Source: Streptomyces sp. I6 (GTDB lineage: Bacteria; Actinomycetota; Actinomycetes; Streptomycetales; Streptomycetaceae). Taken from it: 64,000 bases of DNA. The DNA lies in NCBI GenBank assembly GCA_003725745.1, contig RHDP01000001.1, positions 3,487,001 to 3,551,000 of the forward strand, given 5' to 3'. A program made the position numbers and the translations under genes. Under the pieces are notes generated by a model. That model saw nothing but the letters and a program-made list of their open reading frames with translations. It had not been told where the DNA came from and ran no database searches. Shown piece after piece: positions 1 to 64,000 of the stretch (positions within the stretch are counted from its first letter, which is position 1; each line of letters begins with the position of its first letter).

Positions 1-94
1 TCGCGGGATCGCTGCCGCGACCGCCGGGCCGGCGCTCGCGGCGGGGCGGGAATGCGGTCGGCGGGATCGGCGTTGCGGGTGGCAAGAAGTTCAG

Positions 95-108
95 AGTTCA
101 ACTAAACT
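95..108. promoter_or_regulatory. Imperfect palindrome upstream of pirin gene
   Basis: AGTTCAACTAAACT is an imperfect inverted repeat (outer AGTT/AACT match, 10 of 14 positions symmetric) ending about 20 bases before the pirin start. It sits where a repressor would block transcription and resembles MarR-type operators in size and A/T content. The regulator is not in the window, so this is a site inferred from symmetry only. Confidence 0.35.
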
Positions 109-128
109 GAGCGCAGGAGGAGGTCCCC

Positions 129-1088
129 ATGCCCGCAGTGACCGTCCGGAACCCGCTGACCCTGCCGCGCGTGGCCGCGGCCGGTGACGCCGTGCAGCGT
201 CCCGCACTGGCCGTGACCACGGCGCCCCAGGGGTACGAGGGGGAGGGTTTCCCGGTGCGCCGCGCGTTCGCCGGGATCAACTACACCTACCTCGACCCGT
301 TCATCATGATGGACCAGATGGGCGAGGTGGAGTACGCGCCCGGGGAGCCGAAGGGCACCCCCTGGCACCCGCACCGCGGCTTCGAGACCGTCACGTACCT
401 GATCGACGGGACCTTCGTCCACCGGGACAGCAACGGCGGCGGCGGGACCATCCGCAACGGCGACACCCAGTGGATGACGGCGGGCTCCGGGCTGCTCCAC
501 ATCGAGGCCCCGCCGGAGGACCTCGTCATGAGCGGCGGTCTCTTCCACGGGCTCCAGCTCTGGGTGAACCTTCCGGCGGCGGACAAGATGATGGACCCGC
601 GCTACCAGGACATCCGCGGCGGCCAGGTCCAGCTGCTGACCTCCCCCGACGGCGGCGCCCTGCTCCGGGTGATCGCCGGAGAGCTGGACGGGCACCAGGG
701 GCCCGGCATCACCCACACCCCGATCACCATGGTCCACGCGACCCTGCGGCCGGGCGCGCAGATCACCCTGCCGTGGCGCGAGGACTTCAACGGCCTCGCG
801 TACGTCCTCGCCGGGCGCGGCGCGGTCGGCGCCGAGCGGCGGCCCGTGCACCTGGGCCAGACGGCGGTGTTCGGCGAGGGCGGCGCGCTGACCGTGCGGG
901 CCGACGACACCCAGGACACCGTCGGCACCGGTGACCTGGAGATCGTGCTGCTCGGCGGGCGGCCCATCCGGGAGCCGATGGCGCACTACGGGCCGTTCGT
1001 CATGAACACCCGAGAGGAGCTCCAGCAGGCGTTCGAGGACTTCCGGAAGGGCCGCCTCGGTACGGTCCCGGCCGTCCACGGCATGTGA
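129..1088 (+). CDS. Pirin family protein
   Basis: 319-aa bicupin protein of the pirin family; family members are metal-binding cupins, some with quercetin 2,3-dioxygenase activity. The N-terminal cupin carries the typical block HPHRGFETVTYLIDG at about residues 78-92, whose His residues and a later Glu bind metal. HIEAP, at about residue 125, is another pirin signature. The C-terminal cupin ends with RPIREPMAHYGPFVMNT, a family hallmark. The start is supported by a strong AGGAGG ribosome site 7-8 bases upstream. The gene is monocistronic, preceded by a small palindrome. The substrate cannot be told from sequence. Confidence 0.93.
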   Translation: MPAVTVRNPLTLPRVAAAGDAVQRPALAVTTAPQGYEGEGFPVRRAFAGINYTYLDPFIMMDQMGEVEYAPGEPKGTPWHPHRGFETVTYLIDGTFVHRDSNGGGGTIRNGDTQWMTAGSGLLHIEAPPEDLVMSGGLFHGLQLWVNLPAADKMMDPRYQDIRGGQVQLLTSPDGGALLRVIAGELDGHQGPGITHTPITMVHATLRPGAQITLPWREDFNGLAYVLAGRGAVGAERRPVHLGQTAVFGEGGALTVRADDTQDTVGTGDLEIVLLGGRPIREPMAHYGPFVMNTREELQQAFEDFRKGRLGTVPAVHGM

Positions 1089-1106
1089 GCCCGGGGCCGG
1101 GCCCCG

Positions 1107-1185
1107 GCGCCCGGGTCCGCGTCCCGGGTCGGGTGCCCGGGTTCGCGGCCCGGCCCGAGCGCCCGGGTCCGCGTCCCGGGTCGGG
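1107..1185. repeat. 27-bp direct repeat, two copies, in intergenic DNA
   Basis: The gap 1089-1308 between the pirin gene and the next gene holds two identical 27-bp direct repeats (1107-1133 and 1159-1185), both made of CCCGGGTC-type words. No gene is apparent here. Confidence 0.6.
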
Positions 1186-1308
1186 CGGCGTCGGCCGCCC
1201 GTCCCGGGGCCCGTCGGTCCGGACCGCCCGCCGTTCCCCCTGACGGCCCGTCACCCGTCCGGACCCGGCGGACGGGACGGGCCGCCCCCGACGTGGTCGG
1301 CTGGAACC

Positions 1309-2414
1309 GTGCCGCCGCCGCAGACCCTTCTCCCCCGGCCCGTGCAGCGCCTCGCCGCCTGGTGCGCCGTCGCGCTGCTCGTCGCGGGGTCGGCGCCGTC
1401 GGCGTATGGCTGATCGTCGAGTTCAAGACCGCCGTCACCCCCCTGCTGCTCGCACTGCTGGGTACCGCGCTGCTCGGCCCGCTGCACCGGCGCCTGATCA
1501 GGATGAAGGTGCAGCGCTCGCTCGCCGCGGGGATCACCTGCGCGGCCGTCGTCGCGGTCGTCGGCGGGGCGATGTACATCGTGGTCAACGCGCTGATCGA
1601 GTCCGGGGACCAGATCATCGCCTCCCTCAAGCGGGCCGCGGCCGACCTGGCCAGGCACTTCGGCGCCGCCGGCACCTCGCTCGACGACCTGGCCACCAAC
1701 TCCAGGCAACTGCTGAGCAGGTTCGGCGGGACCGCCGCGTCCGAGGTGATCTCCGGCATCAGCGTCGTGGGCGAGATGATCGCCATCGCCGTCCTCGCCC
1801 TGCTGCTGAGCTTCTTCTTCCTCCGCGACTCCGACCGCGCGGTCTCCACCCTGCGCTCCCTCGTCCCGCAGTCCACCGGGGACATGGCGGAGGCGATGGG
1901 GCGGCGGGCGTTCGAGGCGGTCGAGGGCTTCATGCGCGGCACCACGTTCATCGCCCTCATCGACGCCGTCTGCATCACCGTCGGCCTGCTGGTCCTGCGC
2001 GTGCCCGGGGCGGTCGGGCTGGGCGCGCTCGTCTTCGTCTTCGCGTACATCCCCTATCTGGGGGCGTTCATCTCCGGCTCGATGGCGGTGCTCGTGGCGC
2101 TCGCCGACCGGGGCTTCGTCATCGCGCTCTGGGCGCTCGGGGTCGTCCTCGCCGTGCAGGTGCTGGAGGGGCATGTGCTCCAGCCGATGATCCAGAGCCG
2201 CACCGTCCAGATGCATCCGGCGGTCGTGATGCTGGCGATCACCGCGGGTGCGGGCATCGCCGGGATCCTCGGGATGCTGCTGGCGGTGCCGCTGACGGCC
2301 GCCGCGTTCGGCATCATCGGGGAACTGCGCAGCCGCTACGAGGCGGTCGGCGATCCCACGCAGGGGCCCGGCGGCACCGGCCCCGGCGGGCCGTCCCCCG
2401 ACCCCGGCTCATAG
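1309..2414 (+). CDS. AI-2E family transporter-like membrane protein (1-nt frame break)
   Basis: Polytopic membrane protein of the AI-2E (UPF0118/PerM) family, typically 350-380 aa; members export small molecules or act in Na+/H+ exchange, and the substrate here is unknown. The C-terminal half shows the family pattern, including FAYIPYLGAFISG and the segment ending LLAVPLTAAAFGII. The first membrane helix is split between two frames at a GGGG run (1386-1389). With one more G, the GTG at 1309 reads MPPPQTLLPRPV and runs through the helix into VWLIVEFKTAVTP, giving 368 aa. Read in one frame, the protein would have an Arg-rich N-terminus unlike the family. The 3' end overlaps the convergent phosphatase gene by 79 bases. 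Confidence 0.85.
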
Positions 2415-4523
2415 AGCTCGAACCAGATCGACTTGCCCTCGCCCCGCGGGTCCACGCCCCAGACGTCCGCGAGCAGCTCCATCAGCAGCAGTCCCCGGCC
2501 GGACGACGCCAGCTCGCCGGGCCGCCGCTTGTGCGGCAGCTCGTCGCTGGTGTCCGAGACCTCCACCCGCAGCCGCCTGCAGCCGTGCTCCCCGGCCGCC
2601 TCCGCCACCATCAGAGCGTCACCGTCGGTGTGCACCAGCACATTGGTGACCATTTCCGAGACCATCAGCACCGCCGAGTCGATCTGCTCCTCGTCGGCCC
2701 AGTCGTACAGCAGGTCGCGCATCTGCCGCCGCGCCATCGAGATCCGCTCCGGCTCGGCCTGGCGGACGGTGAGCACCGTGCGCCGCGGGGCCCGGCGGGC
2801 GGGCCTGCCGTGCCGGGACAGCAGCACGACCGCGATGTCGTCCTCGCGCCGGTCCGACAGCGGGCCGGTGGTGTGGTGGGAGGCCGGTCCGTGCACCGCC
2901 TGCACCAGCGCGTCCGCGAGCTTCTCCAGCGAACCCGACTCGTCCCGGTGCTCCTCCAGCACGGCCCGGATCCGTTCCCACCCGCTGTCCAGGTCGTGGC
3001 CGCCGGTCTCCAGCAGTCCGTCCGTGCAGATCATGATGGTCTCGCCCGGCTCCAGCACGATCTGCGTCGTGGGGTAGTCGGAGTCCGGGTCGATCCCCAG
3101 CGGCAGACCGCCGGCGGTGGGCCGCAGGATCACCGTGCCGTCGGCCAGCCGGATCGCCGGATCGGGGTGCCCGGCCCGGGCGATCTCGATGGTGCCGGTC
3201 GCCGGGTCGCACTCCAGATAGAGGCAGGTCGCGAAGCGCGGGGCGCTGTGGCCGCCCACGGGGTGGCCGTCGTCGTACGCCTCGCTCTCGGTGTAGTCGT
3301 GCAGCCCGGCCAGGAAGCGGGAGGCCCGGGCCAGCACCGCGTCGGGGCGGTGGCCTTCGGTGGCATAGGCGCGCAGGGCGGTCCGCAGCTGCCCCATCAG
3401 CCCGGCCGCCCGTACGTCATGGCCCTGGACGTCTCCGATGACCAGCGCGATCCTCCCGCCGCCCGGCTCTGCGGCGGGGAGGCGCCGGGCAGCGGGATCA
3501 GGTCGTACCAGTCGCCGCCGACCTGGAGGCCGCCGCCGGTCGGAACGTACCGGGCCGCGACCGACATGCCCGGGATGCCCGGTCCCAGGGACGGCATCAT
3601 CGAGCGCTGGAGCCCCCGCGACAGCTCCCGTTCGCTCTCGGCGACCCCGGCGCGGGCCAGCGCCTGCGCCAGCATCCGGGCCACGGTGGCGAGAACGGAG
3701 CGCTCGTCGGGCGTGAAGGCGACGGGATGGCTGAACGCGGCCATCCAGGTGCCCATCGTCCGGCCCGCCACGATCAGTGGGAGGAAGGCCCACGACTGCC
3801 TGCCGTAGCCCTCGATCAGCGGCCACATCATGGGGTACCGGCGCCGGTACTCCTCCGGCGTCGGCACATAGAGGGCCCGTCCCGTCCGGATGACCTCGGC
3901 CACCGGGTACTCGGTCTCGATCGGCATGTCGGCGAGGGGGCCCGCCACATGCTCGTCGTAGCCGTGGTGCCCGACGACCGTGAGCCGGTCGGCCTCCACA
4001 CCGAAGACGGCCAGACCGTCGGGGAGAAGCCCGGCATCGACAGCGAGGCCGCGACCCGCAGCACCTCGGCGGTGGACCGGGCCTCGGCCAGCGCCCGGCC
4101 CGCGTCGAGCAGGAACGCCTCGCGGGAGCGCCGCCAGTCGCCGGTCACCGGGGTGTGGGCACTCGTGCCGGGCTGCGGCTCCGGGACCTCCTGGACGGTG
4201 CCGAACAGGTGGTAGCCGTCGCCCTCGGCCTCCGGCCTGGAGCGGCTGCGGATGGTGCGCAGCACCCGTCCCTCCGCGTCGACGACCCGCACCCGGGACT
4301 CGGCCAGCGTCCCCTCGGCCACGGCGAGCCCGATGATGCCGCTGACCTCGTTCCAGTCGACGGGGTGCAGCCGGGAGCGCACGGCCGAGGCGGTGTACCT
4401 GCCGGCCCCGCCGGGCAGCCCCAGCAGCCGGGCGGCCTCCGCGTCGAGGATCACGGTCCCGGACGCGTTGTCCCAGCGCCAAAGACCGGTCGCCGTCGCG
4501 GCCAGGACGTCCTCGGTGCGCAT
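2336..4523 (-). CDS. SpoIIE-type PP2C phosphatase with PAS, GAF and HATPase domains (two 1-nt frame breaks)
   Basis: Multidomain signalling protein of about 729 aa once two 1-nt breaks are bridged (CCC at 4030-4032, GGGG at 3476-3479, plus-strand reading). Order: PAS-like sensor (about 1-110), GAF domain (about 135-290), SpoIIE/PP2C phosphatase starting near GGDWYDLIPLPG and continuing VIGDVQGHDVRAAGLMGQ with a late CTDGLLE and EDDIAVVLL, then a RsbW-like histidine-kinase ATPase domain (about 590-700, with E-NVLVH and GRGLLLME). Such proteins control anti-sigma/anti-anti-sigma partner switching. The start ATG at 4523 has an AGGA upstream. The target anti-sigma antagonist is not in the window. 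Confidence 0.88.
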
Positions 4524-4573
4524 TTTCCTACTGTATTCAGGTTGCTGCGGCGCACACCCGCTGGGTCGGGGTC

Positions 4574-4737
4574 CCACCGGTCCGCGGGGGCTCCGTACCC
4601 GCGGGTGCCGGGGTACGGCCCGTGCTGCCACCGGTCCGCGGGGGGCTCCGTACCCGCGGGTGCCGGGGTACGGCCCGTGCTGCCACCGGTCCGCGGGGGC
4701 TCCGTACCCGCGGGTGCCGGGGTACGGCCCGTACCCG
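4574..4737. repeat. 54-55 bp minisatellite, three copies, each with an internal hairpin
   Basis: The divergent gap 4524-4864 between the phosphatase gene and aspS holds three tandem copies starting at 4574, 4628 and 4683. The second copy has one extra G. Each unit contains the self-complementary pair CCGTACCC / GGGGTACGG, so each can fold. No ORF is supported. The array lies in the promoter region of both flanking genes. Confidence 0.85.
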
Positions 4738-4864
4738 CGGCGCCGGTCCGCGGCCCGTCCCCGCGCCGCGCGGTACCGCGCGGTAATCCGGACGGGCGGC
4801 CGCGGGCCGGGCGGTAACCTGGGTTGGTCCGCCCACATCCCCCCTCGCGAAGACTGGATGAACG

Positions 4865-6651
4865 ATGCATCGGTACAGGTCCCACACCTGCGGCGAGCTC
4901 CGCGCCTCTGACGTCGGCACCGACGTCCGGCTGAGCGGCTGGCTGCACAATCGCCGAGACCTGGGCGGCATCCTCTTCATCGATCTCCGCGACCACTACG
5001 GTCTGGTCCAGCTCGTCGCCCGCCCCGGCACCCCGGCCAACGACGCACTGAGCCACCTCACCAAGGAGTCCGTCGTCCGCGTGGACGGCAAGGTCTCCGC
5101 CCGCGGGGCGGAGAACGTCAACCCGGACCTGCCGACCGGTGAGATCGAGGTCGAGGTCACCGGCGTCGAGGTGCTCGGCTCCTCGGCCCAGCTGCCCTTC
5201 ACGATCAACACGGACGACGGGGTCAACGAGGAGCGGCGCCTGGAGTACCGCTTCCTGGACCTGCGCCGCGAGCGCATGCACCGCAACATCATGCTGCGCA
5301 CCGCCGTCATCGCCGCCATCCGGCAGAAGATGACCGCGCTCGGCTTCAACGAGATGGCCACCCCCATCCTCACCGCGGCCTCCCCCGAGGGCGCCCGCGA
5401 CTTCCTGGTGCCGTCCCGGCTGAACCCCGGCAAGTTCTACGCGCTGCCGCAGGCCCCGCAGCAGTTCAAGCAGCTGCTGATGATCGCGGGCTTCGACCGC
5501 TACTTCCAGATCGCGCCCTGCTTCCGCGACGAGGACGCCCGTGCCGACCGCTCGCCCGGCGAGTTCTACCAGCTCGACATCGAGATGAGCTTCGTCGAGC
5601 AGGAGGACGTCTTCCGGCCGGTCGAGAGGCTGATGACCGAGCTGTTCGAGGAGTTCGGCGGCGGCCGCCACGTCACCTCGCCGTTCCCGCGGATCCCGTT
5701 CCGCGAGGCGATGCTGAAGTACGGCTCCGACAAGCCCGACCTGCGGGCGCGGCTGGAGCTCGTCGACATCACCGACGTCTTCGAGGGCTCGGAGTTCAAG
5801 GCGTTCGCGGGCAAGCACGTCCGGGCCCTGCCGGTGCCGGCCGTCCAGGACCAGCCGCGGAAGTTCTTCGACCAGCTCGGCGAGTACGCGGTGGAGCAGG
5901 GCGCCAAGGGTCTGGCCTGGGTGCGCGTCGGCGACGACGGAGCGCTGTCCGGCCCGATCGCCAAGTTCCTCACGGGGAGAACGTCGAGGTGCTCACCGAG
6001 CGCCTGGGCCTCAAGCCCGGTCACGCGGTGTTCTTCGGCGCCGGCGAGTTCGACGAGGTCTCCAAGATCATGGGTGCGGTGCGGGTCGAGGCCGCCCGCC
6101 GCTCCGGTCACTTCGAGGAGAACGTCTTCCGGTTCTGCTGGATCGTCGACTTCCCGATGTACGAGAAGGACCCCGAGACCGGGCGGATCGACTTCTCGCA
6201 CAACCCCTTCTCCATGCCGCAGGGCGGTCTGGAGGCCCTGCGCACCCAGGACCCGCTGGACGTCCTCGGCTGGCAGTACGACATCGTCTGCAACGGTGTC
6301 GAGCTGTCCTCCGGCGCCATCCGGAACCACCAGCCCGACATCATGTTCCAGGCCTTCGAGATCGCGGGTTACGACCGCGAGACCGTCGAGCGGGAGTTCT
6401 CCGGCATGCTCCGCGCCTTCCAGTACGGCGCCCCGCCGCACGGCGGCATCGCCCCCGGCGTCGACCGCATCGTGATGCTGCTGGCCGACGAGCCGAACAT
6501 CCGCGAGACGATCGCGTTCCCGCTGAACCAGAACGCGCAGGACCTGCTGATGGGCGCCCCGGCGGAGGTCGAGGAGGCCCGGCTGAAGGAGCTGCACATC
6601 GGCCTCTACAAGGGGCCGGCGAAGCCGACGCCGTACAAGCCCACCAAGTGA
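4865..6651 (+). CDS. aspS: Aspartyl-tRNA synthetase (1-nt frame break)
   Basis: Class II aminoacyl-tRNA synthetase that charges tRNA with aspartate in the cytoplasm. An N-terminal OB anticodon-binding fold (about 1-110, [12 protein letters not shown]) is followed by the catalytic core, with motif 2 around [19 protein letters not shown], a bacterial GAD insertion, and motif 3 [15 protein letters not shown] 1-nt break at the GGGG run 5974-5977 splits the protein between FLT and [13 protein letters not shown]. One extra G restores 595 aa, normal for actinobacterial AspS. As an essential housekeeping gene it is very unlikely to be a real pseudogene, which supports a sequence error here. Confidence 0.95.
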
Positions 6652-6668
6652 GGCCGAACCCGCCGAGC

Positions 6669-6759
6669 CGGCCCGCCTGACAGCGGGCCGCGACGCGATG
6701 AGCCCGGAAGGGCCCGGAACCGATCAAGGCATCGCCACGATCGGCTTCCGGGCCCTTCC
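6669..6759 (+). terminator. Double hairpin terminator after aspS
   Basis: Two consecutive stem-loops follow aspS. The first is CGGCCCGC / GCGGGCCG with a 6-nt loop (6669-6690). The second has a 14-bp perfect outer stem GGAAGGGCCCGGAA / TTCCGGGCCCTTCC (6706-6759), extended inward by CCGATC/GATCGG, and is followed by GCGTTGTTTTC. Confidence 0.85.
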
Positions 6760-6977
6760 GCGTTGTTTTCGTGCTCCTTCCGAGTCGTTCACGGCGCCGC
6801 GCCGACGACGGGCGGCCCCGCGACGGGAATGCACGCGGGGAGCCGTCGACGGCCCACCGGGACCCGGCCGGGCGCGGGACGCGCCGCAGCGGCCGCCCGG
6901 ACCGCATGTGCCGTGTGGACCCGCCGGAACCGTCCGGCCGCCCGCACCGCACGAGGATCACGAGAGGACATCGCGGA

Positions 6978-7775
6978 GTGCTCAGCACCGTACTGACCAG
7001 AGCAGCGCTGCCACTGCTGGCCGCCGGACTGCTGCTCGGGGGCTGCGCGAAGCCCTCGGCACCGTCCCCGGCCGCCGGCCCCCTTCCCGCCGCGCCGGAC
7101 GCCGCGGCGCCGCACGCCGGCCCGCCCGCCGACGCGAACGCCGCGCCGCACGCCGGCCCGCCCGCCGCGGACCGGGCTAATCCCGCCGGGCTGCCCGGTC
7201 TCGGGCCCCGAACCGGTGAACTCGTCCCCGCCGGCACCCGTCAGGCCCTCCTGGTGAGGGGGAGGTCCAGCAACTCCAGCGAGTCCACGGCGACGCTCTA
7301 CGAGCGCGACGCGCAGCAGCGCTGGCGGGCCGTCGCCGGGCCGTGGCCGGCGCGCAACGCCCTGAAGGGTTGGACCGACGAGCACTGGGCCGGGGACCAC
7401 CGCACACCGATCGGCGTCTTCGGGCTCACCGACGCGGGCGGCCGGCTGCCCGACCCGGGCACCGGACTCCCGTACCACCAGTCCGAGGAGTTCGTGGCCG
7501 TCGGTACCGGCTTCCGGGGCGAGAGCCTGCGGGGATCCTTCGACTACGTGGTGGCGATCAACTACAACAGGGAGTCGGGACTGACCCCGCTCGACGAGCG
7601 GCGGCCCATGGGCTGGGACCGGGGCGGCGGCGTCTGGATCCACGTCGACCACGACGGCCCCACCCAGGGGTGCATCTCGCTCGGACTGGACCGGATGGCG
7701 GAGCTGCTGCGCAGGCTGGACCCGGGCAAGCGGCCGGTGGTGGTGATGGGCGACGGCGACTCGCTGGCACGCTGA
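6978..7775 (+). CDS. Lipoprotein L,D-transpeptidase (YkuD-type)
   Basis: About 265 aa from the GTG at 6978. The N-terminus is a lipoprotein signal (VLTRAALPLLAAGLLLGGC; lipobox LGGC), followed by an Ala/Pro-rich linker with a repeated PHAGPPA word. The C-terminal half is a YkuD-like domain: the region HRTPIGVFGLTDA is the substrate-cleft strand, and IHVDHDGPTQGCISLG holds the catalytic His and Cys. These enzymes make 3-3 cross-links or attach proteins in peptidoglycan, here on the outer face of the membrane. Longer upstream starts are possible but would bury the signal peptide. Confidence 0.85.
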   Translation: MLSTVLTRAALPLLAAGLLLGGCAKPSAPSPAAGPLPAAPDAAAPHAGPPADANAAPHAGPPAADRANPAGLPGLGPRTGELVPAGTRQALLVRGRSSNSSESTATLYERDAQQRWRAVAGPWPARNALKGWTDEHWAGDHRTPIGVFGLTDAGGRLPDPGTGLPYHQSEEFVAVGTGFRGESLRGSFDYVVAINYNRESGLTPLDERRPMGWDRGGGVWIHVDHDGPTQGCISLGLDRMAELLRRLDPGKRPVVVMGDGDSLAR

Positions 7776-7853
7776 CCGCGGCGGGGCCGCGGGTCCGCGG
7801 ACCTGGGGTAGGAGTCCGGGGCGGACCGGTCGCGGGGTGTCCCGGCACGCGGG

Positions 7854-7904
7854 GCACGTGGGCCTGCGGGGCACGTGGGCCTGCGGGGCACGTGGGCCCG
7901 CGGA
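7854..7904. repeat. 17-bp tandem repeat, three copies
   Basis: GCACGTGGGCCTGCGGG occurs at 7854, 7871 and 7888 (last copy with substitutions). It lies in the 378-bp convergent gap 7776-8153 between the transpeptidase gene and metG, which has no supported gene. Confidence 0.75.
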
Positions 7905-8064
7905 ACTGCGGACCCGTGTATATACCGAGGGGTCCGGGAGACCTCGACCGGTCTGCCGGTTCGACAGCGGGCCGACGATGCTCCCGGGCCCCTGACCGCT
8001 CACCCCTCCACCGCTCTCCGCTGTCCGCGGGGCCGCCGAACGGCGGGCACCGAGGCGGTAGGGG

Positions 8065-8150
8065 CCGTACGGACCGAGCGGACCGAGCGGGCCGTACGGA
8101 CCGAGCGGACCGAGCGGACTGAACGGGCTGTACGGACCGAACGGAAGGGA
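8065..8150. repeat. Short tandem repeat of CGGACCGAG words next to metG stop
   Basis: A 9-bp word, CGGACCGAG, is repeated and arranged into longer units beginning CCGTACGGACCGAG at 8065 and 8092, with a degenerate copy at 8128. It abuts the metG stop codon. Confidence 0.65.
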
Positions 8151-8153
8151 CGC

Positions 8154-9797
8154 TCAGCCCTTGCCGGGCTCCTCGAGACGCGGGAAGAGCACCGCGCCCT
8201 TCGTCACCGTCGAGCCGGCCGGCAGCGCACCCCACTCCGACGCCTCCTGGACCCGCTGGTCCGCCAGGGCACCGAGCGACGCCTCGGCGCCCAGGGAGTC
8301 CCACAGCTTCCGCGAGGTGTCCGGCATGACCGGGTTCAGCAGCACGGCGACGGCCCGCAGAGACTCCGCGGCCGTGTAGAGGATGGTCGCGAGGCGGGCC
8401 CGGCCTCCCTCGGAGACCGCCGTGTCGGCGGTCTCGTCGAACGCGGTCTTGGCGACCTTCCACGGCTCCTGCTCCGTGATGTAGCCGTTGACCTGCTTCA
8501 CGAATTCGAAGACCGCCAGGATTCCGCCCTGGAAGTCCAGCTCCTCCCCGATCCTGCGGTCGGCCTCGGCCACGGCCTTCGCCAGGCCCTCCTGGACCGC
8601 CTTCTCGGCCTCGCCGTTCGCGGTGGCCTCCGGCAGCGAGCCGCCGAAGTACTTGCCCACCATCGCGGCGACCCGGGACGCCAGGTTGCCGTAGTCGTTG
8701 GCGAGCTCGCTGGTGTAGCGGGCTGAGAAGTCCTCCCACGAGAAGGAGCCGTCCTGGCCGAAGGCGATCGCGCGCAGGAAGTACCAGCGGTACGCGTCCA
8801 CGCCGAAGTGCGAGGTGAGGTCCTGCGGCTTGATGCCGGTCAGGTTCGACTTCGACATCTTCTCGCCGCCGACCATCAGCCAGCCGTTGGCCGCGATCCT
8901 GCCGGGCACCGGGAGCCCCTGGGCCATCAGCATCGCGGGCCAGATGATCGCGTGGAAGCGGAGGATGTCCTTGCCGACGAGGTGGACGTCCGCGGGGAAC
9001 GTGTCCTCGAACTTCGCCGGGCTCTCGTTGTAGCCGACCGCCGTCGCGTAGTTCAGCAGGGCGTCGACCCACACGTAGATGACGTGCTTCTCGTCCCACG
9101 GGATCGGGATGCCCCAGTCGAACGTCGACCGGGAGATCGACAGGTCCTGCAGACCCTGCTTGACGAAGTTCACGACCTCGTTGCGGGCGGACTCGGGCTG
9201 GATGAAGCCGGGATTGGCCGCGTAGAACTCCAGCAGCTTCGGGCCGTACTCGCTGAGCTTGAAGAAGTAGTTCTCCTCCTTGAGGATCTCCACCGGCTTC
9301 TTGTGCACGGGGCACAGCTTCTCTCCGGCGTACTCCCCCTCGCCGTCCAGCAGCTCGCCGGGGAGCTTGTACTCCTCGCAGCCCACGCAGTACGGGCCCT
9401 CGTACCCGCCCTTGTAGATCTCGCCCTTGTCGTAGAGGTCCTGCACGAACTCCTGTACGCGGTCGGTGTGCCGGCGCTCGGTCGTGCGGATGAAGTCGTC
9501 GTTCGCGATCTCCAGGTGCTCCCAGAGGGGCTTCCACGCCTCCTCCACGAGCTTGTCGCACCACTCCTGCGGGCTGACGCCGTTCGCCTCCGCGGTGCGC
9601 ATGATCTTCTGACCGTGCTCGTCCGTGCCGGTGAGGTACCACACCTTCTCGCCGCGCTGGCGGTGCCAGCGGGTGAGCACGTCGCCTGCGACGGTCGTGT
9701 AGGCGTGGCCCAGGTGAGGAGCGTCGTTGACGTAGTAGATGGGGGTCGAGACGTAGTACGCCTTCGCCCCGTGCTTCTCGGATCCAGTGGCCGCCAT
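8154..9797 (-). CDS. metG: Methionyl-tRNA synthetase
   Basis: 547-aa class I aminoacyl-tRNA synthetase charging initiator and elongator tRNA-Met. It shows the HIGH-type motif HLGHAY near residue 28, the KMSKS motif near residue 320, a zinc knuckle in the connective peptide (CVGCEEYKL ... CPVHKK), and an alpha-helical anticodon-binding C-terminus (NDYGNLASRVAAM). It lacks a C-terminal tRNA-binding EMAP domain, as is usual for this length class. The frame is intact, unlike aspS nearby. The gene is convergent with the transpeptidase gene. Confidence 0.95.
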   Translation of the reverse strand: MAATGSEKHGAKAYYVSTPIYYVNDAPHLGHAYTTVAGDVLTRWHRQRGEKVWYLTGTDEHGQKIMRTAEANGVSPQEWCDKLVEEAWKPLWEHLEIANDDFIRTTERRHTDRVQEFVQDLYDKGEIYKGGYEGPYCVGCEEYKLPGELLDGEGEYAGEKLCPVHKKPVEILKEENYFFKLSEYGPKLLEFYAANPGFIQPESARNEVVNFVKQGLQDLSISRSTFDWGIPIPWDEKHVIYVWVDALLNYATAVGYNESPAKFEDTFPADVHLVGKDILRFHAIIWPAMLMAQGLPVPGRIAANGWLMVGGEKMSKSNLTGIKPQDLTSHFGVDAYRWYFLRAIAFGQDGSFSWEDFSARYTSELANDYGNLASRVAAMVGKYFGGSLPEATANGEAEKAVQEGLAKAVAEADRRIGEELDFQGGILAVFEFVKQVNGYITEQEPWKVAKTAFDETADTAVSEGGRARLATILYTAAESLRAVAVLLNPVMPDTSRKLWDSLGAEASLGALADQRVQEASEWGALPAGSTVTKGAVLFPRLEEPGKG

Positions 9798-9972
9798 GGT
9801 CGAAATCCTAACGGCCGCGTGAAGATCGACTCACCCGTGTAAGCCGCGTACGCCGTGCCGGGCCGCCCACCGGGCCCTCCCCCTGCCCGTAGCCCTGCGA
9901 CCGGGGCCCCCGGTCGCCGCGGGCCCCCGGTCGCCGCGGGCGCCCGGTCGCCGCCGGGTCGCGGCGGCCTCC

Positions 9973-10014
9973 GTCCCCGGCCGGTGCGGAACTCTCGCCG
10001 CACCGGCCGGGGAC
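9973..10014 (-). terminator. 17-bp perfect hairpin after VWA gene
   Basis: GTCCCCGGCCGGTGCGG and its exact reverse complement are separated by 8 bases, immediately downstream of the minus-strand VWA gene stop. Likely the terminator of that gene. Confidence 0.85.
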
Positions 10015-10021
10015 GCCGTGC

Positions 10022-12116
<2,095 letters not shown>

Positions 12117-12290
12117 GGGCGAGGCCTTTCGCGTGAATTGGGTGCGATCAATGTCCGCACTTTCCGGCAATGCCCGGTCTTGCTGTGGCAACGCCGCAGC
12201 TCCGGCCAGCGCGGACACGTAAGGTTAGCGGCCGCCTCCGCCGTACAGCAGCAAGCCCCTCCCGCGTCAAGAGCGCCCCGGTCGCTCCTG

Positions 12291-12312
12291 ATTCATCCCC
12301 CGTTCATCTCTC
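12291..12312 (+). promoter_or_regulatory. Candidate PHO box (two 11-bp direct repeats)
   Basis: ATTCATCCCCC followed directly by GTTCATCTCTC gives two 11-bp direct repeat units matching the Streptomyces PhoP-box pattern (G/A TTCA plus pyrimidines, 11-bp period). It lies about 97 bases before the start of a PhoX-type phosphatase, a class commonly under PhoP control. The match was made by eye, and unit 1 deviates at its first base. Confidence 0.5.
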
Positions 12313-12408
12313 GGCCGCCGCCCTGCACACATGTACTCCTACCGTCGCGGCCGGAGACAATCCGACACGATGTCGGCGCAGGGTGCGCCGAGGGGACAGG
12401 GAGAAGAC

Positions 12409-14469
12409 GTGCGTAGAATCCTGCCGCTTCTGAGCTCGAACCACGCCGGCGGTCGTTCCGCTCTGACCTGCCGGTACCGCTGCGGTGACGCCTGCTTCCA
12501 CGAGGTGCCGAACACCAGCGGCAACGAGTACGCCGGTGACATCATCGCCGGGACGCTGTCGCGGCGTTCGATGATGCGAACCGCCGCCGTCGTGACCGTG
12601 GCGTCCGCCGCGGGCGGTGCCGCGCTCACGCAGAACGCGCCCTCCGCGCAGGCCGCCGCGGTGCCCGCCGCAGGTGCCGCACGCCACGGCGGGCACGGGG
12701 GCGGCAAGGGCACCCGCGGCCTGCGCTTCGCTCCGGTCGCGCCCAACACCGCCGACACGGTGACCGTTCCCGAGGGCTACACCCAGAACGTGGTGATCCG
12801 CTGGGGCGAACCGATCCTGCGCGGCGCGCCCGCCTTCGACGCCGACCGGCAGACGGCCGAGGCGCAGGCCGGGCAGTTCGGCTACAACAACGACTTCCTC
12901 AGCCTGCTGCCGCTGAGCGAGCACGGCCGCCAGGTGCTCGTGGCCAACCACGAGTACACCGACGAGCAGCTGATGTTCACGGGCTACGACGCCGCCGACC
13001 CGACCCGCGAGCAGGTCGAGATCGGCTGGGCCGCGCACGGCCTCTCCGTGGTCGTCGTCCAGGAGGAGCGCAGGAGCGGCAAGCTCACCCCGGTCAGCCG
13101 GCACTGGCTCAACCGCCGTCTGACGGCCACGAGCGAGTTCCGCCTCACGGGCCCCGCCGCGGGGAGCGACCTGCTGAAGACGTCCGCCGACCCGTCCGGC
13201 ACCAAGGTCCTCGGCACCCTCAACAACTGCGCCGGCGGCACGACCCCCTGGGGGACCACGCTCCACGGCGAGGAGAACTTCAACCAGTACTTCGCCAACG
13301 GCTCCAGTGCCACCGACAAGCGCTACGGCCTGAGCACCGGTGCCACCGAGCGCAAGTGGGAGCGTTTCGACAAGCGCTTCGACGCCGCCCGGGAGCCCAA
13401 CGAGTCGCACCGCTTCGGCTGGGTCGTCGAGCTCGACCCGTACGACCCGGACTCGACACCCCGCAAGCGCACGGCACTCGGCCGCTTCAAGCACGAGGCC
13501 GCGCAGCCCCGGCTGACCCGCGACGGCCGCCCGGTGGTGTACATGGGCGACGACGAGCGCTTCGACTACTTCTACAAGTTCGTCTCGTCGAAGCGGATGA
13601 AGAAGGGCGACGGCCGTGCCGCCCGCGAGCACAACCTGACGCTGCTGGACGAGGGCACGCTGTACGTCGCGAAGCTCACCGGGGACTCCCCCGAGGACGT
13701 CGACGGCACCGGCAAGCTCCCGAACGACGGCGAGTTCGACGGCAGCGGCGTGTGGATCCCGCTGGCCACCGGCGACGTCTCGCACGTCCCGGGCATGACC
13801 GCCGAGGAGGTGTACGTCTTCACCCGCCTCGCCGGCGACAAGGTCGGTGCGACGAAGATGGACCGTCCCGAGGACGTCGAGCCGAGCCCGCGCACGGGCC
13901 GGGTGTACGTCGCGCTAACGAACAACACCGACCGCGGCAAGGCCGGCAAGCCCGGCGCGGACGAGGCCAACCCGCGCAACCTCAACAAGCACGGCCAGAT
14001 CCTGGAACTCGCCGAGCACTGGGACGACCCGTCCTCCGACGGCTTCGCCTGGCGGCTGTTCCTGGTCGCGGGCGACCCGGAGGACCCGGCCACGTACTTC
14101 GCCGGCTACCCGAAGGACAGGGTCAGCCCGATCTCCTGCCCGGACAACGTGGCCTTCGACCCGTACGGCAACCTCTGGATCTCCACCGACGGCGCCCAGC
14201 TCGGCTCGCACGACGGTCTGTTCGGCGTCGCGACGGCCGGTGAGCGCCGGGGCGAGCTGAAGCAGTTCCTCACGGTCCCGAAGGGCGCCGAGACCTGCGG
14301 CCCGATCATCCAGGACCGCCGGGTGGTCGTCGCGGTCCAGCACCCGGGCGAGGTCGACGGGGCGACCGTCGAGAAGCCGGCCTCGGCGTGGCCCGACGGA
14401 CCGGGCCGGCTGGTCCGCCCTTCGGTCGTCGCCGTCTACCGCAAGGACGGCCGCGACATCGGCGTCTGA
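12409..14469 (+). CDS. PhoX-type (DUF839) secreted alkaline phosphatase
   Basis: About 686 aa from the GTG at 12409. PhoX phosphatases are Ca/Fe-dependent phosphomonoesterases exported by Tat. The N-terminal segment has a conserved TCRYRCGDACFHEVPNT block, then a twin-arginine motif, SRRSMMRTAAVV, at residues 51-62, consistent with Tat export. The body shows DUF839 landmarks: VLVANHEYTD, CAGGTTPWGTTLHGEENFNQY, VVYMGDDERFDYFYKF, RPEDVEPSP, and CPDNVAFDPYGNLWISTDGA near the C-terminus. A weak GGGAG precedes the start. Its promoter region holds a candidate PHO box, fitting induction by phosphate starvation. Confidence 0.92.
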   Translation: MRRILPLLSSNHAGGRSALTCRYRCGDACFHEVPNTSGNEYAGDIIAGTLSRRSMMRTAAVVTVASAAGGAALTQNAPSAQAAAVPAAGAARHGGHGGGKGTRGLRFAPVAPNTADTVTVPEGYTQNVVIRWGEPILRGAPAFDADRQTAEAQAGQFGYNNDFLSLLPLSEHGRQVLVANHEYTDEQLMFTGYDAADPTREQVEIGWAAHGLSVVVVQEERRSGKLTPVSRHWLNRRLTATSEFRLTGPAAGSDLLKTSADPSGTKVLGTLNNCAGGTTPWGTTLHGEENFNQYFANGSSATDKRYGLSTGATERKWERFDKRFDAAREPNESHRFGWVVELDPYDPDSTPRKRTALGRFKHEAAQPRLTRDGRPVVYMGDDERFDYFYKFVSSKRMKKGDGRAAREHNLTLLDEGTLYVAKLTGDSPEDVDGTGKLPNDGEFDGSGVWIPLATGDVSHVPGMTAEEVYVFTRLAGDKVGATKMDRPEDVEPSPRTGRVYVALTNNTDRGKAGKPGADEANPRNLNKHGQILELAEHWDDPSSDGFAWRLFLVAGDPEDPATYFAGYPKDRVSPISCPDNVAFDPYGNLWISTDGAQLGSHDGLFGVATAGERRGELKQFLTVPKGAETCGPIIQDRRVVVAVQHPGEVDGATVEKPASAWPDGPGRLVRPSVVAVYRKDGRDIGV

Positions 14470-14479
14470 CCCCGGTGAG

Positions 14480-14516
14480 CCCCGTGGGCCCGGCCGCTCC
14501 CGCCGGGCCCGCGGGG
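14480..14516 (+). terminator. Hairpin after PhoX gene
   Basis: CCCCGTGGGCCCGG pairs with CCGGGCCCGCGGGG (one G-U pair, 9-nt loop), starting 10 bases after the stop codon. Confidence 0.7.
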
Positions 14517-14623
14517 AGGCCGGGCCCGCGGGGGAGGCCGGGCCCGTCCGCGGCGGCACTACGGCGGCACTCCGCGCCGGAACTCGCGCCGGCCGGGTGC
14601 GTCAGTCCGCAGCGGCCGGTGCG

Positions 14624-15586
14624 TCAGTCCGGGCCGGCCGACGTGCGGAACCGGACGAACTGCTCGGCGGGGTCGCCCGTGTAGGACCAGGGGACCCGTG
14701 CCGCCCTCGTGCCCAGCATCGCGAACAGCCCGCGCGCGACGTCCGTCTCGCCGGCGTAGCAGGCGGCGTGTGTGAGGTAGTTCAGCTCGGCCACCTCCTC
14801 GGGGAGGACCGGGCCCGGCGCCCGGCCGCCGATCCACCGCTCCCAGGTGCGCCGCACCTCGGTCGCCGCCAGCTCGTGCTTCCAGTGCTGGCCGAAGTCG
14901 CGGACCGGTGCCCGGCCCCGGGAGCCCTCGGCCACGTAGCGGAACTCCTCGACCCGGGCGATCTGCACGAGCACCGGCAGCGGGGAGCCGGCCGGGGCCG
15001 CGCCCGCCGCGTCGCGGGCGATGTCGTACATCGATCCGTGGGTGCCGTGCCACCGTGCCGACCAGTAGCGCAGCAACTGCACGTGGCCCTCGATGTTGTC
15101 GGGGTCGCGCCGACGCAACTCGTCCCACCAGGAGCGTAGTTGGCGCCGTCCGACACCGCCGTCGTAGAGCCGGGCCACCGTCAGCAGCGACACCCAGGGC
15201 ATGGGGTCGGCGGGCGCGGCCTCGGCGGCACCGAAGCAGGCCATCACCGCCACGTCGATCCGGTCCCGGTCCACGGCCGTGCCCCGGCCCAGTGCGATGG
15301 CGTCCTCGAAGACCCGGACCACCGCGGTCGCGGCGCGCAGCACTGCCGCGTCGGGGTTCTCCGGTTCGGCCGCCCACCACGCCTCCACGGCCGAGGAACC
15401 CGCCGCGGCGTGGGAGAGCTGGCGCAGCCGGTGGGCGCGTCGGGGCCAGTCCCGCCCGGTGGCGTGCAGCAGGTCGCGCACCCCCTGCCACCGCCCGATC
15501 ACGATGTCGTGGCGGGCCTCCGTCAGTGCGCGGTCCCCTGAGTCCGGGTCGAAGACCGGCTCGAAACGGCGGCGAGCGGCAGCCAT
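14624..15586 (-). CDS. Hypothetical alpha-helical protein (Streptomyces-conserved type)
   Basis: 320 aa, soluble, starting MAAARRRFEP. It has no signal peptide, membrane helix or motif that I can name. It is rich in Trp and Arg and has a helical, TPR-like character, with paired helices such as RHDIVIGRWQGVRDLLHATG and the region around WWDELRRRDPDNIEGH. Codon usage is that of a real gene. It lies 41 bases downstream of the amino-acid permease on the same strand, so the two may be cotranscribed, but no functional link can be drawn. Confidence 0.8.
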   Translation of the reverse strand: MAAARRRFEPVFDPDSGDRALTEARHDIVIGRWQGVRDLLHATGRDWPRRAHRLRQLSHAAAGSSAVEAWWAAEPENPDAAVLRAATAVVRVFEDAIALGRGTAVDRDRIDVAVMACFGAAEAAPADPMPWVSLLTVARLYDGGVGRRQLRSWWDELRRRDPDNIEGHVQLLRYWSARWHGTHGSMYDIARDAAGAAPAGSPLPVLVQIARVEEFRYVAEGSRGRAPVRDFGQHWKHELAATEVRRTWERWIGGRAPGPVLPEEVAELNYLTHAACYAGETDVARGLFAMLGTRAARVPWSYTGDPAEQFVRFRTSAGPD

Positions 15587-15627
15587 TTCCCTCCCTTCCT
15601 CTCCCTGTCCCTCCCCGCTTTCCGCGG

Positions 15628-17103
15628 TCAGAAGTCCGTCGCCATGGCGTCGCGGGGACCGTCGTGCCGGACGGAGGCGGCTCCGGAGTACACCCCCTCC
15701 GCCTCGATGGCCCGTGCCGCGTCCAGCGCCGCGGGCCGGTAGTAGGCGCTGCCCTGCCGCCAGTACCAGACCATCGGGACCACCCCGGCCGCCAGTCCGC
15801 CGAGGCCGATCGCGATCGACGCGGTGCTCAGCTCGCCCAGGGACTCGAAGAAGATCCAGAACATGAACGCCGATCCGAGCAGCGGCCACGCACCGCCGAG
15901 CAGGAAGTCCTTCACCGACGTCAGCACCATCCGGCGGTACGCGGCGACGGCCGCGATGCCCGCGAGGCCGTAGTACACCGCGATCTGGAGGGAGATCGCG
16001 TTGACGGCGTCGGAGAGGATGTCCCCGACCGAGCCGAGCGCGGTCGCGGCGAAGAGCATCACCACCGCCGCGGCGCCCACCACGGCGATCGCGACCCAGG
16101 GGGTGTTCCAGCGCCGGTGCACGGTGCCGAGCGCGGCGGGCATCGTGCGGTCCCGGCCCATCGCGAACAGCGAGCGGGTGACCTGGATCAGGGTGGTCTC
16201 CAGGGTGGCGACGGTCGACAGCATCACGGCGATGATCAGCATCTTGCCGCCGACGCCGGGCCAGATCTCGTCGCCGAGCACGCCGAGGACGTTGCCGCTG
16301 CCCGCCTGGATCTGCTCCGACGTCAGGATGACGTTGACGGCGACCGTGAACGCCACGAAGAGCAGCAGCACCACGCCGACGCCGACGAGGGCGGCGACAC
16401 CGGCCGTCCGGCGGCTGTTGCGCGTCTCCTCGCTGAGGTTGCTGGTGACGTCCCAGCCCCAGTAGTAGAACGCCGCGATGAGCGCGCCCGAGGCGAAGCC
16501 CGAGGCGCCGTCGAAATGGGAGAAGCCCAGCCAGGACCAGTCGAAGGCGGTCGCCGCGCCCTTGTGCAGCAGGGCGGCCAGCAGGAACAGCACCAGCAGC
16601 AGCACCTCGGCGCCGGTCATCAGCAGCTGTGCCCGCACGGTCAGGCGCGCCCCGCCGAGGACCACCAGCAGCATCACCAGGAACCAGCAGGCGCCGACCA
16701 GCGCCGCGAGCGCGGTGTCGTCGGCGAGGCCCGGGTCGAAGAGCGCGAGGGTCATCGCACCGGCCGGCAGCGAGCCGGCCACCATGAAGATCGTCGCGGA
16801 GACGACCAGGGCCCAGCCGGAGAGGAAGCCGAGAAACGGGTGGAGCGTGCGGCCCACCCAGGAGTAGCTGGCTCCGGCGCTGACGTCGATCCGGCCGAGA
16901 CGGCCGAAGGCCAGGACGATGCCGAGCATGGGTATCGCGCAGTACAGCAGCGCGGCGGGACCGGCCAGTCCCACGGAGCCCACCAGGACGGCGGTGGTCG
17001 CGGCGAGTGAGTATGCGGGGGCGCTCCCGGCGACCGCCATCACGACGGTGTCGAACGTACCGAGGACATTGGGCTGGAGCCCTCTGCCGGTGTTGCTGCT
17101 CAT
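15628..17103 (-). CDS. APC-superfamily amino acid permease
   Basis: 491-aa inner-membrane permease with about 12 hydrophobic helices. The N-terminal region (FDTVVMAVAGSAPAYSLAATTA) and the YSWVGRTLHPFLGFLSGW block are typical of the amino acid-polyamine-organocation superfamily, where the first helix break binds the substrate carboxyl and amino groups. SLFAMGRDRTMPAALG is the conserved cytoplasmic loop after helix 8. The substrate is not identifiable. It reads toward the downstream hypothetical gene. Confidence 0.9.
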   Translation of the reverse strand: MSSNTGRGLQPNVLGTFDTVVMAVAGSAPAYSLAATTAVLVGSVGLAGPAALLYCAIPMLGIVLAFGRLGRIDVSAGASYSWVGRTLHPFLGFLSGWALVVSATIFMVAGSLPAGAMTLALFDPGLADDTALAALVGACWFLVMLLVVLGGARLTVRAQLLMTGAEVLLLVLFLLAALLHKGAATAFDWSWLGFSHFDGASGFASGALIAAFYYWGWDVTSNLSEETRNSRRTAGVAALVGVGVVLLLFVAFTVAVNVILTSEQIQAGSGNVLGVLGDEIWPGVGGKMLIIAVMLSTVATLETTLIQVTRSLFAMGRDRTMPAALGTVHRRWNTPWVAIAVVGAAAVVMLFAATALGSVGDILSDAVNAISLQIAVYYGLAGIAAVAAYRRMVLTSVKDFLLGGAWPLLGSAFMFWIFFESLGELSTASIAIGLGGLAAGVVPMVWYWRQGSAYYRPAALDAARAIEAEGVYSGAASVRHDGPRDAMATDF

Positions 17104-17223
17104 CGGACGTCCTTGTGTGGCAGGGCATATGGCGATGGATCAGGAGGGTCGGCCGCGCTGAATGGGAAATTCCGCGACGGGGGACGGAGCGCATCGTAGT
17201 CGCCCCCCCGTACCCTCGGAGGT

Positions 17224-17631
17224 ATGGCGGATGACACGGGGGCCCCTGGGGCCGCTGAAGGGACCGTGCGGGTCGACGTCTGGATCTGGTCGGTGCGGCT
17301 GACCAAGACCCGTTCACAGGCGGCCGCGGCCTGCCGTGGAGGTCATGTCCGGGTCAATGGCGAGCGGGTCAAACCCTCGCAGGCGCTGAAGGCCGGGGAC
17401 GAGGTGCGTCTCCTCCACGCGGGCCGGGAGCGGATCGTGGTGGTCTCCCGCATCATCCGCAAGCGCGTCGGTGCGCCCGCGGCCGTGCAGTGCTACGTGG
17501 ACAACAGCCCGCCGCCCCCGCCGCGTGAACTCACCGCGCCGACGGGGGTGCGGGACCGGGGCGCGGGCCGGCCGACGAAGCGCGACCGCAGGGAGATGGA
17601 GCGCCTCCACGGCCGCACGCCCTCCCGCTGA
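17224..17631 (+). CDS. S4-domain RNA-binding protein (Hsp15-like)
   Basis: 135 aa. The S4 RNA-binding fold occupies about residues 13-75: VRVDVWIWSVRLTKTRSQA, then ACRGGHVRVNGERVKPSQALKAGDEV. It ends in a basic tail (RPTKRDRREMERLHGRTPSR). This is the architecture of Hsp15, which binds 50S subunits carrying stalled nascent chains in heat-shocked cells. The start at 17224 has GGAGG only one base away, which is too close to work well. An internal GTG at 17263, just before the S4 fold, is an alternative start. Confidence 0.85.
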   Translation: MADDTGAPGAAEGTVRVDVWIWSVRLTKTRSQAAAACRGGHVRVNGERVKPSQALKAGDEVRLLHAGRERIVVVSRIIRKRVGAPAAVQCYVDNSPPPPPRELTAPTGVRDRGAGRPTKRDRREMERLHGRTPSR

Positions 17632-17698
17632 CCGGACGGCGCCGGCGGGGGTGCCGGCTTCGGTGACCTGCCTGCGGTGCCGGCGGCCCGGCCGCACT

Positions 17699-17789
17699 CG
17701 GTGACCTCGAGCGGTGACCTCGAGCGGCGATCCCGTGCGGCGACCTTGTGCGGTGACCTTGTGCGGCGATCCCGTGCGGCGACCGGGGT
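17699..17789. repeat. 13-bp tandem repeat, about seven units
   Basis: Seven degenerate 13-bp units (consensus CGGYGAYCYYGWG) fill much of the 212-bp convergent gap between the S4 and FUSC genes. Confidence 0.7.
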
Positions 17790-17843
17790 GCGGTGCCGTC
17801 CGGGATGTCCGTGATGTCCGGGAGGTGCGTACCGTACGCGCGG

Positions 17844-19805
17844 TCACGGCCCGGGCGGCGTGCCGGAGGCGGTCGACGGGGAAGCGATCATGCGGGCCGC
17901 CGCCACCTCCTGGCGGAGCGGTTCGAGGACGCTCCGCTCGTCGCCCTCCGGTTCCGCCCGCGACCCGGTGGGTTCCTGCCGGGAGCGGATGTCCCCGGCG
18001 AGTTCGTGCAGATGCCGTACGACCTCGTCGACTTCGCCCCGCGCGGGCGGGGCGGCACCGTGGTCGACACGGACCCTGGCCGCGGTCGTGGCGTCCGCGA
18101 TGCGCTCGACGGCGACGACGAGCGGCCACCACGCGGCCGCGCGCGTGCCCGCGGGCGGCGGCTCGGTGAGCGCCCGCTGGAACTCCGAGCGCACGGCCGA
18201 GAGATCCCGGTAGAGCCGGCGCCTGGACCGTGCCCTCTCCGCCTGGTCGGCGTCGGTGCGGAAGGCCAGTGCCACATGGCGCGCGGCATGGTCGACCGAG
18301 TCCGCGAGCCGGTCCCCGATGCGGCTGTGCCAGCTCTCCGGCCAGAGCAGGTACCCGGCGACGAGCACGATCGCGCAGCCGATCAGGCTGTCCACCAGAC
18401 GGGCCCCGACCAGCCCGATCCCCTGACGGCTGAGCAGGTCGGACAGCAGCAGGATCACCGGGGTGATCGCCGCGGTCTGGAAGGCGTACCCCTTCGCCGA
18501 GAACGCGGGGATGAGTCCGCCGAGGACGAACATGACGGGCACGTCCCACCAGCCGCGCGGCACCTCGGCGAGTACGGCCGCCGCGACCACCAGGCCCGCC
18601 ACCGTGCCCAGTCCGCGTCCCACCGCGCGGGAGAAGACGGAGCCGAAGTCGGGCTTCAGGACGAAGGTGACGGTGAGGGGGACCCAGTAGGACCGGTCCA
18701 GCTCCACCACCGAGACCAGCGTCTGGGCGAGGCCGATGCACAGCGCGAGGCGCAGTCCGTAGCGCCAGGACGCCTCGGAGAACAGCACCTCGCGTGCCGT
18801 GCGGCGCACCCGGACGCCCAGTGCGGCGGGCCGGCCGAGGCGGTCGTCCACGTTGTGGGGGTCGGGGTCCTGCCCGAGGACGACACCGGCCGCGTGCCGC
18901 AGGGCGTGGTCGACCGCGCGTTCGGTGGGTGTGGCGGGCGGTGCCGGATCCGGCCGGTACGGGCCCGGGGGGCCGTGCTCGACCGCGTCGGCGAGCATCC
19001 GGACCTGCGTGACGACGTCCGGGGGGAGCGGACGGCCGCGCTGGTGAGCGGCGAGCGCGGCCTCGACGACCGGGATCAGGGCGTTGAGCTGGGCCAGCAG
19101 CCTGACCAGCGTGGGGTTGCGGACGTGGTCGGTGGCGCGGCGGGCGAGGATCAGGTCGTAGGAGTCGTTGAGCGACTGGGTGACGGCCTGGCGGCGCTCG
19201 CCGAACCCGCCGCAGCCGGCCGCGTCCAGCAGGTCGGCGACCGCCCGGTAGGCGCGGGCCACCGCCGACCGCTCGGGTGCGCCGCCGCGCAGCGGCCAGC
19301 CGAGAAGCGCCAGGGCGAGGACGAACAGGCCGCCGAGACCGAGCAGCAGTGGGGGCGCCCACCAGGGCCGGGGCAGCGGCAGCCCCGACCCGATGACCGT
19401 GTTGAGCAGCAGCAGCAGTCCCGATGCCGAGGCCACGGCGCCGATCGAGGAGATCATTCCGGAGACCAGGGCCACCAGTGTGAGGACGGCGACGGTGAGC
19501 CATCCCCGGCCGTACGCGACCGTGCCGAGTGTGACGCCGACGGCTCCGAAGACCTGGGGGACGGCGATGTTGAGGAGCCGCATCCGGTAGGCGTCGGCGG
19601 TGTCGCCGATGACTCCGGAGAGGGCACCGATCGACACCAGTGCCCCGAACACCGGACGGTCCAGGGCGAAGCCCACGGCGAGGGGAGTCGACAGCGCCAC
19701 GGACGCGCGGGCGACCGCCGCCCAGTTCACCGGTGTGCGCTGCGGGCGCAGTCCGGAGACCAGCCATGCCGGCGGGGCCAGCCGTACTCGCTCCTCCACT
19801 GTCAC
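17844..19805 (-). CDS. FUSC-family inner-membrane protein
   Basis: 653 aa. Two blocks of hydrophobic helices (about 35-180 and 360-510) flank a soluble middle domain, with a soluble C-terminal tail. The second block carries the fusaric-acid-resistance/aromatic-acid-exporter (FUSC, PF13515-like) pattern: RLALCIGLAQTLVSVVELDRSYWVPLTVTFVLKP and VGRGLGTVAGLVVAA (each quoted only in part). Such proteins are thought to export aromatic acids or affect envelope permeability. The start is a GTG; a second GTG two codons on is equally possible. The function here is inferred from family only. Confidence 0.85.
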   Translation of the reverse strand: MTVEERVRLAPPAWLVSGLRPQRTPVNWAAVARASVALSTPLAVGFALDRPVFGALVSIGALSGVIGDTADAYRMRLLNIAVPQVFGAVGVTLGTVAYGRGWLTVAVLTLVALVSGMISSIGAVASASGLLLLLNTVIGSGLPLPRPWWAPPLLLGLGGLFVLALALLGWPLRGGAPERSAVARAYRAVADLLDAAGCGGFGERRQAVTQSLNDSYDLILARRATDHVRNPTLVRLLAQLNALIPVVEAALAAHQRGRPLPPDVVTQVRMLADAVEHGPPGPYRPDPAPPATPTERAVDHALRHAAGVVLGQDPDPHNVDDRLGRPAALGVRVRRTAREVLFSEASWRYGLRLALCIGLAQTLVSVVELDRSYWVPLTVTFVLKPDFGSVFSRAVGRGLGTVAGLVVAAAVLAEVPRGWWDVPVMFVLGGLIPAFSAKGYAFQTAAITPVILLLSDLLSRQGIGLVGARLVDSLIGCAIVLVAGYLLWPESWHSRIGDRLADSVDHAARHVALAFRTDADQAERARSRRRLYRDLSAVRSEFQRALTEPPPAGTRAAAWWPLVVAVERIADATTAARVRVDHGAAPPARGEVDEVVRHLHELAGDIRSRQEPTGSRAEPEGDERSVLEPLRQEVAAARMIASPSTASGTPPGP

Positions 19806-19987
19806 CCCTGGTGCGGTTCGGGCCGGCGATCAGCAGGCGCGGTCCGTCCACCGGGGGCCGGGGGCCGGGGTCGGGGAACGGACAGCGGGTGGGGACCGCC
19901 CACCGGAGGCCGGGGAACGGGGCACCGCCTGCGCCGCGATCACCGCTCACCAGCACACGGCAGGCCGCCGGTCCCCCGACGACCGCC

Positions 19988-20027
19988 GCCGCCGGTCCCG
20001 CCGGCACCCGTCGGCGGGACCGGCGGC
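19988..20027 (-). terminator. 15-bp perfect hairpin after lipoprotein gene
   Basis: GCCGCCGGTCCCGCC and its exact reverse complement are separated by 10 bases and sit downstream of the minus-strand lipoprotein stop at 20051. Confidence 0.85.
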
Positions 20028-20050
20028 GACCGAGCCGCCGTGGCGGGCTC

Positions 20051-20515
20051 TCAGTGCCGGGTCGCCTGCACGATCTCGGCCGGCGGTGTGCCGGAGAGGT
20101 CCCTATGGGTCTGCGCCTTCGCCGACTTGGTACCGCCGGGGGGCACCGCGTCGATCGACACGACGGTGGCGTCCAGCAGATTCCCGCTGCTGTCCTTCCA
20201 GTTGACCAGGACCGTGTAGTCGACGGTCTGGTCCGTGGGGTTCGTCGCGGTGATCTCGTTGAAGAGGCGGTTGTTCTCGGCCTCCGTCGGGCCGGCCTTC
20301 ACATCGGACTTGGCGTCCAGACCGCCCTTGATCTTCGCCAACTCGGAGGCCGCCGCCGCGGTGGCCGACTGGACGGCGTCACCCGCCTCGGAGGCCACCG
20401 ATCTCGGGGTCTCGCCACTGTCGTTCGTACAGCCGGTCATCCCGGCCGCGAGCGCGGCGGCGGTCGCGGCGGCCATGACGGCGTTCCGTATCCCATGGCT
20501 CGAACTCATACGCAC
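20051..20515 (-). CDS. Small secreted protein with FxLYD-like fold, probable lipoprotein
   Basis: 154 aa. N-terminal signal peptide ending AAALAAGMTGC, a somewhat loose lipobox with Cys near residue 29. The mature part has a helical Ala/Lys stretch followed by a beta-rich domain with ITATNPTDQTVDYTVLVNWKDSSGNLLDATVVSIDAVPPG (quoted in part), which is the pattern of FxLYD/DUF-type extracellular beta domains. It is probably anchored on the outside of the membrane. Function unknown. It lies just downstream of the TetR gene on the same strand, 61 bases away. Confidence 0.82.
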   Translation of the reverse strand: MRMSSSHGIRNAVMAAATAAALAAGMTGCTNDSGETPRSVASEAGDAVQSATAAAASELAKIKGGLDAKSDVKAGPTEAENNRLFNEITATNPTDQTVDYTVLVNWKDSSGNLLDATVVSIDAVPPGGTKSAKAQTHRDLSGTPPAEIVQATRH

Positions 20516-20576
20516 CAGGGTGCGCCCCTGGGGCGGGTTCGGCCACTCGGCCCGGCGGCATACCGGCCGGGGCGCG

Positions 20577-21263
20577 TCAGTCCGGCGCCACCGGAGCCAG
20601 TCCGCGCAGTGCCGAGATGAGCAGCTCGACGCCGAAGGCGAACTCGGCCTCGTGGTCGTTCACGGCCAGGATCGGTGCGACCTTGGCGACGGCGGGGAAG
20701 CCGGAGCCGGCGAAGTACGCGGCGCGTGCCGCCAGCCTCTCCTCCGGCGCCCGGGCCTCGTGGCCGGACCCGGGCCCGCTGCGGACCTCCTGCAGGAGGG
20801 TGCCGACCTGGAAGGAGATGAACAGGCGCAGTACGCGCACCGCGATCTCCTCGTCGAAGCCGTGGTCGAGCATCATCGCGATCATCGTGTCGACCGGTGC
20901 GAGCGCGGTGGGGGTCGACAGCTGCCGCATCAACACCAGTTCGCAGGCCCGCGGGTGGCGCAGGGACGCTCTGCGGAAGCCGTAGGAGAGTTCGCGGATG
21001 CCCTCCTCCCAGCCGCCCGTCATCCGGCGCGGCATCCGCATGTCGTCGGTGATGAACTCGGTCACCCCGTCCAGGATGTCGTCCTTGCCCCGCACATGGT
21101 TGTAGAGCGACATGGCCTGGACGCCGAGGCGGGCCGCGATGCGGCGCATCGACAGCGCCTCCACGCCCTCCTCGTCGATGATCACCAGTGCCGCCCCGAC
21201 GATCCGGTCCCGGCTCAAGGGCTCGCGAGGGCCGGGTACGTCAGGTCGTGCTCCTCGGGCCAT
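20577..21263 (-). CDS. TetR/AcrR family transcriptional regulator with TetR_C ligand domain
   Basis: 228 aa. The N-terminal helix-turn-helix (about 18-65) reads RIVGAALVIIDEEGVEALSMRRIAARLGVQAMSLYNHVRGKDDIL (seen as a continuous block). The C-terminal helical domain from GGWEEGIRELSYGFRRASLRHP matches the TetR_C class that includes tetracycline-type repressors. The start ATG at 21263 faces the divergent metallo-beta-lactamase-fold gene. Two identical-arm palindromes in the shared upstream region are its likely operators, so it probably represses itself and the divergent gene. Confidence 0.92.
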   Translation of the reverse strand: MARGARPDVPGPREPLSRDRIVGAALVIIDEEGVEALSMRRIAARLGVQAMSLYNHVRGKDDILDGVTEFITDDMRMPRRMTGGWEEGIRELSYGFRRASLRHPRACELVLMRQLSTPTALAPVDTMIAMMLDHGFDEEIAVRVLRLFISFQVGTLLQEVRSGPGSGHEARAPEERLAARAAYFAGSGFPAVAKVAPILAVNDHEAEFAFGVELLISALRGLAPVAPD

Positions 21264-21310
21264 GAGCGACGGCTCCTCTTTCGGGTGGCTACGCGTGGTA
21301 ACGCTTGACG

Positions 21311-21325
21311 ACTTACAGCGTAAGT
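21311..21325. promoter_or_regulatory. TetR operator palindrome 1
   Basis: ACTTAC-AGC-GTAAGT is a perfect 6-bp inverted repeat with a 3-nt centre, 48 bases upstream of the tetR start. Confidence 0.8.
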
Positions 21326-21343
21326 GCTTCTCTCCTGTCTCGT

Positions 21344-21358
21344 ACTTACGGTGTAAGT
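21344..21358. promoter_or_regulatory. TetR operator palindrome 2
   Basis: ACTTAC-GGT-GTAAGT has the same arms as palindrome 1. The centres are 33 bp apart, about three helical turns, so two repressor dimers would sit on the same face of the DNA. Confidence 0.8.
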
Positions 21359-21548
21359 GGCGCAACTGCTGTGGAGGCAGGGCGAGATGAAGGACGGGCC
21401 GACCGCCCACGACGCGGCCGTCCGGACGAGCGCCTTCCGGGACCGGGAGCCACGAGTGGTCGGTCCGCCGAGCACAACAGCACGGCCACCATCCTCTCCC
21501 AGCCCGGCCGCCCCGGGCCGGGTGTCCCCCTGTGAGCAGGAGGCGCAG

Positions 21549-22376
21549 ATGCCTGTGCGTACGACCCCGACCCGTCAGCGGCGCTCGGCGACCACCATCC
21601 ACCACCTCGACTGCGCGCCGCTGCGCCCCGTGGGCGGTACGCCGCTCGTGGCGCACTGCCTGCTCATCGCGACCGGAAGCGGGCTCGTGCTCGTCGACAC
21701 CGGTCTGGGCGCCGCCGAGGTCTCCGATCCGCGGCGGCTCGGCACCCTCTTCCGCCGCACCATGCGGCCGGAACTGGACCTGTCGCGTACGGCCGTCCAC
21801 CAGGTCCGGGCACTGGGCTACGACCCCTACGACGTCCGGGACATCGTTATCACCCATCTCGACCAGGACCGGGCCGGAGGTCTCGCGGACTTCCCCCGCG
21901 CCCGCGTCCATGTGATGGCCGACGAGTACCGCGCGGCGATGCGGCGCGACACCCGCCTCGAGGGGAACCGCTACCGGCCCGCCCAGTGGGCGCACGGCGC
22001 CGACTGGGTCGTCCACGACCACGCGGATTCGGACTGGATGGGCTTCCCCGCATCCCGGGTGCTGCGCGCCCCCGACATCCTGCTGGTGCCACTGCCCGGA
22101 CACACCCGCGGACACAGCGCGGTCGCCGTCCAGCAGCCGGACCGCTGGCTGCTGCACGCGGGCGACGCCTACTTCTTCCACGGCGAGATCGACCTGCGCC
22201 GCCCGCGCTGCCCCCGGCCGCTCGCGCTCCACCAGCGGCTCGTCGCCGACGACCACGACATGAGGCTGGGCCAGCTCGAGCGGCTGAGGAGCCTGCGCCG
22301 GGCCCATCCCCGTCTCGTGCGGATCTTCTCTTCACACGATCCGTTCGAGTTCGAGCTGATGGCGAACGGCGGCTGA
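21549..22376 (+). CDS. Metallo-beta-lactamase-fold hydrolase
   Basis: 275 aa from the ATG at 21549, chosen because AGGAGG lies 6-7 bases upstream. Longer readings lack this site. MBL-fold landmarks: LVLVDTGLG near residue 60, THLDQDRAGGL near residue 105 at the usual HxHxDH position, PGHTRGHSAV, LHAGDAYF, and a late FSSHDPFEF. The usual second His is Asp and the last His is Arg (HLDQDR), so the metal site departs from the lactonase consensus. Substrate unknown; AHL or other lactones are possible. Regulation is probably by the divergent TetR. Confidence 0.85.
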   Translation: MPVRTTPTRQRRSATTIHHLDCAPLRPVGGTPLVAHCLLIATGSGLVLVDTGLGAAEVSDPRRLGTLFRRTMRPELDLSRTAVHQVRALGYDPYDVRDIVITHLDQDRAGGLADFPRARVHVMADEYRAAMRRDTRLEGNRYRPAQWAHGADWVVHDHADSDWMGFPASRVLRAPDILLVPLPGHTRGHSAVAVQQPDRWLLHAGDAYFFHGEIDLRRPRCPRPLALHQRLVADDHDMRLGQLERLRSLRRAHPRLVRIFSSHDPFEFELMANGG

Positions 22377-22388
22377 GGGACGGCCCCC

Positions 22389-22419
22389 GGGGCCGGTGCT
22401 GCGGCGCAGCACCGGCCCC
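22389..22419 (+). terminator. 14-bp perfect hairpin after MBL gene
   Basis: GGGGCCGGTGCTGC / GCAGCACCGGCCCC with a 3-nt loop, 12 bases after the stop. Confidence 0.88.
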
Positions 22420-22543
22420 GCCGCCGGGGACGCGGCGGGGCGCCCCCGGCGGCGGAACCGGGCCGGGCGGAACCGGGCCGGGCCAAGCCGGGATCGGGCA
22501 GAACCGGGCCGGGGCAGAGGGGACAACGCGGGATCGGGCGGGG

Positions 22544-22965
22544 TCAGGCGAGGCGGCGCGATTCCGTGGACACCAGTGCCCAGATGACGAACACCGAGAC
22601 GGCCATCGAGAAGAGCGTCCAGATCGGCTGGTAGGGCAGGAACAGGAACTGGACGATGATGTTGAGCGACGCCAGGGCGACACCCAGATAGCGCGACCAC
22701 TCCATGCCCCGGAGGATTCCCCAGCCGGTGACCGCCACCAGGATCCCGAGGACCAGATGGACCCAGCCCCAGGCCGTGAGGTTCCAGGAGAAGACATAGC
22801 CGCCGACCCGGAGGTAGACCTCGTCCTCGACGATCCCGGCGATCCCCTCCAGGATGCTGATGACACCGATGACCAGCATCAGGACGCCGGCGAAGAGGGT
22901 GCCCCCGCCGCCCATCCGTTGTCCGGACCGGTCCCCGACGCGCTCCGTGCAGTGTGTTGGCTCAT
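22544..22965 (-). CDS. Small four-helix membrane protein, DUF7144-like (1-nt frame break)
   Basis: About 140 aa with one base added at the CCCCC run 22902-22906. The reading MSQHTARSASGTGPDNGWAA then joins GGTLFAGVLMLVIGVISILEGI. It has four hydrophobic helices with the family pattern EDEVYLRVGGYVFSWNLTAWGWVH, then ILVAVTGWGILRGMEWSR. Without the correction the gene would have to start at an internal ATG inside the first helix region. Function unknown; such proteins are common in Streptomyces. Confidence 0.8.
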
Positions 22966-23200
22966 GGCGCAATCCTGGGGCGAAGGGCCCGCCACGGCAT
23001 GTCAGCGGATCCGTTCGGGTGACGGGCCAGGCCGGCGGGGACGGTCCTGCCCGGCGGGGACGGGCCAGGCTGGCGGGGACGGGCCAGGCCGGCCGTCCGG
23101 GGTGGTGCCCGGTCCCCGTCCTGATCCACTTGCCGCACCGGCCGCCCGGGTGTCCGCTGGGGGAGGGAAGCCGGGGGGACGGAGCGGAAGGAGCGCTGTC

Positions 23201-23578
23201 ATGGCCCACGCGGCGGTGCCCCAGCGGCGTCACGGCAGCACCCTGGGCATCGTGCTGCCGGTCGTGATCGGCGTGATCTACGGCCTCTACACGTCCTTCA
23301 TCGCCCGGATGTCCGGAGAGTCCGGGGGCGCGCAGTTCGCGACCGGGCTCGTCTCCTGCGTGGTGCTCGCCGGGCTCTGCTACGCCCTGGGCCGCTACCA
23401 GCACAGCCTTCCGCGGGAGCTGCGCGCCGTGGCCTACGCGGTCCTGGTCGGCAGCTCGTTCGGCTATCTGCACAGCCTGTCCGGCGACAGCATCCTCATG
23501 TCGGTCGTGCTGTCCGTGATCATCGCGGCGGCGACGCTCTGCGTGATGTTCTACACCTTCTACGTCCACGAGGAATGA
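23201..23578 (+). CDS. Small integral membrane protein
   Basis: 125 aa, ATG preceded by AAGGAGC. Four predicted hydrophobic helices (TLGIVLPVVIGVIYGLYTSF, FATGLVSCVVLAGLCYALG, VAYAVLVGSSFGYLHSL, ILMSVVLSVIIAAATLCVMF) with short loops. I do not recognise a named family. A very strong hairpin follows. Confidence 0.8.
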   Translation: MAHAAVPQRRHGSTLGIVLPVVIGVIYGLYTSFIARMSGESGGAQFATGLVSCVVLAGLCYALGRYQHSLPRELRAVAYAVLVGSSFGYLHSLSGDSILMSVVLSVIIAAATLCVMFYTFYVHEE

Positions 23579-23600
23579 CGTCTCCGCCCACGAGGCACCT

Positions 23601-23645
23601 CGCGAGGCGCGGCCGCCAGATCGGATCTGGCGGCCGCGCCTCGCG
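23601..23645. terminator. 22-bp perfect inverted repeat, 1-nt loop
   Basis: The two 22-base arms (23601-23622 and 23624-23645) are exact reverse complements around a single G at 23623. It lies 22 bases after the stop of the small membrane protein. It probably acts as a terminator, though the near-zero loop would form a cruciform-like structure in DNA. Confidence 0.8.
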
Positions 23646-23755
23646 GTCTCGCGCCTGTGGGGTGGGACCGGGGAGAGGGCCGGTCACCGGAGCAGGACGG
23701 GAGGAGATGCCTCGTGCACGACCGGCATCGGGACAGCGGCCGGGGTGGCGCCCCG

Positions 23756-23880
23756 CAGCGGGCGGTCCAGGCGGTCCAGGCGGTCCGGGAGGTCCGGGAG
23801 GGCTTGGAGTGCCTGGAGGAGTGGGAGGAGTGGGAGAAGCGGGAGGAGGAGCGGGAGGAGTGGGGGGAGCGGGGCCGCGC
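23756..23880. repeat. Purine-rich tandem repeat upstream of FMN reductase
   Basis: First GGCGGTCCA-type, then GGGAGGAGT-type short direct repeats between the hairpin and the reductase start. If read through in the reductase frame they would encode a Glu/Trp/Arg-rich segment, but this looks non-coding. Confidence 0.6.
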
Positions 23881-23926
23881 CCCGGAACGGGACGACCGGG
23901 GCCGTGACACGGCGCGGGAGGCGCAG

Positions 23927-24466
23927 GTGCCGCTGCGCGTCGCCGTCATCATCGGCAGCACCCGCGACGGGCGCTGCGGTGAGGCCGTGGGCCGGTGGTT
24001 CACCGAGCGGGTCGCTCCGCGGGACGATCTGGACCTCTCCGTCGTCGACCTGATCGACTACGACTTCCCGGCCCACTACCCGGACCGGGCCACCACCGGT
24101 ATCACGGAGTTCACCGACGAGGTGGCCCGCGCGGACGCCTTCGTCGTCGTCACCCCGGAGTACAACCGCTCCTTCCCCGCCTCGCTGAAGCAGGCCATCG
24201 ACTACGCCTACGACGAGTGGCGGGCCAAGCCCGTCGCCTTCGTGAGCTACGGCCACGGCTCGCGCGGACTGTACGCGGTCGAGCAACTGCGTACGGTCTT
24301 CACCGAGCTGCATGCGGTGAGTTTGCGCAACGGCGTCGGTCTGAACCTCCTGGAGGACCTGTCCGAGCCGGACCAGGAGAGGGCCGTGGGCCCGATGCTC
24401 GACCAGCTCGCCTGGTGGGGACTTGCCCTCCGAGACGCCCGCACCGCCCGCCCGTACCTCTCCTGA
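23927..24466 (+). CDS. NADPH-dependent FMN reductase family protein
   Basis: 179 aa from the GTG at 23927, chosen because GGGAGG lies 6 bases upstream and the protein then starts VPLRVAVIIGST, exactly where the flavodoxin-like fold begins. VAVIIGSTR is the phosphate-binding loop for FMN, and TPEYNRSFPASLKQAIDYAY is the family signature that contacts flavin. It reduces FMN, quinones or azo/nitro compounds with NAD(P)H in the cytoplasm. An in-frame extension upstream exists but runs through purine-rich repeats and is unlikely to be translated. Confidence 0.88.
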   Translation: MPLRVAVIIGSTRDGRCGEAVGRWFTERVAPRDDLDLSVVDLIDYDFPAHYPDRATTGITEFTDEVARADAFVVVTPEYNRSFPASLKQAIDYAYDEWRAKPVAFVSYGHGSRGLYAVEQLRTVFTELHAVSLRNGVGLNLLEDLSEPDQERAVGPMLDQLAWWGLALRDARTARPYLS

Positions 24467-24625
24467 ACGCCGTCCCGGACCATCCCGCCCCACCCCGACC
24501 TCCCTGAGCCCCCGCCCCTGACCACCCCGTTGCCCTGACCACCCCGCGGACCGCGACCGCGGCCGTGACCTCGAGTCCGGCCGTGACCGCGACCGCCGCA
24601 GCGAAGGAACCGAAGGAACTCGACG

Positions 24626-25611
24626 ATGAGTACAGATCTGGCCATCGAGACGAACGGCCTGGTGAAGGTGTTCGGTGACAACCGGGCCGTCGACGGCGTC
24701 GATCTCCGTGTGCCCGCCGACTCCGTCTACGGCCTCCTGGGGCCGAACGGCGCCGGAAAGACGACCACGGTGAAGATGCTGGCCACCCTCCTCAGGCCGG
24801 ACGGCGGCGAGGCGCTGGTCTTCGGCAGCGACGTGCTGGCGGACGCCGACACGGTGCGCGGCAGGGTCAGCCTCACCGGGCAGTACGCCTCGGTGGACGA
24901 GGACCTGACCGGGACGGAGAACCTGCTCCTGCTCGGCAGGCTCCTCGGCCACGGGAAGCGGGCCGCACGCGTCCGGGCCGAGCAACTGCTCGACGCGTTC
25001 GGACTGACCGAGGCCGCCGACCGCCAGGTGAAGAACTACTCGGGGGCATGCGGCGCCGCATCGACATCGCCGCGTCGATCCTCAACACTCCCGACCTGCT
25101 CTTCCTGGACGAGCCGACGACCGGCCTCGACCCGCGCAGCCGCAACCAGGTCTGGGACATCGTGCGGGCCGTCGTCGCGGAGGGCACGACCGTCCTGCTG
25201 ACCACGCAGTACTTGGACGAAGCCGACCAGCTGGCCTCCCGGATCGCCGTCATCGACCACGGCACGGTGATCGCCGAGGGCACCAAGGGCGAGCTGAAGG
25301 CGTCCGTCGGAGCCGGAGCCGTCCACGTGCGGTTGCGCGACGCTGCGCGGCGCCCGGACGCCGAACGCGTCCTCACCGTCGCGCTGAACGCCACGGTCCA
25401 GCTCGACGCGGACCCGGTGGCCCTGACGGCCCGGGTCAACGGCCACAGCACGGAACTCGGAGCCGCGGAACAGGCCGCCCGGGCGCTGGCCGAGCTGGCC
25501 CGCGAGGGCATCACCGTCGACAACTTCGCGCTGGGCCAGCCCAGCCTGGACGAGGTCTTCCTCGCCCTGACCGACCGCACGCCCCGCACGCAGAAGGAAG
25601 CCGCCGCATGA
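24626..25611 (+). CDS. Daunorubicin-resistance-type ABC transporter ATPase (1-nt frame break)
   Basis: DrrA-family nucleotide-binding subunit, 328 aa when one G is restored at the run 25042-25046. Walker [11 protein letters not shown] near residue 40, Walker [13 protein letters not shown], and a switch TTQYLDEAD region. The break falls precisely in the ABC signature, which should read NYSGGMRRR. The C-terminal DrrA extension ([12 protein letters not shown]) is present. The ATG follows AAGGAAC. It powers export with the permease encoded next; its stop overlaps the permease start (ATGA). Confidence 0.93.
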
Positions 25612-26462
25612 GCACCACAGCCACCCGGGAAGCCGAGGACCTCACCCGCAGCGCTCCCAAGACGGAGTCCCTGGCGGCCCTGCTCGTCGCCAGGGAACGC
25701 CCGGCGCGGCCGAGCGCCCTCTCCGCGTCCATGACCTTCGGCTGGCGCGCCATGCTCAAGATCAAGCATGTGCCGGAACAGCTCTTCGACGTCACGGCGT
25801 TCCCGATCATGATGGTGCTGATGTACACCTACCTCTTCGGAGGGGCGCTGGCCGGGTCGGTCGACGCGTACATCCAGTTCCTGCTCCCCGGCATCCTGGT
25901 GATGAGCGTCGTGATGATCACGATGTACACGGGAGTCGCCATCAACACCGACATCGACAAGGGTGTCTTCGACCGCTTCCGCACTCTGCCGATCTGGCGG
26001 CCCGCGCCGATGGTGGGCTATCTCCTCGGAGATGTCGTCCGCTATGTCATCGCGTCCGCCGTGATGTTGACGGTAGGGATGATCATCGGCTACCGGCCGG
26101 AGGGCGGGCCGATGGGTGTCCTGCTCGGGGTGGCCCTGCTGCTTGTCTTCTCCTTCGCCTTCTCCTGGATCTGGACGATGTTCGGGCTGCTGCTGCGCAC
26201 GGAGAAGTCCGTCATGGGCGTCAGCATGATGGTGATCTTCCCGCTCACCTTCCTGAGCAATGTCTTCGTCGAGCCGAAGACCATGCCGGGCTGGCTGCAG
26301 GCGTTCGTCAACAACAGCCCGGTCACCCATCTGGCGACGGCGGTACGGGAGCTGATGGCCGGCAACTGGCCGATGGCCGACATCGCCTGGACCCTGGGCT
26401 GGGCGGCACTGTTCGTGATCGGCTTCGGTGCTGTCACCATGCGCCTGTACAACCGCCGTTGA
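25608..26462 (+). CDS. DrrB-type ABC-2 transporter permease
   Basis: 284 aa, six hydrophobic helices, ABC-2 type. A cytoplasmic N-terminal tail precedes the first helix [20 protein letters not shown]. The segment [23 protein letters not shown] is the conserved cytoplasmic loop of drug and lipid exporters, and [20 protein letters not shown] is the ABC-2 signature near the C-terminus. Coupled to drrA by a 4-nt overlap. Its substrate is probably a hydrophobic compound; no biosynthetic genes adjoin it. Confidence 0.92.
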
Positions 26463-26469
26463 ACCATCG

Positions 26470-26509
26470 TGCCCTGGTGCCCTGGTGCCCTGGTGCCCTG
26501 GTGCCCTGG
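26470..26509. repeat. TGCCCTGG x5
   Basis: Five perfect tandem copies of an 8-bp unit directly after the drrB stop. Confidence 0.9.
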
Positions 26510-26774
26510 TGGCGGAGTGGCTTGCTGGCCTGGTGCCGGGGTGCTGTCGAGCCGCTCGGCCCCTCTGTCAAGTTTCGTCAGGACCAACGTTGCGGAGCGT
26601 GAGTCGTCGCAGGTCAGCCGAACACGTGGCGCGCGGCACCCTCTGGCCGCGTGCAGAGTCACGGGGCAGGGTCAGGTGTGGGGGCACGGATCGCACCCCC
26701 GACCAGGACCCGCCCGAGGGTCTGCGGTTCGCTACCCCTGTGCGCCGCGCCCCCGACTCCGGGCAGCGTGACCA

Positions 26775-26816
26775 AAGCCCCGCCATGCTTCCCGATCCGG
26801 GGGTACGGCGGGGCTT
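26775..26816 (+). terminator. Hairpin upstream of XRE regulator
   Basis: AAGCCCCGCC / GGCGGGGCTT with a 22-nt loop, followed by GTTCCGTTTTC. It could terminate readthrough from the exporter or act in the leader of the XRE gene 55 bases on. Confidence 0.6.
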
Positions 26817-26870
26817 GTTCCGTTTTCGCTCTCCGTTACGCCACGCTGCCGGTAGCCGTACCCTGGCTCT

Positions 26871-28046
26871 ATGACTGACGTGGGCAAGAAAGTCAAGCAA
26901 GCCCGCAAGCTAAGTGGGCTTACGCAAACCGAGTTGGCCGAATCGTCCGGTGTCTCTATCTCCACCATTCGGAAGCTGGAGCAAGGGGAGCGGGACACGG
27001 CGCGAATGGAGACGCTGCGGGCCCTCGCCCTGGTGCTCCGCGTCCCCACCATGTCCCTGGTCGCCGAGCCTTCCGAGGACGGTCCCACGCCGGGGACACC
27101 CGAGCTGTGGAGCCCTGTACGTGCGGCCCTAGTTCGGCCACATGGCGGCAGTAGCGATGAAGCCCCAACCACGCACGGCGTTGCCGATGCTGTTGCCACG
27201 GCCGTTCCCTACTACCGCGCGCACCGCTTCACCGAACTTGCGGCGATCCTGCCGCATCTGATCAACGATGCCGAAGCGCTCGGGTGCGAGGGACGCGCCG
27301 AGCGGCTGCGGGTGCTCCAACTGGTCGCCGGGGCGCTGACTCACACGCGACAGTTCGATCTTGCCGAGATCGTGTTGCGTCGGGCAATGGACGATGCAAC
27401 GGACCGCATGGTTACGGCGGCCACCGTCAACACCCTGTGCTGGCTGCTCATGCGGCAAGGGCGATTGGACGAAGCGCTACACACTGCCTCGCGCTGGGCA
27501 GACGAACTAGAGCCTCGGATCAGCCGAGCCACCCCCGACGAGCTGTCGGCTTGGGGCTTGCTCCTGCTCAACGTCTCTGCCGCTGCTATCCGCAACAACC
27601 AACCGGGGGTCGCCGCAGATGCGTTGAAGTTCGCTTCCAGCGCTGCAACAGCGCTCGGCAGGGAGGTGCGGCCGGCTCACGAACAGATGCGCACCTTCGG
27701 TCCGATCTCCGTCCGCATGAAGACCGTGGAAGACGCCTTGGTCCGGAACAAGCCCGACCACGCACTACGACTCGCGGGGACGCTTGGGAAGACGGCACCA
27801 CGGTCCGCGGTGCTTCCGTCCGCGAGCGTGCGGGCTCGGCATGGACTCTCGGTAGCCGATGCATACGCCCGTCTTGGGCAGTACACCGAAGCGTTCGGCA
27901 AGCTGTCCGAGGTACAGGCGTCGTCGCCCGAGTGGTTCCCCAACCAATCCCCTGCGCGGGACGTACTCCGGTCGGTGGTTGACGGGCGACGCACGTTGAC
28001 TCCCGAGATGCGAACCATGGCCAGCACGCTGCAACTGGCCATCTGA
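26871..28046 (+). CDS. XRE-family regulator with TPR-like C-terminus
   Basis: 391 aa. Helix-turn-helix at residues 6-60: VKQARKLSGLTQTELAESSGVSISTIRKLEQGER is the classic Cro/C1 fold. After a linker, residues 110-390 are helical repeats (tetratricopeptide-like: FTELAAILPHLINDAEALG, FDLAEIVLRRAM, RLDEALHTASRWADEL). This layout resembles peptide-sensing or SMC-type regulators found by small accessory operons in Streptomyces. It precedes the coupled small genes and the graspetide cassette on the same strand, so it is their best candidate regulator. Codon choice is less GC-biased than in the flanking core genes. Confidence 0.9.
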   Translation: MTDVGKKVKQARKLSGLTQTELAESSGVSISTIRKLEQGERDTARMETLRALALVLRVPTMSLVAEPSEDGPTPGTPELWSPVRAALVRPHGGSSDEAPTTHGVADAVATAVPYYRAHRFTELAAILPHLINDAEALGCEGRAERLRVLQLVAGALTHTRQFDLAEIVLRRAMDDATDRMVTAATVNTLCWLLMRQGRLDEALHTASRWADELEPRISRATPDELSAWGLLLLNVSAAAIRNNQPGVAADALKFASSAATALGREVRPAHEQMRTFGPISVRMKTVEDALVRNKPDHALRLAGTLGKTAPRSAVLPSASVRARHGLSVADAYARLGQYTEAFGKLSEVQASSPEWFPNQSPARDVLRSVVDGRRTLTPEMRTMASTLQLAI

Positions 28047-28060
28047 AAAGGGTAGTTCGG

Positions 28061-28092
28061 CGCTGTCAGTAATGGAAGTGCCACAGACAGCG
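28061..28092. promoter_or_regulatory. Inverted repeat CGCTGTC/GACAGCG downstream of XRE gene
   Basis: Perfect 7-bp arms 18 bases apart, between the XRE gene and the first small gene (start 28120). It could be an operator for the XRE protein or a weak hairpin. Based on symmetry and position only. Confidence 0.35.
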
Positions 28093-28119
28093 TTGCCCCG
28101 TCGGTTCTAGCGTCACCGC

Positions 28120-28275
28120 ATGACCCGACGAACCCCCGCCGACAGTGCCCGCCGACGCGCGCTCTTGGACGCCGCGTCAGGTCTCTGGCCCTTCCGCTAC
28201 GCGTACCCCGCCCCCGAGCCCCGCCCCGACGGGGCGCCGAAGGGGTGCGAGCCCAAGTCGGGGGAAGCGCGATGA
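28120..28275 (+). CDS. Small basic hypothetical protein
   Basis: 51 aa beginning MTRRTPADSARRRALLDAASG and ending in Gly/Pro/Lys-rich residues; no signal peptide or membrane helix. The stop overlaps the next start (ATGA at 28272), as in the rest of this operon, which is the main reason to accept it. Family not recognised. Confidence 0.6.
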   Translation: MTRRTPADSARRRALLDAASGLWPFRYAYPAPEPRPDGAPKGCEPKSGEAR

Positions 28276-28493
28276 GCGCGGCCCCTGCCGTTGGCGCGCT
28301 GGTCGTAGACACACGGGTTGACCAGCTCGGGGAGTTCCGCGGGGTCGCCGGCCCGTACTGGTCACTGCGCCCCCTTGGCGGTGGAACCGAGTGGGACGCC
28401 GAGCCCGAGCACGTGCGCCCCGCAGACCCGAAAGAGCGTCTGCGCGCGGAGACCGCCCGTGTGAACGCCCGGAGCCGGGGTGAACGGCTGTGA
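28272..28493 (+). CDS. Small hypothetical protein
   Basis: 73 aa starting MSAAPAVGALVVDTRVDQLG with FRGVAGPYWSLRPLGGGTEWD in the middle (SH3-like beta character) and an Arg/Glu helix at the end. Proteins with this layout recur beside regulators in Streptomyces accessory islands. ATGA overlap upstream and GTGA overlap downstream tie it into the operon. Function unknown. Confidence 0.72.
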   Translation: MSAAPAVGALVVDTRVDQLGEFRGVAGPYWSLRPLGGGTEWDAEPEHVRPADPKERLRAETARVNARSRGERL

Positions 28494-28759
28494 CCACTAC
28501 AGCCCGGCGCAGATTCGTCTTCGTGGACTGGACGTTACGGCCCGATCGGGACGACGAAGCCCCGCCCACCACCTACGCGTTCCGGTGCCTCGCGCTCACC
28601 GAGGACGACGCCGAGTGTGCCGCAACGTCACCCGCGAGCGAGGACCCGACCGAGCCGCAGACGTGGGTGTTCGACCACATGCGCGAGCACCCCGAGCACA
28701 CCAGCTATGCCGAAATGATCGAACGCCCGTGGGTCATGTGGCAGGGGTGTCCGGCATGA
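28490..28759 (+). CDS. DUF7848-like small protein
   Basis: 89 aa, GTG start overlapping the previous stop (GTGA). Compact Cys-containing domain: FVFVDWTLRPD, then TYAFRCLALTEDDAECAATS, and WVFDHMREHPEHTSYAEMI, matching the DUF7848 pattern seen in Streptomyces accessory operons. Codon 16 is TTA (28535-28537), so translation should depend on the bldA tRNA. Function unknown. Confidence 0.78.
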   Translation: MTTTARRRFVFVDWTLRPDRDDEAPPTTYAFRCLALTEDDAECAATSPASEDPTEPQTWVFDHMREHPEHTSYAEMIERPWVMWQGCPA

Positions 28760-29241
28760 ACGACAGACCGGCCCCGGCGGGCTACTGGGCAGAGGTACGC
28801 GCGGAAGGGCCGGTGTACGGCACGGGCGAGACTGTGCAGCACGTTTTAGGGACCGCACAGAGCATTTCCCCCGTGCTGGTGCTCCGCTGGCTCCGCAGCG
28901 AGGCACTGCGCATCGCTGATCGACTCGACCCCGACCCGCAATGTTCGGCATGGGTGCAGCCGACCATGCGCGCGGCAACCGTGCCTGTACGGGACTGCCC
29001 TGCGGAACTCCGCGTATGGGCTACGGACCCGGACGAGCAACGCGAGGCACGCGACCACATCAAGGGCGGGCACCCGCTGTTCATCACGGTCCCGGATACG
29101 GACTGCACGTACACCCTGTCCGTCTGGCCGGTCCGGCTCCCCGCCGACGAGCCCGACCAGGTGACCCCCGAGCCAAGATCCCACCGCATCGGCGGACTGT
29201 CACACCCGCTGTACGTCCTCGCTGCGGACCCGTGGACGTAG
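28756..29241 (+). CDS. Hypothetical protein of the island operon
   Basis: 161 aa, ATGA overlap with the DUF7848-like gene. Soluble, mixed alpha/beta; it includes LRWLRSEALRIADRLDP and RDHIKGGHPLFITVPDTD. Codon 31 is TTA (28846-28848). No family was recognised. It is the last gene before the 194-base gap that precedes the graspetide precursor. Confidence 0.75.
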   Translation: MNDRPAPAGYWAEVRAEGPVYGTGETVQHVLGTAQSISPVLVLRWLRSEALRIADRLDPDPQCSAWVQPTMRAATVPVRDCPAELRVWATDPDEQREARDHIKGGHPLFITVPDTDCTYTLSVWPVRLPADEPDQVTPEPRSHRIGGLSHPLYVLAADPWT

Positions 29242-29332
29242 CGCCCTGATACTCCCGCCCTCGCCGCATAGGACCCGGACCAGGACAGCACGGGTCTGCG
29301 ACTCGCTCTGCGGCAGGGGCGGGGCTCAACCC

Positions 29333-29370
29333 CGGTCGGCTGTCGTGCGTGACGGTCTGGCAGCCGACCG
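29333..29370 (+). promoter_or_regulatory. Hairpin in tgmA leader region
   Basis: CGGTCGGCTG / CAGCCGACCG, perfect 10-bp arms with an 18-nt loop, 66 bases before the precursor start. It could terminate the upstream operon or attenuate precursor expression. Confidence 0.5.
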
Positions 29371-29435
29371 GTTCTGTAGGAGCACGACGAGCACCACACG
29401 CACCGCAAGAACTCACTTCACAGGAGGAACACAGC

Positions 29436-29669
29436 ATGAGCACCGCAGCGGCTACGCCCTTACCGTTCGGGGTCCGGCACCTCGTCTCGCCGGCTCCGAC
29501 GAACAGTGAAGAACCGGTCATCACCTACAGCGAGGGACTTCAGCTCAACGTCTCCGCCGAGGGGAATCCGTGGCACGCGATCACGGCCGAGATGCCCGAG
29601 ACGCAGACCGAGACCAGCAACGGCGACGGCTCGGCCCCCGGCTCCGACTCCGGAACCGACCTGTACTGA
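29436..29669 (+). CDS. tgmA: Graspetide precursor peptide (ATP-grasp target RiPP)
   Basis: 77 aa, with AGGAGG 8 bases before the ATG. The leader carries LPFGVRHL (residues 9-16), the PFG-R recognition-type motif of this precursor family (TIGR04186-like). The C-terminal core from about residue 52 is EMPETQTETSNGDGSAPGSD and on to TDLY, rich in the hydroxyl side chains (T56, T58, T60, S61, S66) and carboxylates (E55, E59, D64, D71, D75) that ATP-grasp ligases join by omega-ester bonds. Codon 9 is TTA. One base separates it from tgmB. The exact ring pattern cannot be read from sequence. Confidence 0.88.
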   Translation: MSTAAATPLPFGVRHLVSPAPTNSEEPVITYSEGLQLNVSAEGNPWHAITAEMPETQTETSNGDGSAPGSDSGTDLY

Positions 29670-29670
29670 C

Positions 29671-30618
29671 ATGCAACCCATCCTCATCCTGACCGGCCGG
29701 AACGATCTCACGGCCGATGCAGTGGTTGAGGAGTTGGTGAACCGCGGTGAACAAGTCGTCAGGTTCGACACGGCCGACTTCCCGACCGCATCCCGTCTGG
29801 CCGTCTCCCTCACCGGGGACGGCTGGACGGGGCCTCTCACCAGCTCCCGCACGGTCCGCCTGGAATCCGTCAAGTCGGTGTGGTGGCGACGCCCCAACGA
29901 ATTCCGAACCCCTGACGACTGGCCCGGACACGCCCGCGCCCTCGCGGTCTCGGAAGCACGCTCCGGACTGCTCGGCGTGCTCGGCTCCCTGCCCGTGCGG
30001 TGGGTCAACCATCCGAGCAAGGATGCCGCCGCGAACTACAAGCCCGTTCAACTGGCGGTTGCCGCTCGCTGCGGGCTGGACGTTCCCCGTTCCGTGATCA
30101 CATCGGACCCCGAGCACGCCCGTGCGTTCATGGGGGACGACGCGGTTGTCTACAAGGGGCTCGGCGGTGGCGTGCTCGGCCCCGAAGGGAAGCGGCAGTT
30201 CCTCCCCGTGGCACTCGTGTCCGCGGACCAGGTGGACGACGGAGTGAGCGGCACCGCCCACCTGTTCCAAGAGCGCGTGGACAAGGCGTACGAAGTGCGC
30301 TTGACCGTGATCGGTGACCGTATGTTCCCCGTCGCCATCCACACCGACAGCGAAGCCGCGCAACTCGACTGGCGAACGGACTACCAGTCCCACCGATACG
30401 AAGTGGTGGACATGCCCCCGGAGGTAGAGAAGGGGGTCCGCCAACTCATGGACGAACTTGGCTTGTTCTTCGGCGCGCTGGACTTTGCCGTCACACCGGA
30501 CGGACGTTGGGTGTTCTTCGAGGTGAACCCCAACGGTCAATGGCACTGGCTCGCTGTCAGAGCTGGTGTCCCGCTCGTTGAAGCCATGGCCGACGCTCTG
30601 CAAGGAGAGACCGCATGA
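29671..30618 (+). CDS. tgmB: ATP-grasp graspetide ligase
   Basis: 315 aa, starting one base after tgmA ends. It is an ATP-grasp ligase of the SAV_5884 type (TIGR04187-like) that activates Asp/Glu side chains as acyl phosphates and closes ester rings with Thr/Ser in the precursor core. Seen: SVWWRRPNEFR in the N-terminal domain, AVVYKGLGGG as the ATP loop, LFQERVDKAYEVRLTVIGDR, and FFEVNPNGQWHWL with the Glu and Asn that bind Mg-ATP. A longer upstream start would overlap tgmA and is rejected. tgmC overlaps its stop by 4 bases. Confidence 0.93.
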   Translation: MQPILILTGRNDLTADAVVEELVNRGEQVVRFDTADFPTASRLAVSLTGDGWTGPLTSSRTVRLESVKSVWWRRPNEFRTPDDWPGHARALAVSEARSGLLGVLGSLPVRWVNHPSKDAAANYKPVQLAVAARCGLDVPRSVITSDPEHARAFMGDDAVVYKGLGGGVLGPEGKRQFLPVALVSADQVDDGVSGTAHLFQERVDKAYEVRLTVIGDRMFPVAIHTDSEAAQLDWRTDYQSHRYEVVDMPPEVEKGVRQLMDELGLFFGALDFAVTPDGRWVFFEVNPNGQWHWLAVRAGVPLVEAMADALQGETA

Positions 30619-31772
30619 CCGAAGCGCCCCCATGGACCGGAGCCGCCAAAGCGCTTGCCGACAAAGTGACCGCCGACGCTCCCGCATGGCATGACGCCGT
30701 AAGCAACACCCCTCGTCACCGGCTCGTCCCCCGCTGGTGGCAGCGCATCCCGGACAGCCCGACGCAGGAATGGGCGTTGGTGGACCTCCCCGAGGACTCC
30801 GCCGAGCGGCTGCACGCCGCGTACACGGACGAGACGCTAGTTACCCGCGTCGGCCCTACGCACGCCGACCACGCCACCCCCGGTGAACACGGGAAGGGCG
30901 ACCCCACGTCGTCCAGCACCCTGCCGGGGCTCATCGTGTCCATGGCTCACCGACTCGACGTGAAGCCCGGCCACAAGGTGTTGGACGTGGGTACGGGCTC
31001 CGGGTACTCCGCCGCTCTGTTCGCCCGCCGCTTCGGGGACGAGAACGTGACGAGCGTGGACGTGGACCCGTACTTAGTCGAGGCAGCCCGGACCCGTCTC
31101 GCCGAGTTCGGACGCGCACCGCGCGTGGAAGCTATCGACGCCACCGGGGAACTTCCCGATGCGGAGTACGACCGCATCATGGCGACCGTCTCCGTACGGC
31201 CCGTCCCTCCGTCGTGGCTGCGCGCGCTCCGTCCCGGCGGACGGCTGGTCACGACGATTGCCCACACCGCCCTACTGATCACGGCGGACATGGGAACGGA
31301 CGGCATCGCACGCGGCACCGTCCAGCCCGATCCGGCAACGTTCATGGAGACCCGGCAGGAAGCGGACTACCCGGCCAAGCTGAACAGCGTGTTCGTGTCT
31401 GCCCGTGTGCGGGAGGGCGAGGACGTGCGGCCCCCGGACGGTCCGGTTCCCGACCTGTGGCAGGAATGGCCGCTCCGGTGGCTGTACGAGCTGGACACGC
31501 CCGGAGTCGAGACCCGCGCGGCTACGTACCCGGACGACGGGCGGCGGGTGGTGTGGTTGCTCACTGCGGACGGGTCATGGGCGCGTGCAGAGGACGGGGC
31601 AACGCCACTGATCCACCAGGGCGGACCCCGCCGGCTCTGGGATGACCTGGAACGTGTCCGCCGCAAGTGGGAAGAGAACAACCGGTTCTCTCTCCACACG
31701 ATGCGCGCGGAACTCTCGCCCGAGGGCAGTCTCCTGCTGTCCCCAGACGACACATGGCGATTCCCGATCTGA
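30615..31772 (+). CDS. tgmC: PIMT-like methyltransferase of graspetide system
   Basis: 385 aa. The central domain is a class I SAM methyltransferase like protein-L-isoaspartate O-methyltransferase: VLDVGTGSGYSAALFARRFG (motif I), SVDVDPYLVEAA (motif II), and LRALRPGGRLVTT. The flanking N- and C-terminal domains are those of the family that accompanies SAV_5884-type ligases (TIGR04188-like). Characterised relatives methylate an Asp of the cyclised precursor, which then collapses to an aspartimide. Codon 154 is TTA (31074-31076). ATGA coupling to tgmB. It probably acts after ring closure. Confidence 0.92.
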   Translation: MTEAPPWTGAAKALADKVTADAPAWHDAVSNTPRHRLVPRWWQRIPDSPTQEWALVDLPEDSAERLHAAYTDETLVTRVGPTHADHATPGEHGKGDPTSSSTLPGLIVSMAHRLDVKPGHKVLDVGTGSGYSAALFARRFGDENVTSVDVDPYLVEAARTRLAEFGRAPRVEAIDATGELPDAEYDRIMATVSVRPVPPSWLRALRPGGRLVTTIAHTALLITADMGTDGIARGTVQPDPATFMETRQEADYPAKLNSVFVSARVREGEDVRPPDGPVPDLWQEWPLRWLYELDTPGVETRAATYPDDGRRVVWLLTADGSWARAEDGATPLIHQGGPRRLWDDLERVRRKWEENNRFSLHTMRAELSPEGSLLLSPDDTWRFPI

Positions 31773-31883
31773 CCACGCCAGACCCGGACCCCGGTACCGC
31801 GGACCCTCCCTGACAATCAGCGTGCCGGTCCCTGGCACCCGATCCGACACCGCTACCCCCGAAGCGGTGAGGGTGCCACTCAG

Positions 31884-31923
31884 GCCCCGTCCGTGTGCTG
31901 CCCCCGTGGCGCATGGGCGGGGC
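31884..31923. terminator. Hairpin between convergent tgmC and gntR
   Basis: GCCCCGTCC / GGGCGGGGC (one G-U pair) with a 22-nt loop in the 162-bp convergent gap; it can serve both directions. Confidence 0.55.
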
Positions 31924-31934
31924 TTCCCTGCCTC

Positions 31935-32210
31935 CTACTCGTCCTGGTGCTCGTCCTCGCCCCGCTTGGCGGGACCGGCAACGAACGTCCCCTTACCCCA
32001 CTCGGTAACGACGAGCCCGCGTTCCCGAAGCACACGCACCGCTCGGCGGGCTGTCTCGCGGGCAACCTTGTGCCGCTCGCATAGCTCGGCTTCGGACGGG
32101 ATGCGCTCACCCGGAGCGAACTTGCCCGCCCGGATGTCCGCGGTCAGTGCGTCCAGCACCCGCATATACGGGGCGCGGGGAGTGTGCGGGTCCGGGGAGC
32201 GCTCAGGCAT
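31935..32210 (-). CDS. Small GntR-family regulator
   Basis: 91 aa, essentially only the winged helix: MRVLDALTADIRAGKFAPGERIPSEAELCERHKVARETARRAVRVLRERGLVVTEWGKGTFVAG (seen as a continuous block) followed by a short acidic tail, without an effector-binding domain. Such single-domain GntR proteins often sit on accessory elements and act as simple repressors. The intergenic region it shares with the divergent gene contains three 17-bp direct repeats, its probable binding sites. Confidence 0.9.
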   Translation of the reverse strand: MPERSPDPHTPRAPYMRVLDALTADIRAGKFAPGERIPSEAELCERHKVARETARRAVRVLRERGLVVTEWGKGTFVAGPAKRGEDEHQDE

Positions 32211-32246
32211 GGGGAGAGCGTAGACAACGGGCCAATCATGGGCGAC

Positions 32247-32297
32247 TTAGACAGGCAGGCCTGTTAGACAGGTGGACGAGTTAGACATGTTGGCTTA
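32247..32297. repeat. Three 17-bp iterons (TTAGACAKG...)
   Basis: TTAGAC occurs at 32247, 32264 and 32281, with exact 17-bp spacing and partial conservation of the following bases (ACAGG/ACATG). It lies between the gntR start (32210) and the divergent small gene, so it is the likely operator array. The first and second units enclose the palindrome ACAGGCAGGCCTGT. Confidence 0.75.
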
Positions 32298-32323
32298 GCG
32301 TGATTCCCCGAACACAACAGAAC

Positions 32324-32359
32324 GCCCCGACAGACCGAGTAGGCCCGGTCCATCGGGGC
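32324..32359 (+). promoter_or_regulatory. Leader hairpin with symmetrical internal loop
   Basis: GCCCCGA-ca-GACCG / CGGTC-ca-TCGGGGC, two stacked stems with an internal CA/CA loop and an 8-nt apical loop, 35 bases before the start of the following small gene. It may be a 5' UTR structure or an attenuator. Confidence 0.55.
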
Positions 32360-32393
32360 TTGCCGAGACAGCTTGCTAAGGAGCTGCACGACC

Positions 32394-32708
32394 ATGCGCG
32401 ATGCTATCGCCCGCACCCTGTCTTGGGTGCTCTCCGTCCTCGCCCCTTGTCGGCCCGGACGCCACAGCGCGGCACACTTCGCCGCGCAGACCCCCGAGCC
32501 CGAGCCCGTGTCTCCCTGGGGCCGTCCGTGGACCGGCCCGTCATCCGCTCAGGTGCGCGCCATCTTCCGCGACGAACAGACCCGGGAATTGCCCGCCCTA
32601 CAGCGTGAGCGGCTCTGGGCTACCCAGTTCGCGGCGCTCGGGGTGGACTACGACTTTCCGACGATGGACCTCGGCAGTGTCGTGACGCGAGAGAAGGTAG
32701 CCGCGTGA
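32394..32708 (+). CDS. Hypothetical protein divergent from gntR
   Basis: 104 aa, starting MRDAIARTLSWVLSVLAPCR, with a short amphipathic or hydrophobic N-terminal segment, a Pro-rich middle, and a helical C-terminal part (RERLWATQFAALGVDYDFPT). AAGGAG lies 10 bases before the ATG. Similar small proteins accompany GntR and XRE regulators in Streptomyces islands. No function can be assigned. Confidence 0.7.
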   Translation: MRDAIARTLSWVLSVLAPCRPGRHSAAHFAAQTPEPEPVSPWGRPWTGPSSAQVRAIFRDEQTRELPALQRERLWATQFAALGVDYDFPTMDLGSVVTREKVAA

Positions 32709-32725
32709 CCGCCCCCAGCATCGGC

Positions 32726-32750
32726 CGTGCCGGGCACGGTGCCCGGCACG
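32726..32750. promoter_or_regulatory. Perfect 12-bp inverted repeat upstream of MerR-PP2C gene
   Basis: CGTGCCGGGCAC-g-GTGCCCGGCACG, 22 bases before the start codon. It could be the MerR-domain operator or a terminator of the preceding gene; the purine-rich GAGGAGG follows at once. Confidence 0.6.
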
Positions 32751-32772
32751 AGGAGGAAGCGGGTGAGCGGAC

Positions 32773-33849
32773 ATGGCGCTGCTGACCATAGGGGCGTTCG
32801 CGCGTGCCGCGCGACTCTCGGCCAAGACGCTGCGACGATACGACGAGCAGGGCCTGCTGTGCCCGGTCCAGGTCGATCCGTTCACCGGCTACCGCTACTA
32901 CGACCCCCGGCAGCTGGAGCACGCCCGGCTGGTGGCCTGGCTGCGCCGCATCGGTATGCCGCTCGCCCGTATCCGTTCCGTCTGCGCGCTCTTCGTGACG
33001 GACCCGGACGCGGCGGCCCGGGACGTCCGTGCCTTCTGGGCGCAGGTGGAGGCCGAGACGGCTGCGCGGCGCGACCTCGCGGACTTCCTCGTCGACCGGC
33101 TGTCCGACCAGGCAGCGGGAAGGGACCGTCCGATGCAACGACTCGGCGCACCTCTGGGACTGCGTTACGCCGCCCTTTCGGATCGCGGCCTCGTCCGCGA
33201 CACCCACCAGGACTCCGTGTACGCGGGTCCGCGACTGCTCGCCGTCGCCGACGGTTACGGCGAGGGAGGGGAGCGGGCGGGCGGAGCCGCGATCGACGCG
33301 CTCCGTCCGCTGGAAAGCGTGACCGCTGAACCCGGTGAACTCCTCAACCTGCTGGCCGACGCTGTGCGACTCGCCCACCGTGCGGTCCGCGACCTCCCGG
33401 AATCCGGCACCACCCTCACGGCACTGCTGTGGACCGGCTCCCGGCTCGGTCTGGTCCACATCGGCGACACCCGTGCCTATCTGCTGCGCGGTGGCAGGAT
33501 CTTCCGCATCACCCATGACCACACGGTCGTCCAGGCGATGATCGACGACGGCGGACTCACCGAGGACGAGGCCCGCTCCCACCCTCAGCGGGCGATGCTG
33601 CTCAAGGCCCTCGATGGCGCGGCCTCACCCGCGGAACCCGATCTGTGCCTCCATGACGCCGAGGCCGGTGACCGCTATCTGCTCTGCTCCGACGGGCTGT
33701 TCACCGTGGTTCCGGAGGCCGAACTGCGGCGGGTGGTGGCCACCGTCGCCGATCCGGAGGACGCCGCTCGGGACCTGGTCGCCCTCGCCCATGACGCGGG
33801 TGGACCGGACAACGTGGCCTGCGTGGTAGCCGACGTGGTGGAGCTGTGA
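32773..33849 (+). CDS. MerR-type regulator fused to PP2C protein phosphatase
   Basis: 358 aa in one intact frame. Residues 1-75 are a MerR winged helix (LLTIGAFARAARLSAKTLRR, GYRYYDPRQLEHARLV), followed by a short dimerisation helix (to about 110). Residues 125-358 form a PPM/PP2C Ser/Thr phosphatase: HQDSVYAG, VADGYGEGGERAGG, GTTLTALLW, VHIGDTRAYLLRGG, DHTVVQAMI, LLCSDGLF and GGPDNVACVVADV, retaining the Asp residues that bind Mn/Mg. It may be a DNA-binding protein whose activity or partners depend on dephosphorylation. The palindrome upstream suggests autoregulation. A strong hairpin follows. Confidence 0.88.
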   Translation: MALLTIGAFARAARLSAKTLRRYDEQGLLCPVQVDPFTGYRYYDPRQLEHARLVAWLRRIGMPLARIRSVCALFVTDPDAAARDVRAFWAQVEAETAARRDLADFLVDRLSDQAAGRDRPMQRLGAPLGLRYAALSDRGLVRDTHQDSVYAGPRLLAVADGYGEGGERAGGAAIDALRPLESVTAEPGELLNLLADAVRLAHRAVRDLPESGTTLTALLWTGSRLGLVHIGDTRAYLLRGGRIFRITHDHTVVQAMIDDGGLTEDEARSHPQRAMLLKALDGAASPAEPDLCLHDAEAGDRYLLCSDGLFTVVPEAELRRVVATVADPEDAARDLVALAHDAGGPDNVACVVADVVEL

Positions 33850-33854
33850 GCTGG

Positions 33855-33890
33855 GGCCGGGCGCCTGAGGGAACCGTCAGGCGCCCGGCC
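33855..33890 (+). terminator. 14-bp perfect hairpin after MerR-PP2C gene
   Basis: GGCCGGGCGCCTGA / TCAGGCGCCCGGCC with an 8-nt loop, six bases after the stop. Confidence 0.9.
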
Positions 33891-34183
33891 CGGCTCCGCC
33901 GCCACGGTGCCGGGCCGTCGCGGTGGGGCCCAACCATGTGGGTGTGACACCGGCCGGCGGCACGCCCGGCACCGTGAACGCCGCAGCGCCGCCGACGGCC
34001 ACCGGCCCGCGGGTGCCGCAAGGCGCCGACCCATGGGTGACCGGTCCTGCGGGGCGCCCCAAGAGACCCGGCCCATCGGCGACCGGCCGGGCCCGGCTAC
34101 CGGATGGGCGGTCGTCGACGCCGTGTTCAGCGTGATCTCGCGAGGAACCCCGGACGTTGACGCCCGGGGGAATCGCACCCTTG

Positions 34184-34206
34184 CTCCGGAGGCGCGAAGC
34201 GCCGGA
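34184..34206. repeat. Subterminal hairpin of IS200-type fossil
   Basis: CTCC..GGCGC gaa GCGCC GGAG, an imperfect palindrome 26 bases beyond the transposase stop, where IS200/IS605 elements carry the hairpin recognised by TnpA. The exact ends of the element could not be set. Confidence 0.45.
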
Positions 34207-34231
34207 GTCCGCTGCGTCTCCGCCGGTGACG

Positions 34232-34599
34232 GTCAGTCGGGTCGCTTCTGGTTCTCGATGTACTCCTTGACGACCGCCAGCGGTGCGCCGCCTGACGGGG
34301 CGGCGAAGTAGGACGGGGACCAGAAGTTTCGCCCCACAGGTACGTGCCGAGGTGGGCGGGCAACTCCTGGCGGAGCCTGCGCGCCGAGACTCCCCTGAGG
34401 GATCCGACGAGTCGGGGCAGGGCGACCGTTGGCGGGCAGTGCACGAGCGGGTGGCCGTGATCGCGTTCGCCGTTGAACTCGGTCGGCTCGGTCTCGGTCT
34501 CGATGTCGGCGCAGCCAGCGGGCATGATCTCTCTTCGCAGCGCCCAAGGATCTCGTCCGTAAATGGGCCGCGCCGGTACCTTGGCGTGAAGCGCCCCAC
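34232..34599 (-). pseudogene. IS200/IS605-family TnpA transposase remnant
   Basis: Pieces of a Y1 (HUH) transposase are spread over three frames: YRRGPFTDEILGRCEE (N-terminal third), EFNGERDHGHPLVHCPP with LVGSLRGVSARRLRQELP and GTYLWG (middle), and FWSPSYFAAPSGGAPLAVVKEYIENQKRP (C-terminal). The metal-binding HUH is present as HGH, and the catalytic Tyr of KEYIENQ remains, but the N-terminal beta strand is lost and at least two shifts break the frame. Intact TnpA is about 130-150 aa. It is a decayed insertion; no TnpB partner is present. Confidence 0.8.
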
Positions 34600-34740
34600 A
34601 CCATCGGCCGCAAGGGCGAGACCGGGTGGACTGCGGGGCGTGCGTCACGCGCCCCGCCCACCCACAGGGGTGTCTTGACGGAGGAGGCCACGCGGCAGCC
34701 GGCCGCGCCCTACCTCCAAGCCCAATCCTTCAGGGCCGGG

Positions 34741-37700
34741 TCACGTTGACAGCTGCCAGCTCACCGGCTGCTCGGGCCGGTACCCGCACGCCGACCCCGT
34801 GGAGACGGACGCGCGCAGATGGGCGGCCAGCTCCGGGTGCAGCGGCCCGAGCTTGCGGAGCGTGTCGCGGATACGTGCGGTGACCGCCTTCCGGGCACGC
34901 TCGGCCTCGTCGCCGAGACGCCGGGTGCGGCCGCCCAGCCCGGCGGCGCGGCGGAGTTCGTCCAGGAGCGCCGCACGCTCGCGGTCGTATCCGGCGGCGA
35001 CGTCGTCGTCCCCCGAGGCCGTCGCACGGTCTATGGCGTCGTCAAGTTGCTCCAGCCGCCTGCGGTACCGGGCCTTGGCCTCCTCGTCCAGCACCGGATC
35101 GCCGCCGAAGCTCCGTGCGGCGACGGCGGTTTCGCCGGATTCCGGGGCGAGGAGCCGGACGGCCGGGACGGCGTCGCCGGGGACGGCGAGGAGGGTGGCG
35201 AGATCACGCAGTCCCTTGGCGTCGGGGACGTGCACCGTACGGCCGCCGTAGGCCAGCAGCCATACGGCTCCCTCGCGCCGGAACACGCCCTGCGCGGACC
35301 GCCCCCGCGGACCGGGGTGCGGCTCCTGAGCCGACCGGGGGCCTCGGGCCACGACGGCGGTGGTCCGGAGCCGTTCACTTGCTTCGCGTGGGTTGAGCTG
35401 TCCGAGCGGCCGGTGCCGTCAGAGACGTCCGGGCTGTTCGAGTGGTCCGGGGTATCCGGGGTGTCCGGGCTGTTCGAGCGGCCCGGGGCATCCAGGGCAT
35501 CCGGGGCATCCGGGGTGTCCGCGCTGTCCCAGCGGCCCGGGTTGGCCGTGTGGTTCGAGCTGTCTGCGTGGTTCGCGCGGGCCCGCCGGGCCGGCTCCTC
35601 GGCCACCCGGGCGCCGAACTCCCCCGCCCGGGACGGGCCGGGCGCCGCGGCACGGTGGCGCAGGGCCCGGGCCAGGGCCGATCTCGCGCGCAGTGACCAG
35701 GGGCGGGCGCTGAGCCGGTCCGCCGACGCGACCGCCGAGTCCAGCTCCCCGACGGCCTCGTCCCAGCGGCCCGCCGCTGCGTCGAGCAGACCGAGCCACA
35801 TGTCGACGGGGCCGCTGATGTCGCAGCCGTACAGCGAAACGAGCCACCGGCCCCGGTACGGCTCCAGGGCGCTCCGCGCCGACGCGATACGAGCCTCGTC
35901 GCCCGAAAGGATCGCCGCCTGCGCCCGCAGACGGATCCACAACGGTTCGAAGGCCCGGGGGAACGGGTCGGGCAGCTCCTCCAGTTCGGCCGCCAGCCGG
36001 AGCGTACGGGCCCGGTCGCCGAGTTCCGCGGCCGTGATGCCCTCCAGCAGCCCCGGATACGGGTGCCCGGCCGCACCCGGCTGCCCCAGGATCTCCTCCG
36101 CCTGCGTGAACCGGCCCTGGAGCAGCCGCAGACCCCACGCGATGTGCAGCGCCACGAAGGCGAACGGGGAGTGCTGATGGCCCAGGTCGGTGACCTGGGC
36201 GAGATGCCTCTCCGCCTCGTCGAAGCGGCCGCCCAGCGAGGCGACCAGGCAGTGGTCCACGGCAATGCCGAAGTCCGTGCGGCGCACACCCGTCCGTTCG
36301 GCGACAGCCCGGGCTGTGCGGAACTGGTCCAGATAGCGGGGGTCGTCGAGTTCGAGCAGCGTGACCCAGCGCATCGAGGTGGCGTGGAACTCCATGTCCC
36401 GGTTCTTCGTCCGGCGGGCGACCGCGGCCATCTCGTCCGTGAGGGCCAGACGCTCCTCCGACGTGCCGAGCCCCCAGATCGATTCGTGCCGGGCCCAGAG
36501 AGAGAAGGCGAGGGCGTCGTCGTCCTCGCCGCGCCGGGCGAGCGTCGTCGACAGCCTTGCCAGCTCCTGGGCGATCAGTTCGGGCGGAAGCCTCTCGGGG
36601 TCGGGTCGGCCGGCGTCGCTCCCGCCGCCCGTCAGAGCGCGGTACGCGTCGCGCAGCAGCGCGGTGCATCGGGCGCGGGTGGGGCTGTCCGCCAGGGCGC
36701 TGCGCGAGTACAGCGTGATGGCGACCCGGGCGAGCAACTCGCCCTCGTCCAGGGCGGCGGCGAGCGCCGCGGCCCTGTCGAACACCGCCCACGCCTCGGC
36801 TTCCGCACCGCTGTGGTGCAGCTCACCGCCGAGTTCCAGGGCCACCAGCGCGGCCCGTCGCCACAGCGCCCGCGCCACTTCGGAACCGTGCGCCGCCGGC
36901 CGGTCCGCACAGTCGGTCTGCCCACCGTCGTACGCCGCCGCTCGGCCGGCACGGTGCGCGGCCGTGCCGGGCGGGCCTGTTCCGCACGGTGCCGTGGCCC
37001 GCGCCTCCGCGGGCGCGCCGTGCTCCTCCGCCACCGACCGGCAGACCGCCGCGGGACCCGGCCCGTCCGCCCGCCCGCCGGACCGGCCGTCGCCTCCGAT
37101 GGTGGCCGGAGCCGCGGCTGCCGCGCGGTCCGCCGCCGAGTCCGCGATCCCCAGGGCCCGGCGGTAGTGGCCCAGCGCCTCCTCCGAGGCCAGCCGGCCG
37201 GCGGCATCGCGGGCCGCCTGCACCAGCAGTTCCACACGGCGCTCGGGCGGTAGATCGTCGCCCGCGAGGTAGGCGTGACCCGCGAGGTCACCGGGCAGGA
37301 TCCGCGCCCGCTCCGGCAGTCCGGCCGTGCCGTCCAGGGCGCGGACGACCGCGCCGTGGCGAGCGCGTGCGTCCGACTCGTCCAGCGCTTCGTACAGCGT
37401 CTCCCGCACCAGATCGTGGGCGAACGCGAACCGCCCCGACTCCCGGGCCGTGACCAGCCGGGCCGCCACCGCCCGGTCCAGCAGCCGGTCCACGTGCGGG
37501 ACCGGCGCGCCGGCCACCAGCGCCAGCCCCTGCCGGTGGAACTCCCGCCCCAGGACCGCGGCCGTGGTCAGCAGCGCGCCGACGGGGCCCGGCAGCAGGC
37601 CGAGCCGCCGCCGCACGGCCTCCCGCACCCCGGGTGCCACCGCGGTCACCGGGCTGCCGCTGTGCCACAGCCGGGCGGTCTGCTCCACGAAGAACGGATT

Positions 37701-38468
37701 GCCGCCGGTGCGCCGGTGCACCTCGGCGACCAGCGCCGGGTCCGGTTCGCGGCCGGCGGTGGCGGCCATCAGGGCACCCACCTCGTCCCGCTCCAGGCCG
37801 GTGAGGGTGAGCGTCGTCGCCCGTGAGGCGAGCGGCAGGACCAGCTGCCGCAGCGGATGGCCGGGTGTCTCCACCTCGACGTCCCGGTACGTGCCCAGGA
37901 GCAGCAGCCGCTCGAACCAGGCGTGCTGCGCCGCGAACTCGAGCAGCTTCAGCGACGCGGGGTCCGACCAGTGCAGGTCATCGAGCACGACCACGACGGG
38001 GCGGCTCTGCGAGACGGTGACCAGTGCGGTGGTCACCGCGTCGTACACCGCGAACGGCTCCTTGTCCCCGTCGGCCGCGAACCGCTCCTCGGGCCCGCCT
38101 GCCGCGGGGCCGGTGTCGCCCGCGCCGGGGCCCGTCCCGCCCGGCTCCCGTAGGAGCACGGTCAGGCGTCCGCCCGCCGCCTCCTCGGCCCGGGTCCACT
38201 CCTCCTCGCCGACTGCTCGCCGCAGCGCCCGGACCACCTGGACCCACGGCCAGTACCCGGGCGCGCTACCGGAGTCCCAGCACGATCCGCCGAGCACCAG
38301 CGCACCGCGCCGCCGGGCCTCCTGGGCAGCCTGGGTCACGAGGGTCGTCTTGCCGATGCCCGCCTCACCCGTGACCAGCACCAGCCCCCCGTGGCTGTCC
38401 GTCGCCCGGCCGATCTCGGCCCGGAGGACGCCTGCGGGGTGCTCGCGCCCGAAGAGTGCGGGAGTCAT
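34741..38468 (-). CDS. Large AAA+ (MalT-like) regulator (1-nt frame break)
   Basis: About 1,242 aa after adding one base at the CCCCC run 35302-35306. AAA ATPase at residues 1-330: FGREHPAGVLRAEIGRA, Walker A VTGEAGIGKTTLV, Walker B VVVVLDDLHWSD. A long helical TPR-like region follows (about 400-1000), then a Ser/Asn/Asp/Pro-rich linker. The C-terminal domain (about 1045-1242: GVFRREGAVWLLAYGGRTVHV and RLGDEAERARKAVTARIRDTLRKLG) is not a LuxR helix-turn-helix but a domain attached to ATPases of this type in Streptomyces, with a likely winged-helix part. It is probably a signal-transducing ATPase. The start MTPALFG at 38468 is preferred over an ATG 10 codons upstream. Confidence 0.85.
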
Positions 38469-39076
38469 AGCGGAAACGATAGGAGGCCGCACTGACATTC
38501 GGCCTCGGCTTTTTCTCCGGCTCCGGCTCCGGCTCCGGTTCTCCCGTCCTCCCGTTCTCCGGCTTCTTTGGCTTCTCCGGTTCTCCGGCTTCTCCGGGCT
38601 CTTCGAGCGCTGCGTACGGTGCGCCGGGTCCGGTGCGCCGGGTCCAGTGCCTCCGGCACGGCTGGACCACCGGGCCGAAGAGGCGGCCCGCGGGGGCGGC
38701 TTCCCGATGCCGATCGGGGATGGACCACCCTTCTTCCGGTACCTGGGCCCGGCCGTGCCGGGCCTGGAGGACGCACACGACGGGCGCCGGAGCGGGAGGG
38801 AGCGCGGGCGTGGCAAGATCGCGGAAACCGCCGGGGGAGCGGGCCCGCCGGGCGGGCCGGGGTGACGCTGAGCTGCCCCGCGTACGCCGCCTCGAGGCCC
38901 TGCCGTGCGCCCTCACCGTGCCGCCCCGCGCCCCGGCTTCGGGTCGCGCCGCCCCGCGCCCCGGCTTCGGGTCGCGCCGCCCCGCGCCCCGGCTTCGGGT
39001 CGCGCCGCCCCGCGCCCCGGCTTGGGGTCGTGCCGCCCCGCGGATCGCCGGGTCAGCGGCGCAGGCCCGAAAGTGG
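38469..39076. other. 608-bp intergenic region without a supported gene
   Basis: It contains CCGGCTCCGGCT-type short repeats near 38515 and the 28-bp array at 38920. Open frames exist on both strands but are Arg/Pro/Gly-rich low-complexity readings without a start site or recognisable domain. Confidence 0.5.
38920..39031. repeat. 28-bp tandem repeat, four copies
   Basis: GCCGCCCCGCGCCCCGGCTT followed by CGGGTCGC, repeated at 38920, 38948, 38976 and 39004, the last with two changes. Confidence 0.9.
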
Positions 39077-40318
39077 TCAGCCGCCCGCTGCCGGTGCCAC
39101 CGCCCCCTGCCTCACGGACGCCTTCCGCATCGCCGCCCCCGGCGGGGACGGCCGCGGGCCGCGCCGGAGCCAGGATCCCGCCGTGCGGACCGCCGGTTCC
39201 GTCCAGCGGGCGGCGAGCGGGCCCAGGATCACCAGGATCAGCACATACGCGGTGGCCAGCGGCACGACACGCGGTTCGGTGGCGGCCGTGAGCCCGGCGA
39301 TGACGATGGAGAACTCGCCGCGGGCGACGAGGGTGCCGCCCGCGCGGAGACGGCCGCGGGGGCCGATGCCCGCGCGGCGGGCCGCGTACCAGCCGGTCGC
39401 GATCTTGGTCAGCACGGTGACCGCGGCCAGCAGCAGCGCCGGCAGCAGTACCGGCGGGATGGCCGCCGTATCGGTCGACAGCCCGAAGAAGACGAAGAAC
39501 ACCGCGGCGAAGAGGTCCCGCAGCGGGGTGAGCAGCCGCCGCGCCCCCTCCGCGACCTCGCCCGACAGCGCGATGCCCACCAGGAACGCGCCCACGGCCG
39601 CCGACACCTGCAGCTTCTGCGCCACACCCGCGACCAGCAGGGTGAGGCCCAGCACGACCAGCAGCAGCATCTCCGGGTCGTCGGAGGAGACCGCCCGGCT
39701 GAGATGCCTGCCGTGGCGGATCGCCAGGATGAGGACGAGGGAGACCGTGCCGACGGCGATCAGCAGGGTGATGCTGCCGCCGGCCAGGCCGCGTCCCGCG
39801 AGCAGCGCGGTCAGCAGCGGCAGGTACACGGCCATCGACAGGTCCTCGATGACCAGGACGCCGAGGATCGCCGGTGTCTCGCGGTTGCCCAGCCGGCCCA
39901 GGTCCGTGAGGATCTTCGCGATTACGCCCGACGACGAGATCCAGGTGACGCCGGCGAGCGCCACGGCCCCCACCGGACCCCAGCCGAGCAGCAGTGCCGC
40001 CGCCGCGCCCGGTGGGGCGTTGAGCAGGAAGTCCACGATGCCCGACGGGTACTGGGTGCGCAGACTCGTCACCAGTTCGGACGCGCTGTACTCGAGACCG
40101 AGCAGCAGGAGCAGCAGGATCACGCCGATGTCGGCGCCGACGGCGATGAAGCCCTCGCTGGCGCCGAGCGGCAGCAGCCCGCCTTCGCCGAAGGCGAGAC
40201 CGGTCAGCAGGTAGAGCGGGATCGGGGACAGTCCGAGGCGTCCGGCGAAGCGGCCGATCAGCCCCAGGACGAGGATGATGCCGCCGAGTTCGATGAGGAG
40301 CATGGTCGTGTCGTGCAC
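39077..40318 (-). CDS. CPA2 family cation/proton antiporter (KefB-type membrane domain)
   Basis: 413 aa, about 12 membrane helices, GTG start (VHDTTMLLIELGGIILVLG) with GGAGG seven bases upstream. CPA2 features include PIPLYLLTGLAFGEGG, GADIGVILLLLLLGLEYS, TWISSSGVIAKILTDLG, GVLVIEDLSMAVYLPL (the conserved ED/DD ion-binding site), QKLQVSAAVGAFLVGIALS, and ARGEFSIVIAG. It stops right after the membrane domain, with no TrkA-N module, as in subunits that partner with a separate regulatory protein; none was found alongside. It exchanges K+ or Na+ for protons. Confidence 0.9.
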   Translation of the reverse strand: MHDTTMLLIELGGIILVLGLIGRFAGRLGLSPIPLYLLTGLAFGEGGLLPLGASEGFIAVGADIGVILLLLLLGLEYSASELVTSLRTQYPSGIVDFLLNAPPGAAAALLLGWGPVGAVALAGVTWISSSGVIAKILTDLGRLGNRETPAILGVLVIEDLSMAVYLPLLTALLAGRGLAGGSITLLIAVGTVSLVLILAIRHGRHLSRAVSSDDPEMLLLVVLGLTLLVAGVAQKLQVSAAVGAFLVGIALSGEVAEGARRLLTPLRDLFAAVFFVFFGLSTDTAAIPPVLLPALLLAAVTVLTKIATGWYAARRAGIGPRGRLRAGGTLVARGEFSIVIAGLTAATEPRVVPLATAYVLILVILGPLAARWTEPAVRTAGSWLRRGPRPSPPGAAMRKASVRQGAVAPAAGG

Positions 40319-40680
40319 GGTCAGCCTCCGGGCCGGCAGGGGCCGGGGTCTTCCCCGTGACCCGCGGCGATCCCGTCGTGGCGGTCCACGCCCTGCCGGG
40401 TGCCGACCGCGAGCCGTGCGGCACCGGCCGTCGCTCGTGGGTACCGCAGTGGTGAGGGGTACACACCGCTCGGGCGCGGGGCGGCGAAGGCCGAGGCCCC
40501 CGCGCGGATAGGGGCCCTCGCGCCGCCCGGCAGGCGGACCTTGGGCCGGACCTTCGGCCGGCCCCGCGGCCTGGCCCATGGCCGCACCGGGCACGGGAAG
40601 GGGGCCGTGACCGCTGCGTAATCGGCCACCGCGCCGGACCCGTCGGCGCCCGCCCCGCAGAAGAGGTCCGGGTTCGGGAG

Positions 40681-40986
40681 CCGTGCGAGCGGCGCGGACG
40701 AGGGCTCCGGGTCCGGGAGCCGTGCGGGTGGTGCGAAGGAGGTGGCCCGGCGTGGGTCCGGGAGCCGTGCGGGTGGGCCGGCGCTCTCTCGTGCGGGTGG
40801 CGTGGGCGAGGTGGCCGGCTTCGGGTTCGGGAGCCGTGCGAGCGGCGCGGACGAGGGCTCCGGGTCCGGGAGCCGTGCGGGTGGTGCGAAGGAGGTGGCC
40901 CGGCGTGGGTCCGGGAGCCGTGTGGGTGGGCCCGCGCTCTCTCGTGCGAGCGGCGTGGACGAGGTGGCCGGGTCCGGGCTCGGGAA
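40681..40986. repeat. 153-bp tandem duplication
   Basis: Two copies, 40681-40833 and 40834-40986, nearly identical, each built of smaller CCGTGCGGGTGG-like words. Confidence 0.9.
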
Positions 40987-41175
40987 CCGCCGGGGTGCGA
41001 ATGCGTCTCCCGGCGCGAGCGCCATGGACACCGTGCACTCGGCGGGGCCGTCCGCGCGGCGGAGGCCCGGGAGCCGCCGGGCCTCCGGGGGACGGACGGC
41101 CGGCCGCGGCGGCCCCGGGGTGCCGCCGTACCGCTGCCCCCGGTGACGTAGTAGCGCCTACCTGCGCCCGGTAGG

Positions 41176-41256
41176 GAGGTGCGCCTACCGGCGTCCGGCC
41201 GCGAGGTGCGTCTACCGGCGTCCGGCCGCGAGGTGCGCCTACCGGCGTCCGGCCGC
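41176..41256. repeat. 27-bp tandem repeat, three copies
   Basis: GAGGTGCGCCTACCGGCGTC and following bases are repeated at 41176, 41203 and 41230, with a partial fourth copy to 41270. Confidence 0.9.
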
Positions 41257-41446
41257 GAGGTGCGTCGGGTGGCCATGGCTGCCTCCCGTAGCCGAGTCCG
41301 GCGATGGTGCGGGCGCGGCGAAGCCGGGACCAGGGGCTGCTTCCTCACCTCAGTATCACGTGATCTTGGGCGGCCCGCCCGCCGATGACCGCAGCCGCGA
41401 CCCCCCGCGACCAGGCGTTCCACCGCTCGTCAGTAGAGTCCGGTCC

Positions 41447-42699
41447 GTGAATCCCGACCCCCGCCCCGCCGTCTCCGTCGTCGGGATCGGCGCCGACGGC
41501 TGGGACGGACTGCCCGAGACCTCCCGTGCCGCGCTGCGCACCGCCGAGGTGCTCGTCGGTGGCCCACGCCAGCTCGCACTGCTGCCCGCCGCCGAATGTG
41601 CGGGTGAACGCGTGCCGTGGCCGTCGCCGCTGCGTCCCGCCGTGCCCGTGCTGCTCGCCCGGCACGCCGGCCGCCGTCTGGCCGTTCTCGCGAGCGGTGA
41701 CCCGATGTTCCACGGCATCGGCCGCACCCTCACCGAGATCGCCGGTTCCGGGGCGGTGCGGGTGCTGCCGCACCCCTCGTCCGTCTCGTACGCCTGTGCC
41801 CGCCTCGGCTGGCCGGTCGAGGAGACCGAGGTCGTGACGCTGGTCGGCAGGCCGGCCGCCGGGCTCTGCGCGGCGCTCCACCACGGGCGCCGGCTGCTCG
41901 TGTTGAGCGCGGGCGCGGCGACCCCGGCGGAGGTGGCGGAGCTGCTGACCGCCAGGGGCTTCGGCCCCAGCCGGATGCGGGTGCTGGAGCAGCTCGGCTC
42001 CGGACGGGAGCGGCAGGTCTCCGGCACCGCGGAGAGCTGGAGCCATCCGCCGGGTGATCCGCTCAACATCGTCGCCGTCACCTGCGCACGCGCTCCGGGG
42101 GCGTTGCGGCTCGGCGCCGGCCCGGGTCTGCCCGACGAGGCCTACGAGAACGACGGCCAGCTGACCAAGCGCCATGTGCGCGCGGCGACGCTCGCCGCGC
42201 TCGCGCCGGCCCCGGCGAACTGCTGTGGGACGTCGGTTCCGGCTCCGGTTCCATCGCGATCGAGTGGATGCGTACGCACCGGTCGTGCCGGGCGGTCGCG
42301 GTGGAGCGGGACGCGGAGCGGGCACGGCGCATCGAGCGCAACGCGCATTCGCTCGGCGTGCCCGGACTGCGGGTCGTCACCGCTGCGGCACCGGACGGGT
42401 TGGCCGGACTGGCCGGTCTGGCTGTCCCGGACGCGGTGTTCATCGGCGGCGGTCTCACCGCGCCGGGACTGCTCGACGCCTGCTGGGACGCGCTGCCGGA
42501 CGGCGGTCGGCTCGTCGCCAACACCGTGACGCTGGAGTCGGAGGCGCTGCTCGCCGAGCGCTATCGGCGGCACGGTGGGGAGCTGGTGCGGCTCGCGGTG
42601 GCGCACGCCGTGCCGGTGGGCGGTTTCACCGGCTGGCGGCAGGCGATGCCCGTCACACAGTGGTCCGTCACCAAACCCCCCGCAGGAGGATCTTCATGA
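41447..42699 (+). CDS. cobL: Precorrin-6Y C5,15-methyltransferase (decarboxylating), CbiE-CbiT fusion (1-nt frame break)
   Basis: Cobalamin corrin-ring enzyme that methylates C5 and C15 and decarboxylates the acetate side chain. N-terminal CbiE domain (VSVVGIGADGWDGLPE, ASGDPMFHGIG, LPHPSSVSYACARLGW). C-terminal CbiT SAM domain (LLWDVGSGSGSIAIEWMR, VPDAVFIGGGL). The two halves are split by a 1-nt break near 42210-42215; with it restored the protein is 417 aa, the expected length. GTG start (NPDPRPAVSVVG). ATGA overlap with cobM. Confidence 0.92.
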
Positions 42700-43445
42700 C
42701 CGTGTACTTCATCGGCGCGGGCCCCGGTGCCGCCGATCTGATCACCCTGCGGGGAGCGCGGACGCTCGCGTCGTGCCGGGTCTGCCTCTACGCGGGCTCG
42801 CTCGTCCCCGCAGACCTCCTCGCCGAGTGCCCACCGGACGCGCGGCTGGTGGACACCGCGGACCTCGATCTGGACGCGATCACCGCGGAGTTCGTCCGCG
42901 CCCACGGGGAGGGCCACGACGTCGCCCGGCTGCACTCCGGCGACCCGTCCGTCTTCAGCGCGGTGGCGGAGCAGATGCGGCGGCTGGACGCGGCGGGGAT
43001 CCCCTACGAGGTCGTCCCGGGCGTTCCTGCGTTCGCCGCCGCCGCGGCGGCGCTGAAGCGGGAACTGACCGTGCCGACGGTCGGCCAGACCGTCATCCTG
43101 ACCCGAGTCTCCCAGCAGGCCACTCCCATGCCCGAGGGCGAGGACCTGGCCACCCTCGGCCGCAGCGGGGCACTGCTCGTCCTGCACCTCGCCGCCCGCC
43201 ACGTCGACCGCGTGGTCGCCGAACTGCTGCCGCACTACGGCCCCGACTGCCCCGCGGCGGTGGTGGCCATGGCCAGCCGCCCGGACGAACTGGTCCTGCG
43301 GGGCACGCTCGACGAGATCGCCGGGCTCACGAAGGAGGCGGGTGTCGTGAGGACGGCGGTGATCCTGGTGGGCCGCACCCTGGGGGCATCGCAGTTCCGT
43401 GACAGCCATCTGTACGACCCGGCTCGGGACCGGCACGCCTGCTGA
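42696..43445 (+). CDS. cobM: Precorrin-4 C11-methyltransferase
   Basis: 249 aa, ATG with AGGAGG eight bases upstream and a 4-nt overlap with cobL. Tetrapyrrole methylase fold: VYFIGAGPGAADLITLRGAR at the N-terminus, YAGSLVP, LHSGDPSVFSAVAEQMR, and YEVVPGVPAFAAAAAALKRE, the class hallmarks of CobM/CbiF. It transfers a methyl from SAM to C11 of precorrin-4. Convergent with cobK. Confidence 0.95.
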   Translation: MTVYFIGAGPGAADLITLRGARTLASCRVCLYAGSLVPADLLAECPPDARLVDTADLDLDAITAEFVRAHGEGHDVARLHSGDPSVFSAVAEQMRRLDAAGIPYEVVPGVPAFAAAAAALKRELTVPTVGQTVILTRVSQQATPMPEGEDLATLGRSGALLVLHLAARHVDRVVAELLPHYGPDCPAAVVAMASRPDELVLRGTLDEIAGLTKEAGVVRTAVILVGRTLGASQFRDSHLYDPARDRHAC

Positions 43446-43467
43446 CGGCGCGGGCATCGGCCCCGGC

Positions 43468-44210
43468 CTACCGTCCGGATGCCGTACCCGTCACCCAGGC
43501 CAGTGCCTCCCGGGCCGTCGACGCCGTCGGGACGCCCTCGGGCACGGGCGGGCGGCGGACCACGACGACCGGGAGGCCCGCCTCGCGGGCCGCGGTGAGC
43601 TTGGGGGAGGTCGCGGCGCCGCCGCTGTCCTTGGTCACCAGGACGTCGACGGCGTGGTCGGCGAGGAGAGCTCGTTCGCCGTCGAGGGTGAAGGGGCCGC
43701 GGTCGAGTAGCACCCTCATGCGCGGGGGGTGGGGCGGCTGCGGCGGGTCGACGGAACGGACCAGGAACCAGAGGCCGTCGAGGTGTGCGAAGGACGACAG
43801 GCCCATGCGTCCCGTCGTGAGGAAGGCCCGGCGGCCGAGCGAGGGCAGCACCTCGGCTGCCTGCGCCAGGGAGCCGACCGGGTGCCAGTCGTCGCCCGGC
43901 ACCGGCGCCCAGCCGGGCCGGCGCAGCGCGAGCAGGGGACACGGGCCAGGTCCGCGGCGCGCGCCGCGTGGAAACTGATCGTCCCGGCGAACGGATGGGT
44001 GGCGTCGACGAGCACGTCCACCCGGTGCTCGCGCAGCCAGGCCGCGAGACCCTCCGCCCCGCCGAAGCCGCCGATCCGCACCTCGCCCCCGGGCAGTCTC
44101 GGTTCGGCGACCCGCCCGGCGAGCGAGGTGGTCACCCGCTCCCCACGCCCGTGCAGCGACTCGGCGAGGGTGCGGGCCTCCGTCGTACCGCCGAGAACCA
44201 GGACGTGCAC
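43468..44210 (-). CDS. cobK: Precorrin-6A reductase (1-nt frame break)
   Basis: 247 aa after adding one base at the GGGG run 43935-43938. N-terminal Rossmann-like start MHVLVLGGTTEARTLAE, then DVLVDATHPFAGTISFHAA, a CobK/CbiJ signature. After the break comes PLLALRRPGWAPVPGDDWH, with VLVTKDSGGAATSPKLTAAREAGLPVVVV near the C-terminus (quoted in part). It reduces precorrin-6A with NADPH. GTG start with GGAGG six bases before. Confidence 0.9.
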
Positions 44211-44997
44211 GGGACCTCCACGAGTGAACCGGCGCCCGTGGGCGGACGCGGCGCCCCACTCAAGCACACCGGCCTCCGTACCCGGCAGGACCGGGCATAC
44301 GGGCCGGACAGGCGGGACCGGGCGGGCGGAACCCGGTGCACGGCCAGGACCGGGCGCACCGCCGGGACGGCCAGACCCGGCGGTACGGCCAGGACCGGGC
44401 ATATGGGCCCGGCAGGCGGACTGGACAGGTGGGAACGGACGGGCGGCCGGGAACGGACGCACGGGCCGGACGGCCAGACCCGGCGGTACGGCCAGGACCG
44501 GGCGCACCGCCGGGACGGCCAGACCCGGCGGTACGGCCAGGACCGGGCATATGGGCCCGGCAGGCGGACTGGACAGGCGGGAACGGACGGGCGGCCGGGA
44601 ACGGACGCACGGGCCGGACGGCCAGACCCGGCAGTACGGCCAGACCCGGTGCACGGCCAGGACCGGGCGCACCGCCGGGACGGCCAGGACCGGGCATACG
44701 GGCCCGGCAGGCGGACTGGACAGGCGGGAACGGACGGGCGGCCGGGAACGGACGCACGGGCCGGACGGCCAGACCCGGCAGTACGGCCAGGACTGGGCTG
44801 AACCGCTCGGACCGCCCGGACCGCCGCGGCGCATCGCCGCCCGAACCGCCGCGCTGCCCGGACCGCCCGGACCGCCCGGACCGCCCGGACCGCCGCGCCG
44901 CCGCGCAGCGCGATGGCGGACGTGACCGGCCGGGCCGTGTGCGTCGTCGTGGCGGCCGGGTTCCGTGGACCGGGCACCGCCGCCGGGAGGCCAGGGC
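44211..44997. other. 787-bp repeat-filled gap between cobK and cobIJ
   Basis: No supported gene. It is occupied by a three-copy 148-bp minisatellite and, to its right, CCGCCCGGA 9-bp tandem repeats (about 44863-44900). It separates cobK from the other minus-strand cob genes, so cobK probably has its own promoter or depends on long readthrough. Confidence 0.7.
44282..44800. repeat. About 148-bp minisatellite, three copies plus a partial
   Basis: Landmark ATATGGGCCCGGCAGGCGGA occurs at 44401 and 44549 and as ATACGGG... at 44696, giving periods of 148 and 147 bp. A shorter, diverged copy lies to the left. Each unit is itself made of GGCCAGACCCGGCGGTACGG-type words. Confidence 0.9.
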
Positions 44998-46514
44998 TCA
45001 CCGAGGGGCAGGGTCACCGGCCGGGTAGGTGCGGGGCGTCCAGACGACCTCCTCGCCCGTACCGCGGCGTACCGTCCGGGTCTGCGACGAGCCGACCAGC
45101 AGCAGCGTCCTCATGTCCACCACGGCCGGGTCGAGTTCGCCGAGGCGCACGATCCGCACGCTCTCCTCCGGGCCGCCGACGTCCCGCGCGACGACGACCG
45201 GGGTGTCCGGGGCGCGATGGCCGAGGAGCAGCTCGCGGGCCTTGGCGACCTGCCAGGTCCGGCTGCGCGATCCGGGGTTGTAGAGGGCCAGGACGAGGTC
45301 GGCGCCGGCCGCCGCCGTCAGGCGCTCCTCGATGACCTCCCAGGGCTTCAGCCGGTCGGAGAGGGAGATGGCGGCGTAGTCGTGCCCCAGCGGCGCACCC
45401 GCGCGGGCAGCGGCGGCGTTCGCGGCGGTGAGCCCCGGCAGGACGCGTACGGGCACGTCCGCGTACCGTTCCCGAGCCGCGACCTCCAGCACGGCCGTGG
45501 CCATGGCGAAGATCCCCGGGTCGCCGCCCGACACCACGGCCACCCGGCGGCCCCGCCGGGCGAGGTCGAGGGCGAACTCCGCCCGCTCGGACTCGACCTT
45601 GTTGTCGGAGCCGTGGCGGCGCTGCCCGGCCCGCGCCGGCACCCGGTCCAGATAGGTCGTGTAGCCGACCAGGTCGTCCGCGGCGGCGAGGGCGCCCCGG
45701 GTCTCGGGCGTCAGCCACAGCGGCCCGGCCGGTCCGGTGCCCACGACGACGACCTCGCCCCGGGGACGCGCCTCGGGCCGCACCTCGTCGATCCGGCTCG
45801 GCAGCACCGCCACCGAGAAGTACGGCACGGACTCCGGGTCCACGTCCGCCAGCCGCCCCGTGCGCTCCCCGGCCATCGTGGCCCGCTCCACATAGCGGGC
45901 GTCGTCCAGCCGGCCCGCCCGCTCCAGCGCCCGCCGCACGTCGGGGAAGGTCCGCCCGAGCTTCATCACCACCGCCGAGTCGGCGGCGGCGAGGCGGGCG
46001 GCCAGCTCCTCCTCGGGCAGCGTGCCGGGGACGATGGTCAGCACCTCCTCCGCCTCGCACAGCGGCTCCCCGAGCCGCGCGGCCGCGGCGCTCACCGAGG
46101 TCACACCCGGGATCACCTCGGTCCGGTAGCGGTGGGCGAGCCGCTTGTGCATGTGCTGGTAGGAGCCGTAGAACAGCGGGTCGCCCTCGGCGAGCACGGC
46201 CACCGTCCGCCCGGCGTCGAGATGCGCGGCGAGCCTGGCCGCGGCCTCCTCGTAGAAGTCGTCGAGCGCCCCCGGTAGCCGCCCGGATGGTCGGTGGTCT
46301 CCACCGTGACCGGGTACATCAGGCGCTCCTCGATGTGGTCGGGGCGCAGGTGCGCCGCCACGATGGAGCGGGCGATGGAGCGGCCGTGCCGGGCGCAGTG
46401 GTACGCCACGACGTCCGCCTCCGCGACGACCTGGGCCGCCCGGAGTGTCATCAGCGACGGGTCTCCCGGGCCGAGTCCGACCCCGTAGAGCCTGCCGGTC
46501 TGCCGTGTGCTCAC
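44998..46514 (-). CDS. cobIJ: Precorrin-2 C20- / precorrin-3B C17-methyltransferase fusion (1-nt frame break)
   Basis: 505 aa with one base added at the CCCCC run 46269-46273. CobI half (about 1-240): [55 protein letters not shown]. CobJ half (about 250-505): [65 protein letters not shown] CobI-CobJ fusion is common in actinobacteria. The two domains methylate C20 of precorrin-2 and C17 of precorrin-3B, bracketing the CobG step. Overlaps cobH by 4 bases. Confidence 0.93.
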
Positions 46515-47152
46515 TCCGCCTCACTCGCCATCGCGTTGATCGCGGCCGCGGCCATCGCGCTGCCGCCGCGCCGGCCCCGCACCACCAGGTACTCCAGACC
46601 GCCCCCGTGTGCGGCGAGGGCGTCCTTGGACTCGGCCGCGCCGATGAAGCCCACCGGTACGCCGATCACGGCGGCCGGGCGGGGTGCGCCCTCGTCGATC
46701 ATCTCCAGCAGTCTGAAGAGCGCCGTGGGGGCGTTGCCGACGGCGACCACCGCACCGTCGAGGCGGTCCCGCCACAGTTCGAGTGCGGCGGCGCTGCGCG
46801 TGGTGCCGAGCGCGGCGGCCAGCTCCGGCACGGACGGCTCGGACAGGGTGCACACCACCTCGTTGCCCGCGGGCAGCCGCTTGCGGGTGATGCCGCTGGC
46901 GACCATCTGGGCGTCGCACAGGATCGGCGCCCCGGCGTGCAGCGCCTCCCGGGCGCGGGCCGCGACGCCGGGCGAGTACGCCAGGTCGCGGACGAGGTCG
47001 ACCATGCCGCAGGCGTGGATCATCCGCACCGCGACCCGGCCGACGTCGGCGGGCAGCGCGTCGAGCCGGGCCTCGGCGCGGATCGTGGCAAAGGACCGGC
47101 GGTAGATCTCCGCTCCGTCCTTCTCGTAGTCGAACACGGTCTGGTCGCTCAT
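46511..47152 (-). CDS. cobH: Precorrin-8X methylmutase
   Basis: 213 aa. CobH/CbiC signature: [12 protein letters not shown] with the catalytic His, [34 protein letters not shown], and [16 protein letters not shown] near the C-terminus. It moves the methyl group from C11 to C12 to give hydrogenobyrinate. Its start and stop overlap cobG and cobIJ by 4 bases each, so the three are translationally coupled. Confidence 0.96.
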
Positions 47153-48726
47153 TTCGTCGCACGGATCCGGGCTGTGGCGATGGTGTCGCCGAGTTCTGCG
47201 CGGGACGGTACGGGCACGGCCGTGCCCCGCGAGGTCACGCGGTACGCGCCGTCCCCGGTGGCCACGACGTCCACGTGGTCCTGCTGCGGACGGCCGCAGC
47301 GCCGCTCGCAGCCGGACCAGTACACGGGCAGCCCGCCCGGGCCCGGCGCGGTGCCGGCCCGTACACCGGCCCGCAGGCATGCCCGTACGTCGGCCCTGAC
47401 GTCGGCGAGGGAGCGGGCGCATCCGGGCCGGCCGGTGCAGGCGCCGACCCCGTACCAGGGCGAGCCGGTGCCGGTGACGAACCCCGCCCGCCGCAGTGCG
47501 TCGAGCCGCGCCCGCGCCGTGCCGCGGTCGGCGAAGCCGGGCACGACGGCCCCCGCCACGGGGTCAGCCGCACCTCGTCCGCCGGGGCCGGAAGCAGCTC
47601 CCGCGACTGTGCGACGGTGAGCCTTCCGAGTGGGGCGAGTACGGACACGGCCCAGCCGCCCGGTCCCTCGACGATCCCGGGAAGCGGCCCGGCGCCCGGC
47701 CCCGCGGGGCCGTCCACCGCCGGTCCTGATCCAGGCTCCGGGGCGGAACGATCTGCTCCGGGGGCGGGGTGATGCGGTGCCGCCGCCACCCCCGCCCGTT
47801 CCAGCTCCGCGCCCACGGCGATGTCCTGTCCCTCCGGCAGCTCCCGCACGCGCCACGCGCCGGTGCCCGCCTCGTCCGCCGCGGCGAGGAACGCCTCGGC
47901 GGCGGCCAGCGCCGCCCGCGCGGCGTCGGCGGCAGGCACGCGGAAGGCGTGGCGGCCGATGCGCAGCTCCACCCGCCCGTCCCCGGCCCGTCGCCCCGCC
48001 CGCCGCGGGCGGCGAGCAGTGTCACATCCGCGCCGAGCCCGGCGACGTCGCATCGGCCGTCGTCCAGGGCGAACAGGAAACGTCCCGAGAGTCCCGCGGC
48101 CCGCTCGCTCGCGCACAGCAGCGCGTCCAGCTCCCGGGCCCACGACCGGACGTCCGGGCCGCCCCGCCCGCCCTGTTCGCGGTTTTCGTCACGTCCGCGC
48201 TGTTCATCGCGTCCGTCACGTCCACCCCGTCCGCCGCTTTCGGCCCGTCCGTTCTCGTCCCGTCCGTCCCGCCTGTCCCGCCTGTCCCGCCTGTCCCGTC
48301 CGTCCTGCCTGTCCCGTCCGTCACGTCCGCCGCGCTCGCTGCGTCCGCCGTGTCCGCCGTGTCCGCCGTGCCCGTCGAGTCCGGCCAGTGGCGAGGCCAC
48401 GATGTTGCGCACCCGCTCATGGGTCTCGGAGGGCAGCAGCCCGGCCGCACGGAGCAGTTGCGCCAGCGCCGGCCCGCAGCCGTCCGCCAGGCCGCGCAGC
48501 TCCACGTTCCCCGGGAGGTGATGCTCAGCGAACCGTCGCCCAGCCGTTCCGCCGCGACGGACAGCGCCCACAGCTGACGCCCCGTCAGCAAGCCTGCGGG
48601 AAGCCGGAGCCGGGCCAGTCCGCCGTCGGCCGCCGGGTGCAGCCGCAGCGCACCCGGGCAGGCGTCACCCCGGTCCCGTATATGGCTTTCGCCCTGGTCC
48701 GGGGGTGTTGTCGGTGGGGGCGGCAT
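47149..48726 (-). CDS. cobG: Precorrin-3B synthase, oxygen-dependent (three 1-nt frame breaks)
   Basis: Nitrite/sulfite-reductase-like Fe-S monooxygenase of the aerobic pathway, about 526 aa once breaks at 48509-48512, 47981-47984 and 47550-47554 (C runs on plus) are bridged. N-terminal ferredoxin-like half ([37 protein letters not shown]). The C-terminal half has [12 protein letters not shown], then the cluster ligands in [18 protein letters not shown] and [12 protein letters not shown]. Between the halves sits a roughly 60-residue Arg/Asp/Gly-rich insertion ([14 protein letters not shown] and similar), encoded by minisatellite-like DNA and not found in typical CobG. Confidence 0.85.
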
Positions 48727-48794
48727 GGCGGCGAGCATACCCAGGACCGTCCCGGTGACCCCCCGCCGGGGCGGCGGCCTCTACTATGCGAGAC

Positions 48795-48915
48795 GGCACA
48801 GGGTCCCAGGGCCCAAGGGAGGAAGCCCGGTGAGAATCCGGCGCGGTCCCGCCACTGTGAGCCGGATCCCCGACGGGGCCCGGCGAGTCAGGAACTCCCG
48901 CCGACCACGACCACC
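48795..48915 (+). promoter_or_regulatory. Cobalamin (AdoCbl) riboswitch
   Basis: Conserved B12-box elements appear in order: GGAAGCCCGGTGAGAATCCG (48821-48840), GCGCGGTCCCGCCACTGTGA (48841-48860), the invariant GCCACTG at 48851, and GAGTCAGGAACTCCCGCC from 48885. It lies just before cobN on the same strand, so high coenzyme B12 should reduce cobN expression. The divergent cobG-H-IJ operon does not carry one. Confidence 0.95.
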
Positions 48916-48952
48916 CGGGGCGCGGAAACCCCGAGGAAGGCCTGCGCGCGCG

Positions 48953-52561
<3,609 letters not shown>

Positions 52562-52563
52562 CG

Positions 52564-52600
52564 CCCGGCCCCGGGCGGAACCACTCCTCCCGGGGCCGGG
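52564..52600 (+). terminator. 12-bp perfect hairpin after cobN
   Basis: CCCGGCCCCGGG / CCCGGGGCCGGG with a 13-nt loop, three bases after the stop. The remaining gap to 52837 is repetitive GC-rich DNA without a gene. Confidence 0.85.
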
Positions 52601-52837
52601 AGCACCGGGAGGTGCCCGGACCGGACGGCGGGGCAGAGGCCCTCCGCCCGGGGCGGGAAGCACCCGGCGGCGCCGGACCGGCGGGGGCGAGAGCGCCTGC
52701 CCGGGGCCGGAGGCCGAAGCGCCTGCCCGGGCCGTGGGGCGCAGGTGACTGCGCGGGGCGGGAGCGGACGGCGGGCGTAAGACTTCCGTCACCACCGGAA
52801 CGATCACAATGCCGTCCCACGCGACTTAAATGGAGTC

Positions 52838-53422
52838 ATGAGGACATCGCTCGTACGCAGACCCGTGGTGATCGTCGGTCTGGTGGTGGTCGCGATCGTG
52901 GCCGTCGCCGGGCTGTACTGGTTCCAGCCCTGGAAGCTCTGGGTGGACGAGACCGTGCGCGAGGAGCTGCCCGCGGCCTCCCCGGCCGCCCCGGCTTCCC
53001 CGGACGAACCGGCCGCACCGGCCTCACCGGACGGGTCGCAGGCCCCGGCTTCCCCGGCCGCGCCGGAGGTGCTGGCCATGGGAACCTTCATCAGTCATGA
53101 GCACGCCACGACCGGCAGTGTGAAGATCCTCCGGCTCGCGGACGGCTCCCGCACCCTCCGGATCGAGAACCTGGACACCAGCAGCGGCCCCGACCTGCGC
53201 GTCTGGCTCACCGACGCGCCGGTGAAGGAGGGCAGGGACGGCTGGCACGTCTTCGACGACGGCGAGTACGTCAGCCTCGGCAAGCTGAAGGGCAACAAGG
53301 GCGACCAGAACTACGCGCTGCCCGCCGACGCCGATCTGAACCGTCTGACCAGCGTCAGCATCTGGTGCGACCGGTTCGACGTCTCCTTCGGCGCCGCCGA
53401 GCTCCGGAAGGCGGCCGCGTAG
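52838..53422 (+). CDS. DM13-domain membrane-anchored protein
   Basis: 194 aa. One N-terminal helix (VVIVGLVVVAIVAVAGLYWF) anchors it, followed by a Pro/Ala/Ser-rich repeat linker (PAAPASPDEPAAPASPDG). A C-terminal DM13 domain (about 85-190): GTFISHEHATTGSVKILRLADG, LRIENLDTSSGPDLRVWLTD, SLGKLKGNKGDQNYALP, and SVSIWCDRFDVSFGAAEL with the conserved Cys. DM13 is a cytochrome-like extracellular domain thought to act in electron transfer. Confidence 0.92.
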   Translation: MRTSLVRRPVVIVGLVVVAIVAVAGLYWFQPWKLWVDETVREELPAASPAAPASPDEPAAPASPDGSQAPASPAAPEVLAMGTFISHEHATTGSVKILRLADGSRTLRIENLDTSSGPDLRVWLTDAPVKEGRDGWHVFDDGEYVSLGKLKGNKGDQNYALPADADLNRLTSVSIWCDRFDVSFGAAELRKAAA

Positions 53423-53434
53423 CCTGAGAGCACG

Positions 53435-54594
53435 ATGAACATCTTCACCACGTCATGGGGCGACCTCGGGCTCACCCGCTTCCCCGAGGACCCCCGTGAC
53501 CGGCTCCGCGCCTGGGACGCCTCGGACGAGTACCTGCTGCGCCATCTGGAGGGCGAGACACTCGCCGGCACCGTGGCCGTCGTGGGGGACCGCTGGGGAG
53601 CGCTGGCCACCGCGCTCGCGGCGTACCGGCCCGTACAGATCAGCGACTCCTATCTGGCCCAGCGGGCGACCCGCGCCAACCTCGCCCGCAACCGCACCGC
53701 CGCCGAGACCGAGGGCGTACGGCTGCTGTCGACCCGGGACACCCCGCCGGACCGGATCGACGTCCTGCTGGTCCGCGTCCCCAAGAGCCTCGCCCTGCTG
53801 GAGGACCAGCTCCAGCGGCTCGCCCCCCGGCTGACCCGCGACACGCTCGTCGTCGGCACCGGCATGGTGACGGAGATCCACACCTCCACGCTGAGGCTCT
53901 TCGAGCGGATCGTCGGACCGACCCGCACCTCGCTGGCGGCGAAGAAGGCCCGGCTCATCCACTGCACCCCCGATCCGGACCGCATCGGACCGGCGGCCGC
54001 CGCGCAGGAGGCCTGGCCCCGCACCTACGCGCTGCCGGACGGCATCGGCGTGATGTCGGGGCGCCCGGTGACCAACCACGCCGGCATCTTCTGCGCCGAC
54101 CGTCTGGACATCGGCACCCGCTTCCTCCTCGAGCACCTCCCCGACCGCCGGGGCCCCTCCGCGTCGTGGACCTGGGCTGCGGCAACGGAGTGGTGGGTAC
54201 GGCGATGGCGGTCGCCGACCCGGCGGCCGAGGTGGTGTTCACGGACGAGTCGTACCAGGCCGTCGCCTCGGCCGAGGCCACCTTCCGGGCCAACACCGGC
54301 CCGTCGGCCAGGGCCGCCTTCGTGGTCGGCGACGCACTGTCCGGTACCGAACGCGACTCCGTCGACCTCGTACTGAACAACCCGCCCTTCCACACCCACC
54401 GGGCGCTGACCGACGGCACCGCGTGGCGCATGTTCACCGGCGCCCGCAGCGCCCTGCGCCCCGGCGGTGAGCTGTGGGTCATCGGCAACCGGCACCTCGG
54501 CTACCACGTCAGGCTGCGCCGGATCTTCGGCGGCTGCGAGACCGTCGCGAGCAGTCCGAAGTTCGTGGTGCTGCGCGCCGTCAAGCGCCGCTGA
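53435..54594 (+). CDS. RsmC/RlmG-like rRNA methyltransferase (1-nt frame break)
   Basis: 386 aa when one base is added at the GGGGCCCC run 54150-54157. N-terminal degenerate methyltransferase domain (VAVVGDRWGALATALAA, DVLLVRVPKSLALLEDQL) and C-terminal catalytic domain: VVDLGCGNGVVGTAMAVADP (motif I, right after the break), VLNNPPFHTHRALTD (NPPF, typical of N2-guanine methylation), LRPGGELWVIGNRHLGYH. This tandem layout is that of RsmC (m2G1207 of 16S) and RlmG (m2G1835 of 23S); which one cannot be told. Confidence 0.9.
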
Positions 54595-54765
54595 CGAACG
54601 GGGCGCCGCGGGCCGGGGGCGGGGAGCGGGCCGACACACGGGGGCCCGGCCGGGCCGATCCGCGTGAAGCGGTGGCCGGGCCGGGCCCCGGACCCCGAGC
54701 CGTGCCGTGGACGGGGCGGTGGTTCTGATCACTGGTTCCGATCGGTGACCCTGATCGGCGATTCT

Positions 54766-54801
54766 GATCAGTGGGTGGATCAGTGGGTGGATCAGTGGTT
54801 G
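54766..54801. repeat. 12-bp tandem repeat, three copies, overlapping rodlin stop
   Basis: GATCAGTGGGTG at 54766 and 54778 and GATCAGTGGTTG at 54790; the third copy includes the rodlin stop codon. Other GATC-containing words (GATCACTGG, GATCGGCGATT) lie just left. Confidence 0.85.
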
Positions 54802-55199
54802 TTGACGCCGTTGCCCGAGAGCACCGGGACGTCCTCCAGGACGTGCGACAGCGGTTCGTCGCCCTTGGCCTGGGTCGAGTTCTCGGCGCACTGCTGGACC
54901 TGCGGGCTCGACAGCACGTTGAGGTCCTGGACGCCGACCGGCACGAGACCGACGAGCGAGGCGGCGTTGGCCTTGGCGGGCAGCCCCAGGCACAGCTTGT
55001 TCAGCGAACCCTGGACGGCGCTGAGCTGGGGGCTCTGGGCGCCGTAGGTGGCCGAGTTGCCGTAGATCTGCGTGGCGTCGTTGCCGCTCAGCGACGTGGT
55101 GCCGCTGTCGTCGCCGATCGCCAGAGCCTGCGGGGCGGCGGTCAGTGAGACTCCGGCCACGGACGCGGTCACTGCGGCTGCTGCCCACAGCTTCTTCAT
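54792..55199 (-). CDS. Rodlin 1
   Basis: 135 aa. Sec signal ([19 protein letters not shown], cleavage after PQALA), then the rodlin mature domain: [79 protein letters not shown]. Rodlins assemble with chaplins into the rodlet layer of aerial hyphae and spores. It is the most diverged of the three copies (VQQC in place of NQQC, and an IYGNS start). Confidence 0.95.
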
Positions 55200-55394
55200 G
55201 GTGGTTCCCTTCGGGGGTTCGCGGTGTACGGGGCGTCGGGATGCGCACTCCACCGGTGAGTGACGCAGTGACCAACCCCGGCCCCCGCGCCCCGGTTGCG
55301 GCCTGTAGCCCGATCAGCCGAGCGCAGGGGGCGCTGTTCGGGGCGTTCGGTTCTTTCGCACCGATGAGCACGGGCGGTACGGGATATTGGGGGC

Positions 55395-55637
55395 ATGGCG
55401 GAGCACAAGGGCCGTTGGGAACGGCAGGGGCTGATTCCGGCGAGCCGCAGGGAACCGGGGGGCGCCGGGGAGCCGGCGGACCGGGCCGGGCCGACGGCCC
55501 GGCAGGTCGCGGACCCCTCGGTGGAGCCCATCTACGCGTCCCTCATGGCCGGTTGGTACGCCCAGGGGAGGGCCGTCCCCGGGATCCGGGACCGTGAGTG
55601 GTCGGACCTCGTCTCCTGGTCCTGGCCGCGCTGGTGA
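55395..55637 (+). CDS. Small hypothetical protein
   Basis: 80 aa with high G/C third positions and a G-rich tract before the ATG. Its C-terminal half, ASLMAGWYAQGRAVPGIRDREWSDL, resembles a short Streptomyces protein pattern (W-x3-GR-x-VPG-x-RD-x-EW). No signal peptide. It lies between two rodlin genes and is opposite in direction to both. Function unknown. Confidence 0.55.
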   Translation: MAEHKGRWERQGLIPASRREPGGAGEPADRAGPTARQVADPSVEPIYASLMAGWYAQGRAVPGIRDREWSDLVSWSWPRW

Positions 55638-55746
55638 ACCGGTCCGGGGCCCCGTTGCTTCCGTGGGCCCGCCGCCGTCACCGCGGCCCGCACGGGGGTG
55701 TGCGGGCGCCGGGACCGGACCGGTCCCGGCGGCGCCGAAGCGAACG

Positions 55747-55791
55747 GGCCGGGCCGGGCCGCCGCGAACTCCGCGGCGGCCCGGCCCGGCC
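55747..55791 (-). terminator. 20-bp perfect hairpin after rodlin 2
   Basis: GGCCGGGCCGGGCCGCCGCG and its exact complement around AACTC, 15 bases from the rodlin stop on its downstream side. Confidence 0.9.
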
Positions 55792-55806
55792 GGGTGGCGG
55801 GGAAGG

Positions 55807-56217
55807 TCAGCCGTTGCCCTGACCGTTCGCCGAGAGCACCGGGATGTCGCTGAGGATGTGCGACAGCGCCTCGTCGCCCTTGGCCTGGGTCGAGTTCTCG
55901 GTGCACTGCTGGTTCTGCGGGCTCGACAGCACGTTGAGGTCCTGGACGCCGACCGGCACGAGACCGACGAGCGACCCCGCGTTCAGCTTGGCGGGCAGAC
56001 CGACGCAGGGCTTGTTCAGCGAGCCCTGCACGAGCGCCATCTGCGGGCTCATGTTGCCGTAGGTGGCGGAGTTGCCGAAGACCTGCGAAGCGCCGACGCC
56101 GCTGGCCGACGTGGTGCCCGTGTCGTTGCCGACGGCCAGGGCCTGCGGCGCGGCCGCGGCCGAGACGCCGACGACTGACGCGGTGACGGCGGCGGCCGCC
56201 ATAGCCTTCTTGAGCAC
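55807..56217 (-). CDS. Rodlin 2
   Basis: 136 aa, GTG start ([16 protein letters not shown]). Signal peptide, then [60 protein letters not shown] and [18 protein letters not shown]. It is close to rodlin 3, which is transcribed away from it, matching the divergent rdlA/rdlB arrangement in S. coelicolor. Confidence 0.96.
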
Positions 56218-56555
56218 GAGAGTCCCTTTCCTGGGTGCGTGGTTCTGGGGTCTGGGGCTCCGGGGCCCGGGGTCTCTGAGCGGGGACCGAAGTGCCCGTC
56301 CCCCGGAGCCTCCTGACCAACTCGGAACAGCGGAGTTGGTTCTTCCGCTTCACTCCAAAGGACGGTGCGGCCGACGGTCCGCGTGTCGCACCCGGCCAGG
56401 CGCTTCCGCCGCCTGCCGGCGGCCCTCCGAGGCGGGCCGCCGCGGTCTCCGGAGTGAGGGCCGTTCGGGTGACCTGCCGCAACCAAACGCCGGCCGGCCA
56501 GTTTGAGTCGGTGCGCAGACGAGCTGGAGTGTTCCTGCAGAAAGGCAAGCAAGTG
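56218..56555. promoter_or_regulatory. Divergent promoter region of rodlins 2 and 3
   Basis: 338 bases with no gene, containing both rodlin promoters. In S. coelicolor the equivalent region is active in aerial hyphae; no individual site could be assigned by eye. Confidence 0.5.
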
Positions 56556-56965
56556 ATGATCAAGAAGGTTATGGCTGCGGCTGCGGTCACGGCCTCCGTA
56601 ATCGGTGCCTCGGCCGCCGCCGCCCCCAGGCCCTGGCCATCGGCGACGACACCGGTACGACGTCCGCCAGTGGCGTCGGTGCCTCGCAGGTGTTCGGCAA
56701 CTCGGCCACCTACGGAAACCAGAGCCCGCAGCTCGCCCTGGTCCAGGGTTCGCTGAACAAGCCCTGCGTCGGTCTGCCCGCCAAGGCCAACGCCGCCTCG
56801 CTCGTCGGTCTCGTGCCGGTCGGCGTCCAGGACCTCAACGTGCTGTCGAGCCCGCAGAACCAGCAGTGCACCGAGAACTCGACCCAGGCCAAGGGCGACG
56901 AGGCGCTGTCGCACATCCTCAGCGACATCCCGGTGCTCTCGGGCAACGGCGAGGGCAACGGCTGA
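56556..56965 (+). CDS. Rodlin 3 (1-nt frame break)
   Basis: 136 aa when one C is added to the run 56623-56627, exactly the length of rodlin 2. Before the break: [20 protein letters not shown]. After it: [20 protein letters not shown], then [20 protein letters not shown] and a tail nearly identical to rodlin 2 ([18 protein letters not shown]). The break falls in the signal-peptide cleavage region, so without it the mature protein would not be made. Confidence 0.93.
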
Positions 56966-56973
56966 TACCCACT

Positions 56974-56994
56974 CCGGCCCGATTCTCGGGCCGG
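56974..56994 (+). terminator. 9-bp perfect hairpin after rodlin 3
   Basis: CCGGCCCGA ttc TCGGGCCGG, nine bases after the stop. Confidence 0.8.
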
Positions 56995-57144
56995 CGTGCA
57001 TCCGAGTGAATTGCCCGGACTCCCGGGCGCCAGAGGGGTTTCCTCGGTCGGTGCGGCTCGTTGGCAGGGCGTCGCGGTATTGCCGTGCTTTCCCGCGGCA
57101 CTCCGCGGAACTCCTCGGGCCGTCGATCAGAAGGGGAATCCGAT

Positions 57145-57378
57145 ATTAAGTTCAGAAAGACCACGACGGTGCTGGCGGGACTGGTGATGGCCATGGGGAT
57201 GGCCTCGCCGGCGTTCGCCGACTCCGGCGCGACCGGTGTCGCGTCCGGATCGCCGGGAGTGCTTTCCGGGAACGTCATCCAGATTCCCGTGCATGTTCCG
57301 ATGAACGCCTGCGGTAACTCCGTCAACCTCATTGCCGTGCTGAACCCTGCGTTCGGCAACCTCTGTGTGAACGGCTGA
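57145..57378 (+). CDS. Short chaplin (apparent ATT start)
   Basis: About 77 aa. Signal peptide KFRKTTTVLAGLVMAMGMAS-PAFA, then one chaplin domain: [40 protein letters not shown], with the two Cys that form a disulfide in short chaplins. It self-assembles into amyloid fibrils on aerial hyphae. At the position where homologues have ATG the codon is ATT (57145), with AAGGGG eight bases upstream. No ATG, and no well-placed GTG, fits the signal peptide, so either a rare ATT start is used or a base is wrong here. Confidence 0.85.
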   Translation: MKFRKTTTVLAGLVMAMGMASPAFADSGATGVASGSPGVLSGNVIQIPVHVPMNACGNSVNLIAVLNPAFGNLCVNG

Positions 57379-57488
57379 AACCCAGTCCTCGCATACAGTC
57401 CTGAAGGGTCGTTTTCCGTCGGTCCGGGGCGTGCCCTGCGGCACCGCTCCGGACCGGCTCGCGAAGCGAAAGCGGGAAAAACAACAAC

Positions 57489-58325
57489 ATGCGACAGGTC
57501 ATCAGCAAGGGAATCCTGACGGCCGCTGCGGCCACCGGAATTCTGTCCTTGACCAGTGTGTACGCCAGCGCCGACTCCCAGGCCGACGCCGAGGCCGCGA
57601 ACTCGCCCGGCGTGCTGTCCGGCAACAACGTCCAGGCGCCCGTTCACGTGCCGGTCAACGTCTGCGGCAACTCGCTGAACGTCGTCGGGGTGCTCAACCC
57701 GGCGTTCGGCAACGCCTGCGCCAACACCTCCGACGGGGGCGCGGCAGGATCCGGCGGTGCGTCAGCGGACGGCTCCGCGGTCGGCTCCCCGGGCGTCGCC
57801 TCCGGCAACAACGTCCAGGTTCCGGTGGACGTCCCGGTCAACGCCTGCGGGAACACCATCGACGTCATCGGCGCCCTGAACCCGGCCGGTGGCAACGCCT
57901 GCGCCAACGGCTCGGGCCAGACGCCGCTGACGCCGGAGACTCCCGAGATCCCGGTCACCCCCGAGACCCCGGAGGTCCCGGAGACGCCGGAGGTTCCCGA
58001 GACGCCGGAGGTCCCGGAGACGCCGGAGGTTCCCGAGACGCCGGAGGTCCCGGAGATCCCGGTCACCCCCGAGACGCCGGAGGTCCCGGAGACGCCGGAG
58101 GTTCCCGAGATCCCTGAGGTGCCCGAGGTCCCCGAGACCCCGGAGGTCCTGGTTCCGGTGGTGGACACCCCGGTCGACGACCGGGTCGCCGACTCCTCGA
58201 CCACGGACCAGCTGGCCCAGACCGGCGGCAACGCCGGCACCCTGGCGGCCGGTGCCGCCGCGGTCGGCCTGCTGGCCGGCGGCGCCCTGCTGTACCGCCG
58301 CGGGACGGCTGCCGCGCGTCGCTGA
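57489..58325 (+). CDS. Long chaplin with two chaplin domains and LAxTG anchor
   Basis: 278 aa. Signal peptide to about residue 29 (SVYASA). Chaplin domain 1 about 38-82 ([40 protein letters not shown]) and domain 2 about 98-140 ([20 protein letters not shown], ending PAGGNAC). [16 protein letters not shown] linker follows, then LAQTGG sorting signal, a hydrophobic helix and an Arg tail (RRGTAAARR). Class-E sortases in Streptomyces cut LAxTG, so the protein is linked to the cell wall and nucleates the short chaplins. It follows the short chaplin, as chpD-chpA do in S. coelicolor. Confidence 0.95.
57930..58145. repeat. In-frame ETPEVP repeat in long chaplin
   Basis: GAGACGCCGGAGGTYCCC-type 18-bp units, interrupted by IPVTPETPE variants. 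The repeat is a multiple of three and expands the wall-spanning linker without changing frame. Confidence 0.9.
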
Positions 58326-58347
58326 GCGACCGCGCTTCCCGTGTGAA

Positions 58348-58390
58348 CCCCGGCCGGGGGAGTCTCCTCATCGGACTCTCCCGGCCGGGG
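58348..58390 (+). terminator. 17-bp hairpin after long chaplin
   Basis: CCCCGGCCGGGGGAGTC / GACTCTCCCGGCCGGGG with one G-U pair and a 9-nt loop. The rest of the gap to 58616 has no gene. Confidence 0.88.
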
Positions 58391-58616
58391 TGTTTCCCGG
58401 CCGGGACGGTCCCGGGCCGTGTCCGGACGGCGCGGTGCCCGGTGCTCGCGGGTGTGCGGTACGTCAAGGGCCCGGCCGACGGAGCCGTGAGCCGTGGTGG
58501 CCGCCGGTGTGCCGGCGGGGAACGCGGAGCGCGCCGTGCCGGGTCCGGGCGGCCGCGCCGGTGGAGTGCGGTCCTGCACCGGTCGCCGGTCCCGAGCCTC
58601 CGCACGGCGGCGGTCG

Positions 58617-59921
58617 TCAGCGTCCCGCCGGGCCGCCGACGGCGGCATGGGCGGCCGACACCTCGCGGTAGACGTCCGCGATCGCGGACGCGCTGTGGCG
58701 TACGTCGTGGGTGGTGAGGACGTGCTGCCGGCCCTGGCGGCCGAGCGTCCCGCGCAGCGGGCCGTTGAGCAGGAGGTCTCCCACGGCCGTGGCCAGGGCG
58801 TGCGGATCCTGCACCGGCGTGGTGCAGAACAGCGCGTGCCCCGGGGGCAGGCTCTCCCGCGTCCCCGCGACATCCGTGACCACGACCGGCCGGCCGCAGG
58901 CCATCGCCTCCAGTGGAGTCAGCGCCATGCTCTCCCAGCGGGACGGGACGACGACCAGATCGGCGGCCCGGTACCAGGGAGCGGAGTCCGGCTGGTCGCC
59001 CGCGAACCGCACGGACACCGGAGCGGACGCCCGCAGCGCGTCGGCACCCGGTCCGTCGCCGACCAGGACCAGACGGGCGTTGGGGACCCGGCGCAGCACC
59101 TGCTCCCACGCCGCGAGCAGCACGTCCTGACCCTTCTGGCGGCACAGCCGCCCCACGCACACCACCAGCGGTGCGGACCCGGGCAGATCGGCGACCAGCG
59201 GGGGGAGGTCCCGTCGCGCGTCCTCGGCCGGCGGCCGGAACCGTTCCGTGTCCACGCCGTTGGGGACGACGGCCCACAGGGCCTCGACACCCGCGGCCAC
59301 ACCCTTGAGCCGCTCCGTCTCGCTGACGCAGACGATCCGGGCGGCCCAGCGAGCCCCGTACCGCTCCCAGTGGCGGGCCGGGCCGGCCAGGAGGCCGCCG
59401 GTGGCCTCGAAGGACCAGACGTGCGGCTGGAAGACGGTGGGGAGCCGGCCGCGCAGGGCGAGCCGGGCGGCCAGCCCGGCCTTGGGGCCGTGAGCGTGCA
59501 CCAGGAGCGGGCTTGCGGCCGCCACGATCCTGGCGAGCCGGCCCACCTCCCAGGCAAGCAGCGGGCCGGCCGTCTTCCCCGCCCGCCACCGGTGGACTCC
59601 GGCGCCGAGCCCGCGGACGGCCTCCGTGAGCATGCCGCCGCCCGGGCACGCCACCGCCACCGGGGTACCGCCGCGGACCTGATGGGCCACCAGGTCCAGG
59701 ACGACCCGGGCCATTCCGCCGTCGGTCTGCTGGACGACATGGAGCACGGCCGGCCGGCGGTGCCCGGACGGTGGGCGCGCGGCGGTGCCGCCGCCCCGTT
59801 CGGCGGCGCCTCCGGCCGGAAGGCCGGGTGGGAATTCCGGTGCACGGGGCATCGGAAAGTGATCCGGCTGCTGCCGGAACTCAGCATGCTGCGCGGATCG
59901 TCGATTCCGATTCATATCCAA
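58617..59921 (-). CDS. GT4-family glycosyltransferase
   Basis: 434 aa, two Rossmann-like domains (GT-B). N-terminal VLHVVQQTDGGMARVVLDL and VHAHGPKAGLAARLAL; middle IVCVSETERLKG and VPNGVDTERF. The C-terminal donor site has VCVGRLCRQKGQDVLLAAW, VLVGDGPGADALRASA, and VPSRWESMALTPLEAMACGR with the EX7E acid pair. It transfers sugar from a nucleotide donor to an unknown acceptor (glycan or lipid). It lies inside the chaplin cluster in the opposite direction. Start uncertain: an ATG 23 codons further in (59852) is equally plausible. Confidence 0.88.
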   Translation of the reverse strand: MDMNRNRRSAQHAEFRQQPDHFPMPRAPEFPPGLPAGGAAERGGGTAARPPSGHRRPAVLHVVQQTDGGMARVVLDLVAHQVRGGTPVAVACPGGGMLTEAVRGLGAGVHRWRAGKTAGPLLAWEVGRLARIVAAASPLLVHAHGPKAGLAARLALRGRLPTVFQPHVWSFEATGGLLAGPARHWERYGARWAARIVCVSETERLKGVAAGVEALWAVVPNGVDTERFRPPAEDARRDLPPLVADLPGSAPLVVCVGRLCRQKGQDVLLAAWEQVLRRVPNARLVLVGDGPGADALRASAPVSVRFAGDQPDSAPWYRAADLVVVPSRWESMALTPLEAMACGRPVVVTDVAGTRESLPPGHALFCTTPVQDPHALATAVGDLLLNGPLRGTLGRQGRQHVLTTHDVRHSASAIADVYREVSAAHAAVGGPAGR

Positions 59922-60145
59922 GGCTGTTCACATGAGCGGGCCGGTGGGGGGCAGCTTCGTGCGCTGTTTGCGGAGCCGGCGCGAGAGGTGACTCTAGCCC
60001 CATTCCATTCCCCTGCCGGACCGTTCTTTCCGTGTCCGGGCAGGGGGCCGGGGTGCGGATTAATCCATTCGGTGTCCCTGCGTGTCCGGACTTCGGGTGC
60101 CCTCGTTGATGCTTGCGCCGCATCGGTAACCCCGGAAGGAAAAGA

Positions 60146-60388
60146 ATGATGAAGCGAATCGCGAAGTCGGTGGCGTTTGCGGGCACGGGCGTCGCCCTGG
60201 TCATGGGCGGTGCGGGCGCGGCCGTCGCGGACAGCGGCGCCGCCGGTGCCGCCGAGGGCTCGCCGGGCGTGCTCTCCGGCAACGTGGCCCAGGTCCCGGT
60301 CCACGTCCCGGTGAACGTCTGCGGCAACACCGTCGACGTCGTCGGTCTGCTGAACCCGGCCTTCGGCAACGGCTGCGCCAACGACTGA
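60146..60388 (+). CDS. Short chaplin
   Basis: 80 aa, GGAAGG 6 bases before ATG-ATG. Signal peptide MKRIAKSVAFAGTGVALVMG to AVADS, then chaplin domain [40 protein letters not shown] with both Cys. Secreted amyloid surfactant of aerial hyphae. Followed by a strong hairpin and another short chaplin. Confidence 0.96.
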   Translation: MMKRIAKSVAFAGTGVALVMGGAGAAVADSGAAGAAEGSPGVLSGNVAQVPVHVPVNVCGNTVDVVGLLNPAFGNGCAND

Positions 60389-60394
60389 CACGCC

Positions 60395-60426
60395 GGGCGT
60401 CCGGCGGCACGCGCCGCCGGACGCCC
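60395..60426 (+). terminator. 14-bp perfect hairpin between short chaplins
   Basis: GGGCGTCCGGCGGC / GCCGCCGGACGCCC with a 4-nt loop, so the next chaplin probably has its own promoter. Confidence 0.92.
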
Positions 60427-60556
60427 CCACCCCTGCGGGCCGAGCGGTTGTTCACTCCTTCGGCCGCACAACCTGGCAGACCTCGCTGCCGTTGAACCAT
60501 CGGTCCGGGCAGTCACGCACGGCCACTGAAACATCTTGACCAAGGAGTGCTTCTCC

Positions 60557-60796
60557 ATGTCGCGTACCGCGAAGGCTTTCGTCCTGTCCACCCTCGCCGC
60601 CGCCGCTGTTGCGGGTTCCACCGGCATCGCCGCTGCCGACAGCGGTGCGGAGGCCGCAGCGGCGAACTCGCCGGGCGTGCTCTCCGGCAACGTGGCCCAG
60701 GTCCCGGTTCACGTCCCGGTGGGCGTCTGCGGCAACACCGTCGACGTCATCGGCGCCCTGAACCCGGCCTTCGGCAACGCCTGCGTCAACGACTGA
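60557..60796 (+). CDS. Short chaplin
   Basis: 79 aa, AAGGAG nine bases before the ATG. Signal peptide MSRTAKAFVLSTLAAAAVAG to AAADS, then [40 protein letters not shown], with two Cys. Close to the preceding chaplin in its mature part, suggesting duplication, but with a different signal peptide. Confidence 0.96.
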   Translation: MSRTAKAFVLSTLAAAAVAGSTGIAAADSGAEAAAANSPGVLSGNVAQVPVHVPVGVCGNTVDVIGALNPAFGNACVND

Positions 60797-60815
60797 CCGT
60801 CCGCACGGGCGTCTC

Positions 60816-60852
60816 GGGCCGTCCTTCCCGCCGCGGCAGGGAGGGGCGGCCC
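60816..60852 (+). terminator. 14-bp hairpin after short chaplin
   Basis: GGGCCGTCCTTCCC / GGGAGGGGCGGCCC, two G-U pairs, 9-nt loop. The remaining gap to 61180 (328 bases) has no supported gene. Confidence 0.78.
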
Positions 60853-61180
60853 TCTTGCGTGGCCATGTGCACCGTCCCTCCGCGATGCGACCCGGCAGGC
60901 TCCGGGACCGGGACCGGGCCGACCGCACGGTGTCCGCCGGACCCGTGGAGCGGTCCGGCAGCGGAATCCGAACGGGGGCTTCATTCGGGTGGGGCCGGAG
61001 GAATCCCCGGCTTTGAGGGTTTCCGTCCGGGTGACGGTTCGTTACAGAACACGTAACAGCACAGAACAGCAGGGCAGGGCATGCCGGACAGGACGAGAGG
61101 GCACACCGGGCGTCCGCAATGCCGCTGACCATTCCGCCACTTGTGCGCGCGATGAGCGTCGCCGAAGGAGAGATTCACTG

Positions 61181-61468
61181 ATGAAGCCCATGAAGGTCGC
61201 CGCCGTCGTCGCCGGCTCGCTGGTCGCCGCGGGCGCCTCGGCCCCGGCTTTCGCCGCTTCCGAGCTCGCTCCGACCAGTCTGAACGGCGCGCTGGGCACC
61301 GTGGCGAGCGAGACCACAGGCGCTGTGGAGCCCCTCGCGAACAGGACGCTGGACACGGAGCAGGACGGCTCGCTGCTGCACACGGTCCAGCACACCGCCG
61401 ACGAGCTGAACAGGAACAAGGCGGGTGCCTCGCCGCAGCTCCTCGGCGGCCTCCCGCTGGGTTCCTGA
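61181..61468 (+). CDS. Small secreted hypothetical protein
   Basis: 95 aa. GAAGGAG about ten bases before the ATG. Signal peptide MKPMKVAAVVAGSLVAAGAS, likely cut after APAFA. The mature part is about 70 residues, helical and without Cys: LNGALGTVASETTGAVEPLA, LLHTVQHTADELNRNKAG, ending in Gly/Leu. No chaplin or rodlin motif. Its position suggests a cell-surface role, but that is a guess. Confidence 0.8.
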   Translation: MKPMKVAAVVAGSLVAAGASAPAFAASELAPTSLNGALGTVASETTGAVEPLANRTLDTEQDGSLLHTVQHTADELNRNKAGASPQLLGGLPLGS

Positions 61469-61488
61469 GCGGCGTACCCGCACGTTCC

Positions 61489-61519
61489 CGCAGGCCCGGT
61501 GGAGAATCCGCCGGGCCTG
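61489..61519 (+). terminator. 10-13 bp hairpin after small secreted protein
   Basis: GCAGGCCCGG / CCGGGCCTGC with further inner pairing. To its right (61590-61640) CCCGTCCCG tandem words fill the gap before the DUF5949 gene. Confidence 0.8.
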
Positions 61520-61766
61520 CCGGCTGCCCCGCCTGTTCGGCCGTCCAGCCCTGCTCCGGCCGCCCCGCTCCGGCGGCTCCGGTGCTTGCGGCCGTCCTGC
61601 CCGTCCCGCCCGTCCCGCCCGTCCCGCCTGTCCCCGCGGGCCCGGCGGCCCACCGGGTGCGGCGGGCCGGCGCACGGATGATCGAGCGCGACCCCTTCGG
61701 GCTAATCGGGCGCCGGGCTCCCCCGCGCGTGTGACAAGGGCGCCCGGATGGTCCCGCCGAGTCGCT

Positions 61767-62282
61767 ATGGTCCCGGATGTGACCTCCACCCCCAGCGCGG
61801 TACGCGCCATCAGCCCGGCCCGACTGGGCACCCTCGTCGTCATCGCCTGGAGCGGCGAGCATCCCGACGACGAGCGCGACATGCCCTTCCTGCTGGCCTA
61901 TGCGCTCGGGGACGGCGACGGCGGACCGGAGGCGACCGGGACCGCCGCCCGGGAGCTGCTGGACGCCGTGGGTCTGCCGGTCGGGACGGAGTACGTGGAC
62001 GCCGCCGAGTCCACCGGGCTTCCCGTCACACTGCTGGTGGAGGCCGGCCAGGCCGTCCTGACGATGCCTCATCTCACCGCGCAGTGCACGGTGCCGCCGG
62101 AGTGGCTGGCCGCTGTCGGGGAGCGGGGCCATGTGTACTTCATCTTCGCGACCCGGCCGTGGCCGGACGCCGCGCCCGGGGTCCCGGTCACGGAGGACCG
62201 GCTGCGGGAGTTCGTCGGCGACGAGGCGGTGCTGTCGACGGCGGCGCACTGCCTGCTGCCGGTCCGTCAGCTCCGGGGCTGA
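61767..62282 (+). CDS. DUF5949 family protein
   Basis: 171 aa from the ATG at 61767; a GTG four codons later (VTSTPSAVRAIS) is the more usual family start. Soluble alpha/beta: ISPARLGTLVVIAWSGEHPD, MPFLLAYALGDGDGG, LTAQCTVPPEWLAAVGERGH, VYFIFATRPWPDAAPGVPV. This Streptomyces-conserved family has no known function. Confidence 0.85.
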   Translation: MVPDVTSTPSAVRAISPARLGTLVVIAWSGEHPDDERDMPFLLAYALGDGDGGPEATGTAARELLDAVGLPVGTEYVDAAESTGLPVTLLVEAGQAVLTMPHLTAQCTVPPEWLAAVGERGHVYFIFATRPWPDAAPGVPVTEDRLREFVGDEAVLSTAAHCLLPVRQLRG

Positions 62283-62301
62283 GCGGCCGCCGGGCAGCGA
62301 G

Positions 62302-62339
62302 AGGCCCGGCTGACGGCGGTACGACCGCCGGCCGGGCCT
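62302..62339. terminator. Compound hairpin between convergent genes
   Basis: AGGCCCGGC-tgac-GGCGGT acg ACCGCC-g-GCCGGGCCT, a two-part stem usable from both strands. Confidence 0.8.
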
Positions 62340-62356
62340 GGTTCACGCCTTGCTGG

Positions 62357-62491
62357 TCAGAGCTGCCGGAAAGCGCTCGCCGGGCGGGAGGGCGCGTGGT
62401 GCGCGTCCCCCCGGGCAGTCCCGGCGAGCCTGCGTCGTATTCCGGCACGCACGGCGGCGGCCGCCGCCGGGTGAGGAAGCGTCAGCTTCAC
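62357..62491 (-). CDS. Possible 44-aa basic protein
   Basis: GTG start with a near-perfect ribosome site AAAGGAGG five bases upstream, one of the best in the window. The sequence runs MKLTLPHPAAAAVRAGIRRR then LAGTARGDAHHAPSRPASAF and RQL. It ends next to a convergent terminator, as a real gene would. There is no recognisable family; it could be a leader peptide or a small conserved protein. Confidence 0.5.
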   Translation of the reverse strand: MKLTLPHPAAAAAVRAGIRRRLAGTARGDAHHAPSRPASAFRQL

Positions 62492-62727
62492 GGTGGCCTC
62501 CTTTGCAGGGGGTTGAGGACACCGGCGACGTTAGTCCGGATCTGACGATCCGTCGTGCCGAGCGGGGCGGCGATTACTGCGTGTGCGCATCGGCCCAGGT
62601 GGCGGAGGGCCGGGGAATCGTCCGGACGGAACCGGGCGGAATTCGACGAGACCAGGCGAATCCGATGGAGCCGGACCGAATCCGACGGGAGCCGGCCGGG
62701 ACCACCGGAGAGGAAGTCAGGAGAGAC

Positions 62728-63369
62728 ATGGGGACTCGAGCCAGGACGCGCGCCCCGCGTTCCGTGGCGGCGTCGCACGCCGCTCCCGCGGCCGAGGTGG
62801 GCGCGAGTCGCGGCTTCGCCCTGATGCTCGTGCTCACGGGCGCGGCGGGACTGCTCGCCTCCTGGGCCATCACGCTCGACAAGTTCCGGCTGCTGGAGGA
62901 TCCGGGCTTCACCCCCGGATGCAGCCTCAATCCCGTGGTGTCGTGCGGGAGCATCATGGAGAGCGAACAGGCGGCCGTCTTCGGCTTCCCGAACCCGATG
63001 CTCGGGCTCGTCTCGTACGCCGTGGTGACCGCGGTCGGCGCCGGGCTGCTGGCGGGGGCCCGGTACCGGCGCTGGTTCTGGCTCGCGCTCAACGGGGGAG
63101 CCCTCTTCGGCGTCGCCTTCTGCACCTGGCTGCAGTTCCAGTCGCTGTACCGGATCGGCGCTCTCTGCCTGTGGTGCTGTCTCGCGTGGGTCGCCACGAT
63201 CGTCCTGTTCTGCCGGGTGACCCGGCACACCGTCGAGCACCGGATGCTGCCGGCACCGGACCGTCTGCGGGCCGGCCTGCTCGAGTTCGGCTGGCTGCCG
63301 CCGGTCGCGTGGACCGGGACCGTCGGCATGCTCGTGCTCACGCGATGGTGGGACTTCTGGACCAGCTGA
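62728..63369 (+). CDS. Vitamin K epoxide reductase (VKOR) family protein
   Basis: 213 aa, CAGGAGAG before the ATG. Four to five membrane helices. First Cys pair in PGCSLNPVVSCGSIM, conserved Ser and Asn in the GFPNPMLGLVSY loop, and the redox CxxC in ALCLWCCLAW. Bacterial VKOR homologues reoxidise a DsbA-like partner using quinone, so it supports disulfide formation in exported proteins such as the Cys-containing chaplins and rodlins nearby. That link is inference from neighbourhood. Confidence 0.93.
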   Translation: MGTRARTRAPRSVAASHAAPAAEVGASRGFALMLVLTGAAGLLASWAITLDKFRLLEDPGFTPGCSLNPVVSCGSIMESEQAAVFGFPNPMLGLVSYAVVTAVGAGLLAGARYRRWFWLALNGGALFGVAFCTWLQFQSLYRIGALCLWCCLAWVATIVLFCRVTRHTVEHRMLPAPDRLRAGLLEFGWLPPVAWTGTVGMLVLTRWWDFWTS

Positions 63370-63818
63370 GTCCCCGAGGCGCCGGTCCCCGCGACCGGCA
63401 GGGCGGGCCGGGGAGCAGGAGCGGCCGTTCGGAGCGGGGACGGCCGCTTTCACGTTCCGGCCGGGCCTGCCCCGGGCTGTGGCACGCCGGGCCGGGACGG
63501 CGAGCCGGCCGAATGGACGTGCCGAGCACACGGTCGCGTCCAGGAGGCCGGCCCGGGGGCCGCATGCGGGGGCATCCCCGGTCCGGCCGCGGCCTTCCCG
63601 CCGCCGGTCGGATCGCCGGGGCGGCTCAGCCCTCGGCCGGTTGCCCGTCTGCACCGCGGGGACCTCGTGGTCCGGTCGGACGCCGCCGGGCCGCCGTGCC
63701 GCCGGGTCGCCGCGCCGCCGTGCCGCCGCGCCGGATCGCGGAACTCCTGTCACCAAAACTCCTGTCACCGGGACCGCGGAACTCCTCCCGCCGGGACGGC
63801 CCCGGGCGCACCTGGCCC
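63370..63818. other. 449-bp gap without a supported gene
   Basis: Short CCGCCGTGCCG and AACTCCTGTCACC repeats (63690-63790) and nothing that looks coding on either strand. Confidence 0.5.
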
Positions 63819-64000
63819 CTACCGCTGCTGCGGCGCCAGGTGCAGTGTGAACCAGTCACGGGCCAGGGCCGAGACCTCATCGAGGGCTCCCGGCTCCTCG
63901 AAGAGATGCGTCGCCCCGGGACGACGACCAGTCGGCACTCGCAGCGCAACGCCGACTCCGCCTGGCGGTTGAGGTCGAGAACGGTCGTGTCACGACCCCC
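63819..64000 (-). CDS. C-terminal end of alpha/beta (dienelactone-type) hydrolase, partial, 1-nt frame break
   Basis: The right window edge cuts the gene. The last ~60 residues read RDTTVLDLNRQAESALRCEC, RLVVVPGATHLFEEPGALDE, VSALARDWFTLHLAPQQR. ATHLFEEPG contains the catalytic His region of hydrolases of this type, some of which are fused to a phosphoribosyltransferase domain. A 1-nt break at CCCC 63915-63918 separates VVVPG from ATHLF. Confidence 0.75.

Follow-up and report, generated by a model that had tools for sequence, protein, structure and literature searches.

A three-gene cassette in Streptomyces sp. I6 very probably makes a fuscimiditide-type graspetide (graspimiditide, group 13), in which two Thr-Asp esters would be combined with a modified Asp in the loop. 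The window is a stretch of 64,000 nucleotides (contig RHDP01000001.1, positions 3,487,001 to 3,551,000), and the cassette comprises a precursor gene (tgmA), an ATP-grasp ligase gene (tgmB), and a methyltransferase gene (tgmC) (Table 1). The gene set, the protein families, the conserved core, and the spacing of its residues are established. In GTDB genomes, a protein-guided scan located 27 loci, of which 23 were close (ligase identity, 66 to 97%; Streptomyces, Streptacidiphilus, Streptantibioticus, and Kribbella) and 4 were distant (24 to 43%). Streptomyces pacificus is one named species that carries the cassette.

Table 1. Features of the tgm cassette (window coordinates; residue numbers are those of the encoded proteins)
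Feature	Position	Strand	Description
Ribosome-binding site of tgmA	29422..29427	+	AGGAGG (sequence)
tgmA	29436..29669	+	77-aa precursor; ATG at 29436, stop at 29667-29669
TgmA leader and core			Leader, residues ~1-53; core, residues ~54-77; predicted border
Pro10-Phe11-Gly12	29463..29471	+	Leader motif, probably recognized by the ligase; invariant, 22/22
Core	29595..29666	+	PETQTETSNGDGSAPGSDSGTDLY; near-invariant in 22 rows
Thr56	29601..29603	+	Predicted outer ester donor to Asp75; invariant
Thr60	29613..29615	+	Predicted inner ester donor to Asp71; invariant
Asp64-Gly65	29625..29630	+	Predicted aspartimide/isoAsp site in a 10-residue loop, by analogy with fuscimiditide; invariant, 22/22
Asp71	29646..29648	+	Predicted inner ester acceptor; invariant
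Asp75	29658..29660	+	Predicted outer ester acceptor; invariant
tgmB	29671..30618	+	315-aa ATP-grasp graspetide synthetase; ATG at 29671
AVVYKGLGGG	30142..30171	+	Ligase motif
FFEVNPNGQW	30514..30543	+	Ligase motif
tgmC	30615..31772	+	385-aa PIMT-type (PAMT) methyltransferase with C-terminal domain; ATG at 30615
PTSSST	30903..30920	+	P97 to T102; invariant in 20/20 rows of alignment A2
VLDVGTGSGYS	30978..31010	+	SAM-binding motif
WEENNRFSLH	31668..31697	+	C-terminal domain, at the place of WxxxGxP in other enzymes

A sequence-only reading of the window had proposed a contiguous and translationally coupled set of precursor, ligase, and methyltransferase genes, and the three open reading frames and the motifs that it quoted were found where Table 1 places them. 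A GGAGG sequence lay close upstream of the tgmA start in all nine aligned Streptomyces upstream regions, and no clear ribosome-binding site was found in the 30 bases upstream of tgmB. Because a single base separates the tgmA stop from the tgmB ATG, tgmB is without a clear site of its own, and the tgmB stop and tgmC start overlap by 4 nucleotides (ATGA), translational coupling is a fair reading. The cassette is not a chance assembly, since curated models matched TgmA and TgmB above their cut-offs and the order A-B-C recurred in all 23 close loci; among the four distant loci, a match to TgmC was present at one (L030).

TgmA scored 25.4 bits against TIGR04186 (NCBIfam), only just above the cut-off of 25, and TgmB scored 394.1 bits against TIGR04187 (NCBIfam; cut-off, 350). 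Both families had been named beforehand for a graspetide precursor and its ATP-grasp ligase, and both assignments stood. The ligase was further confirmed by the MvdD pre-ATP-grasp domain (Pfam PF21068) and by nearly end-to-end alignment with the solved relatives 9bou, 5ig9, and 5ig8. By eye in that alignment, TgmB retains the Arg of its EVRLTVIG stretch and the Asp, Glu, and Asn of ALDFA and FFEVN(P)NG, which we take to be putative catalytic residues.

The precursor alignment (A1) held 22 rows of the subfamily. Invariant positions include P10 F11 G12, L35 Q36, G43 N44 P45, and H47 A48 in the leader, and P54 E55 T56, T58 E59 T60, D64 G65, P68 G69 S70 D71, and T74 D75 in the core. PFG is preceded by V, I, P, L, or T and in no row by R. 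All 22 precursors carry the spacing T-x3-T-x10-D-x3-D, which arose in 266 of 200,000 shuffles of the last 24 residues of the window TgmA, and the stretch from Thr60 to Asp64, both invariant, is ungapped. Asp64 is the sole loop Asp in the window precursor, and a second occurs in three Kribbella rows (L019, L025, and L026); the Kribbella loops read PIPDGQRPGS in five rows and DTGDGQRPGS in three. Each row has two acidic residues on the C-terminal strand, apart from L019 with three. The window TgmA contains neither Lys nor Arg beyond Arg14. Searching solved structures with the window core yielded nothing useful.

TgmC scored 299.5 bits against TIGR04188, below the curated cut-off of 380 (listed genus rows above the cut-off scored 396 to 507 bits), so the label "TIGR04188-like" holds only loosely, the one part of the earlier family assignment that had to be qualified. 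Its reading as a PIMT-type methyltransferase is upheld by the Pfam model PCMT (69 bits) and by a fold match to the two-domain Thermotoga maritima PIMT (1DL5; aligned range, 10 to 379 of the model), in keeping with an extra C-terminal domain in a protein of 385 amino acids. PTSSST, which presumably marks the substrate pocket in PIMT-type enzymes, is invariant in 20/20 rows of A2, as are the SAM-motif glycines. A two-domain architecture has been reported for RiPP-associated PIMTs (PMC10787088, in part); WxxxGxP has been reported for the C-terminal domain of graspimiditide PIMTs, and the extra domain, mostly with WxxxGxP, was proposed as the specificity element of RiPP-associated PIMTs (PMC13001092, in part). 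By pattern match, WxxxGxP was absent from all 22 subfamily methyltransferases and present in 30 of 36 comparison rows; one of those 30 matches (L062) sits in a different register, and 29 of the 36 rows had been chosen among the highest-scoring TIGR04188 matches within the genus, a choice that favors the usual type. The subfamily instead carries W-x5-F-[PS]-L-[HD] (22/22, against 0/36 in the others). These counts leave aside L014, L015, and L070, in which the C terminus lay outside the best piece. tgmC is broken or short in 3 of the 23 close loci (L006, L014, and L015), where it may be dispensable or the assemblies may be wrong.

The prediction of a product with ester rings and an aspartimide is drawn from the spacing match to fuscimiditide (AGTMRVTYPDGQKPGQSDVEKD; PDB 7LI2/7LIF), in which esters join Thr7 to Asp18 (inner) and Thr3 to Asp22 (outer) around a 10-residue loop (PMC12291112, in part). 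The corresponding connectivity here would be Thr60-Asp71 and Thr56-Asp75, with an aspartimide or isoAsp at Asp64. We infer the connectivity, each chemical step, the order of the steps, and the leader cut. TgmB would bind the TgmA leader via the PFG motif, use ATP to activate the Asp71 and Asp75 side-chain carboxylates, and join Asp71 to Thr60 and Asp75 to Thr56, giving a two-rung stem around the 10-residue loop with a loss of 36 Da. TgmC, by analogy, would act on the cyclized core only and methylate the loop Asp64 with SAM; the methyl ester would then collapse onto the Gly65 amide to form the aspartimide (total loss, 54 Da), which may persist or open to isoAsp. The leader would be removed by a protease encoded elsewhere.

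It is possible, if doubtful, that isoAsp is the end product, with TgmC acting like SsfM and the imide hydrolyzing to a net mass change of zero. The best explanation, which allows either aspartimide or isoAsp, partly covers this case. SsfM turns Asp81 into an isoAsp/Asp mixture with no net mass change, and a Gly follows Asp64 as it follows the target Asp of SsfM (PMC10787088, in part), but three of the four characterized graspimiditides were purified as aspartimides (PMC13001092, in part). A further ring or a different pairing could also involve Thr58, Glu55, and Glu59, all of them invariant (22/22 rows). A third ring, in which a Glu or the C-terminal carboxylate esterifies Thr58 to give three esters, would have a parallel in the fifth ester to the C-terminal carboxylate suggested for SsfA (PMC10787088, in part); it is unlikely, as the C-terminal strand offers two acidic residues in all rows but L019, and two esters are present in fuscimiditide, whose spacing is identical (PMC12291112, in part).

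All three genes are under purifying selection. Between the window and its Streptomyces relatives, dN/dS was 0.06 to 0.28 for tgmA (9 comparisons), 0.09 to 0.17 for tgmB (9 comparisons), and 0.10 to 0.19 for tgmC (7 comparisons). A TgmC outside the RiPP pathway (divergent, with another protein target, or decaying, so that the graspetide carries no imide) would suit its long stem branch in the tree (see below), the missing WxxxGxP, the score under the TIGR04188 cut-off, and the broken or short copies, but is highly improbable in view of its dN/dS, its invariant PTSSST and SAM-motif glycines, the adjacency of its gene to tgmB in all 23 close loci, and the invariance of the candidate Asp-Gly.

Two trees bear on the preferred reading, two esters and a modified loop Asp. 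The ligase tree had 55 rows, omitting L053, L061, and L071 (no ligase found) and L062, L063, and L097 (short). Its deepest branch (100/100) splits 30 rows from 25, the latter being 24 Streptomyces rows and the Frankia locus L030; the subfamily falls on the side of the fuscimiditide ligase, although that long-branched enzyme pairs with L069 and not with the subfamily. In the methyltransferase tree (57 rows, omitting L006, L014, L015, and L099 for length), the fuscimiditide enzyme groups with L069 and L071 (97/94) and not with TgmC, the deep forks are weak (49/47), and the subfamily stem branch is long (1.55 changes per column). The side taken by the subfamily in the ligase tree speaks for the best explanation. 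Against it stand the TgmC score below the TIGR04188 cut-off, the absence of WxxxGxP, a methyltransferase tree that does not group TgmC with the fuscimiditide enzyme, the pairing of the fuscimiditide ligase with L069, the occurrence of the spacing in other Streptomyces precursors, the invariant Thr58, Glu55, and Glu59, the second loop Asp of three Kribbella rows, the shifted position of Asp64, and the broken or short tgmC copies.

Exact spacing was considered as proof of kinship with fuscimiditide. Among seven distant rows it occurred in L094 only, which is the fuscimiditide row, but it was also present within the Thr/Asp-rich cores of 7 of 19 other Streptomyces precursors, which weakens that argument; the spacing therefore marks a wider group rather than fuscimiditide alone. 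The 19 came from 30 loci, after 3 without a ligase, 7 without a recognized precursor, and L055, dropped by hand because its candidate precursor looked out of frame.

The full precursor is rare. At E below 1e-39 it was found in 6 of 392 sampled genus genomes, the window's own included, and at E 0.001 in 22, with most of the other 16 matches ending near profile position 60 to 64. The class sample gave 2 of 394 and 7 of 394 at the same thresholds, again counting the window's genome. Profile matches at L013 and L022 were full length, and the precursors of L014 and L015 were matched only from about residue 25 to 29 on. In the family of G168 (80 genomes), a composite query matched no genome other than G168. 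Plasmid carriage was considered and set aside: 81 plasmid records matched the ligase, all at less than 60% identity, so none is a record of the subfamily.

Flanking genes vary among the 23 close loci. An XRE regulator recurs in two (L010, 65%; L027, 29%), GntR-type matches lie downstream in five, DUF7848 is found in four, and a 161-aa open reading frame with no Pfam match is found in six; an ABC permease was found in none within the flanks covered (less than 1 kb upstream for L013). Neither a dedicated regulator nor an exporter is conserved within these flanks. DUF397/DUF5753 pairs have been reported near group 13 clusters (PMC13097080, in part) and were not among the Pfam matches of the scanned neighbor genes. 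In the nine aligned upstream regions, little besides the ribosome-binding site is common outside the nearest relatives. The suggestion that the regulatory surroundings might be of note thus found little support in the XRE and GntR-type counts or the upstream DNA. GC content is 66 to 69% over 25.5 to 33 kb and 69 to 78% in other blocks of the window; together with the changing flanks and upstream DNA, this suits a cassette moving between genomes, and no mobile element was identified.

The cassette thus falls within a known family (graspetides) with known expected chemistry, and has a divergent version of the tailoring methyltransferase. Two features separate the group: a TgmC with W-x5-F-[PS]-L-[HD] rather than WxxxGxP, and a modifiable Asp one residue further from the inner Thr than in fuscimiditide. 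Counting from the nearest Thr, the Asp is 3 residues on in 20 of 26 comparison precursors by script and in 21 by eye (the rule misread L057); in the subfamily the value is 4 in 19 of 22 rows and 2 in three Kribbella rows, because of an extra loop Thr. A tight coupling of WxxxGxP loss with the Asp shift is not claimed firmly, as positions 4 to 6 also occur with WxxxGxP enzymes (L058, L052, L065, and L030). In amycolimiditide, a moved modification site is generally not tolerated (PMC13001092, in part), so the changed TgmC tail may, as a hypothesis, be matched to the changed Asp site.

Such clusters numbered 962, 1326, and 1432 in earlier surveys, and published surveys distinguish eight core clusters and five leader subgroups (cited in PMC13001092, in part). 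No description of this core, or of a graspetide PIMT lacking WxxxGxP, was found in the available parts of PMC10787088, PMC13001092, PMC12291112, PMC13003496, and PMC13097080, a set that excludes the main graspimiditide survey; literature searches for graspetide with Kribbella and for ATP-grasp with SAV_5884 found nothing. A near-frozen core is common to Streptomycetaceae and Kribbellaceae despite changing neighborhoods. Tentatively, TgmC may belong to a RiPP-PIMT lineage that recognizes the cyclized substrate through W-x5-F-[PS]-L-[HD] and sets the aspartimide one residue deeper than in fuscimiditide; in that case the core would suggest a single conserved target or signal, not an antibiotic subject to diversifying selection. 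A RiPP-associated PIMT has to leave the proteome unmethylated (PMC13001092, in part), and a clade that lacks WxxxGxP and has its Asp shifted by one, with unchanged stem spacing, would offer a natural test of the C-terminal specificity idea. With its compact 24-residue core and two-rung stem, the system could also supply a second pair of ligase and methyltransferase in addition to ThfB/ThfM.

Among known systems, the T. maritima PIMT (1DL5) has a two-domain fold like TgmC at 17 to 21% identity; its Z score ties with those of one-domain PIMTs, whose coverage is limited to the N-terminal part, and it is not known from any peptide cassette. Other Streptomyces group 13 graspetides have the same three gene families (TIGR04186/04187/04188), with the ligase directly before the methyltransferase, by pattern, in 14 of 28 comparison loci. 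Their cores are mostly longer and Thr/Asp-rich, with room for more rungs, their leaders end differently, and 24 of 29 of their methyltransferases match WxxxGxP, unlike TgmC. Two sets of sister precursors (L096/L112 and L095/L097/L098) share YS.ELQ..V..DGNPW and a D-x3-D end with TgmA but have shorter loops (6 and 9 residues by the same reading) and the Asp at loop position 3 rather than 4. L096 and L112 end in GTDLW and retain T-x3-T and D-x3-D around the would-be 6-residue loop (L112 by eye), L095, L097, and L098 would use Ser as a donor, and the L095-L098 methyltransferases have WxxxGxP, unlike TgmC.

Fuscimiditide (ThfA/ThfB/ThfM, Thermobifida fusca) shares with TgmA the two-rung T-x3-T-x10-D-x3-D spacing and a loop of 10 residues in which a single Asp precedes Gly. 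Both leaders contain PFG, as RPFG in ThfA, where it is reported to be the key recognition sequence (PMC13003496, in part), and after a residue other than R in the subfamily. At L094, taken as the fuscimiditide locus solely from a 22-residue identity and a matching precursor length, the gene order is ligase-precursor-methyltransferase rather than precursor-ligase-methyltransferase, the precursor has 89 rather than 77 amino acids, and the methyltransferase retains WEQLGQP, whereas TgmC has no WxxxGxP. The loop Asp is at position 3 in fuscimiditide (YPDGQKPGQS) and at position 4 in the subfamily. The fuscimiditide stretch PDGQ[KR]PG recurs in five Kribbella loops, and the shorter DGQ[KR]PG in another three.

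The core-coding DNA of the tgmA precursor gene carried zero synonymous changes against either of two close tgm-type loci (L006 and L009), at a whole-gene dS of about 0.3 in both comparisons. Because the same stretch does vary from the window in four other close loci (L007, L008, L011, and L012), recombination is as likely an explanation as constraint for the unchanged core DNA in L006 and L009.

In the close loci L006 and L014, the methyltransferase gene tgmC was spread over two frames, and in a third close locus, L015, it ended early (near residue 262), with a full-length ligase at each locus. L014 (chromosome) and L015 (86-kb contig) belong to the same Streptacidiphilus, and their ligases are identical. 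L007 (Streptomyces sp. JHD 1) encodes a second, different PIMT-type methyltransferase a few hundred bases 3' of tgmC (open frame from base 6922), with motifs that, by eye, resemble those of the methyltransferase of L099.

The tgm genes of the window have reading frames intact over their full length. The Streptomyces sp. I6 assembly may contain indel errors, since its listed completeness is 87% and one ligase gene and two methyltransferase-type genes are frame-split. Elsewhere in this genome, a second TIGR04186 precursor (49.8 bits; L040/L100) lies with a TIGR04187 ligase broken across two frames; no TIGR04188 match was found adjoining this pair. An additional ATP-grasp match was also present.

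Features and their coordinates
Feature	Location	Strand
tgmA core-coding DNA	window 29595-29666	+
MerR-type DNA-binding domain fused to PP2C-type phosphatase domain, one protein	window 32773-33849	+
Second TIGR04186 precursor and TIGR04187 ligase (L040, L100)	G000:C1:6241104-6242221	
Additional ATP-grasp match	G000, 6768898	
tgmA relative L111	G783:C76:22055-22165	

Among precursor relatives, L111 looked decayed, with both predicted acceptor Asp residues substituted. Two sister precursors (L096 and L112) end in GTDLW and have the spacing T-x3-T-x6-D-x3-D, which, judged from sequence, would mean a 6-residue loop. This implied loop is smaller than the graspimiditide loops of 10-12 residues reported in PMC12291112.
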